62,561 nt of DNA from Cyanobacteria bacterium SIG27 (GTDB taxonomy: Bacteria > Cyanobacteriota > Vampirovibrionia > Gastranaerophilales > Gastranaerophilaceae): positions 1 through 62,561 of the forward strand of contig SUTT01000007.1 of assembly GCA_015152565.1 (NCBI GenBank), given 5' to 3'. The number at the start of each line of letters is the position of its first letter. Position 1 is the stretch's first letter. This document shows positions 1 through 62,561 of this stretch, in pieces. The notes below the pieces were generated by a model. The model worked only from the letters and a program-made list of their open reading frames with translations. It made no database searches and was not told where the DNA came from. Both the position numbers and the translations under genes were made by a program.

Positions 1-126
1 AAGGTTTGCGCACTCGGCGCCGGCTCATCGCAGCCGCCGTCGTGCTTCACACAGTACGCCATTCACCGTCGCTTGCTAAGCTATCGCTAAGCTCGCTTGG
101 TTCAGGTTTGCTCCTCGTTTTTTTAT
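1..126 (-). repeat. GC-rich modular intergenic repeat, copy A
   Basis: This is a GC-rich block in an otherwise very AT-rich sequence. Read on the minus strand it has the same order of short modules (CGAGC, AGC, GCTTA, AGCGA(C/T)G, GTGTG, GAGC) as the blocks at 14044-14166 and 53940-54045. It contains several short hairpin-forming pieces. It is cut by the window edge, so its left boundary is unknown. No open frame with protein-like features runs through it. The remaining bases 127-270 are AT-rich leader sequence before the next gene. Confidence 0.6.
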
Positions 127-270
127 CCTTAAAACTTATTTTTAAAAACTGTCTAAAACGCAAAAACTTTGTAACAAAAAGTTAAAATTTCGTCAAAAAC
201 CCAATTTATTCTAAAGTTTCAAGAGTATATGTCGTTAAACTATATGTGTGTATATTAACTCAAAGGTAAA

Positions 271-2334
271 ATGAACATCAATTTTGAATCTCTTAAAGTA
301 GAATTTAAAGAGTATTTAGAAAGTTTAGGCATTAAACCCAAGCTCAACGAAGATGATGAGCTTACGAGTGCTAGCATTTTTACATACAGCAAACAATTCA
401 AAGAATTTATAAATGAAGAATACGACATCAATTTAGAAAAAAATAAATTAAATTTTTCTGAATTATTGGATAATGAAATCAAAGACGGAAAATTTGTACT
501 GCCAGAAGAAAATTCAAACAACCAAGATGAAAACTTCATGTTGGAGCTTTTAAACGGCTTATTTGAAGAAGAAGAATTTGCGCAAAACATTGATGAAGAT
601 GGAAAAGATGGGCTAAGCGAAGAAGAAATAAAAAAATTCCTTACTTTTTCAAACGAACAAAACTACAGAGATGATGAAGAAGAATTTTCATTTGATGATT
701 TAGAAAAAGGCTTTCAAAAAGTAGAAGATGGCAAATATGATGCTTCTAAAATCAATCTTGAAGAAAATGAACAAATTGAAGCAGCAACCTCTTCAGCAGG
801 AGCCTCAGGAGGCGGTAGCGCTGGTGGCGGATATAGTGGCGGTGGCGGAACTACGAACACGGCAAACACTGCAAACACAACAGCCAACACCACTCAAGAT
901 GCCGATGTGGATTATAGCCAAATGTCTAAAGAAAAACTTGAAACTGCTTACAACGAGCAACAATCCACCATTTCTGCAAAATCTCAAAATGTGAACACTG
1001 TAATGACCCAAAATCAAGCAGATATTGCAAAAGCAAAAGAAGAATATGACAAAGCCATAAGCCAAGATAACATTGACCCGGCGCTATTAGCAAGCAGAGA
1101 TGAAAATCTAAATGCAATCACTCAAACAGATACACAAATAACTCAACTTAGCACACAAATAAATGACTTAGATGTACAAATTACATCTTATGAGTCATAT
1201 ATATCAGCTCTTGATGCCAATATATCAGGTCTTCAAGCTGCGCTAGCCTCGCTATCCAACGCTCCTGCTGATGATGAAGAAGCGCAACAAGCAATTGAAC
1301 AAAAACGTACAGACATCAATCAACAGATAACATCGCTAACACAAGACAAAGAAACAAAAACAGCAGAAAAACAAAAGCTTGAAGCGCAAAAGCAACAAGC
1401 TCAAACAAGCCTTGATGAGTGCAATACCAAATTAAGCGAATTAGAAACTGCAAGAACAGAAATTGAACAGAAAATTACACAAACCTGCAATGAAGCGACT
1501 AAAGCTGCTATTGAAAAATATAATACAGCTCGTGAAACCGCAAGCACAAACCTTCAAGCTGCAAAAGATACACTAAACACCGAAAAAGGGAAATTAGAAG
1601 AAATTAAAACCTATTTAAATAAATCATACGAAGAATCTATGATAGATGAATATGGTTATAGCGAAAAAGGCGACGTTTTCATACCTTATGAAGGCTATAG
1701 CGAAGTTACAGATATCGAAAAAACAAATATGGATTATAAAGTCCTTATGGCAAATGGTGCAGACGTAGATAAAGAATTACCTGTTATTGTCTTTTTACAT
1801 GGCGCAAATGGAAGCAAAAATTCACTACAAAATCAAGCGCTTAACCCCGAAAGACTTGCAGCAGACGGCGTTACAACCAGCTTTAATGGTTATATAATTT
1901 GTCCTACCATGGGTGGAAATTGTGAAACTGCTGCTCAAAATATTGATGAAATATTGAATAGTTTTTCTAAAAACCACAAAATTGATAAAGACAATATTGT
2001 TCTTGTTGGCTATAGTAACGGCGGAACCTATGCAGCAGGAATTGCAAACAGCACCACATTTAATGATGGAAACGGGTATCAATTCTCTAAAGTTGCGCTT
2101 TTAACAGGCTACACTAAACAAAAAACATCTTTCAACATCCCTGTTGGCATTTGGGTTGATGGAACTTCAACTGGCTTAAAAAATACTATTGAATATGATG
2201 AAAGCCAAGGCGACAAATTTGTTGATTGGTCTAAAAGTAAAACTCATTACGACATGGAAGATGATGGCTTTAGAGAAGACTCTAACGGCGATGGTAAATC
2301 AGACATGATTCAATGGTTATTTAATGATGAATAA
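271..2334 (+). CDS. Coiled-coil protein with EF-hand-like loop and C-terminal alpha/beta-hydrolase domain
   Basis: This 687-residue protein has no recognised name. An acidic helical N-terminal part contains an EF-hand-like loop at residues 108-119 (Asp108, Asp110, Asp113, Glu118/119). A Gly/Ala/Thr/Asn-rich linker follows at about 170-210. A long coiled coil rich in Gln, Thr, Lys and Glu covers about 215-455. The C-terminal 190 residues look like an esterase or dienelactone-hydrolase-type domain: an HGANG oxyanion-type motif at about 510, a nucleophile elbow Gly-Tyr-Ser582-Asn-Gly, and His659 as the likely catalytic histidine. A second Asp/Asn-rich calcium-like loop lies near 672-680. No signal peptide or membrane segment is visible. 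The gene converges on the kinase-like gene, with two bases between the stop codons. The catalytic role is inferred from motifs, and the substrate is unknown. Confidence 0.8.
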   Translation: MNINFESLKVEFKEYLESLGIKPKLNEDDELTSASIFTYSKQFKEFINEEYDINLEKNKLNFSELLDNEIKDGKFVLPEENSNNQDENFMLELLNGLFEEEEFAQNIDEDGKDGLSEEEIKKFLTFSNEQNYRDDEEEFSFDDLEKGFQKVEDGKYDASKINLEENEQIEAATSSAGASGGGSAGGGYSGGGGTTNTANTANTTANTTQDADVDYSQMSKEKLETAYNEQQSTISAKSQNVNTVMTQNQADIAKAKEEYDKAISQDNIDPALLASRDENLNAITQTDTQITQLSTQINDLDVQITSYESYISALDANISGLQAALASLSNAPADDEEAQQAIEQKRTDINQQITSLTQDKETKTAEKQKLEAQKQQAQTSLDECNTKLSELETARTEIEQKITQTCNEATKAAIEKYNTARETASTNLQAAKDTLNTEKGKLEEIKTYLNKSYEESMIDEYGYSEKGDVFIPYEGYSEVTDIEKTNMDYKVLMANGADVDKELPVIVFLHGANGSKNSLQNQALNPERLAADGVTTSFNGYIICPTMGGNCETAAQNIDEILNSFSKNHKIDKDNIVLVGYSNGGTYAAGIANSTTFNDGNGYQFSKVALLTGYTKQKTSFNIPVGIWVDGTSTGLKNTIEYDESQGDKFVDWSKSKTHYDMEDDGFREDSNGDGKSDMIQWLFNDE

Positions 2335-2336
2335 TT

Positions 2337-4820
2337 TTAGCTAAACAATTCAAAATTTAAATTCAAACAGCTAAAAGCATGCTCTGGATTTTTTGTAATA
2401 AATTTAATTCTTGATGACAATTCTTTCATTGTGTATAGCGGAGCTTGTTTGAAAGATTTCATCGTAGAGCGTGACATTTCCTTAATTAATTGTTTGATAA
2501 TACGTTTTTTATCAATTGCCTTTGAAATATCATATCCGCAACCATCCGCAATTCGTCTTAAACAACCAAGATTAGATAAAATATAGGTTTCTTCCGCTTT
2601 CATTTGGTTGATGTTTGTAGCGTTTGGAATAATGTTATTTCTTCTCATATATTCTATACAAAAATCATTTGCAGCTCTAAAAATTTCAATAGGATTTTTT
2701 GTATCGATTTTCGTATCGCAATTAAAGATATTATTTTTTAATTCTAAAGACAATGATCTAACTTCGTCTTCTAAGTTTTTACCATTTAAATCTGCACCGC
2801 TTAGCAAGTTTCTTGCAATTAAATCGGTGTTTCCAAATAAATAATCGATATGATTAAATAAATTTTTAGCTGCAACTTTTCTTGTTGTTTTTATGGTATT
2901 TCCATAATCAATTATCGTAATAGGTGTGCTTTTTTTATCTTTTAACCCTTTTATTTTAGCTAAATCAACCAAAATATTTCCACCATGTGGATCTGATTGG
3001 ACAACTTTCTGTGCTTCGTCAGGCAAAGCAAACAATTGTTCACAATATGCAGCAATATAATTATCTACAAAATTAGAAAAATCTTGCTCATCAAGCCCTG
3101 CTTCTTGCCATTTAGCTGCAATATCATCACTATCTAATTGAACTCCTTGAGCTTTTTGCATAATAAAGATGCTTCTTTTTGCATCAATCGGTTCAATTGC
3201 TTGATATTTTGTTGCTTGAGCTTTGATTTGACCTGCGCTAATGGCTTCTTGCGATAAATCAGTTTCTTTCTCCCAAACTTGACACATATTTTCAACTAAA
3301 TTTTTATCATAGGTTTGATGTTCAGTACTAAAAATAGTGTGTTTTTGAGGTCCAAAAGTAATATAAAAACCTTCTTTAATATCGCTTTTATCTTCAATTT
3401 TTTTCATTAAAGCTTTTTTATCTTTTTCAACTTTTTTGCCATCTTCAAATTGCTTTTTAAGCAATTTAACAACAACTTCGTTTCCATCGGAATCTTTTGC
3501 AAGATATGATTCAGCAATTGAGCCAACCCCTAAAAGACCGTCTTTTTTGCCGCCACGAACAATGGTATATTTACCGCTGCCATAAATGCCGTCAATAATT
3601 CCTTGCGCATCATCAACGCTTCTTGAAGCAGGGCAATTGCTTTTTATTTTTCTTATAATTGCTTGATAATCTTTTAAACCCTCCAGGCTCCAATTTTTCT
3701 TTTCAAACCTTTCAAAAGCTTCATCAAGCGCATAGTTTGTAACGTAATTTCCATCTTTCAACCATCTATTTTGATTTTTTTGAGCTTCTCTTCCGGCTAT
3801 TATTTCATCAATTTGTTTGCATAATTTTTCTTGTAGCTCATCAGGAATATCCATTATTGTTTGAAAATATTTTGGCAAGAAAATGTTCATTTCTTCTAAT
3901 TTTCTCATTTTGCCTTCAATATTTCCATCTTGTCCTTTTTCAAGAAGGATATCCATTAACTCTTCATCTAATTTAACAGCTTCAGAAAGATTAACTTTGC
4001 CATTTTCTTTATCAATTAAAATGCTTAAATCAAACCCAAGATCACGAGCCAACGATTGGAATTGAGTTAAAGAGTCTTCCGGCATAGTATATTTTACACA
4101 AGAAGCAGCATTCACTTTTGCTTTTTGTATAATTTTTTGAATTTTATCAATTTCACGTCCATTTTTAAGTGCACCTAGCGTCAAAACCGAAAAAGCAGCA
4201 ATATCAATTATAAAATTATCTGCATGTTGTTTTATAAAATCAGACATGGACGGTTCTTTGTTTTCATTATTTGAAGCATAACTCACAAACGCATTTGAAA
4301 CAAAAGCCAAAGGTGCTAATGGTGCAAAATTAGTAATCAAAGCTGCGCCAATACCATTTGATAAATTAGACTTCCAATTATTTTTGTTTTCTTTTTTGTC
4401 TTCTTTAGTTAGAGTTAAATTATTTATCCCATTTAAAACCGGACGAATTAAAAAACTTGCAGCAAATGGAATTGCAAAATTAAGCGCTTTTAGGGCTTTT
4501 GTTGATTTTGAATTAGACATATTTGAAGCAAACATATCTACAAAAGTTATACCCTTTTTAGCTAATGCGCCAACGGTAAAAGCACCAAGAGTAGTCAAAG
4601 TATCGAGTGTTAAATCTTTTGCAACTTGCGGCTGTTTTGATTTTTTAAAAAGTTTTTCTAATAAAGTTTTTGATTTATTACTATTACTGTTTTCAAAACT
4701 ATCGTCTTCGATTGGTTTTGTTGCAGTATTTATTTGATGTTTCAAAGGCTCATCAGCCTTAACATCAACTTTATTAAATTCTGGAATATTAAAGTTTTTA
4801 TAAATTAATTTTTCTTCCAT
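2337..4820 (-). CDS. ABC1/UbiB-like atypical kinase with hydrophobic N-terminal region
   Basis: The protein has 827 residues. From about residue 400 it matches the ABC1/AarF/UbiB atypical kinase fold: a glycine- and alanine-containing nucleotide loop (GVGSIAESYLA), Lys452 in VVVKLLK, a catalytic-loop motif SDPHGGN with His612, and a metal-binding Asp638 in IIDYGN. Most family members have SDPHPGN and DFG, so both motifs are slightly changed. The first 60 residues are polar. Residues about 70-240 hold several hydrophobic stretches that may cross or sit in the membrane. UbiB relatives act in quinone biology in respiring bacteria, but that role is doubtful here and the substrate is unknown. It is divergent from the helical-repeat gene at 4908. 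Confidence 0.75.
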   Translation of the reverse strand: MEEKLIYKNFNIPEFNKVDVKADEPLKHQINTATKPIEDDSFENSNSNKSKTLLEKLFKKSKQPQVAKDLTLDTLTTLGAFTVGALAKKGITFVDMFASNMSNSKSTKALKALNFAIPFAASFLIRPVLNGINNLTLTKEDKKENKNNWKSNLSNGIGAALITNFAPLAPLAFVSNAFVSYASNNENKEPSMSDFIKQHADNFIIDIAAFSVLTLGALKNGREIDKIQKIIQKAKVNAASCVKYTMPEDSLTQFQSLARDLGFDLSILIDKENGKVNLSEAVKLDEELMDILLEKGQDGNIEGKMRKLEEMNIFLPKYFQTIMDIPDELQEKLCKQIDEIIAGREAQKNQNRWLKDGNYVTNYALDEAFERFEKKNWSLEGLKDYQAIIRKIKSNCPASRSVDDAQGIIDGIYGSGKYTIVRGGKKDGLLGVGSIAESYLAKDSDGNEVVVKLLKKQFEDGKKVEKDKKALMKKIEDKSDIKEGFYITFGPQKHTIFSTEHQTYDKNLVENMCQVWEKETDLSQEAISAGQIKAQATKYQAIEPIDAKRSIFIMQKAQGVQLDSDDIAAKWQEAGLDEQDFSNFVDNYIAAYCEQLFALPDEAQKVVQSDPHGGNILVDLAKIKGLKDKKSTPITIIDYGNTIKTTRKVAAKNLFNHIDYLFGNTDLIARNLLSGADLNGKNLEDEVRSLSLELKNNIFNCDTKIDTKNPIEIFRAANDFCIEYMRRNNIIPNATNINQMKAEETYILSNLGCLRRIADGCGYDISKAIDKKRIIKQLIKEMSRSTMKSFKQAPLYTMKELSSRIKFITKNPEHAFSCLNLNFELFS

Positions 4821-4850
4821 AACATAATAAAGTATTTTTTAAAAAAATTA

Positions 4851-4885
4851 TTGACTTTTTTAAAAATTGGCAATTTTATTATAAT
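4851..4885 (+). promoter_or_regulatory. Possible promoter in divergent intergenic region
   Basis: The 87-base gap between the kinase-like gene and the gene at 4908 contains TTGACT (4851-4856) and a TATAAT (4880-4885). Their spacing is too long for one standard promoter. TTTTAT at 4874-4879 gives a 17-base spacer from TTGACT. The plus-strand start is plausible but not certain. Confidence 0.4.
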
Positions 4886-4907
4886 TAATGTTTTTAAATA
4901 ATTATCT

Positions 4908-6464
4908 ATGTCTAATGAAATAAAACAGATAAATTTAAATATTCCAGTTCAAAAACAGGCTCCGAAAGAAGAAAAGCCTGTAGTTGTTGATAATTCAGTT
5001 CAAAAAGATTCATCAAAAACACAATATTTAAAAATGGCTGCAGTATTATTTTCGGGAGCATTAATTGCTTGCGGCGGCATAGGATTGGCAAACAAAGCAT
5101 ATTCAAAATTTAGCAACGACTTTATACTCAGTTCAAGAGTAAGAAAAAAGGATATTTCTCAAGAACTTTTTACATTTTTAAAAAGATATTTAGATGAAGA
5201 ACAAGGAAAGCCTTTTACAAAGAGTCAAATAAAAAGACTCAATGAAATGATTGATAAAGATAATTTACCAATTTTTAAAACATTGCTAAAAACAAATTTA
5301 ACTCAAGCTATTGAAAGTGATGAAATTGTTAGCATTGTTGAAGCAATGAACAAAAATAACTCAGGATTTGTTGTTGATATAGCGAAAAAATACGATTATG
5401 GTTATGGCTATAACAATGGCGATATTGCAAAGATTTTAAATTCAATCAATGAAGATAATTCAGAATTTGTAAACACATTTTTAGCAAAAGTTAACAGTTG
5501 GCGAAGCAAAGAAGAAACCTCAATGGCGGAAGAATTAGCAGAGCACCTTGGAAAAATCACAAAAAGCAATGCTAAAGAATATGCTTTTGTAACAGGATTA
5601 AGAAAAAATGGAAAATATACTTCTTTTGAAATAGATGAAATTCACAATTTAGCTAAAGCATTTAAAAAAGGACAAAATGAAGAGTGTTTTAAATATCTTT
5701 CAAGCCTTAAAGCAACCAATGGCGTAGACTACAGGTTTGATGGTAAAGAATTAAACGAAATGCTGCAAAATGCACAAGACGAATTTATGGATTTATATAG
5801 AACTTGCGTTGAAAAATATAAAGACGATGCAAAAAACATAATTTCTAAAATAACTAAAGACAATAAAGAAATTTATGAATTATTAATTGATACACAAAAT
5901 AAAACTGCAACAACAAATTATTCCGCTGACGATATTTGTGAAATTGCTGAACAAAGTGTAAATCAAAACAACATTGAAACCTTGAAATTTCTTATAAATT
6001 TAAAAGATGATGATAGATTTGTATTCGACTTTTCAAATTCTTTAATTGCATGTTTAAATAAAGCTGATGATAGATATTTGGATGTTTATCAAGCATTAGA
6101 TTTAAACTCATTATATTCTTTTGCAAAAGATTACACCTATAAAGACTTATTTAATGCAGTAAACGAAGACAATGTTGAATTTATAAGAGCGCATTTTTCA
6201 AAAATTACACAATCAGACTTGCGCTTCATTCAAGGATTAAAGGCTGAAAGAATTAAATTTGCAGAAGAATTTATTCAATATTCAAATTCAAAAAATGCCA
6301 AATTTGATGATAGCATACTGCTTCTTAAACAATTGCACGATATTTTAGATGAATATCCTGAAAAAGCAGATGAAATATATCAAAAAATGCACGAAGAAAT
6401 GACAAGCAATCAAAAATGGGAATATTTCAAATGGCGTAAAATTATTGACGAATTTGATACATAA
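4908..6464 (+). CDS. Membrane-anchored helical-repeat protein
   Basis: This 518-residue protein is not recognised as a named family. A polar N-terminus (about 1-40) is followed by one hydrophobic segment (about 42-60), then an almost entirely helical, charged region. Six degenerate repeats begin near residues 108, 140, 173, 245, 343 and 411. Their pattern is I-x2-[IL]-x3-[IVF]-[NK]-x-[DNG]-N-x-E-F, and NEDN-x-EF is the clearest form. This suggests a solenoid used for protein contacts. The gene is divergent from the UbiB-like kinase gene, and both proteins carry an N-terminal 'NIP' tripeptide. An intrinsic terminator follows directly. No catalytic motif is seen. Confidence 0.75.
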   Translation: MSNEIKQINLNIPVQKQAPKEEKPVVVDNSVQKDSSKTQYLKMAAVLFSGALIACGGIGLANKAYSKFSNDFILSSRVRKKDISQELFTFLKRYLDEEQGKPFTKSQIKRLNEMIDKDNLPIFKTLLKTNLTQAIESDEIVSIVEAMNKNNSGFVVDIAKKYDYGYGYNNGDIAKILNSINEDNSEFVNTFLAKVNSWRSKEETSMAEELAEHLGKITKSNAKEYAFVTGLRKNGKYTSFEIDEIHNLAKAFKKGQNEECFKYLSSLKATNGVDYRFDGKELNEMLQNAQDEFMDLYRTCVEKYKDDAKNIISKITKDNKEIYELLIDTQNKTATTNYSADDICEIAEQSVNQNNIETLKFLINLKDDDRFVFDFSNSLIACLNKADDRYLDVYQALDLNSLYSFAKDYTYKDLFNAVNEDNVEFIRAHFSKITQSDLRFIQGLKAERIKFAEEFIQYSNSKNAKFDDSILLLKQLHDILDEYPEKADEIYQKMHEEMTSNQKWEYFKWRKIIDEFDT

Positions 6465-6491
6465 AAAGCTCCGTAATTAACGGAGCTTTTT
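6465..6491. terminator. Bidirectional intrinsic terminator
   Basis: The inverted repeat AAAAGCTCCGT-AATT-ACGGAGCTTTTT lies between the convergent helical-repeat gene and rplI. It has A and T tracts on both sides and so can serve both strands. Confidence 0.85.
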
Positions 6492-6508
6492 GATATTTAT
6501 TAATTTTC

Positions 6509-7003
6509 TTATACTTCTTCAGATGTTTCTTCTTCAAAAACTTCTTTAATTGTTTCAGAAGCAGTTACTTCAACGTTTAATTGAGCTTTAACTTTAGAAG
6601 AAAGTTTGATTGTCATAACAAAATTACCAACATGGTTAATTGGTCTATCAAGAATGATAGATTTTTTATCAATTTCCATACCACATTTTGCTAATAATTC
6701 TTCTGAAAGTTTTTTAGTTGTGATTGTACCAAATAATTTACCAGATTCACCAGCACGAGCTGAAAGTGAAATTGTTTCGATTTTTTCAATTTCTTCTTTA
6801 GCAGCTAGAGCTTCTTGGTGTAATTTTTCAGCTTTTGCTTTAATTCTAGCAATGTTTCTTTCTCTTTGAGCTAAAGCGCCAGGTGTAGCAACTTCAGCTA
6901 ATGAGTTAGGAATTAAGTAGTTTCTAGCGTAACCATCTTTAACGTTAACTAAATCGCCTACTTCACCTATATTTTGTACATCTTTTTTTAATATAACCTG
7001 CAT
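6509..7003 (-). CDS. rplI: 50S ribosomal protein L9
   Basis: This 164-residue protein is L9 of the large ribosomal subunit, which binds 23S rRNA and helps maintain reading frame. The N-terminal domain shows the family signature MQVILKKDVQNIGEVGDLV and the conserved GYARNYLIP segment. A charged connecting helix (about 50-75) and the C-terminal domain follow. The length is slightly above the usual 148-150 because of an acidic tail (EEETSEEV). A clear AAGGAG ribosome binding site lies just upstream. It follows minE on the same strand but has its own promoter-like sequence at 7042-7070. Confidence 0.97.
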   Translation of the reverse strand: MQVILKKDVQNIGEVGDLVNVKDGYARNYLIPNSLAEVATPGALAQRERNIARIKAKAEKLHQEALAAKEEIEKIETISLSARAGESGKLFGTITTKKLSEELLAKCGMEIDKKSIILDRPINHVGNFVMTIKLSSKVKAQLNVEVTASETIKEVFEEETSEEV

Positions 7004-7041
7004 TGGTTTTCTCCTTATTATATTGTGATGAGCTAATTTTA

Positions 7042-7070
7042 ATCATATTTAAAACACAACTAAATTTCAA
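7042..7070 (-). promoter_or_regulatory. Promoter of rplI
   Basis: On the minus strand TTGAAA (7065-7070) and TATGAT (7042-7047) are separated by exactly 17 bases and lie about 40 bases before the rplI start. This suggests rplI can be transcribed independently of the min genes. Confidence 0.6.
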
Positions 7071-7089
7071 GTCATGCCATGATTTTGCA

Positions 7090-7605
7090 CTATTTGCTCT
7101 TTTTTTCTTTTGTATTTTCCTCTTTTTGTTCTTCTTTTTCTTCTTGGCTTTCTTCTTTTTCTTCCTTAGCAACTTCTTCGTCATTTTCTTTTTCTTCGTT
7201 TAAAGCCTCAGCTAATTCTTGCGCTTTTTCTTTGACAAGTTCTTGAAGTTCGCCAACAATTTCTTGGGTTTTTTCTTCTTTTATTTTTTCTTGAATATTA
7301 AGAGCTTCATCTATTTCTTCGTCAGATTTTGTTCTTATAACAGGAATGCTAAGATTTAAAACAGTAGCGCTTTCTGTTGCATCGATGCTTAAATCAAAAG
7401 AATCTTCTTCAATTTCTAAATATCTTGAAATTGATTCCAATAAGTCATCTTTAAGCATTTGCATAGCACGTTCTGAAAAACCAACTCTATCCTGCATTAA
7501 AACAGTTCTCAAGCGGCTTTTTGCTGTAATTTTTGTATCGTCAGAATTTTGAGTTGTAAAAAAGCTCAAAACTCTATCGTATAAATCTGAAAAAATATCT
7601 TTCAT
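7090..7605 (-). CDS. minE: Cell division topological specificity factor MinE
   Basis: MinE stimulates MinD ATPase and drives MinCD away from midcell. Residues 1-20 form an amphipathic membrane-targeting start. The MinD-contact helix is RLRTVLMQDR (31-40), followed by the strongly conserved VGFSERAMQMLKDDLLE (41-57) and the topological specificity beta region to about 92. The protein has 171 residues, against roughly 85-105 in most MinE. The extra tail after about residue 95 is almost entirely Glu, Lys, Asn and Gln. It is last in a minC-minD-minE operon, six bases after minD. Confidence 0.95.
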   Translation of the reverse strand: MKDIFSDLYDRVLSFFTTQNSDDTKITAKSRLRTVLMQDRVGFSERAMQMLKDDLLESISRYLEIEEDSFDLSIDATESATVLNLSIPVIRTKSDEEIDEALNIQEKIKEEKTQEIVGELQELVKEKAQELAEALNEEKENDEEVAKEEKEESQEEKEEQKEENTKEKKSK

Positions 7606-7611
7606 TTACCC

Positions 7612-8415
7612 CTACGCTTTCTTCGCAAAGAATTTTTTAATTTTATCTAATAATGTGCTTGGTTCATCAATGTCTAAAAGTGGAACATCTTCGCCTGTAA
7701 TTCTTTTTGCAACGTTAATATAAGCCATACCTGCTAAAGATTTTTCATCATTAACAACCGGTTCACCTTTGTTCGTTGAAGTGATGATGTTAGTATCTTC
7801 AGGAATTACACCAATTAAATCGCAAGATAAAATCTCAACAACATCATCAACGCCCATCATATCATTAGCTTTGATTAATTTTGGACGAACTCTGTTAACT
7901 AATAAGCGGTATCTTTCAACGCCTTCTTTTGATTCTAAAAGACCAATAATTCTATCAGCGTCACGAATAGCGCTCATTTCAGGAGTTGTTACAACAATTG
8001 CTTCGTTAGCTCCAGCTACAGCGTTTTGGAATCCTTGTTCAATGCCAGCAGGACAATCAACTAAAACATAATCGAAATCTTCTTTTAATTTTTCGCAAAT
8101 ATCTTTTAACTGTTCAGCATCAAGTGCTGATTTATCACGTGTTTGAGCTGCTGCAAGCAAGCAAAGATTTGGATTTTTCTTGTCTTTAACAAGCGCTTGT
8201 TTTAATTTGCAACGTTCCTCAACAACGTCCACAATTGTATAAACAATTCTGTTTTCTAAACCTAATAGTAAATCTAAATTTCTCAACCCGATATCTGTAT
8301 CAATCAGAACAACTTTATAGCCTAAATGAGCTAAAGCCGTACCGATATTAGCTGAAGTTGTAGTTTTTCCAACTCCGCCCTTTCCAGATGTAATAACAAT
8401 AACAGAACCTGCCAT
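7612..8415 (-). CDS. minD: Septum site-determining ATPase MinD
   Basis: MinD is a membrane-associated ParA/MinD-family ATPase of 267 residues that recruits MinC and is released by MinE. The deviant Walker A motif GKGGVGKTT is at 11-19 (signature Lys12, catalytic-loop Lys17). The switch region LIDTDIGLRNLDLLLGLENR and the VLVDCPAGIEQGF segment are typical. The last residues form a basic amphipathic membrane-targeting helix ending KIKKFFAKKA. AAGGAG lies just before the start. It sits between minC and minE. Confidence 0.97.
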   Translation of the reverse strand: MAGSVIVITSGKGGVGKTTTSANIGTALAHLGYKVVLIDTDIGLRNLDLLLGLENRIVYTIVDVVEERCKLKQALVKDKKNPNLCLLAAAQTRDKSALDAEQLKDICEKLKEDFDYVLVDCPAGIEQGFQNAVAGANEAIVVTTPEMSAIRDADRIIGLLESKEGVERYRLLVNRVRPKLIKANDMMGVDDVVEILSCDLIGVIPEDTNIITSTNKGEPVVNDEKSLAGMAYINVAKRITGEDVPLLDIDEPSTLLDKIKKFFAKKA

Positions 8416-8428
8416 TTATTTTGCTCCT

Positions 8429-9538
8429 TTAGTTTTGATTAATCTTAAACAACATAATTTCACCATCCACAACTCGTGCTTCTTCAGGGGTAAAGATGGA
8501 TGATCTAATAATATAAGGAATATTTGTGCTATCAGGACGTCTTGAATAGCAATTTCCAATTCTTAATTGAACAGCATTCATTTTTAGCGCTCTAACTTTA
8601 GCATTAATATTTCCTTTACAACCGGCATGCGCAATACCTGATAAAACACCCCATACTGTGATATCACCAAGAGCACGAACTTCACTTCCTGGATGACAAT
8701 CACCAATAATAACAACGTTGCCGTCAGCCTCTAAAATCTGACCTGAACGAAGCGTTTGGTTGATATATGTTGTATTTTTAGTATCAGATACTACAGGATC
8801 ATTGGTAGGAGTTTCATAAAAATCAACTTCTTCCCATTGATCATCATGTATTTGATTTTCATCATAAGCTTTTTTATAAACACCAATTGAATTTTTTTCA
8901 GCGTTTTCAAATTCTTTATGTTCTTCAACTTGATTAAAAGTTGCAAATTCCGGAGTTTCAGTGATTGGAGCAACTGTTGGGAAAGTTTCAACAGTTGTTG
9001 AAATTTCTTCATTCATTCCGTACTGATTAGAAATTTGCTTTTCAATTGTTTCAAAATCACTAGATAAACTAATTCCTGCTTGAGTTAAGTCAGACGCTAT
9101 ATTAATTTGACTTTGTCTCTGTTCCATTGCATCTAAATCTGCTTCAAAATGCAAGCCGTTAACGTCTTTTAAAGAAATTAATTCTGGTTTTGGTTCAGGT
9201 TTAATTGTAAATGGCTCAAAATTTGAACTATTTTCTTTTTCATATTTTTCGTCAATTCTTTTTTCAATTGGTTTTTGAACAAACAAATTCATATTTTCTG
9301 CAATTTTAGCAGTATCTTCATTAATTGTTTCAACAGTATCCAAAATACAACCGTAACTTGTAATTAATGATTGTATACTAAGCATTTGAGATTGATTTAA
9401 ATAACTGTCATTTAATTTCATAACAATCTTTTTGCCTGTATGATTAAGAGTTTCTAAAGCCAAAGAAAGACTGTTGATGATTTCTCCTGTTGATGAGCAA
9501 GACGCCATGTCTACTACAAAGTATTCATTGTCATACAT
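8429..9538 (-). CDS. minC: Septum formation inhibitor MinC
   Basis: MinC inhibits FtsZ assembly. The C-terminal domain is clear: from about residue 262 it reads LRSGQILEADGNVVIIGDCHPG, then the GDITVWGVLSG beta-helix and AHAG, which binds MinD. The first ~100 residues form the FtsZ-inhibiting domain and are divergent. Between them lies a long acidic, disordered-looking linker (about 105-260). It raises the length to 369 residues, where many MinC proteins have 220-260. It is the first gene of the min operon, with an AAGG ribosome binding site before the ATG. Confidence 0.93.
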   Translation of the reverse strand: MYDNEYFVVDMASCSSTGEIINSLSLALETLNHTGKKIVMKLNDSYLNQSQMLSIQSLITSYGCILDTVETINEDTAKIAENMNLFVQKPIEKRIDEKYEKENSSNFEPFTIKPEPKPELISLKDVNGLHFEADLDAMEQRQSQINIASDLTQAGISLSSDFETIEKQISNQYGMNEEISTTVETFPTVAPITETPEFATFNQVEEHKEFENAEKNSIGVYKKAYDENQIHDDQWEEVDFYETPTNDPVVSDTKNTTYINQTLRSGQILEADGNVVIIGDCHPGSEVRALGDITVWGVLSGIAHAGCKGNINAKVRALKMNAVQLRIGNCYSRRPDSTNIPYIIRSSIFTPEEARVVDGEIMLFKINQN

Positions 9539-9683
9539 AAAAAATTACCTTAAAATATTCTAATACTTTCACTTAGCGTACATTAAATATTTATTAGCTT
9601 CAATTATTTATAACGGAATGTAAAAAATTTTTATAGAAAAATAAAAGCATGACTTTTTGAGTGTTAATTATACAATTAATGAA

Positions 9684-9721
9684 AAAATCAATTAAAAAGC
9701 CTTACCGAAATCGATAAGGCT
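9684..9721 (-). terminator. Intrinsic terminator after the 84-residue motif protein
   Basis: The hairpin AGCCTTA...TAAGGCT (9698-9721) is followed on the minus strand by a T tract. It lies downstream of the small gene at 9775 and upstream of the min operon. Confidence 0.75.
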
Positions 9722-9774
9722 GTTGTTTGTTGTTTATGCTTCGAGATTGTGTTGTTAGGTGTTGATAATGCTTT

Positions 9775-10029
9775 TTACACTAATGTGTTAATTTTGTTTT
9801 CAGTGTTTAATCCTTTTTCAATTGAAATTTGTCTTTTTAAGAATGTTTCATAAAACAGTGGAGATTGTTTAATTGTTCCCAAGAAATCTGTTAAGAAACT
9901 TGCTTCTCTTGAAGAGCTTGTATTGTTGATTACATCTGCTCCGTAGTTAGATTGAACACCAGCTTTGAAGCTTATATTTTTATTATTAATTGTACTTTGT
10001 ACATTTTTTATTGAGCTAATTGTTAACAT
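9775..10029 (-). CDS. Small protein with N-terminal ISFKAG motif
   Basis: This 84-residue protein has no recognised family. The start reads MLTISSIKNVQ and the motif ISFKAG lies at residues 19-24. A similar short motif occurs early in five other proteins of this window (33280, 58311, 58632, 61257, 62228). The rest is polar with one amphipathic stretch (FLTDFLGTIKQSPLFYETFLKRQ). There is no signal peptide or membrane segment. A near-consensus promoter lies upstream at 10097-10125 and a terminator follows at 9684-9721, so it is a well-defined monocistronic unit despite its size. Confidence 0.75.
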   Translation of the reverse strand: MLTISSIKNVQSTINNKNISFKAGVQSNYGADVINNTSSSREASFLTDFLGTIKQSPLFYETFLKRQISIEKGLNTENKINTLV

Positions 10030-10096
10030 TTTGGTTTTCTCACCTCTTGTTTTTTTATTTTTTAGTGTTCGCTGAACACTTGTTCTTTATGTTTTT

Positions 10097-10125
10097 ATTA
10101 TGCAACTAAAAATTACATTTGTCAA
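10097..10125 (-). promoter_or_regulatory. Strong sigma-70 type promoter of the 84-residue gene
   Basis: TTGACA (10120-10125, minus strand) and CATAAT (10097-10102) are separated by 17 bases, which is close to the full consensus. The gene starts at 10029, leaving a leader of about 60 bases. Confidence 0.8.
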
Positions 10126-10302
10126 CCCCTATTTTTAAAATATTTTTTTCAGGCTATCACTTGCTTTTAGACATATTTAATATTTTTTTATTAATAACTG
10201 TCCAAAATACACTTATTATTTTTAATTAATTTCCAACATGCCTTTCAAATATTACCCAAGTGTGTAATTGTTTAGGTTTTATTAGGCGCAAATAATATAA
10301 TT

Positions 10303-10372
10303 AATCTTTTTCATACTTCCAGCTATTCTTAATTCCAGACAGTTTTGGAGGGATAAATCCCTCCATTTTTTT
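10303..10372 (+). ncRNA. Candidate small RNA of about 70 nt
   Basis: TTGTTT (10268-10273) and AATAAT (10291-10296) with a 17-base spacer could start a plus-strand transcript near 10303. It would end at the perfect 8-bp stem GGAGGGAT-AA-ATCCCTCC plus T tract at 10347-10372. No open frame lies in it. The CCCTCC arm could pair with Shine-Dalgarno sequences. The promoter match is weak, so this is only a candidate. Confidence 0.3.
10347..10372 (+). terminator. Orphan intrinsic terminator hairpin
   Basis: A perfect 8-bp stem with a two-base loop, GGAGGGAT-AA-ATCCCTCC, is followed by ATTTTTTT on the plus strand. No plus-strand gene precedes it. Confidence 0.65.
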
Positions 10373-10396
10373 GTATTTAGATAAAATATTAAATTT

Positions 10397-10422
10397 AAAA
10401 CCCCTCAACATTGAGGGGTTTT
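10397..10422 (-). terminator. Terminator after the SLOG protein gene
   Basis: AAAACCCCTCAA-CA-TTGAGGGGTTTT is symmetrical, with A/T tracts on both sides. It sits four bases after the minus-strand stop codon. Confidence 0.85.
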
Positions 10423-10425
10423 AAA

Positions 10426-10989
10426 TTAGTCTAAATAAAATACTGTAACAACTTTATGTGATTCTTCTGCAAATTCGACTGCCTTATGAAGCGTGTTAGA
10501 CGAATGCGACAAGAAACAAATCAACTGCTGACATTCTGATATAATTTCTCGGTTACAAATGCGAGAAGCATCAGCCAATGTCATCATTGCTCTATCAGGA
10601 TGTTCAATAATATTCGGAACGCCAATTAATTGGTCCTGAACGTCAGATGGCTGCTGACCAATTGTTTGAGGAAGAATGATTTTTAATTTTTCAGGATTAG
10701 CTTTAAGAGCGCCTCGAATAGCGGCAGCATTTGTTCCTGATGAACCACCTGAAGTAATTATTGTATTACCTTGCATTACAAGGCTTGTAGTTAATGTTTC
10801 GATAATTTGTTGATGAGTAATAGTTAAATTTCTTGAGCCAATAATCGCAATTTTCTTAGCACTTTGGCGAATTGTAGCAAGTTCTTGAGCTAAAACATCA
10901 ACATCATTGTCATTTTGTTCAACTTTGTCCATATCCTCTAATGGCACCATAATTGAAGGTTGACTTTGCTTATCGAAATTTTCTTCCAT
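10426..10989 (-). CDS. Cyanobacterial-type SLOG (DprA-like Rossmann) protein
   Basis: This 187-residue protein carries a DprA/LOG-like Rossmann fold: KIAIIGSRNLTITHQ at about 45, TIITSGGSSGTNAAAIRGAL at about 80-100, then ILPQTIGQQP and a C-terminal QQLICFLSHSSNT...KVVTVFYLD. The arrangement matches a short protein conserved across Cyanobacteria and often annotated as a DNA recombination-mediator protein A. It lacks the extra domains of true DprA, which is present separately at 18936. The nucleotide-binding role follows from the family, and the ligand is unknown. It is divergent from pcrA and ends at a strong terminator. Confidence 0.8.
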   Translation of the reverse strand: MEENFDKQSQPSIMVPLEDMDKVEQNDNDVDVLAQELATIRQSAKKIAIIGSRNLTITHQQIIETLTTSLVMQGNTIITSGGSSGTNAAAIRGALKANPEKLKIILPQTIGQQPSDVQDQLIGVPNIIEHPDRAMMTLADASRICNREIISECQQLICFLSHSSNTLHKAVEFAEESHKVVTVFYLD

Positions 10990-11099
10990 ATTTTTTACTT
11001 ATTCCTTTAAAAATTTTTCCTGTATAATGTGATTATAATAATATCATATTTCCACATTTTTGGGAATATCTAAAATAGTCAAGGGGAGTTTAGAGTTAA

Positions 11100-13676
11100 A
11101 TGCAGACTGAAGCCGTTTTTTTACAAGGATTAAACGAACAACAAAATGAAGCCGTAATTGAAAAAAACGGTACAATATTAGTTTTAGCAGGAGCTGGCTC
11201 AGGAAAAACAAAAGTTTTAACATCGAGAATTGCAAACCTTGTTAAATCAGGTGTCTCCCCAAATGACGTACTTGCTGTGACTTTTACAAATAAAGCAGCT
11301 AAAGAAATGCAAGCTCGTTTATCAAATTATCTTGGTGAAGATATAGTTAAAAGAATGTGGGTTGGAACTTTCCACAATATTTGCGGACGCATTCTTCGTC
11401 GAGATTTAGAAAACTATAAAACAAAAGACGGCAGAAAATGGGATAATAATTATGTTATTTATGATGATACAGATACTAAAACAATCATCAAAAATGCTCT
11501 TAAAAAATTAAACATTGATGAAAAATCTTTTGAAATTAAAACAGTAAGGGCAGCCATTTCTAACGCTAAAAACAAAATGCAAGACGCTTATGCGTATGCA
11601 ACATTAGCAAGAGATTATTACACACAAAAAATATCTGAAATATATTATGAATATGAGCGCCAATTAGCACTAAATAATGCTCTAGATTTTGATGATATGT
11701 TAATGCTTGCAGTTAATCTTTTAAAAGATAATGAAGAAGTGAGAAAAAAATACGCTGATAGATTTAAGCATATTTTAGTTGACGAATTTCAAGATACAAA
11801 CAAAGCTCAATATGATTTAATTAACTATTTATATCCATCAGATGGTTCAAAAGATGAAATCGGTTCACTTTGCGCTGTGGGTGATGTTGACCAATCAATT
11901 TATTCTTGGCGTGGAGCTGATTTTAAAATTATTTTAAATTTCCAAAAAGATTATGAAAACACTAAATTAATCAAATTAGAACAAAATTACCGCTCAACAG
12001 GCACAATTCTTGAAGCCGCAAATGAAGTAATTAAAAATAATGAACAGCGTCTTGATAAAAATCTTTATTCAAATAAAGGAGATGGTGAAAAAATAAGCCT
12101 TTATGAAGCAAATGACGACTTTGGCGAAAGCAGATACATTGCTAAAAAAATTGAAAATTTAAGAATAAATAAAGACGATATTGCAATTTTATACAGAACA
12201 AACTCTCAATCTCGCTCAATTGAAGAAGCTCTAATGAGCTATTCTATTCCATATCGAATTGTGGGCGGATTAAAATTCTACGATAGAAAAGAAATTAAAG
12301 ACATCATTGCATATTTAAAATTAATCTATAATCATAACGACTCTCAGGCACTAAAAAGAATTATAAATGAACCAAAAAGAGGTTTAGGAGATACTACAAT
12401 TCAAAAACTTGCTACTTGGGCAGATGAAAGAGAAGAAAGCATTTATAGTGCGCTAAAACACTTAGATGAAATTGAAGATATTAATGCTGGAACAAAGGCA
12501 AAACTTCAAAATTTCTATGCAACAATTGAAGCTATAAGTGCTGTTCAAAATGATTATAGTCTATCTGAATACGTTGCTTATGTTTTAGAAACGACAGGCT
12601 ATAGCCCTGCACTACGCCAAGAAGATAACATTGAAAACCAATCTCGTTTAGAAAACTTGGAAGAATTTATCAATGTTGTTAAAGAATTTGAAGAAGATGA
12701 CTTAGCGCTTGATTCTGAAGACGATATGGGTCCTTTAGGTAATTTCTTATCTCAGGTAGCATTAGTTTCTGATATTGATGAAGCAGATAAAGATAAAGTT
12801 GATGAACAAGCGGTTACTTTAATGACGCTCCATGCTGCTAAAGGGTTAGAATTTCCTGTTGTATTTATGGCAGGCATGGAAGATGGAATTTTTCCTCATG
12901 GCAGAAGTATAGCATTTGGCGTTGGAAACAATGAATTAGAAGAAGAAAGAAGATTGATGTATGTGGGTATCACAAGAGCTAAAGAAAAGCTCTTTTTAAC
13001 CCATGCTAAATCAAGAAGAGTTTTTGGAAACTATCAAACCAATCCAAAATCAAGATTTTTGGATGAAATCCCTGCAAAATTAATCGAAGAAGATTCAACT
13101 CGAACAGTTGCTTATACTGGTAAATCAAGCTTTAGCAGTGCTGTTTCTAAAGCAAAAGAAAAGAAAACATATAATAATGATAATAAAAATTTCACTAAAA
13201 CTACTTCAAGCGCAAGTTCAAGCAATAATTTTGCAAGTAGTTTAGCAAGAATTAAAGCAAGCTCAGCTAAAGCTCAAACTTCATCCAGCAATAATTTAGC
13301 AAGTTCATTAGCAAATATTAAAAAAGTAAATGCAACACCAACTACCCCAACTAAGCCAGACGGAAAAATAGATTATAGACAAGTAAATGCGCATGTAGTT
13401 AAAAAAGCACAGCCAAAAAACAATGAAAATCAAGAGCCACAACAAAAATTAAGCATAGCTGAAATGATAGCTAAAGCAAAACAAAAAGCAGCAGACAAAA
13501 AAGATTGCTTTGAAAATAGAAGCGAGGGGCTTTTACCTGTTGGAACAAGAGTATTTCATATACAATTTGGAGTTGGAAAAATAACAAATATAGAAGGCAA
13601 AAACTACATCGTAGAATTTACCAAAGCAGGGCAAAAGACTTTAGATAGTACAACATCTGGTTTAAAAATGTTCTAA
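11100..13676 (+). CDS. pcrA: ATP-dependent 3'-5' DNA helicase PcrA/UvrD
   Basis: This is an 858-residue superfamily 1 helicase for DNA repair and replication-fork maintenance. Walker A is GAGSGKT at 31-37. Motif II (DEFQDTNKAQYDL), motif III (GDVDQSIYSWRGAD), the LEQNYRST segment, VTLMTLHAAKGLEFPVVF and VGITRAKEKL are all visible. A Ser/Asn/Ala-rich low-complexity linker at about 675-800 leads to a C-terminal tudor-like domain (RVFHIQFGVGKI) typical of PcrA/UvrD and used for contact with RNA polymerase or UvrB. The ATG has an AAGGGGAG sequence about 11 bases upstream. Confidence 0.96.
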   Translation: MQTEAVFLQGLNEQQNEAVIEKNGTILVLAGAGSGKTKVLTSRIANLVKSGVSPNDVLAVTFTNKAAKEMQARLSNYLGEDIVKRMWVGTFHNICGRILRRDLENYKTKDGRKWDNNYVIYDDTDTKTIIKNALKKLNIDEKSFEIKTVRAAISNAKNKMQDAYAYATLARDYYTQKISEIYYEYERQLALNNALDFDDMLMLAVNLLKDNEEVRKKYADRFKHILVDEFQDTNKAQYDLINYLYPSDGSKDEIGSLCAVGDVDQSIYSWRGADFKIILNFQKDYENTKLIKLEQNYRSTGTILEAANEVIKNNEQRLDKNLYSNKGDGEKISLYEANDDFGESRYIAKKIENLRINKDDIAILYRTNSQSRSIEEALMSYSIPYRIVGGLKFYDRKEIKDIIAYLKLIYNHNDSQALKRIINEPKRGLGDTTIQKLATWADEREESIYSALKHLDEIEDINAGTKAKLQNFYATIEAISAVQNDYSLSEYVAYVLETTGYSPALRQEDNIENQSRLENLEEFINVVKEFEEDDLALDSEDDMGPLGNFLSQVALVSDIDEADKDKVDEQAVTLMTLHAAKGLEFPVVFMAGMEDGIFPHGRSIAFGVGNNELEEERRLMYVGITRAKEKLFLTHAKSRRVFGNYQTNPKSRFLDEIPAKLIEEDSTRTVAYTGKSSFSSAVSKAKEKKTYNNDNKNFTKTTSSASSSNNFASSLARIKASSAKAQTSSSNNLASSLANIKKVNATPTTPTKPDGKIDYRQVNAHVVKKAQPKNNENQEPQQKLSIAEMIAKAKQKAADKKDCFENRSEGLLPVGTRVFHIQFGVGKITNIEGKNYIVEFTKAGQKTLDSTTSGLKMF

Positions 13677-13711
13677 ATAGTAAATATATTAACTATTTTT
13701 TCTTAATATAC

Positions 13712-13739
13712 TTGCAAAACCCAATTAAATATGTATAAT
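13712..13739 (+). promoter_or_regulatory. Promoter of the HU gene
   Basis: TTGCAA (13712-13717) and TATAAT (13734-13739) are separated by 16 bases and lie about 30 bases upstream of the HU start, with AAGGAG between. Confidence 0.75.
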
Positions 13740-13770
13740 AAGGGTGTGTTATTAAAAAGGAGTTGTAAAC

Positions 13771-14043
13771 ATGAACAAAGAAGAATTAGTAAAAGCAGTT
13801 GCAGCAGTTGCTAAATTATCTCAAAAAGATACAGCTGAAATCATTGGTGCTACTATCGAAACAATCCAAAAAACAGTTGCTAAAAAACAAAAAGTAACTT
13901 TAGTTGGTTTTGGTACTTTCGAAGCTAGACAAAGAGCTGCTCGTGTAGGTCGCAACCCACAAACTGGTAAAGAAATTAAAATCGCTGCTAAAAAAGTTCC
14001 AGCTTTCTCAGCAGGTAAAAAATTCAAAGAAATGGTAAAATAA
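13771..14043 (+). CDS. hup: DNA-binding protein HU
   Basis: HU is a 90-residue histone-like protein that bends and compacts DNA as a dimer. The family pattern is complete: MNKEELVKAVAAVAKLSQKD, the TLVGFGTFEARQRAARVGRNPQTGKEI beta-arm region and VPAFSAGKKFKEMVK at the C-terminus. Length is typical. AAGGAG and a good promoter suggest strong expression. The stop codon is followed immediately by a GC-rich repeat (copy B), then a terminator. Confidence 0.97.
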   Translation: MNKEELVKAVAAVAKLSQKDTAEIIGATIETIQKTVAKKQKVTLVGFGTFEARQRAARVGRNPQTGKEIKIAAKKVPAFSAGKKFKEMVK

Positions 14044-14166
14044 CCCGAAACGAGCGAATTTAGCGCAAGCTTAATGAGCGACGTTGAGGGCAGAGGTGTG
14101 CGAAGCACGTAGCCAGCAGCGTGGAGCTGGTGGCAAGTACGAAGACCATACCCGAAACGAGCGAAT
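14044..14166 (+). repeat. GC-rich modular intergenic repeat, copy B
   Basis: The block begins directly after the HU stop codon. It opens and closes with the same 16-base sequence, CCCGAAACGAGCGAAT (14044-14059 and 14151-14166). In between it holds hairpin modules such as GTGC-GAA-GCAC and CCAGC...GCTGG. Module order matches copies A (1-126, minus strand) and C (53940-54045). It lies between HU and its terminator, so it would be part of the HU transcript's 3' end. Confidence 0.7.
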
Positions 14167-14198
14167 GCCGCTAAAAGGTTAAAACCATTAAACGATTT

Positions 14199-14229
14199 TA
14201 AAAGCTCTATCAACTGATAGAGCTTTTAA
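14199..14229 (+). terminator. Terminator of the HU transcript
   Basis: TAAAAGCTCTATCA-AC-TGATAGAGCTTTTA is a long symmetrical hairpin with A/T flanks after the GC-rich repeat. Confidence 0.85.
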
Positions 14230-14265
14230 TTTGCGAAAAAAACAAAATTAAGCTACTATAAAATT

Positions 14266-14937
14266 ATGAAAAAGATAAATTCAATTAAAAATATTTTTAG
14301 CACAATTTTACTATCTTCATCAGTCTTGTTTTTTACAGGCTGTTCAACCCTAAACTATAGCGGCGAAGATTACAATGAAACAAACATTCAAACCGTTAAA
14401 ACAAACGAAGATTTTATTTTCACAACTTACAAAAAAACAATTGATAATGCCAATATAAAAATGGGGATTTCAAAAACGCCAATCCCTGAAATATTAGCTT
14501 TATACGTTCAAGTTGAAAATTTATCCTATGAAACACCGTACATATTTAAAGTTGAAGATTTACATTTATCTTGCCCTCAAGCAGGACAAATGCAATTTAT
14601 AACTTCTAACAATTATTTAAATATCTACAACAATCAAGAAGCTTCATCAATGGCTGCAATGAGCGCTATGAGCACAACTTTAACAAACATGACCGGAATG
14701 AGCAGCAATATGAATGAATTTAATCAAACAATGATGCAAAATTCAGCTCAACAGTCAAACCAAAGCGCATATTCAAGACTTGAACAAATTGGAAATCAAA
14801 TTTCAAAACATTCAATCAAATATTCATCAACAATTAGCCCTAGAAAAAGCCAATATTTTTACTTTTTCTTTGAAGATTTAGATAGTTTCCCACTTAGCAT
14901 TACTTATAAAACATTAAAATATCAATTTGAATTATAA
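14266..14937 (+). CDS. Putative lipoprotein
   Basis: This 223-residue protein starts with a lipoprotein signal: MKKINSIKNIF, a hydrophobic stretch, then lipobox FTGC, which places the lipidated Cys at about 26. The mature part is polar. It includes a Met- and Asn/Gln-rich low-complexity region (about 125-170) and a C-terminal beta-like segment (SPRKSQYFYFFFEDLDSFPLSITYKTLKYQF). No family is recognised. It should be anchored in a membrane facing the periplasm. It is a single gene between terminators. Confidence 0.75.
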   Translation: MKKINSIKNIFSTILLSSSVLFFTGCSTLNYSGEDYNETNIQTVKTNEDFIFTTYKKTIDNANIKMGISKTPIPEILALYVQVENLSYETPYIFKVEDLHLSCPQAGQMQFITSNNYLNIYNNQEASSMAAMSAMSTTLTNMTGMSSNMNEFNQTMMQNSAQQSNQSAYSRLEQIGNQISKHSIKYSSTISPRKSQYFYFFFEDLDSFPLSITYKTLKYQFEL

Positions 14938-14965
14938 TTCATTTTAATTTTATTTTTACAACTAA

Positions 14966-14996
14966 AAAACCCTTTGCAAGAACGCAAAGGGTTTTA
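14966..14996. terminator. Bidirectional terminator between lipoprotein and pilin-like genes
   Basis: AAAACCCTTTGC...GCAAAGGGTTTT lies between the convergent genes ending at 14937 and 15015 and can serve both. Confidence 0.85.
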
Positions 14997-15014
14997 AACG
15001 TTTGTTTTATTATC

Positions 15015-15695
15015 CTAGTCGTGTTGGAACATTGCACGTTGCGCAGTGACACCAAACGGATAAGCATTTTTATCTGTTATAATAATTGGGAATACATCTA
15101 GAATTTTAGATCTTGCAGATGGGCTTGGAACCTTATACTCACCTGTTGTTTTTCTAGGATTTGGTCTTCTTTGACCATTAACATCAACAATAATTAAACA
15201 AGGATCGCTTTTTGTATCACCGGCATCATTTTGTACATTTCCACCAGGGGTAGCGCATTCGCCATTTGCTGTGTTAAACGTAGCGCCTCTATATCCAGAG
15301 CGCAAAACTGCCTCTTGAGGAAATTCGTATCTCATACCGTCTGCTGTAAAGAAAGCGTAGTTTGAAGTATGCCCCCAGTTGTACTCGGTAGAAGTAGAAA
15401 TTACGTTCATTCTTCTTCTAAACATTTCAAACAATTGATCTTCATGACCTTTATTAGCATCAGACATGTCTTTAGCTTCAAGCGGACCATAACCTTCTAG
15501 CGCAATATTCAACTCAATAACTTGGTTGAGAGCTGACAGCGCTTTTTTAAGAGCAGATTTATATTCATGCTGTTCGGTATTAACCAAAATAGCAGGAATT
15601 GTCAAGGCAGCAATAACCCCGATGATTACCAAGGTTATCAATGCTTCTGCAAGCGTAAAGCCTTTTTTCTTTTTGTGACTCAAATTACTATTCAT
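15015..15695 (-). CDS. Type IV pilin-like / pseudopilin protein
   Basis: This 226-residue protein has a class III signal: a basic leader (MNSNLSHKKKK), cleavage after Gly and an N-methylated Phe start in GFTLAEALITLVIIG, with Glu at +5 and a hydrophobic helix ending at about residue 32. The globular part has the ADGMRYEFP strand and a DPCLIIVDVNGQRRPN segment common in minor pilins and type II secretion pseudopilins. No pilin assembly genes are nearby, so it may be one of several dispersed pilin-like genes. The peptidase and assembly partners are inferred. Confidence 0.85.
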   Translation of the reverse strand: MNSNLSHKKKKGFTLAEALITLVIIGVIAALTIPAILVNTEQHEYKSALKKALSALNQVIELNIALEGYGPLEAKDMSDANKGHEDQLFEMFRRRMNVISTSTEYNWGHTSNYAFFTADGMRYEFPQEAVLRSGYRGATFNTANGECATPGGNVQNDAGDTKSDPCLIIVDVNGQRRPNPRKTTGEYKVPSPSARSKILDVFPIIITDKNAYPFGVTAQRAMFQHD

Positions 15696-15814
15696 TTTTA
15701 CTCTATAAATCCATATATATATATATTACACGTATCCTTACTAATTAAACTATAAAGTTTAAAATTAGTCTATATTGTTACAAAAAATCATACTAATATA
15801 GTAAAAATGTAACA

Positions 15815-16666
15815 TTAGTTAATAATAAACTTTTCCATAGCCTTAACTTTCATAAGGTTTGCATCGGGTCTTTTCCCGCACCATATCTCCATTGCACGCA
15901 CTGCTTGGTATACCAACATGTCTAGTCCATATACAATTTTTTTATTGTATTTCAAAGCTTTTGAAATCAAAGGGGTTTTTAAAGGATTGTAAACAATATC
16001 ATACACAATAGCTTCATCTTTTAAGCTTTCAATTTGTTTATCTTGCACAGGAGAATTGTTTTCATCAAAATTTTTCATTCCTAATGGAGTTGTATTGACT
16101 AATATATCAATATCTTCCAGAGTATCCATCAAGCTCAATTGAATTGCGTTAATTTTAATTTTGTCAAAACGACGTCTTAGGGTTTCTATTGTTTCTTTTG
16201 AATTTATAACATTTCTTGTATAAATATCAATTTTAGAAATTCCTTTTGAATATAACCCAGCACAAATTGCTCTAGCCGCTCCGCCAGTTCCCATGACTGC
16301 AGCAGATTTTCCGACTAAATCGACGTCTTTAATTGCTTCACAAAAGCCCCAAACATCCGTATTATAACCAGATAAACTTGAATCTTCTTCTATTTTTACG
16401 CAATTAACAGAGCCTGTCATATTTACATATTCATCATATTTTGATAGAAACAAAGTAACAGGAACTTTATGAGGAATAGTTACATTAAAACCATAATATT
16501 TATGAGAGCGAAGAAATTTAATTCTAGAGATTAAATCTTCACTTTCAGTTGGTAAAATTTCATAAGTTCCCTCTAACCCTAAATCTTTAAATGCAGTTTC
16601 ATATAAAACAGGGCTTAAAGAATGTCCTAAAGGATAGCCAATTAAAGCTAATTTATAATTTTCCAT
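15815..16666 (-). CDS. aroE: Shikimate dehydrogenase
   Basis: AroE is a 283-residue enzyme that reduces 3-dehydroshikimate to shikimate with NADPH in aromatic amino acid synthesis. The N-terminal IGYPLGHSLSPVLYE motif, FNVTIPHKVPV with the catalytic Lys, GYNTDVWGF, the NADP-binding GTGGAARAICAGL and the NTTPLGM segment are all present. Its ATG overlaps the topA stop codon by one base (TAATG), so translation is probably coupled to topA. Confidence 0.95.
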   Translation of the reverse strand: MENYKLALIGYPLGHSLSPVLYETAFKDLGLEGTYEILPTESEDLISRIKFLRSHKYYGFNVTIPHKVPVTLFLSKYDEYVNMTGSVNCVKIEEDSSLSGYNTDVWGFCEAIKDVDLVGKSAAVMGTGGAARAICAGLYSKGISKIDIYTRNVINSKETIETLRRRFDKIKINAIQLSLMDTLEDIDILVNTTPLGMKNFDENNSPVQDKQIESLKDEAIVYDIVYNPLKTPLISKALKYNKKIVYGLDMLVYQAVRAMEIWCGKRPDANLMKVKAMEKFIIN

Positions 16667-18927
16667 TATTCCTCATCCATATCTCTCGAATATTTACAAG
16701 TTTTAGAAGAACACTGAATTTTATTTCCTCTTTTTAAATATTTTTTAACTAGCAAACTTCCGCAATCTGGGCATTTTTCCCCGTTTGGCTCTGCCCAAAG
16801 AGCAAATGAACAATCAGGATATTTTGAACAACCCCAGAAAAATGTTCCATAGCGAGATTTTCTTTTAACCATTTCACCATCTCGTCCGGCTTTTTCACAT
16901 TCTGGGCATTTAACGCCTGATGATTCAACAATAGAGAAACGTTTTTTACATTTATCATTTAAACATTGATAATATTTTCCATAAGGACCTGTTTTTATAA
17001 CCATATCGCCACCGCATTTTTCGCATTTTTTATCGGTTGGCTCATCCTCTGGAATTTCAACTTTTTGCGCTTGACCATCCATTGGTAATGCTGTCTTGCA
17101 TTCGGGATATCCGCTACAAGCTAAAAACTGTTTTCCATAACGAGAAAGTTTGACCACCATTGGTTTTCCGCAATTTGGACAAGTTTTATCCGTTTCAATA
17201 TCAACACGCTTCATGTTTTTTGAAGCAGCAGCGAGAGTAATTGAAAATGGCTTCCAAAAACCGTTTAAAAATTTAATGCTATCTTGCTTATCTTCAGCAA
17301 TATCATCCAAACTTGCTTCCATTTTGGCAGTAAATTTATAATCCATAATATCGACAAAGTTTTCGTTTAATTGCTTGCAGACTGCTCTACCTAGCGGAGT
17401 TGGTTTTAGTGATTTATTATCTATTTTTTCAACATAATTTCTTTGTTGAATTTTAGTAATAATCGGAGCATAAGTTGATGGGCGACCAATTCCATATTCT
17501 TCAAGCTGCTTAACTAAACTTGCTTCAGAAAATCTTGCAGGAGGTTGAGTGAAGTGTTGTTCAGGTAATAATTCTTTTAATTCCAATTCATCCCCAACTT
17601 TTAAATCCGGGAATTTTTGAGAAATTGCCTCATCCTCATCATCTCTATAAATTTTTGAAAAACCATCAAAAACAACTTTGGATGAACCCATTTTGAAAAT
17701 ATATTTGTTTGCAGTTATATCAACTGTTAAATTTTTAACTTTAGCATTTGTCATTTGAGAAGCCATAAATCTATCCCAAATTAATTTGTAGAGTTTATAT
17801 TGCTCTATAGTTAAATACTTTTTAATGCTTTCAGGAGTTTTCTCAACGTAAGATGGGCGAATTGCTTCGTGCGCATCTTGCGTATTTTGCTTTTTCTTAG
17901 CATAAACATTTGGTTTTTCTGGATAATATTCATTACCAAAATTATTTACAATATATTCTTTAGCAGCAGCGGTCGCATCATCTGATATACGAGTAGAATC
18001 TGTTCTCATATATGTTATAAGACCAACTGAACCCTCGCCTAAGTCAATACCTTCATATAACTTTTGAGCAATTTGCATTGTTTTTGATACACCATAGCCT
18101 AGTTTTGAACTTGCTTCACGCTGAAGAGTTGAAGTTATAAATGGTGGTTGAGGTTTTCTTTGAGTATCACGAGGTGTGATTTTTGAAACTACATATTTTG
18201 CATTTTCAAGATTTTTTAAAATTTCTTTAATTTCATCTTCGTTATGAATTTCAAGTTTTTCATCTTTTTCGCCTTTAATTACACGAGAAAGTTCAGCTTT
18301 AAACTCTGCTTTTAATTTTGTTAAAATAGCGTCAATTGACCAATATTCAACAGGTACAAATGCTTCAATTTCATCTTCTCTTTCGCATATCATTTTTAGA
18401 GCGACAGATTGAACACGACCAGCAGAAAGCTTATAGTTTTTCATTGTATCCCATAAAATCGGAGATATTTTAAAACCAACAAGTTTATCTAAAATTTGGC
18501 GAGTTTTTTGTGCTTCAACTTTTAACATATCAATTTGATGATAGTTTGCAACGGCCTCTTTAATGGCATTTGGCGTAATTTCATTAAAAACTATTCTAAA
18601 GATTTTATCTTGCGGAAATTTAAGACACTCTTTAACATGCCATGCTATAGCTTCCCCCTCACGGTCAGGGTCGGATGCAAGATAAATTCTATCAACAGTT
18701 TTAGCTATTTTATTTAATTCTGTAATAACCTTTTTCTTTTCAGGAATAACTTCAAAAGTTGGTTTAAAATTATTTTCAATATCAAAACCAAGCCCTTTAG
18801 AAGCTAGATCTCTAACATGACCCATGGAAGCTTTAATTAAATAATTACTTCCTAAGATTTTACCTATTGTTTTTGATTTTGCGGGTGACTCAACTATAAC
18901 TAATGTTTTTTCTTCTTTATTTGCCAT
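16666..18927 (-). CDS. topA: DNA topoisomerase I
   Basis: This 753-residue type IA topoisomerase relaxes negative supercoils. The Toprim start is TLVIVESPAKSKTIGKIL, with the DPDREGEAIAWHV acidic motif and the active-site Tyr in GLITYMRTDSTRIS. The C-terminal third holds four Cys4 zinc-ribbon modules, beginning CPNCGKP, CEKCGGD, CPECEKAG and CPDCGSL. It lies between dprA (eight bases upstream) and aroE (one-base overlap). Confidence 0.97.
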   Translation of the reverse strand: MANKEEKTLVIVESPAKSKTIGKILGSNYLIKASMGHVRDLASKGLGFDIENNFKPTFEVIPEKKKVITELNKIAKTVDRIYLASDPDREGEAIAWHVKECLKFPQDKIFRIVFNEITPNAIKEAVANYHQIDMLKVEAQKTRQILDKLVGFKISPILWDTMKNYKLSAGRVQSVALKMICEREDEIEAFVPVEYWSIDAILTKLKAEFKAELSRVIKGEKDEKLEIHNEDEIKEILKNLENAKYVVSKITPRDTQRKPQPPFITSTLQREASSKLGYGVSKTMQIAQKLYEGIDLGEGSVGLITYMRTDSTRISDDATAAAKEYIVNNFGNEYYPEKPNVYAKKKQNTQDAHEAIRPSYVEKTPESIKKYLTIEQYKLYKLIWDRFMASQMTNAKVKNLTVDITANKYIFKMGSSKVVFDGFSKIYRDDEDEAISQKFPDLKVGDELELKELLPEQHFTQPPARFSEASLVKQLEEYGIGRPSTYAPIITKIQQRNYVEKIDNKSLKPTPLGRAVCKQLNENFVDIMDYKFTAKMEASLDDIAEDKQDSIKFLNGFWKPFSITLAAASKNMKRVDIETDKTCPNCGKPMVVKLSRYGKQFLACSGYPECKTALPMDGQAQKVEIPEDEPTDKKCEKCGGDMVIKTGPYGKYYQCLNDKCKKRFSIVESSGVKCPECEKAGRDGEMVKRKSRYGTFFWGCSKYPDCSFALWAEPNGEKCPDCGSLLVKKYLKRGNKIQCSSKTCKYSRDMDEE

Positions 18928-18935
18928 TATTAACC

Positions 18936-20069
18936 TTATTTAGCTTTATAATATTTGCCGTTATTTTGTACTACTAATCCTTTAATTTCAAGTTCAGTTA
19001 AAGTAATCATAAGTTGCGATATTTCGATATTTGTACTTCCTATTATCTCATCAAAAGATTTTGCTTCAATAGATATTATATCTAAAACATTTTTTTCTAC
19101 TTCATCAAGCTCACAATCGCAGACTTGTTCTTTTTGTTCTAATTCTCCCCAATTTAATTGATTTAAAATATCTTGCGCATTTATCGCAATACCTGCACCA
19201 TTTTTAATTAGATGATAAATCCCCTCTGTGTTTGGATTCATGATATTTCCAGGTAAACACATCAGCTCTCGATTATAATCTAGCGTTAAATTAGCACTAA
19301 TCATCGCTCCTGATTTCAATTGAGCCTCGGCAACCAAAGTACCTTTAGAAATCCCCACAACAATTCGATTTCTTTGAGGAAAATTACCTGCCATAGGACG
19401 AGTTTTAAGTGGATACTCGCTAAAAATTGCTCCAAAATCTTGCTCGATTTTATCATATAAATATTTATTTTGAGCTGGATAAACGATATCTAATCCGCAA
19501 CCAATGACTCCGATTGTTTTAAGATTATTTTCAATGGCTGATTTATGAGCTTGCGCATCAATACCATAAGCAAGCCCTGAAATAATGTTTATATTTGTAT
19601 TTCCCAATTGAGATATTAAATTATTCAAAGCTAATTTAGCATCAATTGAAGCATTTCTTGAACCCACAACAGCTAAATTGCAAGAATAATCAATATCATC
19701 TAAATTTCCTTTATAATACAAACTTAAAGGAAAATCAGGAATTTCTTTTAATAGAGGTGGATATTTTTCATCTTCAACAGTAATAATTTTAACGTTTTTA
19801 TCTAAAAAAGCTTTTTTATAACACTCATCAACATCTAATTTATCTCTTTGAGATAAGAAGTTTCTTGGAATGGATATTTCAAGATTTTCCACCATTGCAG
19901 CAAGGTCTTTTTCATCAGCCTGCCAAGCTCTTTTAATATCAAAATCGAAATATTCTAATAACTGCGCTTTAAACAAAGGGCGAACATTTAACAAATAACT
20001 AAAAGCTACATAATATTTAATTTTATCCGTTGTGTTTAAAATATCCAATTTCTCTTGAACTGTTTTCAT
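18936..20069 (-). CDS. dprA: DNA processing protein DprA
   Basis: DprA (377 residues) loads RecA on incoming single-stranded DNA during transformation. The Rossmann core is clear: AVVGSRNASIDA, IISGLAYGIDAQAHKSA, TIGVIGCGLDIVYPAQN, and GNFPQRNRIVVGIS with the GTLVAEAQLKSGAM phosphate-binding segment. A helical N-terminal domain and a C-terminal winged-helix-like part flank it. It starts a dprA-topA-aroE cluster, an order also seen in other bacteria (dprA-topA). No competence machinery is in the window apart from the pilin-like protein. Confidence 0.93.
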   Translation of the reverse strand: MKTVQEKLDILNTTDKIKYYVAFSYLLNVRPLFKAQLLEYFDFDIKRAWQADEKDLAAMVENLEISIPRNFLSQRDKLDVDECYKKAFLDKNVKIITVEDEKYPPLLKEIPDFPLSLYYKGNLDDIDYSCNLAVVGSRNASIDAKLALNNLISQLGNTNINIISGLAYGIDAQAHKSAIENNLKTIGVIGCGLDIVYPAQNKYLYDKIEQDFGAIFSEYPLKTRPMAGNFPQRNRIVVGISKGTLVAEAQLKSGAMISANLTLDYNRELMCLPGNIMNPNTEGIYHLIKNGAGIAINAQDILNQLNWGELEQKEQVCDCELDEVEKNVLDIISIEAKSFDEIIGSTNIEISQLMITLTELEIKGLVVQNNGKYYKAK

Positions 20070-20103
20070 AAAATTAGTTTATCATAAGAAAATATTTTTA
20101 ACT

Positions 20104-20133
20104 AAAAACCCCTATGGATTCCATAGGGGTTTT
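20104..20133 (-). terminator. Terminator after the SLH-domain gene
   Basis: AAAACCCCTATGGA-TTCCATAGGGGTTTT is a long symmetrical hairpin between the SLH gene and dprA, both on the minus strand. It isolates the SLH gene from the dprA operon. Confidence 0.85.
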
Positions 20134-20156
20134 AATATTTCAAACAGTCAATTTAA

Positions 20157-21593
20157 TTAGAAAATAACTGTTAATTCTTCGTTTGGATTTAGTGCAGCTG
20201 AATTTGAAACTGATGGAACGATAGTGTATAACAATTCGTCACCGATTTCATAAACGATACCAAATGTACCAGAAACAACTGTTTTAACAATTCCGTAAAC
20301 ACCTTTTCCTAGTGTTACAAAAGAGTTACCGAAGCTTGCAACACCACGTCCTAGATGACCTGTAAATGTTTCAACTAATGTATCTGATAATCTATCGCCA
20401 TATTCTTCTAAACCGTTACCGGTAATGTTAACGATTTGACCAATTCCACGACCAGTTACGCCAACTGTTCTTGCAGCAACTGTGAATGGAAGTCCAAGAA
20501 TTCTAGCGAAGATATTTGGATTGTTTAATTTATCAGCAGTAGCGCTTGTCATTTCTTTTGGGAAATGAGCAGAGCAGTCGCCATTTTTGATTTCTGTAAA
20601 TTTAACAGTAACTGTTCCAGGGTGTTTACCTAAACCTGGTCTTTGAACTGTTACAACTTGACCAAATACTTCAGAACCTGTTGGGAAAGTTTTTCCTGCA
20701 ACAGTAACTTCTTCAGTAGTTTTAGCAACAAATCTGTCACCAATGTTAGAATGTTTAGCGTCAACTCTGTCTAACATTTTAACTTTAATTGCAACAGGAG
20801 TGCCTGCATTTTTGAATGCATCACCGATTAATTTGCCATTAGCACCGTATTTTAATCTTAATTCAGAAACTAATGTAGCTACTTGATGTCTTGATAAGTA
20901 TGGGTTAGCGAATAAAGCTTTTGGATCTGGCATATTATCAACTAAACCAGAAGCAATAACTTCTTTTGTGCAACCATAAGCCCAAGTAGGAATATTTTCA
21001 ACAACTTGTCCATTGATTTTAGGAGCAGAACCATCGTTTTTATAATCAACTTGAATTAATTTAGCGATAGTAGCAAAAACTTCTGCTTTTGTGATTGCTT
21101 GGTCTGGTTTGAACGATTTATCAGGATAACCAATCATAACATCGGCAGCAGTTGCTTTGTTGATTTCGTCATTTGCCCAATAAGCGTTAGTTACATCTGT
21201 GTAATCTTTAAGTTCATTAACTTGAGCCATATTTAAGCCTTGAGATAACATGAAAGCTAACTCAGCTCTTGAAATAGGCATTTTAATATCGAAATCTTTA
21301 TCACCTTTTCTAACACTCATAGTATTTAATAAGTCTTTAGAAAATGCGTTTACATAGATATTGTCTTTATTTGTGAAACCTAGTCTATTTTTTTGTTTTA
21401 AAACTTTTCCGCCAATTCTATAAATTGAATTAGCATCTTTAAATTCTGTAGCGTCAGCATTCATTAAAGATGGATGTGCATAAACTTGAACTTTTTCACC
21501 TTTTTTGCAAGGGCAAGGTTCTTTAGCGATAACGCCAGCACAAGTTAAAAATAATGCTAATGTTACAGATAATGCTTGTGTAGTTTTTTTCAT
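20157..21593 (-). CDS. SLH-domain envelope protein
   Basis: The chosen start is the ATG at 21593 (478 residues). It has AAGGAG just upstream and leads directly into a signal peptide (MKKTTQALSVTLALFLTCAGVIA). The longer frame from 21620 lacks a ribosome binding site. A short Cys/Lys-rich segment (PCPCKKG) follows. S-layer homology repeats cover about 95-240 (ISRAELAFMLSQGL, FKPDQAITKAEVFATIAKL, YLSRHQVATLVSEL). A beta-rich domain with GDRFVAKTTEEVTV and PTGSEVFGQV lies at about 260-340, and the C-terminus is Gly/Val-rich. SLH domains bind cell-wall polymers and in cyanobacteria link outer membrane and peptidoglycan. Its beta domain resembles the protein at 57613. Confidence 0.88.
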   Translation of the reverse strand: MKKTTQALSVTLALFLTCAGVIAKEPCPCKKGEKVQVYAHPSLMNADATEFKDANSIYRIGGKVLKQKNRLGFTNKDNIYVNAFSKDLLNTMSVRKGDKDFDIKMPISRAELAFMLSQGLNMAQVNELKDYTDVTNAYWANDEINKATAADVMIGYPDKSFKPDQAITKAEVFATIAKLIQVDYKNDGSAPKINGQVVENIPTWAYGCTKEVIASGLVDNMPDPKALFANPYLSRHQVATLVSELRLKYGANGKLIGDAFKNAGTPVAIKVKMLDRVDAKHSNIGDRFVAKTTEEVTVAGKTFPTGSEVFGQVVTVQRPGLGKHPGTVTVKFTEIKNGDCSAHFPKEMTSATADKLNNPNIFARILGLPFTVAARTVGVTGRGIGQIVNITGNGLEEYGDRLSDTLVETFTGHLGRGVASFGNSFVTLGKGVYGIVKTVVSGTFGIVYEIGDELLYTIVPSVSNSAALNPNEELTVIF

Positions 21594-21682
21594 AACATAC
21601 TCCTTATTCTTATCTGACAAACTTGTAACACAATAGTATTACGCTAATTATCTAATAATTATAAAATGTAGTCAAGAAAAAA

Positions 21683-22870
21683 TTACATGGCATTAATATC
21701 GCTGTAAATCAGCGCTGATGCGTCTTGAATAAATATTTTTGCACCGTAATCGTTATGCGGTCTTTTAGCTAAAATTGTTACTATATATTTTTTACCGTTA
21801 TTAGCATAAACTATACCACTATCGCCAAGCATTGTGCCAATATCACCGGTTTTATGAAGTACCATTGTATCTTGCGGCAGTTTTTCTTTAATTAGATGAA
21901 TATTTTTAGTGTTTCCAAGATATTCTTTTAAAATATTTTTATATTTTGGATTAATATAGTTTGGATTATCTATATTATATAAAATTTTAGAAATTTCTCT
22001 TGCAGTGATTTTATTTGTTCCATCCATATCAGGAAGCCATTCATGCATTGAAGTCACTTGAAATCCAAGGTTTCTCATTGCACGGTTAAAACCGTCCATT
22101 CCGCCAATTTCATATAAAAGCATATTGGTTGCCGAATTATCAGAATTAGCTATCATAATATTTGCTAAATGATCAAGTGAATAAGCAACATCTGCTTTTG
22201 TATATTGCAAATCTCCGGAACCAAGAGTTCTATATTCTTCCTTAAATACTCTTTTATCAGTTAGCGAAATTGGGTTGATTGTAGAAGATGTTTCATCAAC
22301 AAGTCTAATTAATTCAAAAGCAATAGGGATTTTAATTATGCTTGCAGATGGATAAATTTCATCTGAATTAATTTCAAGACCAGAACCTGTTGAATATTCC
22401 CAAACAAAAATACTTGGTTTCAGCTTTGGATATTTTTTTGCTAATTCTAAAAGCTTATTTTTAGTATCAGTCATTTCAGATATTATTTGAATATCTGTAA
22501 TTTCTTTTGTTTTTTGTGCTCTTGGAGTAAGTAAATATTCACCCATAAAATATGAATTGTGAAAATATTGATTAGTTGGTAAAACCCAAGAACTTATATC
22601 AAGCTTAAAATGATGATTTAAAATGCGATTTAGATATAACGGCTTAAAATAGTTTTCATAATTATACGGACAAACAAAATATCCATACAAACCTAAAATC
22701 GACAGTGCAAAAGTTTTAACAAATAACCTTTTAAAAGGATTTTTCTTCTTTTTTAAAGGTATTCTTCTTTTTGCAGGCTTAATTTCCTCCACATAATCAT
22801 AATAGTGATGATTATGAGAATAGATATCTTGAAATTTATCGAAATTCTGTTTTTTTAATGGATTCGACAA
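21683..22870 (-). CDS. Membrane-anchored serine hydrolase of the class A beta-lactamase fold
   Basis: This 395-residue protein starts with a basic cytoplasmic segment and one transmembrane helix (about 52-66). The extracytoplasmic domain has the three motifs of the penicillin-binding/beta-lactamase fold: SxxK at Ser177-Lys180 (SIIK), SDN at 243-245 and KTG at 340-342. An intact class A omega-loop glutamate could not be assigned with confidence. It may be a peptidoglycan-related hydrolase or a beta-lactamase, and drug resistance should not be assumed. It is divergent from the diguanylate cyclase gene. Confidence 0.85.
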   Translation of the reverse strand: MSNPLKKQNFDKFQDIYSHNHHYYDYVEEIKPAKRRIPLKKKKNPFKRLFVKTFALSILGLYGYFVCPYNYENYFKPLYLNRILNHHFKLDISSWVLPTNQYFHNSYFMGEYLLTPRAQKTKEITDIQIISEMTDTKNKLLELAKKYPKLKPSIFVWEYSTGSGLEINSDEIYPSASIIKIPIAFELIRLVDETSSTINPISLTDKRVFKEEYRTLGSGDLQYTKADVAYSLDHLANIMIANSDNSATNMLLYEIGGMDGFNRAMRNLGFQVTSMHEWLPDMDGTNKITAREISKILYNIDNPNYINPKYKNILKEYLGNTKNIHLIKEKLPQDTMVLHKTGDIGTMLGDSGIVYANNGKKYIVTILAKRPHNDYGAKIFIQDASALIYSDINAM

Positions 22871-23024
22871 TACGTTATACCGATAATCTAGCTACCATAT
22901 CAGTTTAATAAAATTATGTAAAATTAAACATAGTATATTTAGATGAAATATGTCTGACATAAGTCATTTTGGGTATTAAAAATATGTTATACTTAACAAA
23001 GATTAGGTTTATAAAGGAGTTACT

Positions 23025-23900
23025 ATGAATATAGTTATATATAGCGAAACAGGAAGCTCTGAATTAGCTAATTACATCAAATTGGATGATGAAACAGAAT
23101 TAAGAGAATTTTCGCTTGATGAATTAGAAAACTACAAACAATATAACCCCGGGGTTATGATATTAGATATCGATGAAGATAAAATCAGAGAGTTTTGCGC
23201 AATAAGAAAAATTGAATGCAGTGTTTTAGCTGTCGTGGATGAAATTCCGCAAAATTTAACAATCAGAGCACTAAGCTATGATTATATCAAAAAACCAATT
23301 AACCCAATTGAACTAAACGTAAGACTAAATGCCCTTTTAAAAACTTACACAACTAAAAAAGAACTAATTAAAACTGCAATTTGCGATGAATTAACAGGTT
23401 TATATAACAGAAAATATCTTCATCACCGCTTAGAAGCAGAAATTTCTCGTGCAAAACGTTACGGAACAAGCCTTTCTTGTTTATTATTAGATATCGATTA
23501 CTTTAAAATCGTAAATGATATGTATGGATATGATTGGGGCGATATTCTGCTTAAAAAAATCGCTCAAATGCTATCTGCATTGGTTCGTAAAGAAGACGTA
23601 TTAACTCGTTATGGTGATGAAGAGTTTATCATTATCCTACCTGAAACCACTGAACAACAAGCAATGATTTTTGCAGAACGTTTCAGAAAAGATGTTGAAA
23701 AAATGGAATTTATTCCAGCAAACGAAGAAGAAAGACACCCAATCACAATTTCAGGCGGTATCGCATCTTTCCCTTGCATGGAAGAGGTTGATGAAAATGC
23801 AAATACATTAATAAGATACGCAGAACATGCACTATACAACGCAAAACAATCAGGAAAAAACAAAATTGTTGAATTTTCCAAGATGAATTTAGGTTGTTAA
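23025..23900 (+). CDS. GGDEF diguanylate cyclase with receiver-like N-terminus
   Basis: The protein has 291 residues. The first 120 resemble a response-regulator receiver (VMILDIDED, KKPINPIEL) but the usual acidic pair near the N-terminus is missing. The GGDEF domain starts at DELTGLYNRKYL, with metal- and substrate-binding residues in LLLDIDYFKIVNDMYGYDWGD. The signature is GDEEF at 197-201, where the second Gly is Asp. An RxxD inhibitory site (Arg188-Asp191) lies five residues before it, as in active cyclases. It would make cyclic di-GMP if active. A terminator follows. Confidence 0.9.
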   Translation: MNIVIYSETGSSELANYIKLDDETELREFSLDELENYKQYNPGVMILDIDEDKIREFCAIRKIECSVLAVVDEIPQNLTIRALSYDYIKKPINPIELNVRLNALLKTYTTKKELIKTAICDELTGLYNRKYLHHRLEAEISRAKRYGTSLSCLLLDIDYFKIVNDMYGYDWGDILLKKIAQMLSALVRKEDVLTRYGDEEFIIILPETTEQQAMIFAERFRKDVEKMEFIPANEEERHPITISGGIASFPCMEEVDENANTLIRYAEHALYNAKQSGKNKIVEFSKMNLGC

Positions 23901-23919
23901 TCTTAACCATATATATTTT

Positions 23920-23946
23920 AAAAGGAGCTTAAAAAGCTCCTTTTTT
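23920..23946. terminator. Bidirectional terminator
   Basis: AAAAGGAGCTT-AAA-AAGCTCCTTTTTT lies between the convergent cyclase and HlyD-like genes. Confidence 0.88.
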
Positions 23947-23955
23947 ATTGCAACC

Positions 23956-24921
23956 TTATTCCACCTTTACGCTTGCATAAACTTTAGAACCTGCTTTAAT
24001 TTTACATTTATTTGGATTTTCGATTTTGATTTTTACAGGAATATAGTTTTTCTTTTCCGGTAAAATTTCAGCAACCTCACCGCTTAATTTTTTCAATCCA
24101 TCACAATATACTTTAACAGTGGCTTTTTGACCTGATTTAAAATTTGCATTTGGAAGTTTTTTAAAGTTTGCAAATACGGTTATTTCATCAGGCAAAATTT
24201 CAAATAAAACTTCATTATTATTTGTCATATCGCCAATTTTGGCTTTCAAATTAGTAATTTTACCGCTTTTTGGGGCAATGATTGTCGCATTTGTTGCTTT
24301 AAGCTTAGTATCTTCCAACTCTTCCAGAGTTTCTTTTAGCTTTTCCATTTGCTCATCTTTTTTAATTGCGACATCTTTTAAAATATTATTAGTTTCTTTA
24401 AGATGTTTTTGCACTGTTTCATATTGAATTTGTGCAAGTTCAAGATTATTTATAGCATTTTCTAAATCTTTTTTAGTAACTGTTCCATCCTTAAATTCGT
24501 TTTTATATCTAATATAATCATCATTAGCATTTTCTAGGTTAATTTTTGCTTGCTCAATTTCTTCTTTAGTTTGTTTAGTTTTAGCATTAATATTATCTAT
24601 CTCATCTTCAAAAGATTTAAGTTCTTTTTGAGCATTGATAAATTCCTTTTCTAATTTTACTATTTCATCTTTATACATATGCCCATCAAGCTCAATTATG
24701 ATTTCGCCTTTTTTAACGATAGAATTATTTTCTGTATTAATTTCAATAATTTTTGCATTTATTTGAGGAGTAAATTTAATTAAACATTCATCAACTCTAG
24801 CATTCGTTGTCGTTTGATACATTGAAGAATGAAGCGCTCCAAAAACTCCAAGAAAAATCAAAGCTAAACCAATTGTTAAAGGAATCATAATTCTTTTCTT
24901 TTGATAGAATTTTCGCTTCAT
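23956..24921 (-). CDS. HlyD-family membrane fusion (periplasmic adaptor) protein
   Basis: This 321-residue adaptor has a short cytoplasmic start, one transmembrane helix (about 13-32), a first lipoyl half (ARVDECLIKFTPQINAKIIEI...IVKKGEIIIELD), a long alpha-hairpin coiled coil (about 80-205), a second lipoyl half (ATIIAPKSGKITNLKAKIGD) and a beta-barrel domain (VFANFKKLPNANFKSGQKATVKV). The layout matches EmrA/DevB-type adaptors that bridge an inner-membrane pump and an outer-membrane channel. No transporter or TolC-like gene is next to it, so its partner is unknown. Confidence 0.88.
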   Translation of the reverse strand: MKRKFYQKKRIMIPLTIGLALIFLGVFGALHSSMYQTTTNARVDECLIKFTPQINAKIIEINTENNSIVKKGEIIIELDGHMYKDEIVKLEKEFINAQKELKSFEDEIDNINAKTKQTKEEIEQAKINLENANDDYIRYKNEFKDGTVTKKDLENAINNLELAQIQYETVQKHLKETNNILKDVAIKKDEQMEKLKETLEELEDTKLKATNATIIAPKSGKITNLKAKIGDMTNNNEVLFEILPDEITVFANFKKLPNANFKSGQKATVKVYCDGLKKLSGEVAEILPEKKNYIPVKIKIENPNKCKIKAGSKVYASVKVE

Positions 24922-25036
24922 AATTACCTCCTCGCTTTTTCTTATAATAACATATTTTAAAGCTAAATAAAATTGTATTTTTCAAGAATATTTTTTTCTG
25001 ATAGAATGATTTTAAGGGTTAATAAAGGAAAATATT

Positions 25037-26329
25037 TTGGAAATTTTATCAAGATTAGTTGGCGTTGTTGGAATTATTGTTATTTTAGGCATTTGCTATT
25101 TAATGTCTAATAATAAAAAGAAAATTAACTTAAAAACAGTTGGTGTTGGCTTGTTGCTCCAATTTTTACTTGCAGTTTTTATTATGAAAACACCTATTGG
25201 AGCTAAAATATTCAGCTTTTTAGCCGGCGTAATCAATAAAATTCTTGATGCTTCAATTGCCGGTTCAAACTTTGTTTTTGGTTGGTTAACTAATTCACCA
25301 GATAAAATTTCCCTGTTATTCCCAGGAAAAGACTTTATTTTTGCACTAATTTTAATGTCAACAATGATATTAATTTTAGTTATTGTAAATATTTTATATT
25401 ACTACGGAATTATGCAAAGAGTGATTTTATTCTTAGGTAAAATCATGAATAAAATCCTTGGTGTATCGGGTGCTGAAGCTCTTTCAAACTGCGCAAGCCC
25501 TTTTGTAGGTAATGTTGCAGCGCAATCAATGATTAAACACTATCTTCCAAATTTAACAAGAAGTGAACTTTTAGCTTCAATGACAGGGTCAATGGCTTGT
25601 ATTTCAGCAAGCTGTATTGCAATGTATACAAGTTTTGGAATTAATACGGAATATCTTCTTGCAGCTTCCGTTATGGCAATTCCAGGGTCTTTTGTTGTTT
25701 CTAAAATCGTTTATCCTGAAACAATGGAACCTGAAACAAAAAAAGATTTTAAAATTTCAAGAAGAAAAAATGACGTTAACCTCCTTGCAGCAATTTCAAA
25801 AGGTGCATCTGAAGGTATGAGAGTATCAATCAATGTTATTGCTGTACTTTTAGCTTTAGTTGCTCTGATTACTTTCTGCAACGAGATAATGGGTCATATT
25901 GGTTTATTTTTATATAACACTTGCCATTTGGATTTATCCAAAATTGGAATTGACCTTCAAAATCTTACAATTGAAATGATTGTGGGTAAATTATTTGCTT
26001 CATTTGCTGCGCTAATTGGCGCAACATGGGGAAATATTGAAATGGTTGGTCGCTTAATCGGTGAAAAATTAATTTTAAATGAAACAATTGCTTATATTGA
26101 TTTAGTTAAATATATAAATATAAACGCATTAAGTGAAAAAAGCATTGCAATTGCAACTTTTGCTTGTTGCGGTTTTGCTAATTTTTCAACTGTTGCAATT
26201 CAAATCAGCGGTATTGGCGAACTTGCACCAAATCAAAGAAAAAATTTAGCTAGATTAGGTTTAAAAGCTTTAATATGTGGTACATTGGTTAGCTATATTT
26301 CAGCAGCAATCGCAGGAATATTACTATGA
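25037..26329 (+). CDS. Concentrative nucleoside transporter family permease
   Basis: This 430-residue CNT-family (NupC-like) membrane protein couples nucleoside uptake to an ion gradient. The start is TTG with AAAGGA upstream. Hydrophobic helices fill most of the length. C-terminal signatures are present: LILNETIAYIDL (Glu349) and CGFANFSTVAIQISG (Asn382, Ser384), which correspond to ribose-contacting positions in the family. The first hairpin, usually GQTEAP, reads GNVAAQ (158-163), so nucleobase contacts differ. It begins a translationally coupled run: its TGA overlaps the next ATG (ATGA). Confidence 0.88.
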   Translation: MEILSRLVGVVGIIVILGICYLMSNNKKKINLKTVGVGLLLQFLLAVFIMKTPIGAKIFSFLAGVINKILDASIAGSNFVFGWLTNSPDKISLLFPGKDFIFALILMSTMILILVIVNILYYYGIMQRVILFLGKIMNKILGVSGAEALSNCASPFVGNVAAQSMIKHYLPNLTRSELLASMTGSMACISASCIAMYTSFGINTEYLLAASVMAIPGSFVVSKIVYPETMEPETKKDFKISRRKNDVNLLAAISKGASEGMRVSINVIAVLLALVALITFCNEIMGHIGLFLYNTCHLDLSKIGIDLQNLTIEMIVGKLFASFAALIGATWGNIEMVGRLIGEKLILNETIAYIDLVKYININALSEKSIAIATFACCGFANFSTVAIQISGIGELAPNQRKNLARLGLKALICGTLVSYISAAIAGILL

Positions 26330-26511
26330 TGAGCGAAATTATTTCAAAAACCATTAAAATAATTTCTCCTGATATGCCACCAAAAGTTAATTTTATCGAA
26401 AAAGAAATAATCAAAAATAACATCGAACCTCTAAGATGGGCTATTGTTGATGTTAATGAAAACGAATTAACTATTTCTGTTAGTGGGAGAATTTTAAATG
26501 CATCTAATTGA
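26326..26511 (+). CDS. Small conserved-looking protein between CNT and tatD
   Basis: The frame encodes 61 residues. Its ATG overlaps the transporter stop (ATGATGA) and its end overlaps tatD by 14 bases. The sequence is balanced and non-repetitive (IDK-like charged helices, then LRWAIVDVNENELTISVSGRIL, a beta-like end). Coupling on both sides and lack of an alternative gene in this gap argue that it is translated. No family is recognised. A start at the second ATG (26329) is equally possible. Confidence 0.6.
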   Translation: MMSEIISKTIKIISPDMPPKVNFIEKEIIKNNIEPLRWAIVDVNENELTISVSGRILNASN

Positions 26512-27256
26512 TACACATGCTCATATTGATATGCTATCTGACCCAGAGAAAGGGATTATTGAAGCAAGAGAAGCAGGAGTAAAAGAAATTATTATTCCAA
26601 GTGCATCTGAAGATAGCTTTGAAAATATATTAAAACTTTGCGATAAATTTGATGATATTTATGCGACATTAGGAGTTCATCCGGAGGATTGTGAAAAGTT
26701 TAGTGACAACACTGCAAAAAAAATAATGGATTTAGCTCAGCACAAAAAAGTGGTTGGAATTGGCGAAATTGGGCTAGATTATCACTATACAAAAGAAAAT
26801 AAAGATATTCAAAAGCGTGTTTTTAAAACCCAACTTGAAATAGCAAAAATTTTAAATTTGCCTGTAGTAATCCACGATAGAGAAGCACATTTTGATACAT
26901 TAGAAATTTTAAAAGATTCAGGCTTAAAAAAAGTTTTACTTCATTGCTACTCCGGAAGTGTTGAATTTATGAAACAATGCACAAAACTTGGCTATAAAAT
27001 CGCACTTGGAGGCGTTGTTACTTTTAAAAATGCAAAAGAACCCAAAGAAGTAGCGATGACAATTGAATTAGAAAATCTTATGCTTGAAACGGATTGCCCT
27101 TATCTTGCGCCACATCCATTTCGAGGACAAGAAAATTCGCCAAAATTTATCGGCTTTGTGGCTAAAGAAATTGCTAATTTGAGAAATATACCTTATGATA
27201 GTGTTGTATTACAGACTAGCCAAAATGCTAGAGAATTTTTTAATATAAATAGATAA
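26498..27256 (+). CDS. tatD: TatD-family metal-dependent DNase
   Basis: This 252-residue protein is a TIM-barrel hydrolase of the TatD family, which acts on DNA ends. The metal motif is IDTHAHID (His7, His9), followed by GEIGLDYHY with the Glu ligand, PVVIHDREA, LLHCYSGS and LETDCPYLAPHPFRGQ with the last Asp. All key residues are present. It is translated from a frame overlapping the small upstream gene. Confidence 0.94.
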   Translation: MHLIDTHAHIDMLSDPEKGIIEAREAGVKEIIIPSASEDSFENILKLCDKFDDIYATLGVHPEDCEKFSDNTAKKIMDLAQHKKVVGIGEIGLDYHYTKENKDIQKRVFKTQLEIAKILNLPVVIHDREAHFDTLEILKDSGLKKVLLHCYSGSVEFMKQCTKLGYKIALGGVVTFKNAKEPKEVAMTIELENLMLETDCPYLAPHPFRGQENSPKFIGFVAKEIANLRNIPYDSVVLQTSQNAREFFNINR

Positions 27257-27272
27257 ACAAAGGGAGAATATA

Positions 27273-27539
27273 ATGAGCCAACAAACACCGCAACAGATAC
27301 AAGGTCAAATCGCAACAAGAACAGCGCTTTTGGTTTTCTGTAAAGATATGGCAAGTCCAATGGTACTTTATTTTGATAACGCTCAAAAAATTTATGACGA
27401 TTTAAGAGCTTTGATTAATTCAACAGAAGTAAAATTAGTTGAATTTGAACCAATTGGACCTATCAAAAAAGCTACAATTTTATCAGACAGAATTGTCGGC
27501 GTTGCTCTTCAAGAAGAAAGATATATTGTTCAAGAGTAA
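27273..27539 (+). CDS. Hypothetical 88-residue protein
   Basis: This small protein has a polar Gln/Thr start (MSQQTPQQIQGQ) followed by a compact alpha/beta-like sequence with VLYFDNAQKIYDDLRALINS and a C-terminal VGVALQEERYIVQE. It has a good ribosome binding site (AGGGAG) 16 bases after tatD and sits eight bases before tlyA, so it is part of the operon. No family is recognised and no signal peptide is visible. Confidence 0.72.
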   Translation: MSQQTPQQIQGQIATRTALLVFCKDMASPMVLYFDNAQKIYDDLRALINSTEVKLVEFEPIGPIKKATILSDRIVGVALQEERYIVQE

Positions 27540-27547
27540 TCAAATAA

Positions 27548-28330
27548 ATGGCTAAAAAAAGATTAGATTTAATTTTATTTGAACACGGTTTTTTTGAAAC
27601 AAAAAGCTCTGCAAGCGCCAATATTTTAGCGCATAACGTTAAAATCGATGGCAAAATTGTTTCAAAAGCAGGCGAAATGTTTGATGAAGCAGTTTTATTT
27701 GATGAAGAGAAACCTGTTTTAATTGAAATTGACTCCATTCCTTACGTTTCAAGAGGCGGATTAAAGCTTGAAGGTGCCATTAAAGCTTTTAATATCGATT
27801 TAAAAGATAAAATCTGCATCGATATGGGCGCTTCAACAGGTGGCTTTACAGACTGCATGCTTCAATTTGGAGCAAAGTTTGTCTATGCTCTTGATTGTGG
27901 ATATAATCAACTTGCTTGGAAGTTAAGAAATGACGTGCGTATTAAATCAATCGAAAAAATAAACGTTAAAAATTGCAGTTTTTTTGATGTTTATGAAAAA
28001 GAAAATATGCCACAAGAAGAACTTCCAGAATTTATGAGCATGGATTTATCTTTTATTTCTATTAAAAAAGTTCTCGAAAATTGCAAAAATTTAATTAGAA
28101 ACGACGCAACTGCTGTTCTTTTAATTAAACCGCAATTTGAAGCAGACAGAGCTGACATCGAAAAAGGTGGCGTTGTAAAAGATGAAAAAGTAAGAAAAAA
28201 AATCATAAAAGATATTGAAACTTTTTGCTCATCAATCGGTTTTAAAACTCTTGGAGTGATTGAAAGTCCAATTCAAGGGGCAAAAAGCAAAAATACTGAA
28301 TATTTAATTTATTTAAAGAGGGAAAATTAA
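27548..28330 (+). CDS. tlyA: TlyA-family rRNA methyltransferase
   Basis: This 260-residue protein has an N-terminal S4 RNA-binding domain (KKRLDLILFEHG...VKIDGKIVSKAG) and an FtsJ-like SAM-binding domain. The SAM motif is DMGASTGGFTDCML at about 97, then YALDCGYNQL and the MDLSFIS and LIKPQFEA motifs that carry the catalytic residues. TlyA relatives methylate ribose in 16S and/or 23S rRNA and some are described as haemolysins. The stop overlaps the next start (TAATG). Confidence 0.93.
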   Translation: MAKKRLDLILFEHGFFETKSSASANILAHNVKIDGKIVSKAGEMFDEAVLFDEEKPVLIEIDSIPYVSRGGLKLEGAIKAFNIDLKDKICIDMGASTGGFTDCMLQFGAKFVYALDCGYNQLAWKLRNDVRIKSIEKINVKNCSFFDVYEKENMPQEELPEFMSMDLSFISIKKVLENCKNLIRNDATAVLLIKPQFEADRADIEKGGVVKDEKVRKKIIKDIETFCSSIGFKTLGVIESPIQGAKSKNTEYLIYLKREN

Positions 28331-29586
28331 TGCCAAGCGTTATAGATAGTTTAAATTTAATCAGCAAAACAATGGAAAATATTCTTGATTTTGTTGCTCA
28401 TGACGAAGTATTAGCAGATGATTTTAGACAATATCTTGAAATTAATAACATTGAAATTGAAACAGAACGTGAGTTTAATAATGTTATTATCCAATATATG
28501 CTTGATATGAAAATGCAAAACGGTTTAAGGGTTTTAGAATATTATCGAAGAAATAATAAAACTTACGATGAAATAATTTCAGCCTTACAAGAATCAATTT
28601 GTTCTGTTTTCAAGGTAAATAAAGTTTTATCAAATGCTTATGAAACAACTTGCCTAACTTCAAACACTGAAATGACTTTAATCCCTATGGTTAAAATGAG
28701 CCATTTAAAACAAATTGGAAGATTTGATTATATAAGCGCTAGAGTTATTGAGCTTGATAATGTTCAATATATTCTTGAAATTTACGATGTGATTTCAGAG
28801 TTTGATGTATATAAAGCAACAATTGAAGCTATTAAATATATGCTTCAAAACCCCAAAATTGCCCATTATAAAAATGAAGAAAAAAGACTTGAACTCGAAA
28901 AAAGTGTTGAAAATTTTTATGAAAAATTTAATGAATATTTTAAAAGCGAATTTGTAATTACAACAAATAAAAAAATTGATAATTTAATTGAAGCTTTTAA
29001 TAATTATCGCCTAACAAACGAAAAAACAGACTATAGTAATTTAATCGAAGAAAATGAAGCTAAAAAATATCTAAAAATTGATGAGCTAAATTGCTCAGAC
29101 AACACTTTTATGGAAACAGCTGTTGGTGGCTTTTCAACTCACAAAGAAATTTATGACGTTGCTCTTTGGATTGATAAAAAGCGTGGATTATATATTATTC
29201 CATTTTTAAAAACGTTTTTTAATTGCTTTGAAAGCGACATTGAAAACAGTGCTGATTGCATTAAAGAATTTTTAACAAGTGACAAAATTCCTCCAAGTGT
29301 GATTAAATTTGTTGCTTCAAAATATAAAAACTTTTTTGATATAGTAAATAAAAATTTAGGAACAAATTTTTCAAACATCGAAGAAGTAATGTTCAACACA
29401 AAAGCAGCTTATATTGATAGTGGTGTATTTTCACCTGTTAGTGTGTTATTTAATTCTGATTTATTTTCTACAATTCTACACTTTGAAAAGCAGGAAAATG
29501 AACTCAAAGAAAATGAACCAAAAAGAAACGAGCTTTGTCCATGCGGTTCTGGATTAAAATATAAAAAGTGTTGTGGCAAAAATTAA
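28330..29586 (+). CDS. SEC-C motif protein of unknown function
   Basis: This 418-residue, mostly helical acidic protein ends in a SEC-C zinc-binding motif, ELCPCGSGLKYKKCCGK, with Cys ligands in CxC...CC order. In SecA this motif binds SecB and ribosomes. In other proteins it is often an adaptor. The long N-terminal part has no recognised domain and is rich in Asn, Glu, Lys and Ile. It is coupled to tlyA through a one-base overlap. The end of its frame overlaps an alternative, rejected start of the thioredoxin gene. Confidence 0.78.
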   Translation: MPSVIDSLNLISKTMENILDFVAHDEVLADDFRQYLEINNIEIETEREFNNVIIQYMLDMKMQNGLRVLEYYRRNNKTYDEIISALQESICSVFKVNKVLSNAYETTCLTSNTEMTLIPMVKMSHLKQIGRFDYISARVIELDNVQYILEIYDVISEFDVYKATIEAIKYMLQNPKIAHYKNEEKRLELEKSVENFYEKFNEYFKSEFVITTNKKIDNLIEAFNNYRLTNEKTDYSNLIEENEAKKYLKIDELNCSDNTFMETAVGGFSTHKEIYDVALWIDKKRGLYIIPFLKTFFNCFESDIENSADCIKEFLTSDKIPPSVIKFVASKYKNFFDIVNKNLGTNFSNIEEVMFNTKAAYIDSGVFSPVSVLFNSDLFSTILHFEKQENELKENEPKRNELCPCGSGLKYKKCCGKN

Positions 29587-29629
29587 AAATTTATGCTATA
29601 AAAGAGAAGTAAAAAATAAGGAGTTTAAA

Positions 29630-30142
29630 ATGTCTGAAGATACAATTCAAAAACTTGAAAAAAAATCTTGCAATAAATTAGCAGTATTAGTGCTAGTTTC
29701 TTTGTTATTTTCAATTCTATCACTAGCTACATCCGTATTTACTTTAGTTAATGGTAGCGTAGGCAGCGAAAAGAAAGTTGTAATTTCAAAACAATATGAC
29801 AAAGGTAAAAGCTTAGAAAAAGCTTTAGAAACTAAAAAACCAACAATCGTATTTTTCTACACTGACTGGTGTGGTTTCTGCCAAAGATTTGCACCAACAT
29901 ACCATAAAATTTCTAAACACAAAGACATTAAAAAGAATTTTGCAGTTGCTTATGTAAACTGTGAAGATGCTAAAAATTCAACTTTAATGTCTGAATATGG
30001 TATTCAAGGCTTCCCAACAGTTTATGTTCTAGATGGCAAAGGCAACAAAGAACAAATTGGAAACCAAATGCTATTTAACGATGACACTGTTGAAACAGTA
30101 GTTAAAAAAGCAATGGAAATAGCAAAAATTGAAACAAAATAA
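29630..30142 (+). CDS. Membrane-anchored thioredoxin-like protein
   Basis: The ATG at 29630 is chosen because AAGGAG lies seven bases upstream. The longer frame from 29573 would overlap the SEC-C gene and has no such site. The protein has 170 residues with a cytoplasmic start, one hydrophobic anchor (about 18-45) and a thioredoxin fold. The redox motif is DWCGFCQRFAP (Cys81, Cys84) and the cis-proline segment is GIQGFPTVYVLDGKG. It probably handles disulfide exchange on the outer face of the inner membrane. A terminator follows directly. Confidence 0.9.
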   Translation: MSEDTIQKLEKKSCNKLAVLVLVSLLFSILSLATSVFTLVNGSVGSEKKVVISKQYDKGKSLEKALETKKPTIVFFYTDWCGFCQRFAPTYHKISKHKDIKKNFAVAYVNCEDAKNSTLMSEYGIQGFPTVYVLDGKGNKEQIGNQMLFNDDTVETVVKKAMEIAKIETK

Positions 30143-30145
30143 ATT

Positions 30146-30171
30146 AAAAAGGGCTTTCAAAAGCCCTTTTT
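30146..30171. terminator. Bidirectional terminator
   Basis: AAAAAGGGCTTT-CA-AAAGCCCTTTTT lies between the convergent thioredoxin and DUF4127 genes. Its right end touches the stop codon of the minus-strand gene. Confidence 0.88.
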
Positions 30172-31573
30172 AATTAACTAAAATTCTAATTTCAAATGAC
30201 CTATTCCAAGGCAAGGAGTAGGTTATTTTATTTGGATAATAATCCAAAAATTCACAAATTTTTTGAGCATAATTATTAAGCTCGGTTTCTTTTTCTAATA
30301 ATGCTTTTTTAAACTCGGGCGCAGATTCTCTAACAAATTTTCTTGAAATTGCTTGATAAGCCCAATCGTCAAGAAATCTTATAAGTTGAATTTTTAAAAA
30401 GGCTTCGTGATTATATGAATTATTTTTTATAGCTAAAAATTTTACTATAGCAACAAATATAGTACAACCAAGCGTATTAGCGCTTGTGTTATATCCACAA
30501 TAACCAAAATAATTATCAATATTTTGCTTTAAAAGCTGATTGATAAATTCATTATCAGCCCCATTGGCGTTATTAACATCTGCAATAAAATAAGAATTGT
30601 TGGGAAAATTTATTTTTTCTTTCGTGAAGTTTATTTTATCCCCTAAAACCAAATCACCCTGTTCAAATTCAAAATTATTAATCAATAAACTTAAATCAGG
30701 ATTGTTAATATCAAGTTTTAATCCGGCAAGCTCCATTTGAGCTAAAGCACAATTTTTAATTGAAATATCTTCGTATTTTGAAATTTTATTGATTGATTTT
30801 TCTTCTATAAAAATCGGATTAATTTTAATTTCATGATTATAACTTAGTGCCCTTGAAATCAATGAAAGAGGAATTTCATCTGCCCCTGTTTTAATTTTAG
30901 CGTTTTTAATATTTTGCTTTTCGATAATATTTTCAAATTCAAGCGCTTCTTTAACATTTAAGCCAAACTGCGCACAATCATCTTTTGATAAAATTAACGT
31001 ATCAAAAAAGCCCTCTTTAGCCCATTTTAGATAGATTTTATTAATTTCAAAATTTCTTTTTCTTGTATCTAAATAATCGTTTAAAATTTCAGATGGAATT
31101 GTATTATGAACGCAATTGTAAGTCTGCTCAACTTCAGTTTTATGAAGATAATAAGACCAATCAAAAATTCTTTTGCCCCATTGTGCCCAATATTCTTTTT
31201 CTTCTTCATTAATATTATTGTTTGAAATTCGCATAATTGAAGAAAAAGCAAGGATTTTTTTGGCTTTTTTCGAAGCTAATTCTTTAAATTTTTCAATTCG
31301 ATTTTTAATTTCATTTAAACTATCACTACATCTTCGAGAAGATACCAATCCACCATAGGCAACTGTATCAAGAGAAACAATTAAATAGTCAACATCATTG
31401 TCTAAATTTTCAACAAAAGCAAATAATCTTTCGACATTTGATTGCGTAGTTAAACCGCCTAAATCTTTCAACTCCGGCAGAAATAATTGAATATCATTGT
31501 CAATTGCCAAAGTATCAGATATTAAATCATAACAAATTGGTCTATTATCAATTGGAATTACTGCAATTTTCAT
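30170..31573 (-). CDS. DUF4127 family protein
   Basis: This 467-residue protein is recognised from the DUF4127 pattern: IAVIPIDNRPICYDLI at the start, the LFLPELKDLGG segment, and DYLIVSLDTVAYGGLVSSR at about 60-80, plus LSKDDCAQFG and GADEIPLSLISRA further on. The family is uncharacterised; the conserved Asp, Asn and Arg residues suggest a hydrolase-like or sugar-related enzyme. No signal peptide is seen. It follows leuA by seven bases on the same strand and probably shares its transcript. Confidence 0.8.
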   Translation of the reverse strand: MKIAVIPIDNRPICYDLISDTLAIDNDIQLFLPELKDLGGLTTQSNVERLFAFVENLDNDVDYLIVSLDTVAYGGLVSSRRCSDSLNEIKNRIEKFKELASKKAKKILAFSSIMRISNNNINEEEKEYWAQWGKRIFDWSYYLHKTEVEQTYNCVHNTIPSEILNDYLDTRKRNFEINKIYLKWAKEGFFDTLILSKDDCAQFGLNVKEALEFENIIEKQNIKNAKIKTGADEIPLSLISRALSYNHEIKINPIFIEEKSINKISKYEDISIKNCALAQMELAGLKLDINNPDLSLLINNFEFEQGDLVLGDKINFTKEKINFPNNSYFIADVNNANGADNEFINQLLKQNIDNYFGYCGYNTSANTLGCTIFVAIVKFLAIKNNSYNHEAFLKIQLIRFLDDWAYQAISRKFVRESAPEFKKALLEKETELNNYAQKICEFLDYYPNKITYSLPWNRSFEIRILVN

Positions 31574-31580
31574 AAAAATC

Positions 31581-33101
31581 CTATTTTAATAAGTTTAGTG
31601 CATTGAATATTGCCTTAACGTTTGCTTGCGGAGTTGATGTATCAATTGCACGAGCAATAATTGTGTTGTTATTATTGTCTAATATTGATATTTCACTCAT
31701 CGCACGAGCTGATGAACCATCTTTATCGCCATCTAGTGAATATTGCTTATAATGTTCTAATTTTACTTCAAAACCAAGCTTTTTAAGCCCATTTAAGCAA
31801 GCATCCAATGGACCATTTCCACTGCCAATAACTTCTTTTTGTTCTTTTTTATAATTGAAAAATAACCCAAATACGCCTTTTTCAATCGGTTTAAATGAAA
31901 TAAGCTCAAAATCGCCTTTAATATCGCATATTTTATCAAAATAAAGTTCTAAGATTTCATCGTTTGACAATTCCCCTTTGTTTTCAGCCAATGCTTTTGC
32001 AAAAGGTGTTAGATAAATCGACTCTTGGATTGTAATTGGATATTTAAGAGCTTTAATAATATCATGAATTGCAGTTTTTCCGCTTTGAGAAGTGAAACCA
32101 ATTTTTTCATCATCAAATCTTCCAATTAAAGTTGGGTGAATTGGGCGATATGCTCCAAAATCCATCTCTTTTGTTTTAATTGCACCATCTTGATGAATTC
32201 CTGAGCGATGAGCTAAAGCTTCAGGACCGATTAAAGGAGCTTTTTCATAAATTTTCACTTTAGACATTTGAGAAATAGTTAAAGCTGTTTCATAAATTTT
32301 AGATAAATCAATATCTAATTTAATTCCGCAATTATGAAGTGCAATTGCAACTTGATTAAAATCAGTGTTTCCTGCACGCTCTCCTAAACCATTTAAACAA
32401 CATTCAAGCTGAGTTGCACCTGCAAAAAAGCTCTCAGCAGTTGTTGCTGTAGCCATTCCAAGGTCGTTATGGTTATGAACAGAAATTACAACATAATCAG
32501 GCAAGGCTTCTTTTACTTTTTTAACCATTTCAACAAAAACGCTTGGGCGATATCTTTCGACTGTATTTGGTAGATTAATTGTTGTTGCGCCTTTTTCAAC
32601 CACTTTTTTTAGTGTTTCAATTACAAAATCAAGATTAGATGAGCAATCTCCAAAATGTTCAACTGAAAATTCTATATCAAAATTTTTACCCATTTCTTTA
32701 ATTTTAGCTGCCGCATATTCAACTGCTTCAATTGCAATATTAGCAACAACATCAGATTCTTTATTTAAAACATATTGCATGTGAAATGGAGATAAAGTGA
32801 TAAATGTATGCAATCTTGCACACTTTGCGTCTTTTATAGCATCAAGCGCTCTGTTGATATCATTTTTATTTGCACGAGCCAAAACAGACACAAGTGTTTT
32901 TTCATTTGCTCTTGAAGCCAAAGTTTTACAAGAATCAAAATCCATTTGAGAAGAAGCTGGAAAACCAAGCTCAATAGCGTTAATTCCGAGTTCAACAATC
33001 TTATCAAATATGACAATTTTCTCATCTAAACTCCATGGTTTTTTTAATGATTGATTGCCATCTCTTAGGGTGATGTCATAAAAAAATGGTCTTCTTTGCA
33101 T
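31581..33101 (-). CDS. leuA: 2-isopropylmalate synthase (LeuA family)
   Basis: The protein has 506 residues. The TIM-barrel start is YDITLRDGNQSLKKPW, with the metal-binding Asp and the catalytic Arg. VISVHNHNDLGMATATT holds the His pair and GLGERAGNTDF is the family signature. The C-terminal regulatory domain (from about 390) ends in NNNTIIARAIDTSTPQANVKAIFNALN, the region that binds leucine in LeuA. It condenses 2-oxoisovalerate with acetyl-CoA at the start of leucine synthesis. Citramalate synthase is an alternative. Other leu genes are not nearby. Confidence 0.88.
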   Translation of the reverse strand: MQRRPFFYDITLRDGNQSLKKPWSLDEKIVIFDKIVELGINAIELGFPASSQMDFDSCKTLASRANEKTLVSVLARANKNDINRALDAIKDAKCARLHTFITLSPFHMQYVLNKESDVVANIAIEAVEYAAAKIKEMGKNFDIEFSVEHFGDCSSNLDFVIETLKKVVEKGATTINLPNTVERYRPSVFVEMVKKVKEALPDYVVISVHNHNDLGMATATTAESFFAGATQLECCLNGLGERAGNTDFNQVAIALHNCGIKLDIDLSKIYETALTISQMSKVKIYEKAPLIGPEALAHRSGIHQDGAIKTKEMDFGAYRPIHPTLIGRFDDEKIGFTSQSGKTAIHDIIKALKYPITIQESIYLTPFAKALAENKGELSNDEILELYFDKICDIKGDFELISFKPIEKGVFGLFFNYKKEQKEVIGSGNGPLDACLNGLKKLGFEVKLEHYKQYSLDGDKDGSSARAMSEISILDNNNNTIIARAIDTSTPQANVKAIFNALNLLK

Positions 33102-33279
33102 AAACTTAATATCCTTGCTAATTTGAAAAATCTATTTTTTTGTTATACTAAATTTTAGACGATAATTTAATTAGTCGTCAAGCGTGTATATAATGTAAAA
33201 AAATGTTAAACATATAAGCTAAAATAGCAAAATTATTCATTGACCATCTTTATTATATTGAGTTTTTAAAAGAGAATTT

Positions 33280-33912
33280 ATGAAAGTTAACAGCATTAAT
33301 CAACAAACAAATAAACAAAATTTTAAAGGCAAAGATAATGTCTTTCAAAAAACCGTAAAATTTATTGCCGACAAACCAAAAACAATCGCAATGCTAGCAG
33401 GTTCATCTGTTGTAGCACAAAAAATCGTTATGTCAGGTTCAGAAGCAATTGTTGGACCAATTATGGATGTTGGGATTGGTCAAGCTATAACAAAAGTTAC
33501 AAACGAAAAAGATGGCAGAACTAACGATAGTTCAAAAGCACAAGCCATAAGAACATTCGCTCAAGCAACAGGTGGTACAATTGTTGGCGTTGCAGTTCGT
33601 TTAGCTTGTATCGGGGCTGCTACTGCCGCTATCACTGCTGCTTGCGCTAAAGGTGGCGGAAAAATTGCCGAAGAAGTTGCAAAAAAAATTAATCCTGAAA
33701 ATTTAAATCCTGAAAAATTAGTTGATAAATATGGATTTGACAAAAAAATGACAGATTGGGGCAAAAGCATTGGCGGAGCTTTGGCTATCGTTGTTATGCT
33801 TGTAACTAATTTTTTAATTGATGCTCCATTTATCAATTGGATTAATGGAAAAGTTACTCAAATGATTGATAAAAAAGCAAACAATCAAGAACAAACAAAG
33901 GAGGCTAAATAA
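33280..33912 (+). CDS. Membrane protein with N-terminal NFKG motif
   Basis: This 210-residue protein starts MKVNSINQQ and has NFKG at residues 14-17. Hydrophobic or Ala/Gly-rich segments lie at about 35-60, 103-130 and 165-185. A charged linker (EKDGRTNDSSK) and a basic polar tail complete it. No family is recognised. Its stop overlaps the next start (TAATG), so the two proteins are made together and may form one membrane complex. Confidence 0.72.
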   Translation: MKVNSINQQTNKQNFKGKDNVFQKTVKFIADKPKTIAMLAGSSVVAQKIVMSGSEAIVGPIMDVGIGQAITKVTNEKDGRTNDSSKAQAIRTFAQATGGTIVGVAVRLACIGAATAAITAACAKGGGKIAEEVAKKINPENLNPEKLVDKYGFDKKMTDWGKSIGGALAIVVMLVTNFLIDAPFINWINGKVTQMIDKKANNQEQTKEAK

Positions 33913-34655
33913 TGGCTGACTTTTCTTCAAAAATAGGAAATTTTATCGGTAATTTCAATCCAGATCCTAAAAAAGCAGGTAAAATTTTATTAGTTTTAAA
34001 TGTTCTTGGTATGATTTCAGCTGCCGTAACAAACACTTTTGCTGCTGCAGTAGATAAAAATACTTCTGCCAAAGATAAAAAATTCTTAGTTCCAGCAGGT
34101 GCTGTAACCGGTTTTGCAAATATCGGAATTTATTATGCAATGACCGATAAAATTATTGACAAATTAAAGGAATCAGTAAATCCTATAATTGAAAACATGA
34201 AAAAAGACGGCTCACTAGATACCAAAGCCAAAGAATTAGCTCTAAAAACAATTGATAAAGCCGAAAAAGGTTTTATGGGAACCGGATTGTTTAAAAAACA
34301 AGATGATATAGTTCAATCAATGAAACAAAATCTTTTTGAAAATGGTGACACTTCAAAAAATATCACCGAAGCCGCAAGAACATTATATAAAGACAGCACA
34401 ACAGCTGCAGCTGGCGTTGCAGGAGCATTCTTTGGTGCTGTTGTTGGTTGCGCAATTTTAACTCCAATCATTCGTGATGTTAGTGCTTATCTTATTCAAA
34501 AAGTAAGAGAAAAAAATAACCCAGAATTAAAAGAACAACCATATAAGCCATATTTTCAACCAACCACTCTTGATAGTTCAAGATATGGCAAAAAACAACC
34601 ACTTTCAATGAAAAGCTATATGGCTCAAACAGGTGGCAGCAATTTAAAAATTTAA
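33912..34655 (+). CDS. Membrane protein paired with the NFKG protein
   Basis: This 247-residue protein has a short polar start (MADFSSKIGNFIGNF), hydrophobic segments at about 22-45 and 55-75, a charged helical middle (85-155) and a strongly hydrophobic Gly/Ala segment (about 160-185). The C-terminus is polar. No catalytic motif or known domain is seen. It is translationally coupled to the upstream membrane protein through a one-base overlap and followed by a terminator. Confidence 0.72.
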   Translation: MADFSSKIGNFIGNFNPDPKKAGKILLVLNVLGMISAAVTNTFAAAVDKNTSAKDKKFLVPAGAVTGFANIGIYYAMTDKIIDKLKESVNPIIENMKKDGSLDTKAKELALKTIDKAEKGFMGTGLFKKQDDIVQSMKQNLFENGDTSKNITEAARTLYKDSTTAAAGVAGAFFGAVVGCAILTPIIRDVSAYLIQKVREKNNPELKEQPYKPYFQPTTLDSSRYGKKQPLSMKSYMAQTGGSNLKI

Positions 34656-34667
34656 ACTTAATATTTT

Positions 34668-34698
34668 AAAAAGGTTTGTTTAATAACAAACCTTTTTA
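34668..34698. terminator. Bidirectional terminator
   Basis: AAAAAGGTTTGTTT-A-ATAACAAACCTTTTT forms a stable stem between the membrane-pair genes and yidD, which converge here. The right end overlaps the yidD stop. Confidence 0.85.
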
Positions 34699-34920
34699 CC
34701 ATTTAAACTCATCTGGAACCGGGTCATATCCACCTTCATGGAACGGATGGCATTTTAAAATCCTTTTAATTCCAAGATAAATACCTTTTAGCACTCCAAA
34801 GCGCTCAATTGCTTGATAAGTATATCTTGAACAAGTAGGTTCAAACCTGCAATTTGGCGGAGTCATTTTAGAAAAAAATTGATAAATTTTGATTAATTTA
34901 AGACAAAGTTTTTTAAACAT
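34696..34920 (-). CDS. yidD: Membrane protein insertion efficiency factor YidD
   Basis: This 74-residue protein helps YidC-dependent membrane insertion. The family pattern is complete: an amphipathic N-terminus, then [19 protein letters not shown], and [16 protein letters not shown] near the end. Cys residues sit at the usual positions. The gene starts next to the stop of the ATP-grasp gene. The normal neighbours rpmH, rnpA and yidC are not in the window. Confidence 0.96.
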
Positions 34921-35964
34921 TTAGCTATTCCAGATTTTTTTAGCTTCAAAATATTCACTTAAATCAAAATCCAATTCAGACAAATATCTTTCTAGTCCAT
35001 TTTTGGTTTTGGCGCTTATTAAATGAATTTTTTCATTTTGCCTTATAGTAAGCATATATTCATCAACTTGTTTAAAATCAAATTTTTGAAAAACATCGCC
35101 AATAATAGTGCTTTCAAAGATTTTTAACCAATCAAAATTTGATGATAAATAAAAATCAACGTCAATATCATCAAAAAAGCTATTGTAGCCAATTAAATAT
35201 GCTTTATTATCAGAAGTCAAAACAATATCAAAACCCAAAATTCCAATATATTCTTCATCCTGAGAAGATAGCGCATTAATAGTTGGCATAATTATTTCAT
35301 TAAATATTTTTTCTTTTAATTCTTCTGTTATAAAATCAGGTTCAAATAAAGCGACATTATTTTGATATTTTGCACTTGTTCCGATGATTTTAGCGTTGTA
35401 TCCATCTGACAACACCCAAAGACTGATGTTTTTACCCTCGATATAATCTTCCATAACAATTCTTTTGTTGTCATTTGAAAAAAGCTTAAATGCTGTTTTT
35501 TGAACTTGATTTTGCGTTTCACAAAACTGTGGGCATTCTTGATAAGAATTATAATCGGGTTTTAGAGCTTGCGCTATTTGCACAGTTTTAAAGTAATCAA
35601 TTGCCGCTTGCGGTTTTTCAATTATTTGAAATTTTGGGGTTAGAATTTTATTCTTATACATAAATTTTTTAGCATAAGATTTAGAAGAGCAAATCGCAAT
35701 AGCATCAATTGAGGGAGAAAAAGCAGTAATACCAATTGAACTTAGAGTTTCTTGAATACCTTCATTAATTAAATCTTTATCAATAATCAAAACAAAATTG
35801 ATATCATTTGCTTGGCAAAATTCAACAATATCTTGTGCATTTTCAAAATTGATATAATTAGCAAGACTCGGAATTGTAGTAAAAACAATATTTTCCTTAT
35901 CTTTCCTAAAAAAACTGTAAAATTTCTTTGCGCTATAATCGCTACCTAATATTAAAATTCTCAT
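34921..35964 (-). CDS. Divergent ATP-grasp protein related to PurD (GARS)
   Basis: This 347-residue protein begins like glycinamide ribonucleotide synthetase: MRILILGSDYSAKKFYSF, then FVLIIDKDLINEGIQETL, SKSYAKKFMYKNKI and the ATP-grasp part with IVMEDYIEGKNISLWVLSDG and YIGILGFDIVLTSDNKAYLIGYN. It is shorter than PurD (about 420) and many PurD motifs are changed, including EVNARFGDPE, which here reads LIGYNSFFDD. It may be a paralog with another ligase activity or an inactive form. It lies directly upstream of yidD on the same strand. Confidence 0.72.
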   Translation of the reverse strand: MRILILGSDYSAKKFYSFFRKDKENIVFTTIPSLANYINFENAQDIVEFCQANDINFVLIIDKDLINEGIQETLSSIGITAFSPSIDAIAICSSKSYAKKFMYKNKILTPKFQIIEKPQAAIDYFKTVQIAQALKPDYNSYQECPQFCETQNQVQKTAFKLFSNDNKRIVMEDYIEGKNISLWVLSDGYNAKIIGTSAKYQNNVALFEPDFITEELKEKIFNEIIMPTINALSSQDEEYIGILGFDIVLTSDNKAYLIGYNSFFDDIDVDFYLSSNFDWLKIFESTIIGDVFQKFDFKQVDEYMLTIRQNEKIHLISAKTKNGLERYLSELDFDLSEYFEAKKIWNS

Positions 35965-36049
35965 AAAAACATTATATCATAGTTTTAGTTTATGAAATTT
36001 TAAATAAAAATGTTATAATTAATTAAAAGTTTTAATTAAGGAGCAAATT

Positions 36050-36751
36050 TTGGAAGAAAATCTAAGAAAAAAACTTGAACAAGTGCAAGAAGCACAAGAC
36101 GATTTTAAAGATTTTGATGAAACCGACACTCCTTTATCGCAAGATGATATTGAATTAGCTGAGGTAAATTTACAAGAACAAATGAAAAAGCTGGCTCAGG
36201 ATGATGAAGCCAGTATGTTTCATGAACAAAATATTAACGAACAAGAAACGCAAAACGAAACTGAACCAGAAAAAAATTCAAACGAAAACATTTCTCAAGC
36301 AAATAAAGAAGAAAAACCGCAAGAAGAAAAAACGGTTCAATCTCCTTGGGATGAATATACTCAAGAAGAAGACAGCGCAGTTAAAAAATATATTTTCTAT
36401 GTTTCAAAAGATTTTGTCCCAATCATAGATAAACTTTCAACCGATGAAAGAACCGCATACATCAACGATGCTATTCAAAAGAAAATTGATATTGAACATG
36501 AAAATCATAAAAAAAATGCTAAAAGAAAAGTTCTTATTCATATAGCAATTATGATTTTAACTTTCATCATTATGACTCCTTTTGTTTTACTTTTAGCTCA
36601 TAAATCAATTTTAGCTACTTTTGAAAATTATAAATATTCGCAAGAAAGTTTTGAAAAACTATATAAATCTCGTTTTGAAAAAGACAGAGCTTATCTGCGT
36701 TCAATCCAATACAATAAAGAACAAGAACAAAAAAAGAAAAATGGTAATTAA
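36050..36751 (+). CDS. Acidic single-span membrane protein
   Basis: This 233-residue protein starts at TTG, with AAGGAG six bases upstream. The first ~105 residues are acidic and Gln/Asn/Glu-rich, likely disordered. A folded cytoplasmic part follows at about 110-160, with SKDFVPIIDKLSTDERTAYINDAIQKKID, which resembles a small helical domain. One transmembrane helix (about 163-185) precedes a basic charged tail. No family is recognised. It lies directly upstream of birA and may share a transcript with it. Confidence 0.7.
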   Translation: MEENLRKKLEQVQEAQDDFKDFDETDTPLSQDDIELAEVNLQEQMKKLAQDDEASMFHEQNINEQETQNETEPEKNSNENISQANKEEKPQEEKTVQSPWDEYTQEEDSAVKKYIFYVSKDFVPIIDKLSTDERTAYINDAIQKKIDIEHENHKKNAKRKVLIHIAIMILTFIIMTPFVLLLAHKSILATFENYKYSQESFEKLYKSRFEKDRAYLRSIQYNKEQEQKKKNGN

Positions 36752-36799
36752 TTTTAATATTTGTTTGTTTACAAATTATGTTTTTGTTATCATTTTCCT

Positions 36800-37366
36800 A
36801 TGCGCAGTATTAGACATTTTGATGAACTAAACTCAACAAGCGTTTATTCTCATCAACATTTAGAGGAATTAGACAACTTTAGCGTTATTTCGTGTGATTT
36901 GCAAACTTCCGGACACGGACAGTTTGAGCGTGTTTGGTATTCTTCAAACAAAAATGGCGGAAATATCTATATTTCAATTGTTTTAAAACCAAATAATATT
37001 GAACATTTAAACGAATTAACAAGATACGTCGCTTTAATTGGAGCAAAAACTCTAGAAGAATATGGTCTAAATCCTACTTTTAAATTTCCTAACGATATTT
37101 TAATTAATGGCAAAAAAATAGCTGGTTTTTTGGCTGAATCTGAATTTTTGGGAACTACCTGCAAAGGTGTTATTGTTGGTTGTGGAATTAATTTAAATTT
37201 AGATAGCGAAGAACTAAAAAACATCGATATTCCAGCTACTTCAATTTTCAATGAAACCAATAAAACAGTTGATAAACAAGAATTTTTAGATAAATTTTTA
37301 TCTAATTTTGAAAAAGAATATGATGACTTTTTGATTAACGGAATAAAAGGAGAAGTGCTATGTTAA
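36800..37366 (+). CDS. birA: Biotin-[acetyl-CoA carboxylase] ligase
   Basis: This is a biotin protein ligase without the N-terminal DNA-binding domain. The start at 36800 (MRSIRHFDELNSTS) matches the family better than the frame start at 36761, and gives 188 residues. Motifs are DELNSTS, SGHGQFERVWYSS (the biotinyl-AMP loop), FKFPNDILINGKKIAGFLAES and GCGINLN. The gene overlaps oadG by seven bases, and its likely target, the biotin domain of OadA, is encoded two genes later. This is strong context for its role. Confidence 0.9.
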   Translation: MRSIRHFDELNSTSVYSHQHLEELDNFSVISCDLQTSGHGQFERVWYSSNKNGGNIYISIVLKPNNIEHLNELTRYVALIGAKTLEEYGLNPTFKFPNDILINGKKIAGFLAESEFLGTTCKGVIVGCGINLNLDSEELKNIDIPATSIFNETNKTVDKQEFLDKFLSNFEKEYDDFLINGIKGEVLC

Positions 37367-37596
37367 ATCCTGAATTATGGATTCAAGGCGGAACCACAAT
37401 GGCCGTTGGAATGGGAATTGTATTTTCATTCTTAGTTATTATGGTTTTTGCAATGATGATTTTAACTCGAGTTGTTAATTGGCTAAACAAGGTTTGCCCG
37501 GTTGCAACACCTGTTGAAAAACAAGTTAAAAAAGTAACATCAAATGATGATGCTGAAATTGCGGTTGCAATTGCTCTTGCAACTCGTGGTGTATAA
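37360..37596 (+). CDS. oadG: Na+-pumping decarboxylase gamma subunit
   Basis: This 78-residue protein has one hydrophobic N-terminal helix (about 12-38, MAVGMGIVFSFLVIMVFAMMIL) and a charged linker ending AEIAVAIALATRGV, the usual OadG layout. The gamma subunit holds the alpha and beta subunits together. It overlaps birA by seven bases and is followed by oadA after 30 bases. Confidence 0.85.
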   Translation: MLNPELWIQGGTTMAVGMGIVFSFLVIMVFAMMILTRVVNWLNKVCPVATPVEKQVKKVTSNDDAEIAVAIALATRGV

Positions 37597-37626
37597 AGAA
37601 TTACAAAATTATAAGAGGATAAAAAA

Positions 37627-39429
37627 ATGTCAAAAAAATTAATTAAAGTTATGGATACCTCTTTTCGTGATGGTTTCCAATCAGTATATGGAGCAAAAGT
37701 TCTAGTAGATGACTTTATTCCTGCTCTTCAAGCCGCAGTTAATGCTGGCTTAAAACACTTTGAAACAGCAGGTGGCGCTCGTTTTCAAGTTCCAATTTTC
37801 TTTTGCAATGAAAACGCATTTGAAACAATGGATAAAATGAGAGCTGCGGTTCCATCTGACGTTGTTTTCCAATCACTTTCTCGTGGTGTTAACGTTGTTG
37901 GTTTAAATTCTCAACCACGTGACGTTATCGATTTACACGCTAAAATGTTTGCTAAACACGGCGTTAACGTTATTAGAAACTTTGACGCATTAAATGATGT
38001 TAATAACTTGATTGATTCTGCTAATTCAATCAAAGCACACGGTTTAAAACACGAAGTAACAATCACTATGATGGAACTTCCTTATGGTTGTGAAGGAGCA
38101 CATGACGTTGCTTTCTATGAAAAAGTTTTAAGAAATATCTTAGATTCTGGTCTTCCATTTGATTCATTAGCATTCAAAGATGCTTCTGGTACATCAAATC
38201 CAAGAAAAGTATATGAAACAGTTAAAATGGCTCGTGAATTATTGGGCGCTGACGCTCATATCCGCTTCCACTCTCATGAAACAGCAGGAACAGGTTTAGC
38301 TGCATATTTAGCGGCTCTTGATGGTGGTGCTGATGGTATCGACCTTGCTATGAAACCAGTTTCAGGTGGTACTGGTCAACCAGATATCATTTCAATGTGG
38401 CACGCTTTAAAAGGCAGCGAATATGACCTTGGTTTAGATATTAAAAAGATTATGGAAACAGAAGAAATCTTCAAAGAATGCATGAAAGATTATCCTCTTG
38501 ATCCAACATCTCTAGCAGTTAACCCTATTTTAATTCAAGCTCCACTTCCAGGCGGAGCTACTGCTACAACTGTTAACCAACTAAAAGATATGGGTATGAT
38601 GGATAAATTCCCTGATTTAATTGCTTCTATGAAAGAATGCGTTGAACGTGGTGGTTATGCAACATCAGTTACTCCAGTATCTCAATTCTATGCTCAACAA
38701 GCATTCTTAAATGCTACTCAAGGCGCTTGGAAAGTGGCTAACCCAGGTTATGCTAAAATGCTTCTTGGCTACTTCGGCAAAACTCCAATGGAACCAGACG
38801 CTGAGTTAGTAAAATGGGCACAAGAAAAATTAAATCTTGAACCAACGACTGAACATGTTGTTGATATTAACGAAAAAGACCCAGAAAAAGGTCTAGCAGC
38901 TGCAAAAGCTCGCTTAGAAGCAGCAGGACTTCCTGTTACAGATGAAAACCTATTTATCTCAGCAGCTTGTAAAGATGCTAATGTTGATAAAGGTATTGAA
39001 TTTTTACTAGGAAAAGGTGTTGTTTCTGTTAATAAATGCTCAGCTCAAAAAGCTTGTGAACCATGCGCAACATCTGCTGATGGTTACACCGTTACAGTTA
39101 ATGGTAAAAAATATGCTGTTAAATTAGATGGTGCTAAAGCTACAGTTAACGGTAAATCTTATGATGTAGCTGTTAAAGCTGGCGTTGAAGAAACAAGCAG
39201 CGCTCCATCAGGCGACGGCAAAGAAGTGAAAGCTGCTCTACCTGGTAATGTTTTAAGGGTAGAAGTGTCAGCTGGAGATGAAGTAGCTGAGGGTGATGTA
39301 CTTTTAGTTGTTGAAGCTATGAAAATGGAAACAGAAGTTAAATCTCCATTTGCTGGAAAAGTAATTTCTGTTGAAGTAGCTCAAGGCGACACAGTTAAAA
39401 ATGGTCAAACATTAGTGGTTATTGGTTAA
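37627..39429 (+). CDS. oadA: Biotin-dependent decarboxylase alpha subunit (OadA-like)
   Basis: This 600-residue protein joins a carboxyltransferase TIM barrel, a linker and a biotin carrier domain. Metal ligands are Asp10 in DTSFRDGFQS and His215/His217 in RFHSH. Lys184 (AFKDASG) is the likely carboxylated Lys. Biotin is attached at Lys566 in EAMKMETE. Several signatures differ from classic OadA: DTSFRDGFQSVYGAK instead of DTTLRDGHQSL, and HETAGTG. Substrate may be oxaloacetate or another carboxylic acid. With OadG and OadB it transfers CO2 from the substrate to biotin to drive Na+ export. Confidence 0.88.
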   Translation: MSKKLIKVMDTSFRDGFQSVYGAKVLVDDFIPALQAAVNAGLKHFETAGGARFQVPIFFCNENAFETMDKMRAAVPSDVVFQSLSRGVNVVGLNSQPRDVIDLHAKMFAKHGVNVIRNFDALNDVNNLIDSANSIKAHGLKHEVTITMMELPYGCEGAHDVAFYEKVLRNILDSGLPFDSLAFKDASGTSNPRKVYETVKMARELLGADAHIRFHSHETAGTGLAAYLAALDGGADGIDLAMKPVSGGTGQPDIISMWHALKGSEYDLGLDIKKIMETEEIFKECMKDYPLDPTSLAVNPILIQAPLPGGATATTVNQLKDMGMMDKFPDLIASMKECVERGGYATSVTPVSQFYAQQAFLNATQGAWKVANPGYAKMLLGYFGKTPMEPDAELVKWAQEKLNLEPTTEHVVDINEKDPEKGLAAAKARLEAAGLPVTDENLFISAACKDANVDKGIEFLLGKGVVSVNKCSAQKACEPCATSADGYTVTVNGKKYAVKLDGAKATVNGKSYDVAVKAGVEETSSAPSGDGKEVKAALPGNVLRVEVSAGDEVAEGDVLLVVEAMKMETEVKSPFAGKVISVEVAQGDTVKNGQTLVVIG

Positions 39430-39447
39430 TTGAAGGAGAATTAAAAT

Positions 39448-40632
39448 ATGAATATAAGTGAAATTTTCCAACAATTATGGCAAACAACAGGTATTTATAA
39501 CTTTATCAAACCAGTTGAAGAGGGTATGACTTTTGCAAACGGGTTTGAACAAGTATTATACCAATTTGGTTGCCCAATAATGCTTGTGATTTGTTTATTT
39601 TTAATGTGGCTTGGTATCAAAAAACAATACGAACCACTATTGTTAATTCCAATTGCATTTGGTGGGTTCTTATCAAATATTCCAATTTGCGATATCGCAG
39701 GTCCTCACGGTTTCTTAGGGATTATTTATGAAGCTGGTATTCACCAAGGCTTATTCCCGCTAATCATCTTTATGGGTGTAGGCGCTATGACAGACTTTGG
39801 ACCATTGTTAGCTAACCCTAAGACAGCTCTTTTGGGCGGTGCTGCTCAATTTGGTATTTTTGGTGCATTACTGTTAGCTCTTTGCTGCTTTGGTTTCACG
39901 CTACCTGAAGCAGGTGCAATTGGTATTATTGGTGGAGCGGATGGTCCTACATCAATCTTCATTACATCAAAATTAGCTCCACACTTATTAGGCGCTATTG
40001 CAGTTGCAGCTTATTCATATATGGCTTTGGTTCCAGTTATTCAACCACCAATTATGAAACTTCTAACAACTAAAAAAGAACGTGAAATTCAAATGAGCCA
40101 ATTAAGAGAAGTTTCTCAAAGAGAAAAAATCGTATTCCCATTGGTTGTTCTTTCTCTTTGCGTTATTTTCTTACCTGACGCTTGCCCTCTTGTTGGCGCT
40201 TTAGCTTTTGGTAACTTATGTAAAGAATGCGGAGTTGTTGAAAGACTATCAAATACTATGCAAAATGCTTTAATTAACATAGTAACAATTTTCTTAGGTC
40301 TTTCAGTTGGTTCAAAACTTTCAGCCGACCAATTTTTAACAGTTCAAACATTGTTCATTTTAGTTCTTGGTATTTTAGCTTTCTCTATGGCTACAGCAGC
40401 AGGTCTGATAATGGCAAAAATAATGAACTTATTCTTAAAAGAAAAAATCAATCCATTAATTGGTTCAGCTGGTGTTTCTGCAGTTCCTATGGCAGCACGT
40501 GTAGCTAATAAAGTTGGATTAGAGGCTAACCCTCAAAACTTCTTGTTAATGCACGCTATGGGTCCAAACGTTGCTGGTGTAATCGGTTCAGCAGTTGCAG
40601 CTGGCGTATTACTTGCAGTTTGCCCACATTAA
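39448..40632 (+). CDS. oadB: Na+-pumping decarboxylase beta subunit
   Basis: This 394-residue integral membrane protein belongs to the OadB/MmdB/GcdB family. It decarboxylates carboxybiotin and exports Na+. Conserved features are the [22 protein letters not shown] segment (with the Asp essential for Na+), [15 protein letters not shown] and [12 protein letters not shown], and [18 protein letters not shown] at the end. Many hydrophobic helices are present. It is the last gene of the birA-oadG-oadA-oadB operon, followed by a terminator. Confidence 0.95.
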
Positions 40633-40651
40633 TAATTAAAATTATTAATCT

Positions 40652-40680
40652 TAAAGCCACGGTTAATCCGTGGCTTTTTT
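40652..40680 (+). terminator. Terminator of the birA-oad operon
   Basis: AAAGCCACGG-TTAAT-CCGTGGCTTTTTT follows oadB by about 20 bases and separates the pump operon from def. Confidence 0.9.
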
Positions 40681-40721
40681 GTACTGCTGACCTCAAACAC
40701 TCAAACCATCATCTCATTTGT

Positions 40722-40727
40722 TATAAT
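40722..40727 (+). promoter_or_regulatory. -10 box of the def operon
   Basis: TATAAT lies 26 bases before the def ATG. The expected start would leave a short leader of about 20 bases without a Shine-Dalgarno sequence. No clear -35 box is seen. Confidence 0.5.
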
Positions 40728-40752
40728 TCGCCATCTATGGTAATATTTAATT

Positions 40753-41385
40753 ATGTCTATATTAAAAATTATTGAATACGGAAACCCGATTTTAAGGGAA
40801 AAATCCAAGGAAGTTACAAAGATTTCTAAAAAAATTAAAACATTAATTACAGATATGCTAGATACCATGTATCACGCTAATGGCGTAGGTTTAGCTGCTC
40901 CGCAAGTTGGAGAAAATCTTAGAATTTTTGTAATTGATGTTTCAGACCCATCAGGTCCAATTAACCCGTTAGTTTTTGTTAATCCAAAAATTATCAAAAA
41001 GTCTGGAGCAATTTCAAGCTACGAGGGCTGTTTAAGCTTCCCAAAAGCATATACAACCGTTAGAAGATATGCAAATGTTATGGTTAAAGCGCTTGATATC
41101 AATGGTCGTCCATTCATTAAAGAAGCTAAAGATGGCGAACTTTTAGCTCGAGCAATTCAACATGAATTTGACCATTTAGATGGAAATTTATTTATCGACC
41201 ATTGCAGAAATCGCTTTGTTGCTGATGAAGTTCTTAAAAAATATAACCTATCTCCTGTTGAAGTGGATAGATTAATTGATGAACCAGAGCTTGAAGAAGC
41301 AATTTTACTTTGGGAAAAAGAACATCCAGACGAAGCACAAAAATTAAGAGATGAAATTCAAGAACTAGAAAATAACAAAGAATAA
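40753..41385 (+). CDS. def: Peptide deformylase
   Basis: Def removes the formyl group from new proteins. The three family motifs are present in 210 residues: GVGLAAPQVG, EGCLSFP (metal Cys) and QHEFDHLDG (two metal His and the catalytic Glu). A C-terminal extension after about residue 165 is acidic and helical. It starts a six-gene coupled run and lies two bases before fmt, its usual partner. Confidence 0.96.
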   Translation: MSILKIIEYGNPILREKSKEVTKISKKIKTLITDMLDTMYHANGVGLAAPQVGENLRIFVIDVSDPSGPINPLVFVNPKIIKKSGAISSYEGCLSFPKAYTTVRRYANVMVKALDINGRPFIKEAKDGELLARAIQHEFDHLDGNLFIDHCRNRFVADEVLKKYNLSPVEVDRLIDEPELEEAILLWEKEHPDEAQKLRDEIQELENNKE

Positions 41386-41387
41386 TT

Positions 41388-42326
41388 ATGCCAATTAAAA
41401 TCGTATTTTTAGGAACACCTGATATAACGCTGAAATCTTTTGATTTTTTTATAAAATCTTCTGATTATGAAGTTTTAGCACTTGTTACTCAAAAGGCAAA
41501 AGCTGCAAACAGAGGCAAAAAAATAATCGAAAGAAATATCACAAAAATGGCGATAAATAACAATATCCCTGTTTTTGAGCCTGATAGAATATCAAAAGAG
41601 CCTGAAGTAATTGAAAAATTAAAAGCCTTAAAACCTGATTTTTTCATTACTTTTGCTTTTGGTCAAATTTTATCCCAAGAGGTTATTGATATACCATCAA
41701 TTGCGACAATCAATCTTCATGCAAGTTTATTGCCTGAATATCGTGGAGCAAACCCAATAGCGCAAAGTATTATTGATGGTAAAACAAAAACTGGAATTAC
41801 AACAATGAAAACAGTTTTAGAACTTGATGCTGGTGACATTTGTCTTCAAGATGAGATTGAAATTACTCCCGATATGAATGTAATTGAATTAATGGAAGAA
41901 ATTTCCACTCGTTCTCCAGAATTGTTAAATAAAACCCTAAAAGGTTTATATGATGGTTCACTAAAAAGCATTTGCCAAAATCACGATTGCGCTACATTTT
42001 GTAAAAAAATGAAAAAAGAAGAAAAAGTTATTAATTGGCAAATGCCAGCAGTTGAGCTTCATAATAAAATTCGAGGAATGTACCAGCTAAACACAAACCA
42101 CACAACTTATGATAATAAAATCATTAAAGTTTTAAAAACTTGTGTAGTTAAAGATGTAAATGGTTGTGCTGGCGAAGTGGCAAAAATTGATAAAGATGGA
42201 ATTGTTGTATGTTGCGGATGTGACGCAATTAAATTAATCACCATAAAACCCGAAGGTAAAGGCGAAATGAACGCAAGCGCTTGGGGAAATGGTGCAAGAA
42301 TTCAAAAAGGAGCAAAGTTTAATTAA
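41388..42326 (+). CDS. fmt: Methionyl-tRNA formyltransferase
   Basis: Fmt formylates initiator Met-tRNA. The 312-residue sequence has the N-terminal IVFLGTPDITL, the catalytic INLHASLLPEYRGANPI motif with Asn and His, and TKTGITTMKTVLELDAGDI with the catalytic Asp. The C-terminal domain starts at about 205. The order def-fmt is common. The next gene begins directly after its stop codon. Confidence 0.95.
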   Translation: MPIKIVFLGTPDITLKSFDFFIKSSDYEVLALVTQKAKAANRGKKIIERNITKMAINNNIPVFEPDRISKEPEVIEKLKALKPDFFITFAFGQILSQEVIDIPSIATINLHASLLPEYRGANPIAQSIIDGKTKTGITTMKTVLELDAGDICLQDEIEITPDMNVIELMEEISTRSPELLNKTLKGLYDGSLKSICQNHDCATFCKKMKKEEKVINWQMPAVELHNKIRGMYQLNTNHTTYDNKIIKVLKTCVVKDVNGCAGEVAKIDKDGIVVCCGCDAIKLITIKPEGKGEMNASAWGNGARIQKGAKFN

Positions 42327-42695
42327 ATGATATCTCGTGGAGTTAGAGGAGCAATTACACTAAAAGCTAATACAAAAGAAGAAATTGAACTAGCAACAGT
42401 TGAATTATTAAACGAAATGCTCAATAAAAATGAAATCAAAACAAAAGATATTTCATTTGCGATTTTTACTTTGACATCTGACCTCAATGCTGATTTTCCT
42501 GCAAAATATGCTAGATTAAATTGCGGATTTAATTTAATTCCTATGATGTGCTATCAAGAACTCGACGTTCCAAATAGTCTTAAAATGTGTTTAAGAATAC
42601 TTTTAAATGTTAATACAAATAAAACTCAAGATGAAATAAAACATATTTACCTAAAAGGTGCAACTATCCTTAGAGGAGATTTAAAAAATGAATAA
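42327..42695 (+). CDS. aroH: Chorismate mutase, AroH type
   Basis: This 122-residue protein turns chorismate into prephenate for Phe and Tyr synthesis. The monofunctional AroH signature is clear: RGVRGAITLKANTKEEIELATVELL, then FAIFTLTSDLNADFPAKYARL, the MCYQELDVPNSLKMCLRILL segment and HIYLKGATILRGDL. Active-site Arg and Glu positions are kept. It has no gap to fmt and overlaps the next gene by eight bases. Confidence 0.93.
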   Translation: MISRGVRGAITLKANTKEEIELATVELLNEMLNKNEIKTKDISFAIFTLTSDLNADFPAKYARLNCGFNLIPMMCYQELDVPNSLKMCLRILLNVNTNKTQDEIKHIYLKGATILRGDLKNE

Positions 42696-44028
42696 TAACG
42701 TAGTTAATATTGAACATATTGAATATCCATATTTAGAAAAACCACTTAGCATTTATACACTTGAAAATGGACATAAAATTGTTTTTGCTTATAAAAAAAG
42801 TCCAATGATTAATGTTTCATCTTGGGTTAAAACCGGTTCAATTAATGAAAATAAAGAAAATAACGGCATTTCGCATTTTGTTGAACATTTACTATTTAAA
42901 GGAACTACAAAATATCCTGCCGGTGTTTTTGATAGAAAAATGGAAGAACTAGGCGGAATAATCAACGCTGCAACTTGGAAAGATTACACTTTTTATTATA
43001 TAAATATTCCATCTGAACATTATAAAATAGCGCTTGAAATGCACGCTGATATGATGGTGGATGCTCTTTTTCCAGCCAACGAAATTGGCCCAGAGTTTGA
43101 CCCAAATGGCGAAGCTCCAGAAGAAAAAAGAGAAAGATATGTTGTTATTGAAGAAATAAGAATGGGAGAAGATAACAATTGGAGAAAAGTTTATAAAAAC
43201 TTAAATTCTTCAATGTATGAATCACATCCATATAAACGTGAAGTTATTGGAACAAAAGAAATCATCGCAAACATTCCACAATCAGAAATTACTAGATACT
43301 ATAAAACTTTCTATACCCCAGAAAATATTACAACAATTGTTGTTGGAGAATTTGAGCAAGAAGCAATGTTGAAGCTTGTTCAAGAAAATTTTAAATTTAA
43401 AGATAACAACGATATTAAAAAATGCGAAAAAGATAATGCTGAACCTGAATATGAAATTAAAAATCCAACAACCGTTGTTGATTATTCTGAAGTAAATACA
43501 GGTTATCTAATGATGGGAGCATTATGTGATAGTGCTAAAAACCTCAAAGAAACAATTGCACTTGATTTAATTTCAACTATTTTAGGAGATGGAAAATCAT
43601 CAAGACTATATGTTGATTTAATTGAAAAACCTCAAAACCCACACTATTATCAGCTTGAAAGCTGCCATTACCAATTCAAAGATGGGGATAATTTCCTAAT
43701 TGAAGCTAATTTTGACGCCGATAAAAAAGATATTGTGATTGATGAAATTAAAGCTCAACTTGAAAAACTTTCCACTATAACAGAAACAGAGCTAAATAAA
43801 GCTAAAAAAAGAGCAAAAGTTAATTTTGCGCAAGAATCAGAAATGGTGTCAGATATAGCAGACGCTATTGGTTATTGGATGACAGTAGTTGAAGATATCG
43901 CAATGGCAAATGAATATTTAACTGTGTTAAATGAAATTGATTGTAAATATTTGCAAGATATAGCTAAGAAATATTTAAACCCAGAAAAACTTTCAATAAG
44001 CTTATTGCTTCCAAAAGGAGAAAACTAA
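42688..44028 (+). CDS. M16 family zinc metallopeptidase, catalytic subunit
   Basis: This 446-residue protein is an insulinase-type (pitrilysin/PqqL-like) peptidase. The inverted zinc motif HxxEH is present as HFVEHLLFKGTTKYP, and the distal Glu lies in VVIEEIRMGED. The second half has the non-catalytic M16 fold. No signal peptide is seen, so it is probably cytoplasmic. It is paired with the next gene, an M16 protein without the motif, and the two probably form a heterodimer. Confidence 0.92.
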   Translation: MNNNVVNIEHIEYPYLEKPLSIYTLENGHKIVFAYKKSPMINVSSWVKTGSINENKENNGISHFVEHLLFKGTTKYPAGVFDRKMEELGGIINAATWKDYTFYYINIPSEHYKIALEMHADMMVDALFPANEIGPEFDPNGEAPEEKRERYVVIEEIRMGEDNNWRKVYKNLNSSMYESHPYKREVIGTKEIIANIPQSEITRYYKTFYTPENITTIVVGEFEQEAMLKLVQENFKFKDNNDIKKCEKDNAEPEYEIKNPTTVVDYSEVNTGYLMMGALCDSAKNLKETIALDLISTILGDGKSSRLYVDLIEKPQNPHYYQLESCHYQFKDGDNFLIEANFDADKKDIVIDEIKAQLEKLSTITETELNKAKKRAKVNFAQESEMVSDIADAIGYWMTVVEDIAMANEYLTVLNEIDCKYLQDIAKKYLNPEKLSISLLLPKGEN

Positions 44029-44029
44029 A

Positions 44030-45262
44030 ATGAAACATTACCAAAATAATGGAATTAATATTTTACTTGAAAAAATGCCAAAAACTCCTAGAATGAGTGT
44101 TTCATTTTTCTTTAAAATCAATAAAAAAGAAAAATTTTTTGGAATTAATTCGCTTTTAGCAAGATTATTTCTTCAAGGGACTAAAAAATATTCAGCAGTT
44201 GAACTTTCGCTTGCTTTTGAAAACGAGTGTATTGATATTACAACAAAAGCAAAACAAGACTATTTAAAATTTTCTCTTTGCTTTTTAAATGAAGATTTTA
44301 ATCGTGCAATGGATTTAGTTAAAGATTTAATTTTAAATTCAACATTTGACGATTTTGAAAAAGAAGTTTTTAAATTAAAAGGCGAAATAATTTCAGATTT
44401 AGATAACCCTAAAATGAAATTGACGGACACTTTTGTTAAAAATTTATTTAAAAATCATCCATATTCATCAACTCATACTAAAATTTTAGAAGATTTAGAT
44501 AAAATTACGAAAAATGACATAATTGAAGCACATAGCGCATTATTCAATTGTTTTAAATCTATCGTTGTTGTGGGTGATTATGAAAATGATGAAAAAATGA
44601 TTGAATATTTTACATCTAACTTTGATTTTATGAAAAGTTGTGATGAAACATGTGAAATTGAAGACATTTTTAAATTAGATATCGAAAAAGATGAAATAGT
44701 AAAAATAGTTAAAAACGATGCTTCGCAAGCTCAAATTATTCAAGGTTGGCTTGTTGATAGCTTTAATTCTAATTTAAGTGCTAAAATTGCAGTTTTAAAT
44801 AATGTTTTAGGTTCATCGGGTTTATCTTCAAGACTTTTTGTTAATTTAAGAGATAAACAAGGACTAGCTTACACTGTTAGAAGCCAATATGAAACATTGG
44901 CGCACAGTGCAATTTTTAATATGTATATTGGAACAGCTCCAATTAACATTCAAAAATCACTTAATGGCTTTAAAGATGAGCTTCAAAAATTGGCCGATAT
45001 TCCGCTAAGCGATGAAGAATTAACAGGTGCTAAAGAAAATATTCAAGGACGATTAAAATATTTTACTCAAAATAACTCGCAAATTAATGCGGTTGACGGG
45101 TATAATTTTATGATGGGTCTAGGTTTAGACTATAACGAACGCTTCATGGAAGAAATCAGACAAGTTAATCAAAAAGACATTCAAGATATGGCTAAAATGC
45201 TTCTATCTATGCCAAAATTGATTACAATAATTGCACCTGAAAGTGCCATGAAAGAGGTTTAG
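44030..45262 (+). CDS. M16 family protein, non-catalytic partner
   Basis: This 410-residue protein has the same fold as its upstream neighbour, but the zinc motif is lost: the matching stretch reads NSLLARLFLQGTKKYS, without His or Glu. The C-terminal Arg/Tyr motif, RDKQGLAYTVRSQYE, which helps bind substrate, is kept. This matches two-gene M16B systems where one subunit cuts and the other holds substrate. One base separates the two genes. Confidence 0.9.
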   Translation: MKHYQNNGINILLEKMPKTPRMSVSFFFKINKKEKFFGINSLLARLFLQGTKKYSAVELSLAFENECIDITTKAKQDYLKFSLCFLNEDFNRAMDLVKDLILNSTFDDFEKEVFKLKGEIISDLDNPKMKLTDTFVKNLFKNHPYSSTHTKILEDLDKITKNDIIEAHSALFNCFKSIVVVGDYENDEKMIEYFTSNFDFMKSCDETCEIEDIFKLDIEKDEIVKIVKNDASQAQIIQGWLVDSFNSNLSAKIAVLNNVLGSSGLSSRLFVNLRDKQGLAYTVRSQYETLAHSAIFNMYIGTAPINIQKSLNGFKDELQKLADIPLSDEELTGAKENIQGRLKYFTQNNSQINAVDGYNFMMGLGLDYNERFMEEIRQVNQKDIQDMAKMLLSMPKLITIIAPESAMKEV

Positions 45263-45265
45263 TTT

Positions 45266-45880
45266 ATGACTTTAGAAAATAAACTAGGAATAGTTGAATC
45301 TGCGCAATTAGCAAAAATAGAAGAAAAAATAAGCAAGAAAAAAGCTCTTGAGCTTTTTGAAAATGGAATTTTAAATTCTTTTGAAGCTGGCAAGTTTGAG
45401 TCTCTTTCAAAAATTCATGAATATCTGTTTAGTGAAATTTACTATTTTGCAGGCAAAATCAGAGATGTAAATATTGCAAAAGGAAATTTTAGATTTGCTC
45501 CTGTGATGTATTTAAAACAATCGCTTGAATATATTGATAATATGCCACAAACAACTTATGAAGAGATTATTGAAAAATATGTTGAAATGAATATTGCTCA
45601 CCCTTTTAGAGAGGGGAATGGGCGTTCTACTCGCATTTGGCTTGATTGCATTTTGAAAAAAGAACTTCAAAAAGTAGTTGATTGGTCTAAAATAGATAAA
45701 GAAGACTATCTACTAGCAATGGAGCGTAGTCCTATTAAAAATATTGAAATAAGGGAACTTCTCAAAACTGCTCTTACATCCAATATTGATGATAGAGAAG
45801 TATATATGAAAGGAATTGATGCAAGCTACAATTACGAGGGTTATTTTGCTTTTAAAACAAGCGAACTCGATAACCTATAA
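45266..45880 (+). CDS. Fic-domain AMP-transferase, class III-like
   Basis: This 204-residue protein has the Fic motif HPFREGNGRSTR at 112-123 with catalytic His112 and the full nucleotide-binding loop. It would transfer AMP (or a related group) to a hydroxyl on a target protein. A C-terminal inhibitory helix, S187-x3-E191-G192 (SYNYEG), fits the [ST]xxxE[GN] autoinhibition motif in the position described for stand-alone class III Fic proteins. No antitoxin gene is next to it. It follows the M16 gene by three bases. Confidence 0.92.
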   Translation: MTLENKLGIVESAQLAKIEEKISKKKALELFENGILNSFEAGKFESLSKIHEYLFSEIYYFAGKIRDVNIAKGNFRFAPVMYLKQSLEYIDNMPQTTYEEIIEKYVEMNIAHPFREGNGRSTRIWLDCILKKELQKVVDWSKIDKEDYLLAMERSPIKNIEIRELLKTALTSNIDDREVYMKGIDASYNYEGYFAFKTSELDNL

Positions 45881-45887
45881 TCAAATG

Positions 45888-46349
45888 CTATTTAGCATTT
45901 AAAAACATTTGTACGTTTGTTTCCATTGATTCTTCTTTAATTTTCCAACCGTTTCCAACTTTTGTAAAAACAAAATGGGTTGGAAGCCCTGTTTTATCGT
46001 TTCTTGGAATTCTAATTGCGCTAACTTTATAATCAGAGCCAACTTGAGCTATTTTTCGATTTTCGTATCTATTTTTATAACCTACAGTTTTAGCAATTTT
46101 TGAATGTCCCTCTAATTCTTTTAAATATCTATCAAAAGGAATAACAACAGAAGCTTGTCCGCCTTGCTTTTTGTTAACCACACGAATAATTTTAGCGTTT
46201 TTTATGTAATAATCTGGAATTGTTGTTTTATAAGAATTTGCATCATTAACATAATTGTCAAAAGTGGTTAAAACGTCTGTTTTATCATCTGCCATAGCGC
46301 AAAGTGAAAAACTAATTAAAGCCATTAATATAAAAGATATTTTTTTCAT
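45888..46349 (-). CDS. Secreted NTF2-like protein
   Basis: This 153-residue protein has a Sec signal (MKKISFILMALISFSLCAMA, cleavage after about residue 20). The mature part resembles the SnoaL/NTF2 fold: an N-terminal helix (DVLTTFDNYVND), then strands ending FVFTKVGNGWKIKEESMETNVQ. The fold assignment is weak. It is convergent with the Fic gene, only seven bases away, and a small AAATGC...GCATTT inverted repeat covers the junction. Confidence 0.7.
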   Translation of the reverse strand: MKKISFILMALISFSLCAMADDKTDVLTTFDNYVNDANSYKTTIPDYYIKNAKIIRVVNKKQGGQASVVIPFDRYLKELEGHSKIAKTVGYKNRYENRKIAQVGSDYKVSAIRIPRNDKTGLPTHFVFTKVGNGWKIKEESMETNVQMFLNAK

Positions 46350-46382
46350 TATTCCATCCTTTTTGTTTGCTACTTTATTATA

Positions 46383-49208
46383 CTATAAATATTTTGCTAA
46401 ATATTTACCTGTATAGCTACCTTTTTTCTTGATAATTTGTTCAGGAGTTCCTTTGAAAACCACTTCTCCGCCGCCATCTCCGCCTTCAGGACCAAGATCA
46501 ATTATCCAATCGGCACATTTAATTATATCCATATTATGTTCAATTATTAATACGGTATTTCCGCTATCTGCAAGCTGATGAAGCATTTTCATTAATTTAT
46601 CAATATCATAAAAATGAAGTCCTGTTGATGGTTCATCTAAGACATATAGTGTTTTTCCTGTTGCTCTTTTATTAAGTTCGAGAGCTAATTTTACCCTTTG
46701 AGCTTCGCCACCAGATAATGTTGTTGCGCTTTGCCCAAGTTTAATGTAATCTAGGCCAACATCGTACAATGTTTGCAAACGACTTGCAATTTTTGGAACA
46801 TTTTGGAAAAATTCAAGAGCTTGCGCTACAGACATTTCAAGTACATCTGATATGCTTTTTCCTTTATATTTAACTTCCAAGGTTTCTTGGTTATATCTTT
46901 TTCCCTTGCACACATCACATGTAACGTAAACATCAGATAAAAAGTTCATTTCAATTTTTAAAAGTCCATCGCCACAACATTTTTCGCAACGTCCACCTTT
47001 AACATTAAATGAAAATCTTCCTTGTTTATATCCTCTCATTTTTGCTTCAGGAGTTTGCGAAAAAAGCTCACGAATATGAGTGAAAACTTCAGTATAAGTT
47101 GCAGGATTTGACCTTGGAGTTCTTCCAATTGGCGATTGGTCGACTATAACAAGTTTATCAATGTTTTTAAAACCTTTAATTGAATCAACCCCTTGTGGTT
47201 TTGGTTTATTTTTTAATAATTCATGACGAGCATATTCAGAAATTATATCTGTTACTAATGTCGATTTACCAGAACCAGATACACCAGTTATAGCTACAAT
47301 TTTACCTAATGGAATATTAACATCGATATTTTTTAGGTTATTTTTATTTGCATTTTTAATTTCTAAAAATTCTCCGTTTCCCTCTCTTCTTTCTTTAGGA
47401 ACAGGAATTTTCCTTTCTCCTGATAAATATTTTCCGGTTAAAGATTCAGGACAATTTTTAATATCATCAAGCGTTCCTGTTGCAACAATATTTCCACCTT
47501 TAACACCGGCGTATGGACCAATATCAACAATATAATCAGCCGCATTCATGGTGTCTTCATCATGTTCAACTACAATCAAAGTATTTCCAAGATTTCTTAA
47601 TTTCATTAATGTTGAAATTAACATATCATTATCTCTTTGATGAAGCCCAATGGAGGGTTCATCTAAAACATATAGCACGCCTGATAAACCACTTCCAATT
47701 TGAGTTGCAAGACGTATTCTTTGAGCTTCGCCACCTGATAATGTTCCAGCGCTTCTTGCTAACGTTAAATACCCTAAACCAACATCAAGTAAAAACTTCA
47801 ATCTTGCTCTTATTTCATCAAGCACTTGTTTAGCTATTTTTAATTTAAATTCATCTAAGGTTAAATATAGTTCTTGAATGAACTCATATTCATTTTTAAC
47901 AGACATTGAACAAAATTCAAAAATATTTTTATCGTTGATTTTAACGCTCAGCGCAAAAGGATTTAATCTTCCGCCCCCACAAGCTTTACAAGGGTTTGTT
48001 ATCATATATTTTTCAATTTCTGCTCTAATTAAATCGCTATCACTTTCATATTTTTTAGTTAAATATGGTATTACTCCTTGATAACTCATAACGTGGGTTC
48101 TATAATGTTTTGTGCCAAAATCAGCATAATACATTTTGATTTTTTCATCACCATTACCATATAAAATTATCCCTTTTTGAGCAGGAGTTAAACTTTTAAA
48201 TGGTGCTTCAAAATCGATTTTATAATGTTCGCAAACTGATTTTAAAACATCGCTATAATATGGATTTGCGGTTTTTGCCCAAGGATAAATAGCCCCTTGA
48301 GAAAGCGATTTTTCAGTGTCCGGAACAACTAAATCAGGCGAAATTTCATAATGTGCACCAATCCCATGGCACACAGGACAAGCCCCTTGTGGATTATTAA
48401 AACTCATCAAACGAGGAGTTAATTCTTCAAAACTTATGTTGCAATTCGGACATGCCAGTTTTTCAGAAAAAACAATATCTGAATTATCTTCAAGCTTATT
48501 AACTATCATCAAGCCATCAGCTCGCATTAAAGCTGTTTGAGCGGAGTCAAAAATTCGAGATTTTGCAGATTCTTTAACAACAATTCTATCAACCACAATT
48601 TCAATTGTGTGTTTTTGAGTTTTGTTTAATTCAATTTCATCTTCTTCAAGATTATAGATTTTTCCATCAATTCTAACTCTCATAAAGCCTTCGCCTAAAA
48701 GCCCCGAAAGCATTTGTTTATATTCACCTTTTTTTGCCCTAACTACTGGAGATAGAATTTGGATTTTTGTTCCTTCGCCAAGGTTTAAAATTTGGTCAGT
48801 TATTTCATCAATTGTTTGAGGGGTAATTACTTGACCACATTTTGGGCAATGAGGAGTGCCTACTCTTGAAAATAAAAGTCTTAAATAATCATAAATTTCA
48901 GTAATTGTTCCAACGGTTGAGCGTGGATTATTTGAAGTTGATTTTTGATCAATTGATACCGCAGGAGATAACCCGTCAATGCGCTCAACATCAGGTTTAT
49001 CCATTTGTCCTAAGAATTGTCTAGCATAAGTTGAAAGACTTTCAACATATCTTCGCTGCCCCTCTGCAAAAATAGTATCAAACGCAAGCGAACTTTTTCC
49101 AGACCCTGAAACACCTGAAAAAACTGTTAATTCGCCTTTTGGAATTTTAAGGTCAACAGAGTTTAAATTATGTTCATTTGCTTTATAAATTTCGATAAAA
49201 TCATTCAT
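46383..49208 (-). CDS. uvrA: Excinuclease ABC subunit A
   Basis: UvrA (941 residues) recognises DNA damage with UvrB in nucleotide excision repair. It has two ABC ATPase halves, with Walker A GVSGSGKSSL near the start and GVSGSGKSTL at about 640. Zinc-finger Cys pairs (CPNC, CPVC, CKAC, CEKC, CDVC), the signature LSGGEAQRIRLA in the first half and LSGGEAQRVKLAL in the second are all present. It lies 19 bases after the response regulator gene on the same strand. Confidence 0.98.
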   Translation of the reverse strand: MNDFIEIYKANEHNLNSVDLKIPKGELTVFSGVSGSGKSSLAFDTIFAEGQRRYVESLSTYARQFLGQMDKPDVERIDGLSPAVSIDQKSTSNNPRSTVGTITEIYDYLRLLFSRVGTPHCPKCGQVITPQTIDEITDQILNLGEGTKIQILSPVVRAKKGEYKQMLSGLLGEGFMRVRIDGKIYNLEEDEIELNKTQKHTIEIVVDRIVVKESAKSRIFDSAQTALMRADGLMIVNKLEDNSDIVFSEKLACPNCNISFEELTPRLMSFNNPQGACPVCHGIGAHYEISPDLVVPDTEKSLSQGAIYPWAKTANPYYSDVLKSVCEHYKIDFEAPFKSLTPAQKGIILYGNGDEKIKMYYADFGTKHYRTHVMSYQGVIPYLTKKYESDSDLIRAEIEKYMITNPCKACGGGRLNPFALSVKINDKNIFEFCSMSVKNEYEFIQELYLTLDEFKLKIAKQVLDEIRARLKFLLDVGLGYLTLARSAGTLSGGEAQRIRLATQIGSGLSGVLYVLDEPSIGLHQRDNDMLISTLMKLRNLGNTLIVVEHDEDTMNAADYIVDIGPYAGVKGGNIVATGTLDDIKNCPESLTGKYLSGERKIPVPKERREGNGEFLEIKNANKNNLKNIDVNIPLGKIVAITGVSGSGKSTLVTDIISEYARHELLKNKPKPQGVDSIKGFKNIDKLVIVDQSPIGRTPRSNPATYTEVFTHIRELFSQTPEAKMRGYKQGRFSFNVKGGRCEKCCGDGLLKIEMNFLSDVYVTCDVCKGKRYNQETLEVKYKGKSISDVLEMSVAQALEFFQNVPKIASRLQTLYDVGLDYIKLGQSATTLSGGEAQRVKLALELNKRATGKTLYVLDEPSTGLHFYDIDKLMKMLHQLADSGNTVLIIEHNMDIIKCADWIIDLGPEGGDGGGEVVFKGTPEQIIKKKGSYTGKYLAKYL

Positions 49209-49227
49209 AATAAAATTATAGCACGTA

Positions 49228-50514
49228 TTATTTTAAAAACTTTTTAATCCAATAAAACATATCATCAATTTCGTATGGTTTTGGAATATATAAATCAGCG
49301 CCTGCTTTTAAAATTTCTTTTTTATTTAAATAAGAAGATGAAAAAATCAATTTAACATTATCTTTTGAAATTTCTTTTGCAATAGAATAGCTTTTAGAGG
49401 TTTCTTTATTTCCCCAATCAAGCAAAACAACATTGGGTTTAAAAGTTTGATATTCTTCTATGAATTCATTTTCATCCTGAACAATTTGAGCTAATATTCC
49501 ATTCATTTCACAAACATTTTTTAATAGATAAGATAGCGCATCATCAGGTTCAAAAATTAAAACTTTGCTTTCTTTTTTAGCGCTTTGCCCTTCGAGCTTA
49601 ATTCTATCAATTATATAGCTTGAAGTATCTTCATTAACACAACGCTCAATTAAATCATAAAGACTATTTAAAACTATTTGAACATCAGGTTTATTTTTGT
49701 TTTTTTCTATAGCTGAGATATTTAACCTCATTAAACCTGTCTTAATTTCTTTAACGTTATCATCATTCAAAACAGTGAAGTTGTTTTCAAATTCATCATT
49801 TGAGTAAAATTTATTTAAGATATTATCAAAAGCAAAAGCTAAAAATGATGCGATTTTTTCAGCTTGAATGGTATTAGTGATTAAAATCAGCTCATCATCT
49901 GTTATATGCCCACAATAATCTTGCTTAGCGCAAGTGGAGTTAATTATCGCTCCAAGTGTTTGCAATACTTTTTCATAAGCAATTTCACCATGGGTTTTTC
50001 TGTATAAATTTAAATTATTAATTCTAATTAAAAGATAAGAATTATCTTCATCGTTCTCAAAAGACTTTTTAATAGCTTTAATTGTGATATTTTTATCTGA
50101 CAAATGTGTAATTCGATTTAAAAAGGATTCAAGATATCTTCTTAAATGTGCCATAAAGCGCATTTGAAACTCTTGTTTTGATATTTCTTCCCCAATAAAA
50201 TCATCAGCGCCGGCTTCAAGGATTTCCAATTTATCTTCTAAATCATTTGATTTTGAAATCGCAATTATAATTGGACGAGAATTAAAGGTTAAAACACGAA
50301 TTTTTCTAATGAAATCAGATAATTTTTCTTTGATTGTATCTGAAATTATGATAAATTCTATTTCTTGTTTTTGAAGAATAAAAAGAGCGTCAGACAAATT
50401 ATTTGTAATAATTACATCTTGATTTTGAACTTCAATCAATTTTTTATATTTGATTGATTGTTCTTTTCTTTCGCTAATTATCAAAACTCTTGCTTTGTAC
50501 AATTTACACTCCAA
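49228..50514 (-). CDS. Response regulator with two receiver domains and a degenerate GGDEF domain
   Basis: The 428 residues read receiver, GGDEF-like, receiver. The first receiver (about 8-125) ends in LEAGADDF. The middle domain (about 140-300) has the fold but not the signature: the GGDEF position reads ITDDEL, so cyclase activity is unlikely. The C-terminal receiver has VLIFEPDDALSYLL, Asp in VLLDWGNKE and LKAGADLYIPKPYE. It overlaps the histidine kinase gene by 11 bases, so the pair is co-translated. Confidence 0.85.
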   Translation of the reverse strand: MECKLYKARVLIISERKEQSIKYKKLIEVQNQDVIITNNLSDALFILQKQEIEFIIISDTIKEKLSDFIRKIRVLTFNSRPIIIAISKSNDLEDKLEILEAGADDFIGEEISKQEFQMRFMAHLRRYLESFLNRITHLSDKNITIKAIKKSFENDEDNSYLLIRINNLNLYRKTHGEIAYEKVLQTLGAIINSTCAKQDYCGHITDDELILITNTIQAEKIASFLAFAFDNILNKFYSNDEFENNFTVLNDDNVKEIKTGLMRLNISAIEKNKNKPDVQIVLNSLYDLIERCVNEDTSSYIIDRIKLEGQSAKKESKVLIFEPDDALSYLLKNVCEMNGILAQIVQDENEFIEEYQTFKPNVVLLDWGNKETSKSYSIAKEISKDNVKLIFSSSYLNKKEILKAGADLYIPKPYEIDDMFYWIKKFLK

Positions 50515-51226
50515 TATTTTTGGTTAGCTTTTCAACTTCATAAATTGGTAAATAAACCAAAAATTCAACAAATTTCTCTTCTTTTGATGTATTAACCATA
50601 ATTTTACCTTGCATTTTTTCAACCAAAGTTTTAGCGATATATAAACCTAAACCGCTACCTTGGGTTGTTGCTTTAATGTATGAATCAATTCGATAAAACT
50701 TTTCAAAAATTTTATCAATTTTTTCTTCTTCAATATAATTGCCAAAATTTTTAATTGAAATAACACTAAAATCATTTTTATTTTTTGTTTTTATTTCAAT
50801 TCTTTTTGAATTAATTGAATATTTAATTGCATTATCCAATATGTTTAATAAAACTTGCTGAGTCTTATCAAAATCACAAAGACAATTGAGCTCATTTTTT
50901 GCTAAATTGAACTCAAAAATAAAATCAGGATTAGCAATTTTAAGCATATTAGCGCAATTTTGAACGAGTTTATTTATTTCTACTTTAGATAAAATTAAAT
51001 CATTTGAATTTGAATCAATCTTTGCAACGTTTAAAACATTTTCAACAAGATTAATCAGACGTTTTGATTGGTTTAAAATAATTTCTAAAAATTCTTTTTT
51101 CTTATTATCATCAAGCAAATCCCAAGAATTGAGCATTGTTTGACAAAAGCCTTTAATACTTGTTAGAGGAGTTCTGATTTCATGAGAAAGAGTTGATATA
51201 AATTCGTCTTTTATGTTTTTTTCCAT
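50504..51226 (-). CDS. Soluble histidine kinase without a sensor domain
   Basis: This 240-residue protein begins directly with the dimerization/phosphoacceptor part: DEFISTLSHEIRTPLTSIKG with His15. The ATP-binding part has ILDNAIKYS (N box), FEKFYRIDSYIKATTQGSGLGLYIAKTLVEKMQGKI (G2). No sensor or membrane segment comes before it, so input must come from another protein or domain. It is co-translated with the double-receiver regulator. Confidence 0.9.
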   Translation of the reverse strand: MEKNIKDEFISTLSHEIRTPLTSIKGFCQTMLNSWDLLDDNKKKEFLEIILNQSKRLINLVENVLNVAKIDSNSNDLILSKVEINKLVQNCANMLKIANPDFIFEFNLAKNELNCLCDFDKTQQVLLNILDNAIKYSINSKRIEIKTKNKNDFSVISIKNFGNYIEEEKIDKIFEKFYRIDSYIKATTQGSGLGLYIAKTLVEKMQGKIMVNTSKEEKFVEFLVYLPIYEVEKLTKNIGV

Positions 51227-51246
51227 AAATAAATTATAGTATAAAA

Positions 51247-52014
51247 TTAATATTCAGATGGGATTTTGATACTTCCTTTAACGTCTTTATTTATACCAAT
51301 AGTTTCAAACAAAGAATTTGCTAAATCTTCTTGCGAATTGGCATTTAAAAACTTTCCACTTGTCATTAGCGCAGTACATTTTAATTGATTATTTGCTTCA
51401 ATATCATGAACATCAAAAGCAATAACATCAATTGTTACATCATCTCTTGTTTTCATTAAATTAATAACATAAGTACAAGGGCTTTCATCACAATTTTCAC
51501 CGCCATCTGTTAGTAAAATTATATGTTTTTTACCTTTAACACTAGCAAAATCATTGTTTATTGCTTGTTTCAAAGAATAAGTTATAGGCGTCCAGCCAAC
51601 AGCTCGAGTTGCATATAGGCTACCTAGAATAGATTGATAGTTATCATACCCTAATGGAACAGTTAAACTTGAAGCTTGGCAACCTTGATAATAAGTAAAA
51701 CCAGCCTTATGTCCATAAACCCTTAAACCGGTTTTAACATTAGGAGGAATTTTAGGCAAAATTTCAGCTAAAGTATTTCTTGCCATATCAAGTTTTGGAA
51801 CACCCATAATTGAATCATTCATTGAGTTTGAAAAATCTACGATAAAAAGAATTTGGCTATCTTTTTGTGATTTTTCAACGTTTTTAGATACTTCGGAAAA
51901 ATTTTGCGGCGTATAAATTTTATATGAATAATTTGGTTCAGTTTTTGCATTTTGCGAAAATAACAAAATGCAAAAAGATAAAATTATTGAAGATATAATT
52001 ATTTTTGTTTTCAT
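51247..52014 (-). CDS. Secreted von Willebrand factor A domain protein
   Basis: This 255-residue protein has a signal peptide (MKTKIIISSIILSFCILLFS) and one VWA domain. The metal-ion-dependent adhesion site is DFSNSMND (DxSxS) at about 61-66, with Thr and Asp at RAVGWTPITYSL and LTDGGENCDES. VWA domains bind proteins through a metal ion. It is followed on the same strand by the kinase and regulator genes, about 20 bases downstream, so it might be the extracytoplasmic input of that pair. That link is only inferred. Confidence 0.85.
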   Translation of the reverse strand: MKTKIIISSIILSFCILLFSQNAKTEPNYSYKIYTPQNFSEVSKNVEKSQKDSQILFIVDFSNSMNDSIMGVPKLDMARNTLAEILPKIPPNVKTGLRVYGHKAGFTYYQGCQASSLTVPLGYDNYQSILGSLYATRAVGWTPITYSLKQAINNDFASVKGKKHIILLTDGGENCDESPCTYVINLMKTRDDVTIDVIAFDVHDIEANNQLKCTALMTSGKFLNANSQEDLANSLFETIGINKDVKGSIKIPSEY

Positions 52015-52054
52015 TTGTAATATTTTAACTTAATTTCAATTGTATTTTATTCGA

Positions 52055-52531
52055 CTAAAGTTCAACCATAACATCAGCAGATAATTCATCTCTTAATTGT
52101 TGTGCTGTTACAACTTCTATTGGAGAATTATCATCTTTTTGAAGATAAATTGTTTCAATTCCTGCTTGAACAATGAAGCGTTTACACAAAATACAAATGA
52201 AATTATGACCCCAAATATACATAGATGCACCCATACATCTATCTTGTCCTGCTTGAATTATTGCGTTTTGTTCAGCGTGAATACTTCTGCATGTTTCATA
52301 GCGAGTGCCTGATGGAATATTGTTTTTCATTCGATAACAAAAGCCAAGTTCCATACAAGACACGACTTTTGATGGTGTTCCATTATATCCTGTTGCTTTG
52401 ATTTTTTTATCAGTTCCAACAATAACCGCTCCAACTTGCGCTCTAAGGCAGTTTGAACGTTTAGAAACAGTTTTAGCAATTTCTAAAAAATAATTATTCC
52501 ACTCAATTGGTTTCATAGTATCATTTTGCAT
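52055..52531 (-). CDS. dCMP deaminase family protein (ComEB-like)
   Basis: The ATG at 52531 is chosen because a GAGG sequence lies upstream and the frame start at 52561 would begin inside a palindrome. The 158-residue protein has the zinc deaminase motif SIHAEQNAI with catalytic Glu, and the second site reads FICILC, a CxxC that lacks the usual Pro before Cys. It probably makes dUMP from dCMP. ComEB proteins of this type occur in competence operons, but no com genes are near. Confidence 0.88.
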   Translation of the reverse strand: MQNDTMKPIEWNNYFLEIAKTVSKRSNCLRAQVGAVIVGTDKKIKATGYNGTPSKVVSCMELGFCYRMKNNIPSGTRYETCRSIHAEQNAIIQAGQDRCMGASMYIWGHNFICILCKRFIVQAGIETIYLQKDDNSPIEVVTAQQLRDELSADVMVEL

Positions 52532-52560
52532 ATTTTTTACCTCACAATATAAGTATATCA

Positions 52561-52661
52561 AAAGGCATGCCTTTTAAATAATAAAATTCAAACTTGTTAA
52601 GAAATATTAAAAAAACTAAAACATGTCAAAACATGCTCTACGACATGATTTCACATGTTTT
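52561..52661. promoter_or_regulatory. Cluster of CATG-centred palindromes between divergent genes
   Basis: A perfect 14-base palindrome AAAGGCATGCCTTT (52561-52574) and a second set follow. AAAACATGT (52618-52626) and ACATGTTTT (52653-52661) are inverted arms, with two more CATG words between them. They lie in the divergent region between the dCMP deaminase and yggS-sepF genes, where a regulator could bind. No matching regulator is identified. Confidence 0.4.
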
Positions 52662-52783
52662 TAAAAATAGCCAAAAATAAATAAAATATATAATTTGCAA
52701 CTCTAAAAAAATAATTTAAAATAAAAATTGTGGGTATATTGTATCCACAAGAATAAATGGGGAGTATTTTTTAAGGCTTTTAA

Positions 52784-53422
52784 ATGACAGTAAAAAGCAA
52801 TTTGGAAATTATTTTAAAAGAGATAGAAAGCTACAACCCAACGCTAATCGCAGTAACAAAATACTACGGTTGCGACAAAATGATAGAAGCGTATGACGCA
52901 GGAATTAGAAATTTTGCTGAAAGCAGAGCACTCGAAGCGCTTGAAAAAATCAACAAAATAGATGATACTATGCGCAGCCAATCGGTATATCATTTTATTG
53001 GACATTTACAAACTAATAAAGTCAAACATGTCGTTGGAAATTTTGAATATATTCATTCGATTGATAGTTTAAAATTGGCGAAATGTGTTGATGATGAGGC
53101 ATTTAGGCTTGGAATAAAACAAAAAATTTTAATTCAAGTAAATAATGCAGACGAATCTCAAAAGTTTGGAATTGCAAAATTGCAACTTGAAAATTTAATC
53201 GAAGAAGTTTCAAAAATGAAATCATTAGACTTAGTCGGCTTAATGAACATTGCACCACTAACCGATGATTACAAAGAACTTCAAAGGCTATTTCTTGAAA
53301 TGAGAAAATTAACTGATTTTTATCATTTAAAAGAGCTTTCAATGGGAATGAGCCACGATTATAAAATTGCACTTGAATGCGGTGCAACAATGATTAGATT
53401 AGGACGAATATTATTTAACTAA
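52784..53422 (+). CDS. yggS: YggS/PLPBP family pyridoxal phosphate homeostasis protein
   Basis: This 212-residue TIM-barrel protein binds PLP without known catalysis and keeps PLP and amino acid pools balanced. The PLP Lys lies in IAVTKYYG, and family segments FAESRALEALEKI, YHFIGHLQTNKVK, GLMNIAPLT and SMGMSHDYKIALECGATMIRLG are present. It is followed by sepF after 19 bases, an arrangement common in Cyanobacteria and Firmicutes. Confidence 0.95.
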   Translation: MTVKSNLEIILKEIESYNPTLIAVTKYYGCDKMIEAYDAGIRNFAESRALEALEKINKIDDTMRSQSVYHFIGHLQTNKVKHVVGNFEYIHSIDSLKLAKCVDDEAFRLGIKQKILIQVNNADESQKFGIAKLQLENLIEEVSKMKSLDLVGLMNIAPLTDDYKELQRLFLEMRKLTDFYHLKELSMGMSHDYKIALECGATMIRLGRILFN

Positions 53423-53441
53423 AAATATAAAAGGAGAAAAG

Positions 53442-53939
53442 ATGGCACTTTCAGAAAAAATTAAAGAAATTATCGGAGCTTTAACAGATTCATTAAATCC
53501 AATGAATCCAGAAGACTACGAAGAAGAAATGGACAACAGTTTTGATGCTGAATATCCAATGGATAACAATGCAGCACTTAAACCAAGTTTTACTGAAACT
53601 AATCCAATCAGAAAATCAAGAGCAAACTTAAGAGTTTTACCTCAAGCAAAAGCTGGCGCTCATGAAGTAATTGTTGTTGAGCCAAAAGCATACAACGAAT
53701 CAATTACTATCGTTGAAGCACTAAAAGACAGAAAAACAGTCATCTTAAATCTACAACTTCTTGATAGAGAACAATCACAACGTATCGTTGATTTCCTTTG
53801 CGGTTGCACACACGCTCTTGGCGGTTCACAAAGAAAAATCGGCGAAAACGTATTCATCTTTACTCCATCTAATATCAATATCTCTCAAGAGTTCATGAAT
53901 TCAAAATTATCAACTGACGCTATGTGGACAAAAGCGTGA
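53442..53939 (+). CDS. sepF: Cell division protein SepF
   Basis: SepF (165 residues) anchors FtsZ to the membrane and helps septum shape. It has an N-terminal amphipathic helix (MALSEKIKEIIGALTDSL), an acidic linker, and the C-terminal domain with VVEPKAYNESITIVEALKDRKTVILNLQLLDREQSQRIVDFLCGCTHALGGSQRKIGENVFIFTP. AAGGAG precedes the ATG. The stop codon is directly joined to a GC-rich repeat (copy C). Together with MinCDE it gives a near-complete Z-ring placement set. Confidence 0.95.
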   Translation: MALSEKIKEIIGALTDSLNPMNPEDYEEEMDNSFDAEYPMDNNAALKPSFTETNPIRKSRANLRVLPQAKAGAHEVIVVEPKAYNESITIVEALKDRKTVILNLQLLDREQSQRIVDFLCGCTHALGGSQRKIGENVFIFTPSNINISQEFMNSKLSTDAMWTKA

Positions 53940-54045
53940 GGCGAGCGAGCCTAGCTATGCTTAGCTTGGCGAGCGATGGCGAGCACAAAGTGTGCGAGGG
54001 CGTGGCGGCGAAGCGATGAGCTTCGGCGAGCAGCCCGAAACCGTT
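53940..54045 (+). repeat. GC-rich modular intergenic repeat, copy C
   Basis: This GC-rich block starts right at the sepF stop. Module order (CGAGC, TAGC, CTTAGC, GAGCGATGGCGAG, GCACA-AAG-TGTGC hairpin, CGAAGC...GCTTCG hairpin, CCCGAAAC) matches copies A and B. The section from 54046 to 54209 is of intermediate composition and contains no protein-like frame. The terminator follows at 54210. Confidence 0.7.
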
Positions 54046-54248
54046 CTCAGCCGCCGTTGCGAATGAAGTGCCAACGAAATGAGCGGAGCAATCTGTGATT
54101 GCACAGGCGGTTATGACACAAACTCCACAACAGCCAAAGTGCCACAAGCACTTAACCAAAATTAAACACCGTGACGGATGTTAGTTTACGGAAAAATATA
54201 GAGAGTTAATAAAGACGCATTTAATTGCGTCTTTTTACTAGGATAATT
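54046..54248. other. Remainder of the sepF-glycosyltransferase gap
   Basis: Together with repeat copy C this forms a 309-base gap without a gene. It has moderate GC content at its left side, then becomes AT-rich, holds the terminator at 54210-54237 and the glycosyltransferase ribosome binding site (AGGA at 54240-54243). A TTG in frame at 54225 lies inside the terminator and is not used as a start. Confidence 0.6.
54210..54237 (+). terminator. Terminator of the yggS-sepF transcript
   Basis: TAAAGACGCA-TTTAAT-TGCGTCTTTTTA forms a hairpin with a T tract on the plus strand, downstream of GC-rich repeat copy C. Confidence 0.88.
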
Positions 54249-55016
54249 ATGGAAGAAAAAATAAAAATATCAGCAATAATAAACACAAAAAACAACGAAG
54301 ATAAACTCTGCGAAACGCTAGAATCTATTAAGGACCTAGATGAAATCATTGTAATTGATGAACATTCAACAGATGACACAGTAGAAATTGCAAAAGAATA
54401 CAAAGCAAAAATAATCTATGCTGACAAAAACAATATTTCACTAGCGCAAAACCAAGCAATAACAGAAACTAAAAACGATTGGATTTTTATTGTTAAACAA
54501 AATGAAATTATTCCGCAAAAGTTAATTTTTGAAATTCAAAACTATATTCAAAACCCAAAAAAGAATAAATTTTGCTGTTCTTTTTATCAAAAAAGCTTCT
54601 ATTTAAACAAAGAAGTTAAATCAGCTTTATCTAAAGATAATTTAAGATTATTTAAAAAAGATTTTGCAATTTTTAAAAATGATTTTTCATTTGATTTAAA
54701 AGTTAAAACCGGCAAAATTCACAAAATTAAACCTAATTCAAAAGCAAAAAACGCTTATATTTTAAAATTTATTGAAGCAGATATTATAAAAAATATTTCT
54801 GAAATTTTGGACAACTCAAGAAACAACTACAAACAAGTTGATAAAATAGCAGCTTCAATTTTTCTAAAACCTGCACTAAAATTCATTTATTTTTATTTCA
54901 TTAAAAAAGCAATTTTAGACGGCAGACGTGGCTTTATTTTTGCCAAACAAAAATATATTGAAGAATTTATTTTACAAACAATGATTTTGGAGGGAAATAA
55001 CAAAAATGATTTATGA
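54249..55016 (+). CDS. Family 2 glycosyltransferase (WaaE-like)
   Basis: Start is the ATG at 54249 with AGGA upstream, giving 255 residues. The GT-A fold is seen in ISAIINTKNNEDKLCETLESI, DEIIVIDEHSTDDTVEIAKEY and ISLAQNQAITETKNDWIF, like WaaE-type LPS sugar transferases. The usual LDADE catalytic metal motif reads IVKQNE, lacking the first Asp. It overlaps the next gene by 11 bases. It is the first of three genes for surface glycan work. Confidence 0.85.
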   Translation: MEEKIKISAIINTKNNEDKLCETLESIKDLDEIIVIDEHSTDDTVEIAKEYKAKIIYADKNNISLAQNQAITETKNDWIFIVKQNEIIPQKLIFEIQNYIQNPKKNKFCCSFYQKSFYLNKEVKSALSKDNLRLFKKDFAIFKNDFSFDLKVKTGKIHKIKPNSKAKNAYILKFIEADIIKNISEILDNSRNNYKQVDKIAASIFLKPALKFIYFYFIKKAILDGRRGFIFAKQKYIEEFILQTMILEGNNKNDL

Positions 55017-55461
55017 TAAATTATCAAATTGTGAACAATATTTCGCTTTAGGGGAAAAATTCAAAAAAGCATTTAATTTTTTAAAAAATACTGATTTTAC
55101 TTCAATTGAAGATGGAAGCTATGAAATCGACGGAAAAGATTTCTATGTCAACATTCAAAGTCTGCAAACAAAACCGATTGAAGAAAAGAAATGGGAAGTT
55201 CACAGAAAATATATCGATATTCAATATGTCATAAATGGCAAAGAAAAAATGGGCTATGGAATATTAGAAGATTTTAAGGAAGTTATTACACCTTATGACG
55301 ATAAAAAAGATGTTGAATTTTTAAATGGCGAGAAATTTAATTTTGTTGATGTAGAAGAAAATAATTTTGTTATTTTTTACCCAAACGATGTTCATGCGCC
55401 TATGTTGGCTTGTGATGAAATGATGGATATTAGAAAAGTAATAGTTAAAATTAAAATATAG
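55006..55461 (+). CDS. YhcH/YjgK/YiaL family cupin protein
   Basis: This 151-residue protein is a DUF386-type cupin. Typical pieces are KKWEVHRKYIDIQYVINGKEKMGY, DDKKDVEFLNGE and FVIFYPNDVHAPMLACDE, including a His- and Glu-based metal site. Family members belong to sialic acid and other sugar metabolism, where they may open sugar rings. Its overlap with a glycosyltransferase gene suggests sugar supply or modification, but the substrate is not known. Confidence 0.88.
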   Translation: MIYDKLSNCEQYFALGEKFKKAFNFLKNTDFTSIEDGSYEIDGKDFYVNIQSLQTKPIEEKKWEVHRKYIDIQYVINGKEKMGYGILEDFKEVITPYDDKKDVEFLNGEKFNFVDVEENNFVIFYPNDVHAPMLACDEMMDIRKVIVKIKI

Positions 55462-55473
55462 AAAAATCAAATT

Positions 55474-57546
55474 ATGTTTTTAGGAGCGATAATTTTAAAT
55501 TTATTATCAAGCTATTTTATAGCTTCAATTTTTGGTAATTTTTTAATAATTTTTGTCGCTTTTTTTGCGCTCGTTGTGCTAAATATGGTAATATTATCAC
55601 TTTTTAGTGCAATTAATGAAACTAACGCTTTTATTTTGGTTATTTTAAATTTTATTTTAAGTTTGACTTTTTTCAAAATAAAAAAAGCAAAACCACTTAA
55701 ACTCAATTTTGATTTTAAACGTTTTAAAAACTCTCTAATGCTTGATAAGCACCTTTTTATTCTTTTTTTAGGGTTTTTATTTTTGCTTTTAGTATCTTTA
55801 TTTTTAGATATTATAATGCCCTCTCTTGAACCCGACAGCCAAACTTACCACTTTATTAGAGCTTACGAATTTAGCCAGCAAGGCTCATTAGCGCATATTA
55901 TGACAAACGACATCAGAGCGCTTGTAATGCCTATTAATTCTGAGGTTTTATACGCTTGGATGTATCTTTTTAAGAAAAATTTTTATGGTTATGGAATTGT
56001 ATCTTTTTGTGGTTTTATTTTGGCAATTTGTTCAATGTGGAACATTTGTGAAAAATTAAAATTTGCATTTAGAAAAAGGCTTTATGCGATTTTTATTTTT
56101 TCATCTTTCTCAGCAATAATTATGCAAATGCAAAGCTTACAAACTGATTTAGTCGTAGGCTCTTTGTTTTTGGCTTCTTTAGCTCTTTTTATAAATAATT
56201 CTTTGTTTTTTTCTTCTCTTTCTCTTGCTCTTGCAATGGGGACTAAAACAACAGGAGTTATTGGGATTATAGCATTTTTTATAATTTTAATTGCTTTTGA
56301 AATATTAATTGAAAAAAATAAAAAATTAGATAAAACAAAGCGTTTTAGCTTGTTTTTAATAATGAACTTTCTGATTTTTTCAAGCTACAACTATTTTTCA
56401 AACCTTTTTCATTACGGTTCTCCTTTTTCTAGCCGAGTTGCATATTTAGGGCACGTATTTTGGGGTGGAATAAAAGGATATATCGCAAATTTAATCCATT
56501 TCTTTTTCCAAAGCTTTGATTTTACAGGGTTTAAATGGGGTTTTTATTTAAACGATGAAATCTTGGCCATTAAACAAAAAGTCTTTGAAATAATCAATAT
56601 TTCACCTGAAATTGGATGCAATGTTGAACAAGATAAGGTCAATATTGCAGCAGACGAACAAGTTGTTGGCTTTGGAATATTAGGATTTTTAGTATTTTTA
56701 CCAATGATATTTTTATCAAATATAAAAATATTTTTTAATAAAAACAAGAAAACAATATTTTTATTTATACTATCAATTGCTTTTATAATTAATATTCTCG
56801 TTTTAGCCAGAACAACCGCATATATGGTTTTTTCAATAAGATTTATTGTTGCTTACGTTAGTTTGAGTTCGTTGGTTTTAATTTATGCTTATAAAAAAAG
56901 AGGCTTTTTAAGATATATTATCCTATTTTTCTGTTTATTTAATATGATTTTACTTTCAACCCACAATAAAAGAATGCCTATTCCTTATGTTGTAGATTAT
57001 TTAAAAGAAGTAAATTATAACCTTGAAGCATTTGAAGACGGGTGTTTTAACCAAAAAGTCATAGATATACATATTACAAGCCCAAGAATTTATAAAACTA
57101 TTAAAGAAAAATATCAAGACAAAAAAAGAATTTTGTTTTTAAAGAAACTTTCAAGCTCGGCTCTCTATCTAAAAAAGCTTGAAAAAGAGGGGTTTAAGGT
57201 CGATTTTCTTCCTGTTGGCAAATTTAGCGAAGAAAAAATTGAAAACTATGATTTAATCATTCTTGAAGATAAAGTGCAAAACGATAATATTTTTTCAACC
57301 GATGAAATTAAAATAAACTACAAAGTTGATAACGAAAAAGTCACGTTTAATGATAAAAATGCTTTCAATTGTTTCTATTATTTTGAAAGTCATCTTACAA
57401 GCGACAAAAAAGAAGCAGTTGAGCGAATTTGTTTTTCTTGGGAATTTTTAATCAAAAATAAAAAAGTCAAACTAGACTATAGCGACTTTTTTAATTTGGG
57501 AGAAGAGAATAAAAACACTGAAATATTTTATTTTGTAAGAAAATAA
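55474..57546 (+). CDS. Multi-span membrane glycosyltransferase (GT-C fold)
   Basis: This 690-residue protein has about ten or more hydrophobic helices in residues 1-500 and a soluble C-terminal region (about 510-690). Between the first helices an acidic loop, MPSLEPDSQTYHFIRAYEF, fits the ExD or DxD motif of GT-C enzymes that use lipid-linked sugar donors. The GT39/ArnT-like assignment is tentative. It should add sugars on the outer face of the inner membrane. It is last in the three-gene glycan run. Confidence 0.78.
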   Translation: MFLGAIILNLLSSYFIASIFGNFLIIFVAFFALVVLNMVILSLFSAINETNAFILVILNFILSLTFFKIKKAKPLKLNFDFKRFKNSLMLDKHLFILFLGFLFLLLVSLFLDIIMPSLEPDSQTYHFIRAYEFSQQGSLAHIMTNDIRALVMPINSEVLYAWMYLFKKNFYGYGIVSFCGFILAICSMWNICEKLKFAFRKRLYAIFIFSSFSAIIMQMQSLQTDLVVGSLFLASLALFINNSLFFSSLSLALAMGTKTTGVIGIIAFFIILIAFEILIEKNKKLDKTKRFSLFLIMNFLIFSSYNYFSNLFHYGSPFSSRVAYLGHVFWGGIKGYIANLIHFFFQSFDFTGFKWGFYLNDEILAIKQKVFEIINISPEIGCNVEQDKVNIAADEQVVGFGILGFLVFLPMIFLSNIKIFFNKNKKTIFLFILSIAFIINILVLARTTAYMVFSIRFIVAYVSLSSLVLIYAYKKRGFLRYIILFFCLFNMILLSTHNKRMPIPYVVDYLKEVNYNLEAFEDGCFNQKVIDIHITSPRIYKTIKEKYQDKKRILFLKKLSSSALYLKKLEKEGFKVDFLPVGKFSEEKIENYDLIILEDKVQNDNIFSTDEIKINYKVDNEKVTFNDKNAFNCFYYFESHLTSDKKEAVERICFSWEFLIKNKKVKLDYSDFFNLGEENKNTEIFYFVRK

Positions 57547-57612
57547 AATAAATAGGGGTTAAAAAATAATAAAAATCTGTTATTATTTATATATAGGTTT
57601 GTGCGAGGGTTT

Positions 57613-58305
57613 ATGTTTAAAAAGGCATTTAGTTTAACTTTATTATCAGCAATGTTGTTTTCTCAGGCAATGGCTTTTGAATACACAGATAACGATATTG
57701 AGCATTTACAAACAAGTGAAAATTCAAAAATTAACCTTGTTAAAGTATCACCTTGCGGAAATATTATCCAAAAAGAAAACTATATCGTTGTTAATTTCGC
57801 ACAAAATTTCAATTCAAAATACTATAAAACAGGAGATTATGTTCAATTTTCTTTTGACCAAGATTTAAAAACTCAAGAAGGAACCTTGTTAATTCCTTGC
57901 AGTTCAAGTTTAATAGCTAGAATTACTTGTATTGAAAAACCAAAATGGTTTTCAAGAAATGCAAAAGTATTTATGGAATTTACGCACATTTTACTTCCTG
58001 ATGGACAAAATATTCCTGTTAGCGTTCAACTAGCTTCTAAGAAAAAATACTTGCAAGAAGGAGCTAAAGAAACCGCTGGAAAAATCGCAGCTTACACTCT
58101 TGCGATTGGTGGCGTTGGAGCTGGTTTAGGTTCTGCTATTGGTGTTGCTGCGGGTAATACTATAACAGGTCTTGTTATAGGCGGTTCTGTTGGCGGTGGC
58201 GTTGGGCTTGTTTCAGGAATTGTTTCTCCAGGGCTTCATTATAAAGCTAAAAAAGGCGAATGCTTATTGTTAGAGCTTGAAGATAATTTAAAGTTACCAA
58301 AATAA
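57613..58305 (+). CDS. Secreted envelope protein with C-terminal glycine-zipper region
   Basis: The ATG at 57613 is preferred because it leads straight into a signal peptide (MFKKAFSLTLLSAMLFSQAMA). A GTG at 57601 is possible but less likely. The 230-residue protein has a beta-rich domain (NFAQNFNSKYYKTGDYVQFSFDQDL, LLIPCSSSLIARIT) similar in style to the C-terminal half of the SLH protein, and then a Gly-rich hydrophobic region (about 170-205) like a glycine zipper. It is probably an outer-membrane-associated protein. No named family. Confidence 0.75.
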   Translation: MFKKAFSLTLLSAMLFSQAMAFEYTDNDIEHLQTSENSKINLVKVSPCGNIIQKENYIVVNFAQNFNSKYYKTGDYVQFSFDQDLKTQEGTLLIPCSSSLIARITCIEKPKWFSRNAKVFMEFTHILLPDGQNIPVSVQLASKKKYLQEGAKETAGKIAAYTLAIGGVGAGLGSAIGVAAGNTITGLVIGGSVGGGVGLVSGIVSPGLHYKAKKGECLLLELEDNLKLPK

Positions 58306-58310
58306 AAAAC

Positions 58311-58601
58311 TTACGCATATATTACAACATCAGGATCAGCTACTTTTGCTGCGGCGTATGCTGCTAAAAATCTAGCATAGTAGTCTGTGCGCTCTGACAT
58401 AGCACCATAAATATCCATATCTCTATATTTATAAGATTGTATATCACCATTTGAATCTTTATAAAGCAATTCATATTGACTAATGTCGACTATTTTATCT
58501 GCGTCTACTACATTTGGTTTTTCATAAGCTGAATAATAGCTGTGATTTAAATTAATCTTTCCCCTAAATGGAGTTGAAGCGATAATTGGTGTAATTTTCA
58601 T
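58311..58601 (-). CDS. Small protein with N-terminal PFRG motif
   Basis: This 96-residue protein starts MKITPIIASTPFRGKINL, with PFRG at residues 11-14. The rest is hydrophilic, with Tyr-rich patches (YYSAYEKP, YKYRDMDIYG) and a C-terminal AYAAAKVADPDVVIYA. There is no signal peptide. It sits four bases from the envelope protein gene, convergent with it, and 30 bases after the paralog at 58632, so they may be in one minus-strand unit. Function unknown. Confidence 0.72.
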   Translation of the reverse strand: MKITPIIASTPFRGKINLNHSYYSAYEKPNVVDADKIVDISQYELLYKDSNGDIQSYKYRDMDIYGAMSERTDYYARFLAAYAAAKVADPDVVIYA

Positions 58602-58631
58602 AATTGTTTCCTTTTATTTTTAAATTATCAT

Positions 58632-59402
58632 TTATTCTTCAATTTGTGATTCAAAATATTTCCCAAATGCATATAAATAATGTTTTGATATTGGATCAAC
58701 GCAAAGTGCATATTTAAAAGCAAGCTCTGCTGCTTCTTTTTCTGATGTAGAATCATCTTGAATGACTTCTAATAAAATTCTATTTAACTTTTGTTCATCA
58801 TTCAAGCTAGCTTGTTGTGCTAACGTATCTCTTGTTGTTCTGGTGCCTTCAAAAAAACGATGCTCTGCGTAACTGTATGTACTATTAGCCCAACTGTCAT
58901 TTAAAAATTGTTTTTTAGACTCAACTTTTTTTAACTTTTCTAAAACCATTAATGCATCTTGAAAAGATAAGAAATTTTTAAGCGGGCCATCAATGCTTCT
59001 ATCAGTCCTAAATTCATCACCAATTCTTTTGTAACATCGACATCCAAGCAATTCAAAAAGCTCATCGTCAGTTTGTGGAATTTCTAATAACTCTTTAATT
59101 TTACCTTTTCCAATAGCTATATTAACATATTCTTCATTATAAACTTTTCTTCTTTGCTCTTCGGTTGAAGAACCAATTATCTCTTGTCGTCCTTCCTTAT
59201 CTAAAGAAAGAAAAGTATCAAATTTTCTTTCTTCAAAAAAAACATTTGCTATATCGTTGCGTGCATTATCTATAACACTTTTTGGAATAGTTGCACCAAA
59301 AGAAACACTATCACTTGCCATTGGTTTTAATCTTGACTGGGTTTGAATTTTATTATTTTTAACTTGATTGTTTAGATTAAACGATATTGGAGATAATTTC
59401 AT
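58632..59402 (-). CDS. Motif protein, paralog 1 of a duplicated pair
   Basis: The start ATG at 59402 (MKLSPISF) is chosen by comparison with paralog 2 and because GAAAGG lies upstream. The 256-residue protein has the N-terminal pattern MKLSPxSFNLNNQ...KPMASDSVSFGATIPKSV with VSFGA at 33-37. The rest is helical and acidic with no recognised domain. It matches the gene at 61257 in its N-terminus and overall plan (mid region with LLNC/LLGC, C-terminal IILEVIQDxET). Promoter regions are also duplicated. Confidence 0.78.
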   Translation of the reverse strand: MKLSPISFNLNNQVKNNKIQTQSRLKPMASDSVSFGATIPKSVIDNARNDIANVFFEERKFDTFLSLDKEGRQEIIGSSTEEQRRKVYNEEYVNIAIGKGKIKELLEIPQTDDELFELLGCRCYKRIGDEFRTDRSIDGPLKNFLSFQDALMVLEKLKKVESKKQFLNDSWANSTYSYAEHRFFEGTRTTRDTLAQQASLNDEQKLNRILLEVIQDDSTSEKEAAELAFKYALCVDPISKHYLYAFGKYFESQIEE

Positions 59403-59507
59403 TTTTAACACCTTTCAACACTTATTGACTATATAAAGCTCATCAACACAAAATTTTGCGCGCAAAATCGTTTTTTTTTTTTTTGAAATTTTACATAATT
59501 TAATAAA
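59403..59507 (-). promoter_or_regulatory. Duplicated upstream region of paralog 1
   Basis: This region matches 62076-62179. A stretch of 35 bases near the gene differs at six positions, all transitions. A block of 37 bases, T14 (59471-59484) plus 23 bases (59485-59507), is identical in both. A perfect palindrome TTTTGCGCGCAAAA lies at 59454-59467. The A14 tract on the transcribed side might be an upstream promoter element. Confidence 0.7.
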
Positions 59508-59527
59508 TCTATAAAAAGCATCCTTTA

Positions 59528-59749
59528 GTGAAAAAATGCAAATATTTCGATAATAGGATTTATTATCTTTTGCCTAATGATGATATTAGAAAAGAATTAA
59601 ATATTACGTTTACAAAACAACTTGCCTTACTGAAAAATTTGCAAAAAGCAAAGATGATTGAGTTAAAATTTGAAGTCAACAAAAAAAACGTATGTTTTAA
59701 TTTGTTAGAGAATAAAATTCCTTGCCAATATTATTGTTACAAAAAGTAA
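59528..59749 (+). CDS. Small winged-helix-like protein or gene remnant
   Basis: This 73-residue frame starts at GTG. The sequence IYYLLPNDDIRKELNITFTKQLALLKNLQKAKMIELKFEVNKK has the rhythm of a winged-helix domain as in some replication initiator proteins, but no sure match. It may be a remnant of a mobile element. It stands between two motif-protein genes on the opposite strand, 11 bases upstream of a set of direct repeats. Confidence 0.4.
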   Translation: MKKCKYFDNRIYYLLPNDDIRKELNITFTKQLALLKNLQKAKMIELKFEVNKKNVCFNLLENKIPCQYYCYKK

Positions 59750-59759
59750 CGAACTTGAC

Positions 59760-59867
59760 TTTTATGGTGCATTTATGGTGCAAAATTTTTTATGATAAAG
59801 ACAAAATAGCGTATTTCAAAGCATTTCAACACAATTAAAAATAATTTTATGGTGCATTTATGGTGCA
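59760..59867. repeat. Two 23-base direct repeats made of the 11-mer TTTATGGTGCA
   Basis: The word TTTATGGTGCA occurs four times: twice in tandem at 59760-59782 and twice at 59845-59867. Both 23-base blocks are identical and start with one extra T. They are 85 bases apart. The second block is directly next to the stop codon of the AlbA_2 gene. The arrangement resembles recombinase arm sites or iterons. Confidence 0.65.
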
Positions 59868-61193
59868 TTAGTTATTTAGAATATATTTGAGTGTTTTTTT
59901 ATCGCCCTGAGTTTTTAAAATTTTTAATTCAACCAATTTTTTCAAATCTCTTTTGCTAACATCTCTTGAACAAGTATTGATTTCCTGATATTTGCTATTT
60001 GTTATATCCCCATTAATGGTAATATATCTAATTGCATTTTCTTGTCGAATATTAATATTGTTATATTTTTTATTAATTTGCAATATAAAACCACTATTTT
60101 TTAATTTAAATTCAGGAGCAGGCAAGCCCTGTTTTATGCAGGCGGAAGTCATACGCTTAATACCTGTGCCAAATTGCTCTACATATCCTGCCTTATATAT
60201 CACATCCATAATCAAAGGGTTTCTTGGTCTTGACGGATGGTGTAAATCTTTTAAGTCTTCTATTGTAAGTCCACCAAATAAGTCTCCATTATTATAAAAC
60301 CAAATATGATCATCAAATATTTTTATTTGTATTTCCGAATTATTATCAAAATAATCTTTGTGTATTAATGCATTTAATAAGGCTTCTCTTATTGCAACTA
60401 ATGGATATTCCCAAATCTCTTCTCTGACAAAATCTTTTATATTATATTTAACTTTAATGAAAGATTTAATAGCTGTTTCTGCTTCTTTAAATTGGTTAAA
60501 AAGATTACCAGAAATAACTTTATCTCCAATAATTAAATCTTCATCATTGCCTTTAAACAAGCCTATTCTCACATTGGCTTTTTTAAATAATTTTTGCGGA
60601 TTTTTGCCAAAAAGCATTACAGCTGCATTTGTTAATTTTCCATCAATTATTAAATCTAGATGTTTAAATAATTCTTCAACAGAATATGTTTTTACTTCTT
60701 GTGCTAATCTATTTTTAGTTTCATTTGTGGCTAATTTTATAAAAAAATTCACTGAATCAACATCAATGTCTTCAAGTGTGCAATTATTATTTAAAGAATC
60801 CCAATTGGTGTCTTTTAATAACATCTTTCTTGCTTCTTCTCTTGAAGCAAGTCTGGTTGTATCACCAATTCTTTTATAATATTTTCCTTTTATCTGAATT
60901 GGATTAGAAGATTTTTCAACCATTATCTTTAAAACATATTTGTCTTTTATTTGATGTAATTGAATATCTGGTTGAATTCCTAATAAGTCCACACATTTAT
61001 TTGCAATAACTGATTGAATGTCAGTCGAATTAAGCCCAACTACTTCTTTTGTTTTATCTTGTATTCCAACTATAATACATCCACCATTAGTATTGGAAAA
61101 AGCAGAAATAGTCTCATATAATGCTTCATTATCTTTTTCTTTGTATTCAACTGTACTACATTCTGCCACTAGCTTATTTAGACTGGTTTCCAT
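59868..61193 (-). CDS. AlbA_2/Schlafen-type ATP-binding regulator-like protein
   Basis: This 441-residue protein starts with an AlbA_2 (Schlafen AAA_4) domain: VEYKEKDNEALYETISAFSNTNGGCIIVGIQD, then YKRIGDTTRLASREEARKML. The second part has the GHKL-like module AIREALLNALIHKDYFDNNSEIQIKIFDDHIWFYNNGDL and PSRPRNPLIMDVIYKAGYVEQFGTGIKRM. A C-terminal winged helix ends the protein. Such proteins are common in genomic islands and may act in phage defence or regulation, but the role is not established. It interrupts the paralog pair. Confidence 0.82.
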   Translation of the reverse strand: METSLNKLVAECSTVEYKEKDNEALYETISAFSNTNGGCIIVGIQDKTKEVVGLNSTDIQSVIANKCVDLLGIQPDIQLHQIKDKYVLKIMVEKSSNPIQIKGKYYKRIGDTTRLASREEARKMLLKDTNWDSLNNNCTLEDIDVDSVNFFIKLATNETKNRLAQEVKTYSVEELFKHLDLIIDGKLTNAAVMLFGKNPQKLFKKANVRIGLFKGNDEDLIIGDKVISGNLFNQFKEAETAIKSFIKVKYNIKDFVREEIWEYPLVAIREALLNALIHKDYFDNNSEIQIKIFDDHIWFYNNGDLFGGLTIEDLKDLHHPSRPRNPLIMDVIYKAGYVEQFGTGIKRMTSACIKQGLPAPEFKLKNSGFILQINKKYNNINIRQENAIRYITINGDITNSKYQEINTCSRDVSKRDLKKLVELKILKTQGDKKTLKYILNN

Positions 61194-61256
61194 AATCTTA
61201 TAATAACAAAAATAATTATTTGTGTAAATTAAAGAAAATAGTTGTTTTAGTTACTA

Positions 61257-62075
61257 CTAGTTAATTTGCGATTTTAAATATTTTTCTAATTCTTCAAAAT
61301 ATAACGTGTCATAAAAAGTAAAAAATCTATTTCCATACAGACTTATAAGTTTCAGCGCTTCTTCGTTAGTTGTTTCTTCGTCTTGAATAACTTCTAAAAT
61401 AATATTTCCAAGCCTTTTTTGTTCTTGTTCAGTTGGTAATTTAAAAAATTTTTTATAGCATTTTGAATAATCTTCTGATTTTGCAATTCTATTCATTTTT
61501 TCTGCGTATGTTTCATGGAAAGTGGCATAAAAACAACCATCATTATTCTCGTAAGTGTATTCACCTAATAAAAGTTGTTTTTTATTAGGTGTTTTTAATC
61601 TTTCTAAAACTGCAACAAAATCGGAAACAGATAACATCATTTTAAGGGGTCCTCTAAATTCTTCACCTCGTATGCGCCAATCTAAGATGTTGCAGTTTAA
61701 TAATTCCATAAGTTCAGAATCATTTTTAGCAGTTTGCAATATTAAATGTATTTTATTTTTGCCAAATGCTTCATTGAGAACTGCTTCATTTGTACAAAAA
61801 GTTTTTCTTGCTTTATCATCTGCTTCTTGTAGTGCTTTTGCTATAATTTCATCATCTTGTATAAAAAACTCTCTCAAACACGCTCTTCTATAGGAATTTT
61901 CAGAATCCAAAAATCCAAGCAAAGCATTATTTGAAGCCTCTTGAAAAACACTTTTTGGAATATTTGCACTAAAAGAAACCGAATCAAAAGCCATTGGTTT
62001 TAATCTTGGCTGGTTTTGGATTTTGTTATTTCTAGTCTGATTATTTAAATTAAACGATACTGGAGATAATTTCAT
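61257..62075 (-). CDS. Motif protein, paralog 2 of a duplicated pair
   Basis: The start ATG at 62075 (MKLSPVSF) is chosen because GAAAGG lies just upstream. The frame start at 62093 is a GTG that overlaps this site. The 272-residue protein has MKLSPVSFNLNNQ and KPMAFDSVSFSANIPKSVF, with VSFSA at 33-37, followed by helical sequence. C-terminal pieces (NIILEVIQDEETTNEEALKLI) match paralog 1. Function is unknown and there is no signal peptide. Confidence 0.78.
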   Translation of the reverse strand: MKLSPVSFNLNNQTRNNKIQNQPRLKPMAFDSVSFSANIPKSVFQEASNNALLGFLDSENSYRRACLREFFIQDDEIIAKALQEADDKARKTFCTNEAVLNEAFGKNKIHLILQTAKNDSELMELLNCNILDWRIRGEEFRGPLKMMLSVSDFVAVLERLKTPNKKQLLLGEYTYENNDGCFYATFHETYAEKMNRIAKSEDYSKCYKKFFKLPTEQEQKRLGNIILEVIQDEETTNEEALKLISLYGNRFFTFYDTLYFEELEKYLKSQIN

Positions 62076-62179
62076 TATTAAACCTTTCAACACTTGTTGA
62101 TTGTATAAGGTTTATCAATGAAAATTTTTGCGCCAAAAACCGTTTTTTTTTTTTTTGAAATTTTACATAATTTAATAAA
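62076..62179 (-). promoter_or_regulatory. Duplicated upstream region of paralog 2
   Basis: This is the second copy of the region at 59403-59507. The tract T14 lies at 62143-62156, followed by the same 23 bases (62157-62179). The central palindrome is imperfect here (TTTTTGCGCCAAAAA). Conservation of non-coding sequence shows that gene and promoter were duplicated together. Confidence 0.7.
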
Positions 62180-62227
62180 ATAAAAATTATATTTGTTTTT
62201 TATGCGATAAAAAAGTACAATGCAAGT

Positions 62228-62503
62228 ATGATTAAAGCAATTTCACCAATAACTTTCAAAAGTGCAAATAAAAAACCATTACCGTCGCAAACTCCTCAAT
62301 CAAAATATATTCAAGATAATTTTGAGCAGTTAAATAAAAAATGGGATACAATTTCAACAAATATTGGTTTAGGTGTTGGAATAATTAGCGAGATTATGGG
62401 CAAAAATAAATCTATTTTAAAAGGACTTTTAGCCGGTGTTATTGTTTGGATGTGTGGCATTGTTTACGATGGATACAAAAACGCAAATCAAAACAAAGAT
62501 TAA
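62228..62503 (+). CDS. Small membrane protein with N-terminal ITFKSA motif
   Basis: This 91-residue protein starts MIKAISPITFKSANKKPLP, with ITFKSA at residues 8-13, again the short motif seen in five other proteins of the window. A polar stretch follows and then one hydrophobic segment at about 62-80 (LKGLLAGVIVWMCGIVYDGY). A short polar tail ends it. No family is recognised. It is divergent from paralog 2. Sequence to the end of the window (62504-62561) is AT-rich without a gene. Confidence 0.72.
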   Translation: MIKAISPITFKSANKKPLPSQTPQSKYIQDNFEQLNKKWDTISTNIGLGVGIISEIMGKNKSILKGLLAGVIVWMCGIVYDGYKNANQNKD

Positions 62504-62561
62504 TATTTATATTGATAAAAAATTATTTGGGTTTATATATTTTTTAAACATAACTAAAAGT

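What the first reader, a model, noticed from the sequence alone, without database searches (positions are those of the whole stretch)
58311..62503. Six unrelated proteins share a short N-terminal F-[KRG]-[AGS] motif
Seen in sequence: ISFKAG (9775 gene, residues 19-24), NFKG (33280 gene, 14-17), PFRG (58311 gene, 11-14), VSFGA and VSFSA (58632 and 61257 genes, 33-37) and ITFKSA (62228 gene, 8-13). In each case the motif lies in the first 40 residues, after a start such as MKxxxI, with Asn, Gln, Ser or Thr around it, and there is no normal signal peptide. The proteins differ after the motif (small soluble, membrane, helical). Inference: a shared targeting, processing or docking tag. Its repeated use suggests an undescribed sorting system in this lineage.
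Basis: partly seen in the sequence, partly recalled or inferred. Interest (0 to 1): 0.75.

Follow-up and report, generated by a model that had tools for sequence, protein, structure and literature searches.

The report
Shared N-terminal tag, probable export signal
Several percent of the proteins of this gut bacterium (7% in the stretches sampled), although otherwise unrelated, begin with the same two-part label of roughly 10-45 residues (MK[IV]xxI ... [IV][SN]F[KG][GA]), which is probably an address tag for a second, flagellum-like secretion machine found across its order; if that is right, it would reveal a large set of unknown exported proteins.

Summary
All six motifs are at the residues given (two of the six proteins are paralogs, so five families). 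In sampled stretches of the genome 28 of 397 proteins (7%) carry a two-part tag: M[KNQ][IV]x[SP][IV] at the start and, by residue 44, [IV][SN]F[KG][GA]. It is rare after internal Met, recurs in independent genomes of the order (54/1364 N-termini versus 3/5324 internal Met), and is essentially missing from family f8, which has no type III export genes (1/193). Codon use is diverse, so it works as protein. Both parts are conserved while the linker drifts; in the window's paralogs the tag is 81% identical, the bodies 33%. No tagged protein has a hydrophobic signal peptide; bodies are unrelated (adenylate kinase as a second copy, phosphoesterase, LOG, AAA, GNAT, TPR, LRR). The order also keeps a second, non-flagellar FlhA and a soluble FlhA-C protein, beside which tagged genes concentrate. 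Composition (Asn/Ser-rich, acid- and Leu-poor, Ile/Val at position 3) matches published type III secretion signals. Best reading: N-terminal export signal of that second type III apparatus (about 0.5). Secretion itself is untested; no known family model covers the tag.

The parts
9958..10029 (-). N-terminal tag (residues 1-24, MLTISSIKNVQSTINNKNISFKAG) of the 84-aa protein 9775-10029
   Evidence: profile score 14.8; AGAGG upstream of the start
33280..33330 (+). N-terminal tag (residues 1-17, MKVNSINQQTNKQNFKG) of the 210-aa protein 33280-33912; gene present in all 24 genomes of the genus searched, in 23 of 24 with the match beginning at residue 1 or 2
   Evidence: score 27.2
58560..58601 (-). 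N-terminal tag (residues 1-14, MKITPIIASTPFRG) of the 96-aa protein 58311-58601
   Evidence: score 25.5; AAAGGA upstream of the start
59292..59402 (-). N-terminal tag (residues 1-37, MKLSPISFNL...DSVSFGA) of the 256-aa protein 58632-59402; start taken as the ATG at 59402, not the GTG at 59411; residues 1-36 modelled at low confidence, helical body from residue 41
   Evidence: (score 27.2)
61965..62075 (-). N-terminal tag (residues 1-37, MKLSPVSFNL...DSVSFSA) of the 272-aa protein 61257-62075, paralog of 58632; first 43 residues 81% identical between the two, remainder 33%
   Evidence: (score 25.0)
62228..62266 (+). N-terminal tag (residues 1-13, MIKAISPITFKSA), start half shifted by one residue, of the 91-aa protein 62228-62503
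   Evidence: score 8.7, weakest of the six

Best explanation
The N-terminus is a modular, two-part, unfolded export signal: a short hydrophobic-polar start M[KNQ][IV]x[SP][IV], a variable Asn/Ser/Gln-rich linker, and a Phe motif [IV][SN]F[KRGS][GA], placed in front of many unrelated soluble bodies. It most likely directs them to a second, non-flagellar type III export apparatus of flagellar ancestry (FliE, FliF, FliH, FliM/N, FliO-P-Q-R, FlhA) that the order keeps even where the flagellum is lost, with the order's soluble FlhA-C protein as a possible cytosolic receptor. Shown: the tag, its conservation, its modularity, and the presence and neighbourhood of the export genes. Inferred: that tagged proteins are exported, that this machine exports them, and that the soluble FlhA-C protein or the gate reads the tag.
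For: (1) Real N-terminal signal at protein level; 41 different 9-mers encode the F-x-x of 45 tags, and start codons downstream are no commoner than background. (2) Constraint on both halves with a free linker in the gene next to the soluble FlhA-C gene, MKINS[IV] ... PSFK[GA]; tag 81% versus body 33% identical in the window paralogs. (3) No signal peptide: 0/45 tagged versus 248/995 other proteins have an N-terminal hydrophobic stretch. (4) Composition like type III signals: Asn 13.8 versus 6.7%, Ser 9.7 versus 6.7%, Leu 5.3 versus 10.1%, acidic 6.2 versus 11.9%, Ile/Val at position 3 in 89 versus 14%. Arnold 2009 (PMC2669295) reports Ser/Thr/Pro enrichment and Leu/acidic depletion, and Samudrala 2009 (PMC2668754) reports Ile at position 3, in known effectors. 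(5) Machine present: all 30 order genomes searched have FlhA homologs, nearly all a second FlhA (72-73% identical between families f1 and f2, 36-38% to flagellar FlhA) and all a soluble FlhA-C protein; genera without flagellar FlhA keep both. (6) Neighbourhood: 30/376 genes within 2 kb of the soluble FlhA-C gene are tagged versus 22/886 further out, orthologs not removed; in L273 a tagged gene lies beside fliR in a fliM/N-O-P-Q-R ... flhA-C cluster. (7) Tagged extra copy of an enzyme: G093 has an untagged adenylate kinase next to map and a second, tagged one.
Against: No secretion data exist. Machine and tag are both order-wide, so their co-occurrence is confounded with ancestry. Families f9 and f14 have a second FlhA but hardly any tags. 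Tagged genes in the window are not near export genes. Published type III signals have no fixed motif, and the flagellar gate recognition motif FxxxPhi with 30 or more residues of spacing is not met (hydrophobic at F+4 47% versus 37% background; 11 of 45 Phe at position 30 or later). No type III chaperone, ATPase or FlhB of the second system was traced, and no secretin was found in the one operon examined. The composition contrast is partly built in, since tagged proteins were chosen by a profile.
Confidence: 0.5

Rival explanations
1. The tag is an intracellular docking peptide: its Phe motif binds a scaffold, compartment or assembly factor inside the cell, and nothing is exported.
For: Some bodies are cytosolic enzyme types (adenylate kinase, LOG, HD phosphohydrolase, CheR, AAA); a short motif with a flexible linker is typical of docking peptides (general knowledge).
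Against: No candidate scaffold was found; nearby conserved genes are export genes; composition resembles secretion signals.
Confidence: 0.2
2. The tag is an export signal, but for another route (type I, type II or pilus-related, or an undescribed one).
For: Absence of Sec-type N-termini and a duplicated, tagged adenylate kinase point to export without naming the route.
Against: VirB4 of type IV secretion is absent from the order genomes searched; no contractile sheath in this genome or its genus; substrates of type I systems usually carry C-terminal signals and those of type II Sec or Tat signals (general knowledge).
Confidence: 0.15
3. A processing or stability signal: cleavage at the Phe motif, or an N-terminal degron.
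For: F[KG][GA] lies at the border between the low-confidence N-terminus and the helical body in the one usable model; the spacer is variable.
Against: A cleavage site or degron alone does not need a conserved start half, and would not explain the neighbourhood with flhA-C.
Confidence: 0.08
4. A nucleic-acid signal (ribosome site for an internal start, recombination site) that only looks like a peptide motif.
For: Codons for FKG, FRG and FGA can be purine-rich.
Against: 41 different 9-mers among 45 tags and downstream start codons no commoner than background; the Tyr version, equally purine-rich, is not enriched.
Confidence: 0.02
5. Chance or composition in an AT-rich genome.
For: Six hand-picked examples with a loose motif would not exclude it.
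Against: Enrichment over internal positions, shuffles and the Tyr control, also in independent genomes; position-specific conservation.
Confidence: 0.02

Closest known systems
N-terminal signals of type III secretion effectors (Arnold 2009 PMC2669295; Samudrala 2009 PMC2668754)
   Same: First 20-40 residues, predicted unfolded, polar, Leu- and acid-poor, Ile favoured at position 3, no Sec signal, unrelated bodies behind it.
   Different: A recognisable shared motif [IV][SN]F[KG][GA], whereas those papers describe no classic motif; the machine is flagellum-like and its substrates are unproven.
Two-part export signal of early flagellar subunits (FlgD: hydrophobic residues 2-5 plus gate recognition motif 36-40; Bryant 2022 PMC8983047)
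   Same: Two separated short elements, one at the extreme N-terminus and one downstream, with a spacer between them.
   Different: F+4 is not hydrophobic beyond background and spacing is usually shorter (median Phe at residue 15).
FlhA, FliF and FliI orthologs of Chlamydia pneumoniae (PMC2830194, abstract only)
   Same: Flagellar export homologs kept without a flagellum.
   Different: Here a second FlhA plus a soluble FlhA-C protein across an order, and a tag on the probable substrates.
Partial flagellar gene sets in non-motile Gastranaerophilales (Soo 2014, PMC4040986)
   Different: Conservation of a second FlhA (72-73% between families f1 and f2) argues for a separate working system.

Membership tests
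Type III secretion substrate (effector) | Signal in the first 15-40 residues, not in the body | tested here: met
   a shared N-terminal element exists; that it is a secretion signal is not shown
Type III secretion substrate (effector) | N-terminus predicted unfolded | tested here: inconclusive
   residues 1-36 of 58632 modelled below pLDDT 50 with helices from 41, but from a two-sequence alignment; the nine-sequence model of the flhA-C neighbour is poor over much of its length
Type III secretion substrate (effector) | Polar, Ser/Asn-rich, Leu- and acid-poor composition, Ile/Val at position 3 | tested here: met
   against 82, 83; partly circular, as the set was chosen by a profile
Type III secretion substrate (effector) | No Sec or Tat signal peptide | tested here: met
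   0/45 versus 248/995 with an N-terminal hydrophobic stretch
Type III secretion substrate (effector) | Genome encodes a type III export gate | tested here: met
Type III secretion substrate (effector) | Export dependent on that gate | not testable with these tools
   needs a secretion assay
Flagellar early-subunit signal (gate recognition motif) | FxxxPhi at or beyond residue 30 | tested here: not met
   F+4 hydrophobic 47% versus 37% background; 11 of 45 at residue 30 or beyond
Contractile injection (eCIS) cargo leader | Genome encodes a contractile sheath | tested here: not met
   no PF04984 in this genome or its genus; 4 of 30 order genomes have one
Type IV secretion substrate | Genome encodes a VirB4-type ATPase | tested here: not met
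   0 of 30 genomes
Any catalogued sorting-signal family | A Pfam or NCBIfam model covering the tag | tested here: not met

The most novel reading that the evidence does not exclude
The order Gastranaerophilales runs a dedicated non-flagellar type III secretion system, descended from a flagellum, with its own N-terminal address code read by a soluble FlhA-C receptor, and delivers dozens to about a hundred effector-like proteins per genome (nucleotide enzymes, GNAT, TPR, LRR and repeat proteins) to the gut environment or to other cells.
Probability: 0.35. Interest if true: 0.9.

Novelty: new variant of a known kind. Interest (0 to 1): 0.72.

Why it matters
It would give a sequence-readable label for the exported proteins of a largely uncultured order of gut bacteria related to Cyanobacteria, turn what was read as an incomplete flagellum into a working secretion system, and offer a type III signal with a visible motif, which could show how such signals are recognised. 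The label alone already sorts many 'hypothetical' proteins of the order into one class.

Tried and rejected
Chance and composition (internal, shuffle and Tyr controls). Internal ribosome site or other DNA-level signal. Type IV secretion and contractile injection as the route. Membership in the FxxxPhi gate motif. Known sorting-signal models. Fold of the window paralog: no significant match in the PDB (model mean pLDDT 65.5). Model of the flhA-C neighbour too poor to use. A DNA pattern for the whole tag over 117 genomes of the class is only a coarse check: 34 in-frame open hits in 38 f1 genomes against 23 in 79 mostly larger genomes, both sets holding false positives.

Full report
Observation. 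The six motifs are exactly at the residues stated when each gene is read from the start with the best evidence; for 58632 and 61257 that is the ATG at 59402 and 62075. Those two proteins are paralogs, so there are five families. None of the six has a Pfam match above its curated cut-off.

Is it more than chance? I sampled the window's genome (G000, 1.84 Mb in 54 contigs) in stretches, called genes with a simple script, and counted. The sample is not random: some stretches were chosen because of a hit or because they hold export genes, so the 7% figure is approximate. [IV][STN]F[KRGSNE][GA] in the first 47 residues: 14 of 397 proteins, 0.5 expected from internal positions, 1 with Tyr for Phe. 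That pattern was written after looking at this genome, so the independent tests matter more. A two-part profile trained on 26 tags of G000 and applied unchanged gives 10/417 against 0/1972 internal Met in other genera of the family, 54/1364 against 3/5324 in 80 named Gastranaerophilales loci (orthologs not removed), 7/181 against 0/848 in family f7, and 0/165, 0/70 and 1/193 in f9, f14 and f8 (score 11 or more). After filtering for redundancy, start-half proteins carry F[KRGSN][GA] in 12/39 cases against 3.0 shuffled (maximum 9 of 500). An unguided enumeration ranks FGA first in G000.

What it is. Start half M[KNQ][IV]x[SP][IV]; Phe half [IV][SN]F[KG][GA], with Asn or Ser often before it and the Phe at residues 8 to 44, median 15. 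It is a peptide signal: 41 different 9-mers encode the Phe half in 45 tags. It is modular: L016:11301-12443 shares about 38 tag residues with the window paralogs and no body. It is constrained: in the gene beside the soluble FlhA-C gene in nine loci, MKINS[IV] and PSFK[GA] hold while the linker drifts; in the window paralogs 35/43 tag positions agree against 67/206 in the bodies. Tagged genes cluster: 13 adjacent tagged pairs in G000 against 1.8 after shuffling (maximum 7).

Bodies. LOG-type enzyme (L014:4373), LRR-like (L014:1520), AAA ATPase (L047:9391), RHS-repeat-like (L048:13446), calcineurin-like phosphoesterase (L295:14944), adenylate kinase (L115:18885), CheR (L112:11421), HD phosphohydrolase (L292:848), GNAT (L108:18440, L280:1201), TPR (L171:1330); most have no match. 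G093 has an untagged adenylate kinase beside map and a second, tagged one, as expected if the tag sends a copy elsewhere.

Which machine? No tagged protein has an N-terminal hydrophobic stretch (0/45 against 248/995). Each of the 30 order genomes searched has FlhA homologs; nearly all have a second, divergent FlhA, and all have a protein made of a short N-terminal domain plus the cytoplasmic part of FlhA. Genera that lost flagellar FlhA keep both. The second FlhA is 72-73% identical between families f1 and f2 and 36-38% identical to flagellar FlhA (the row labelled own_2nd in that table picked a wrong ORF and is ignored). In G000 the second flhA follows genes for SLT, FliE, FliF and FliH; in L273 genes for FliM/N, FliO, FliP, FliQ and FliR, a tagged gene and flhA-C lie together. 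Rod-like PF00460 proteins persist in genera without flagellar FlhA. Near the soluble flhA-C gene 30/376 genes within 2 kb are tagged against 22/886 further away, orthologs not removed. VirB4 is absent from the order genomes searched and a contractile sheath from this genome and genus.

Mechanism. I commit to an export signal for the second type III apparatus at about 0.5. Composition fits published type III signals, with the caveat that a profile chose the set. The two-part layout recalls early flagellar subunits, but the FxxxPhi motif and its spacing are not met, so I do not file it there. Steps inferred, not shown: export itself, dependence on this gate, and the soluble FlhA-C protein as receptor.

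Novelty. No Pfam or NCBIfam model covers the tag, and the few paper searches run here, in an open-licence library only, turned up no description of it. Soo 2014 treated the flagellar genes of non-motile members as an incomplete set. I rate it a new variant of a known kind because the likeliest function, an N-terminal signal for type III export, is known, while the shared motif and the setting are not.

Noticed in passing
L047:6789-8240 (G000:C52) and L212-L241: A soluble protein with a short N-terminal domain fused to the cytoplasmic part of FlhA, about 480-500 aa, found in all 30 order genomes searched and aligned over nearly its full length.
   Followed up: partly
G093:C1:398960-399523 (L332, L115): A second adenylate kinase with the tag, in a genome that also has an untagged copy beside map.
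   Followed up: yes
L149:16917, L150:4289, L151:17895 (f9); L153:16289 (f14): A few polar N-termini with F[ASKN][AG] motifs in families outside the order that have the second FlhA; possibly a diverged tag, not shown to be significant.
   Followed up: partly
window 271-2334 and L003:126-464: Large protein whose C-terminal part looks by eye like an alpha/beta hydrolase; a similar ending lies beside the tagged gene L016:11301. No Pfam match for the window protein.
   Followed up: no
window 59868-61193: Gene between the two tagged paralogs that looks by eye like an AlbA/Schlafen-type regulator; not searched.
   Followed up: no
window 2337-4820: 827-aa protein with an ABC1 atypical kinase domain, without a clear tag.
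   Followed up: no
L009:12610, L047:12807, L250:5750: Very large proteins (604-1088 aa) with a type IV pilin-like N-terminus, seen by eye.
   Followed up: no
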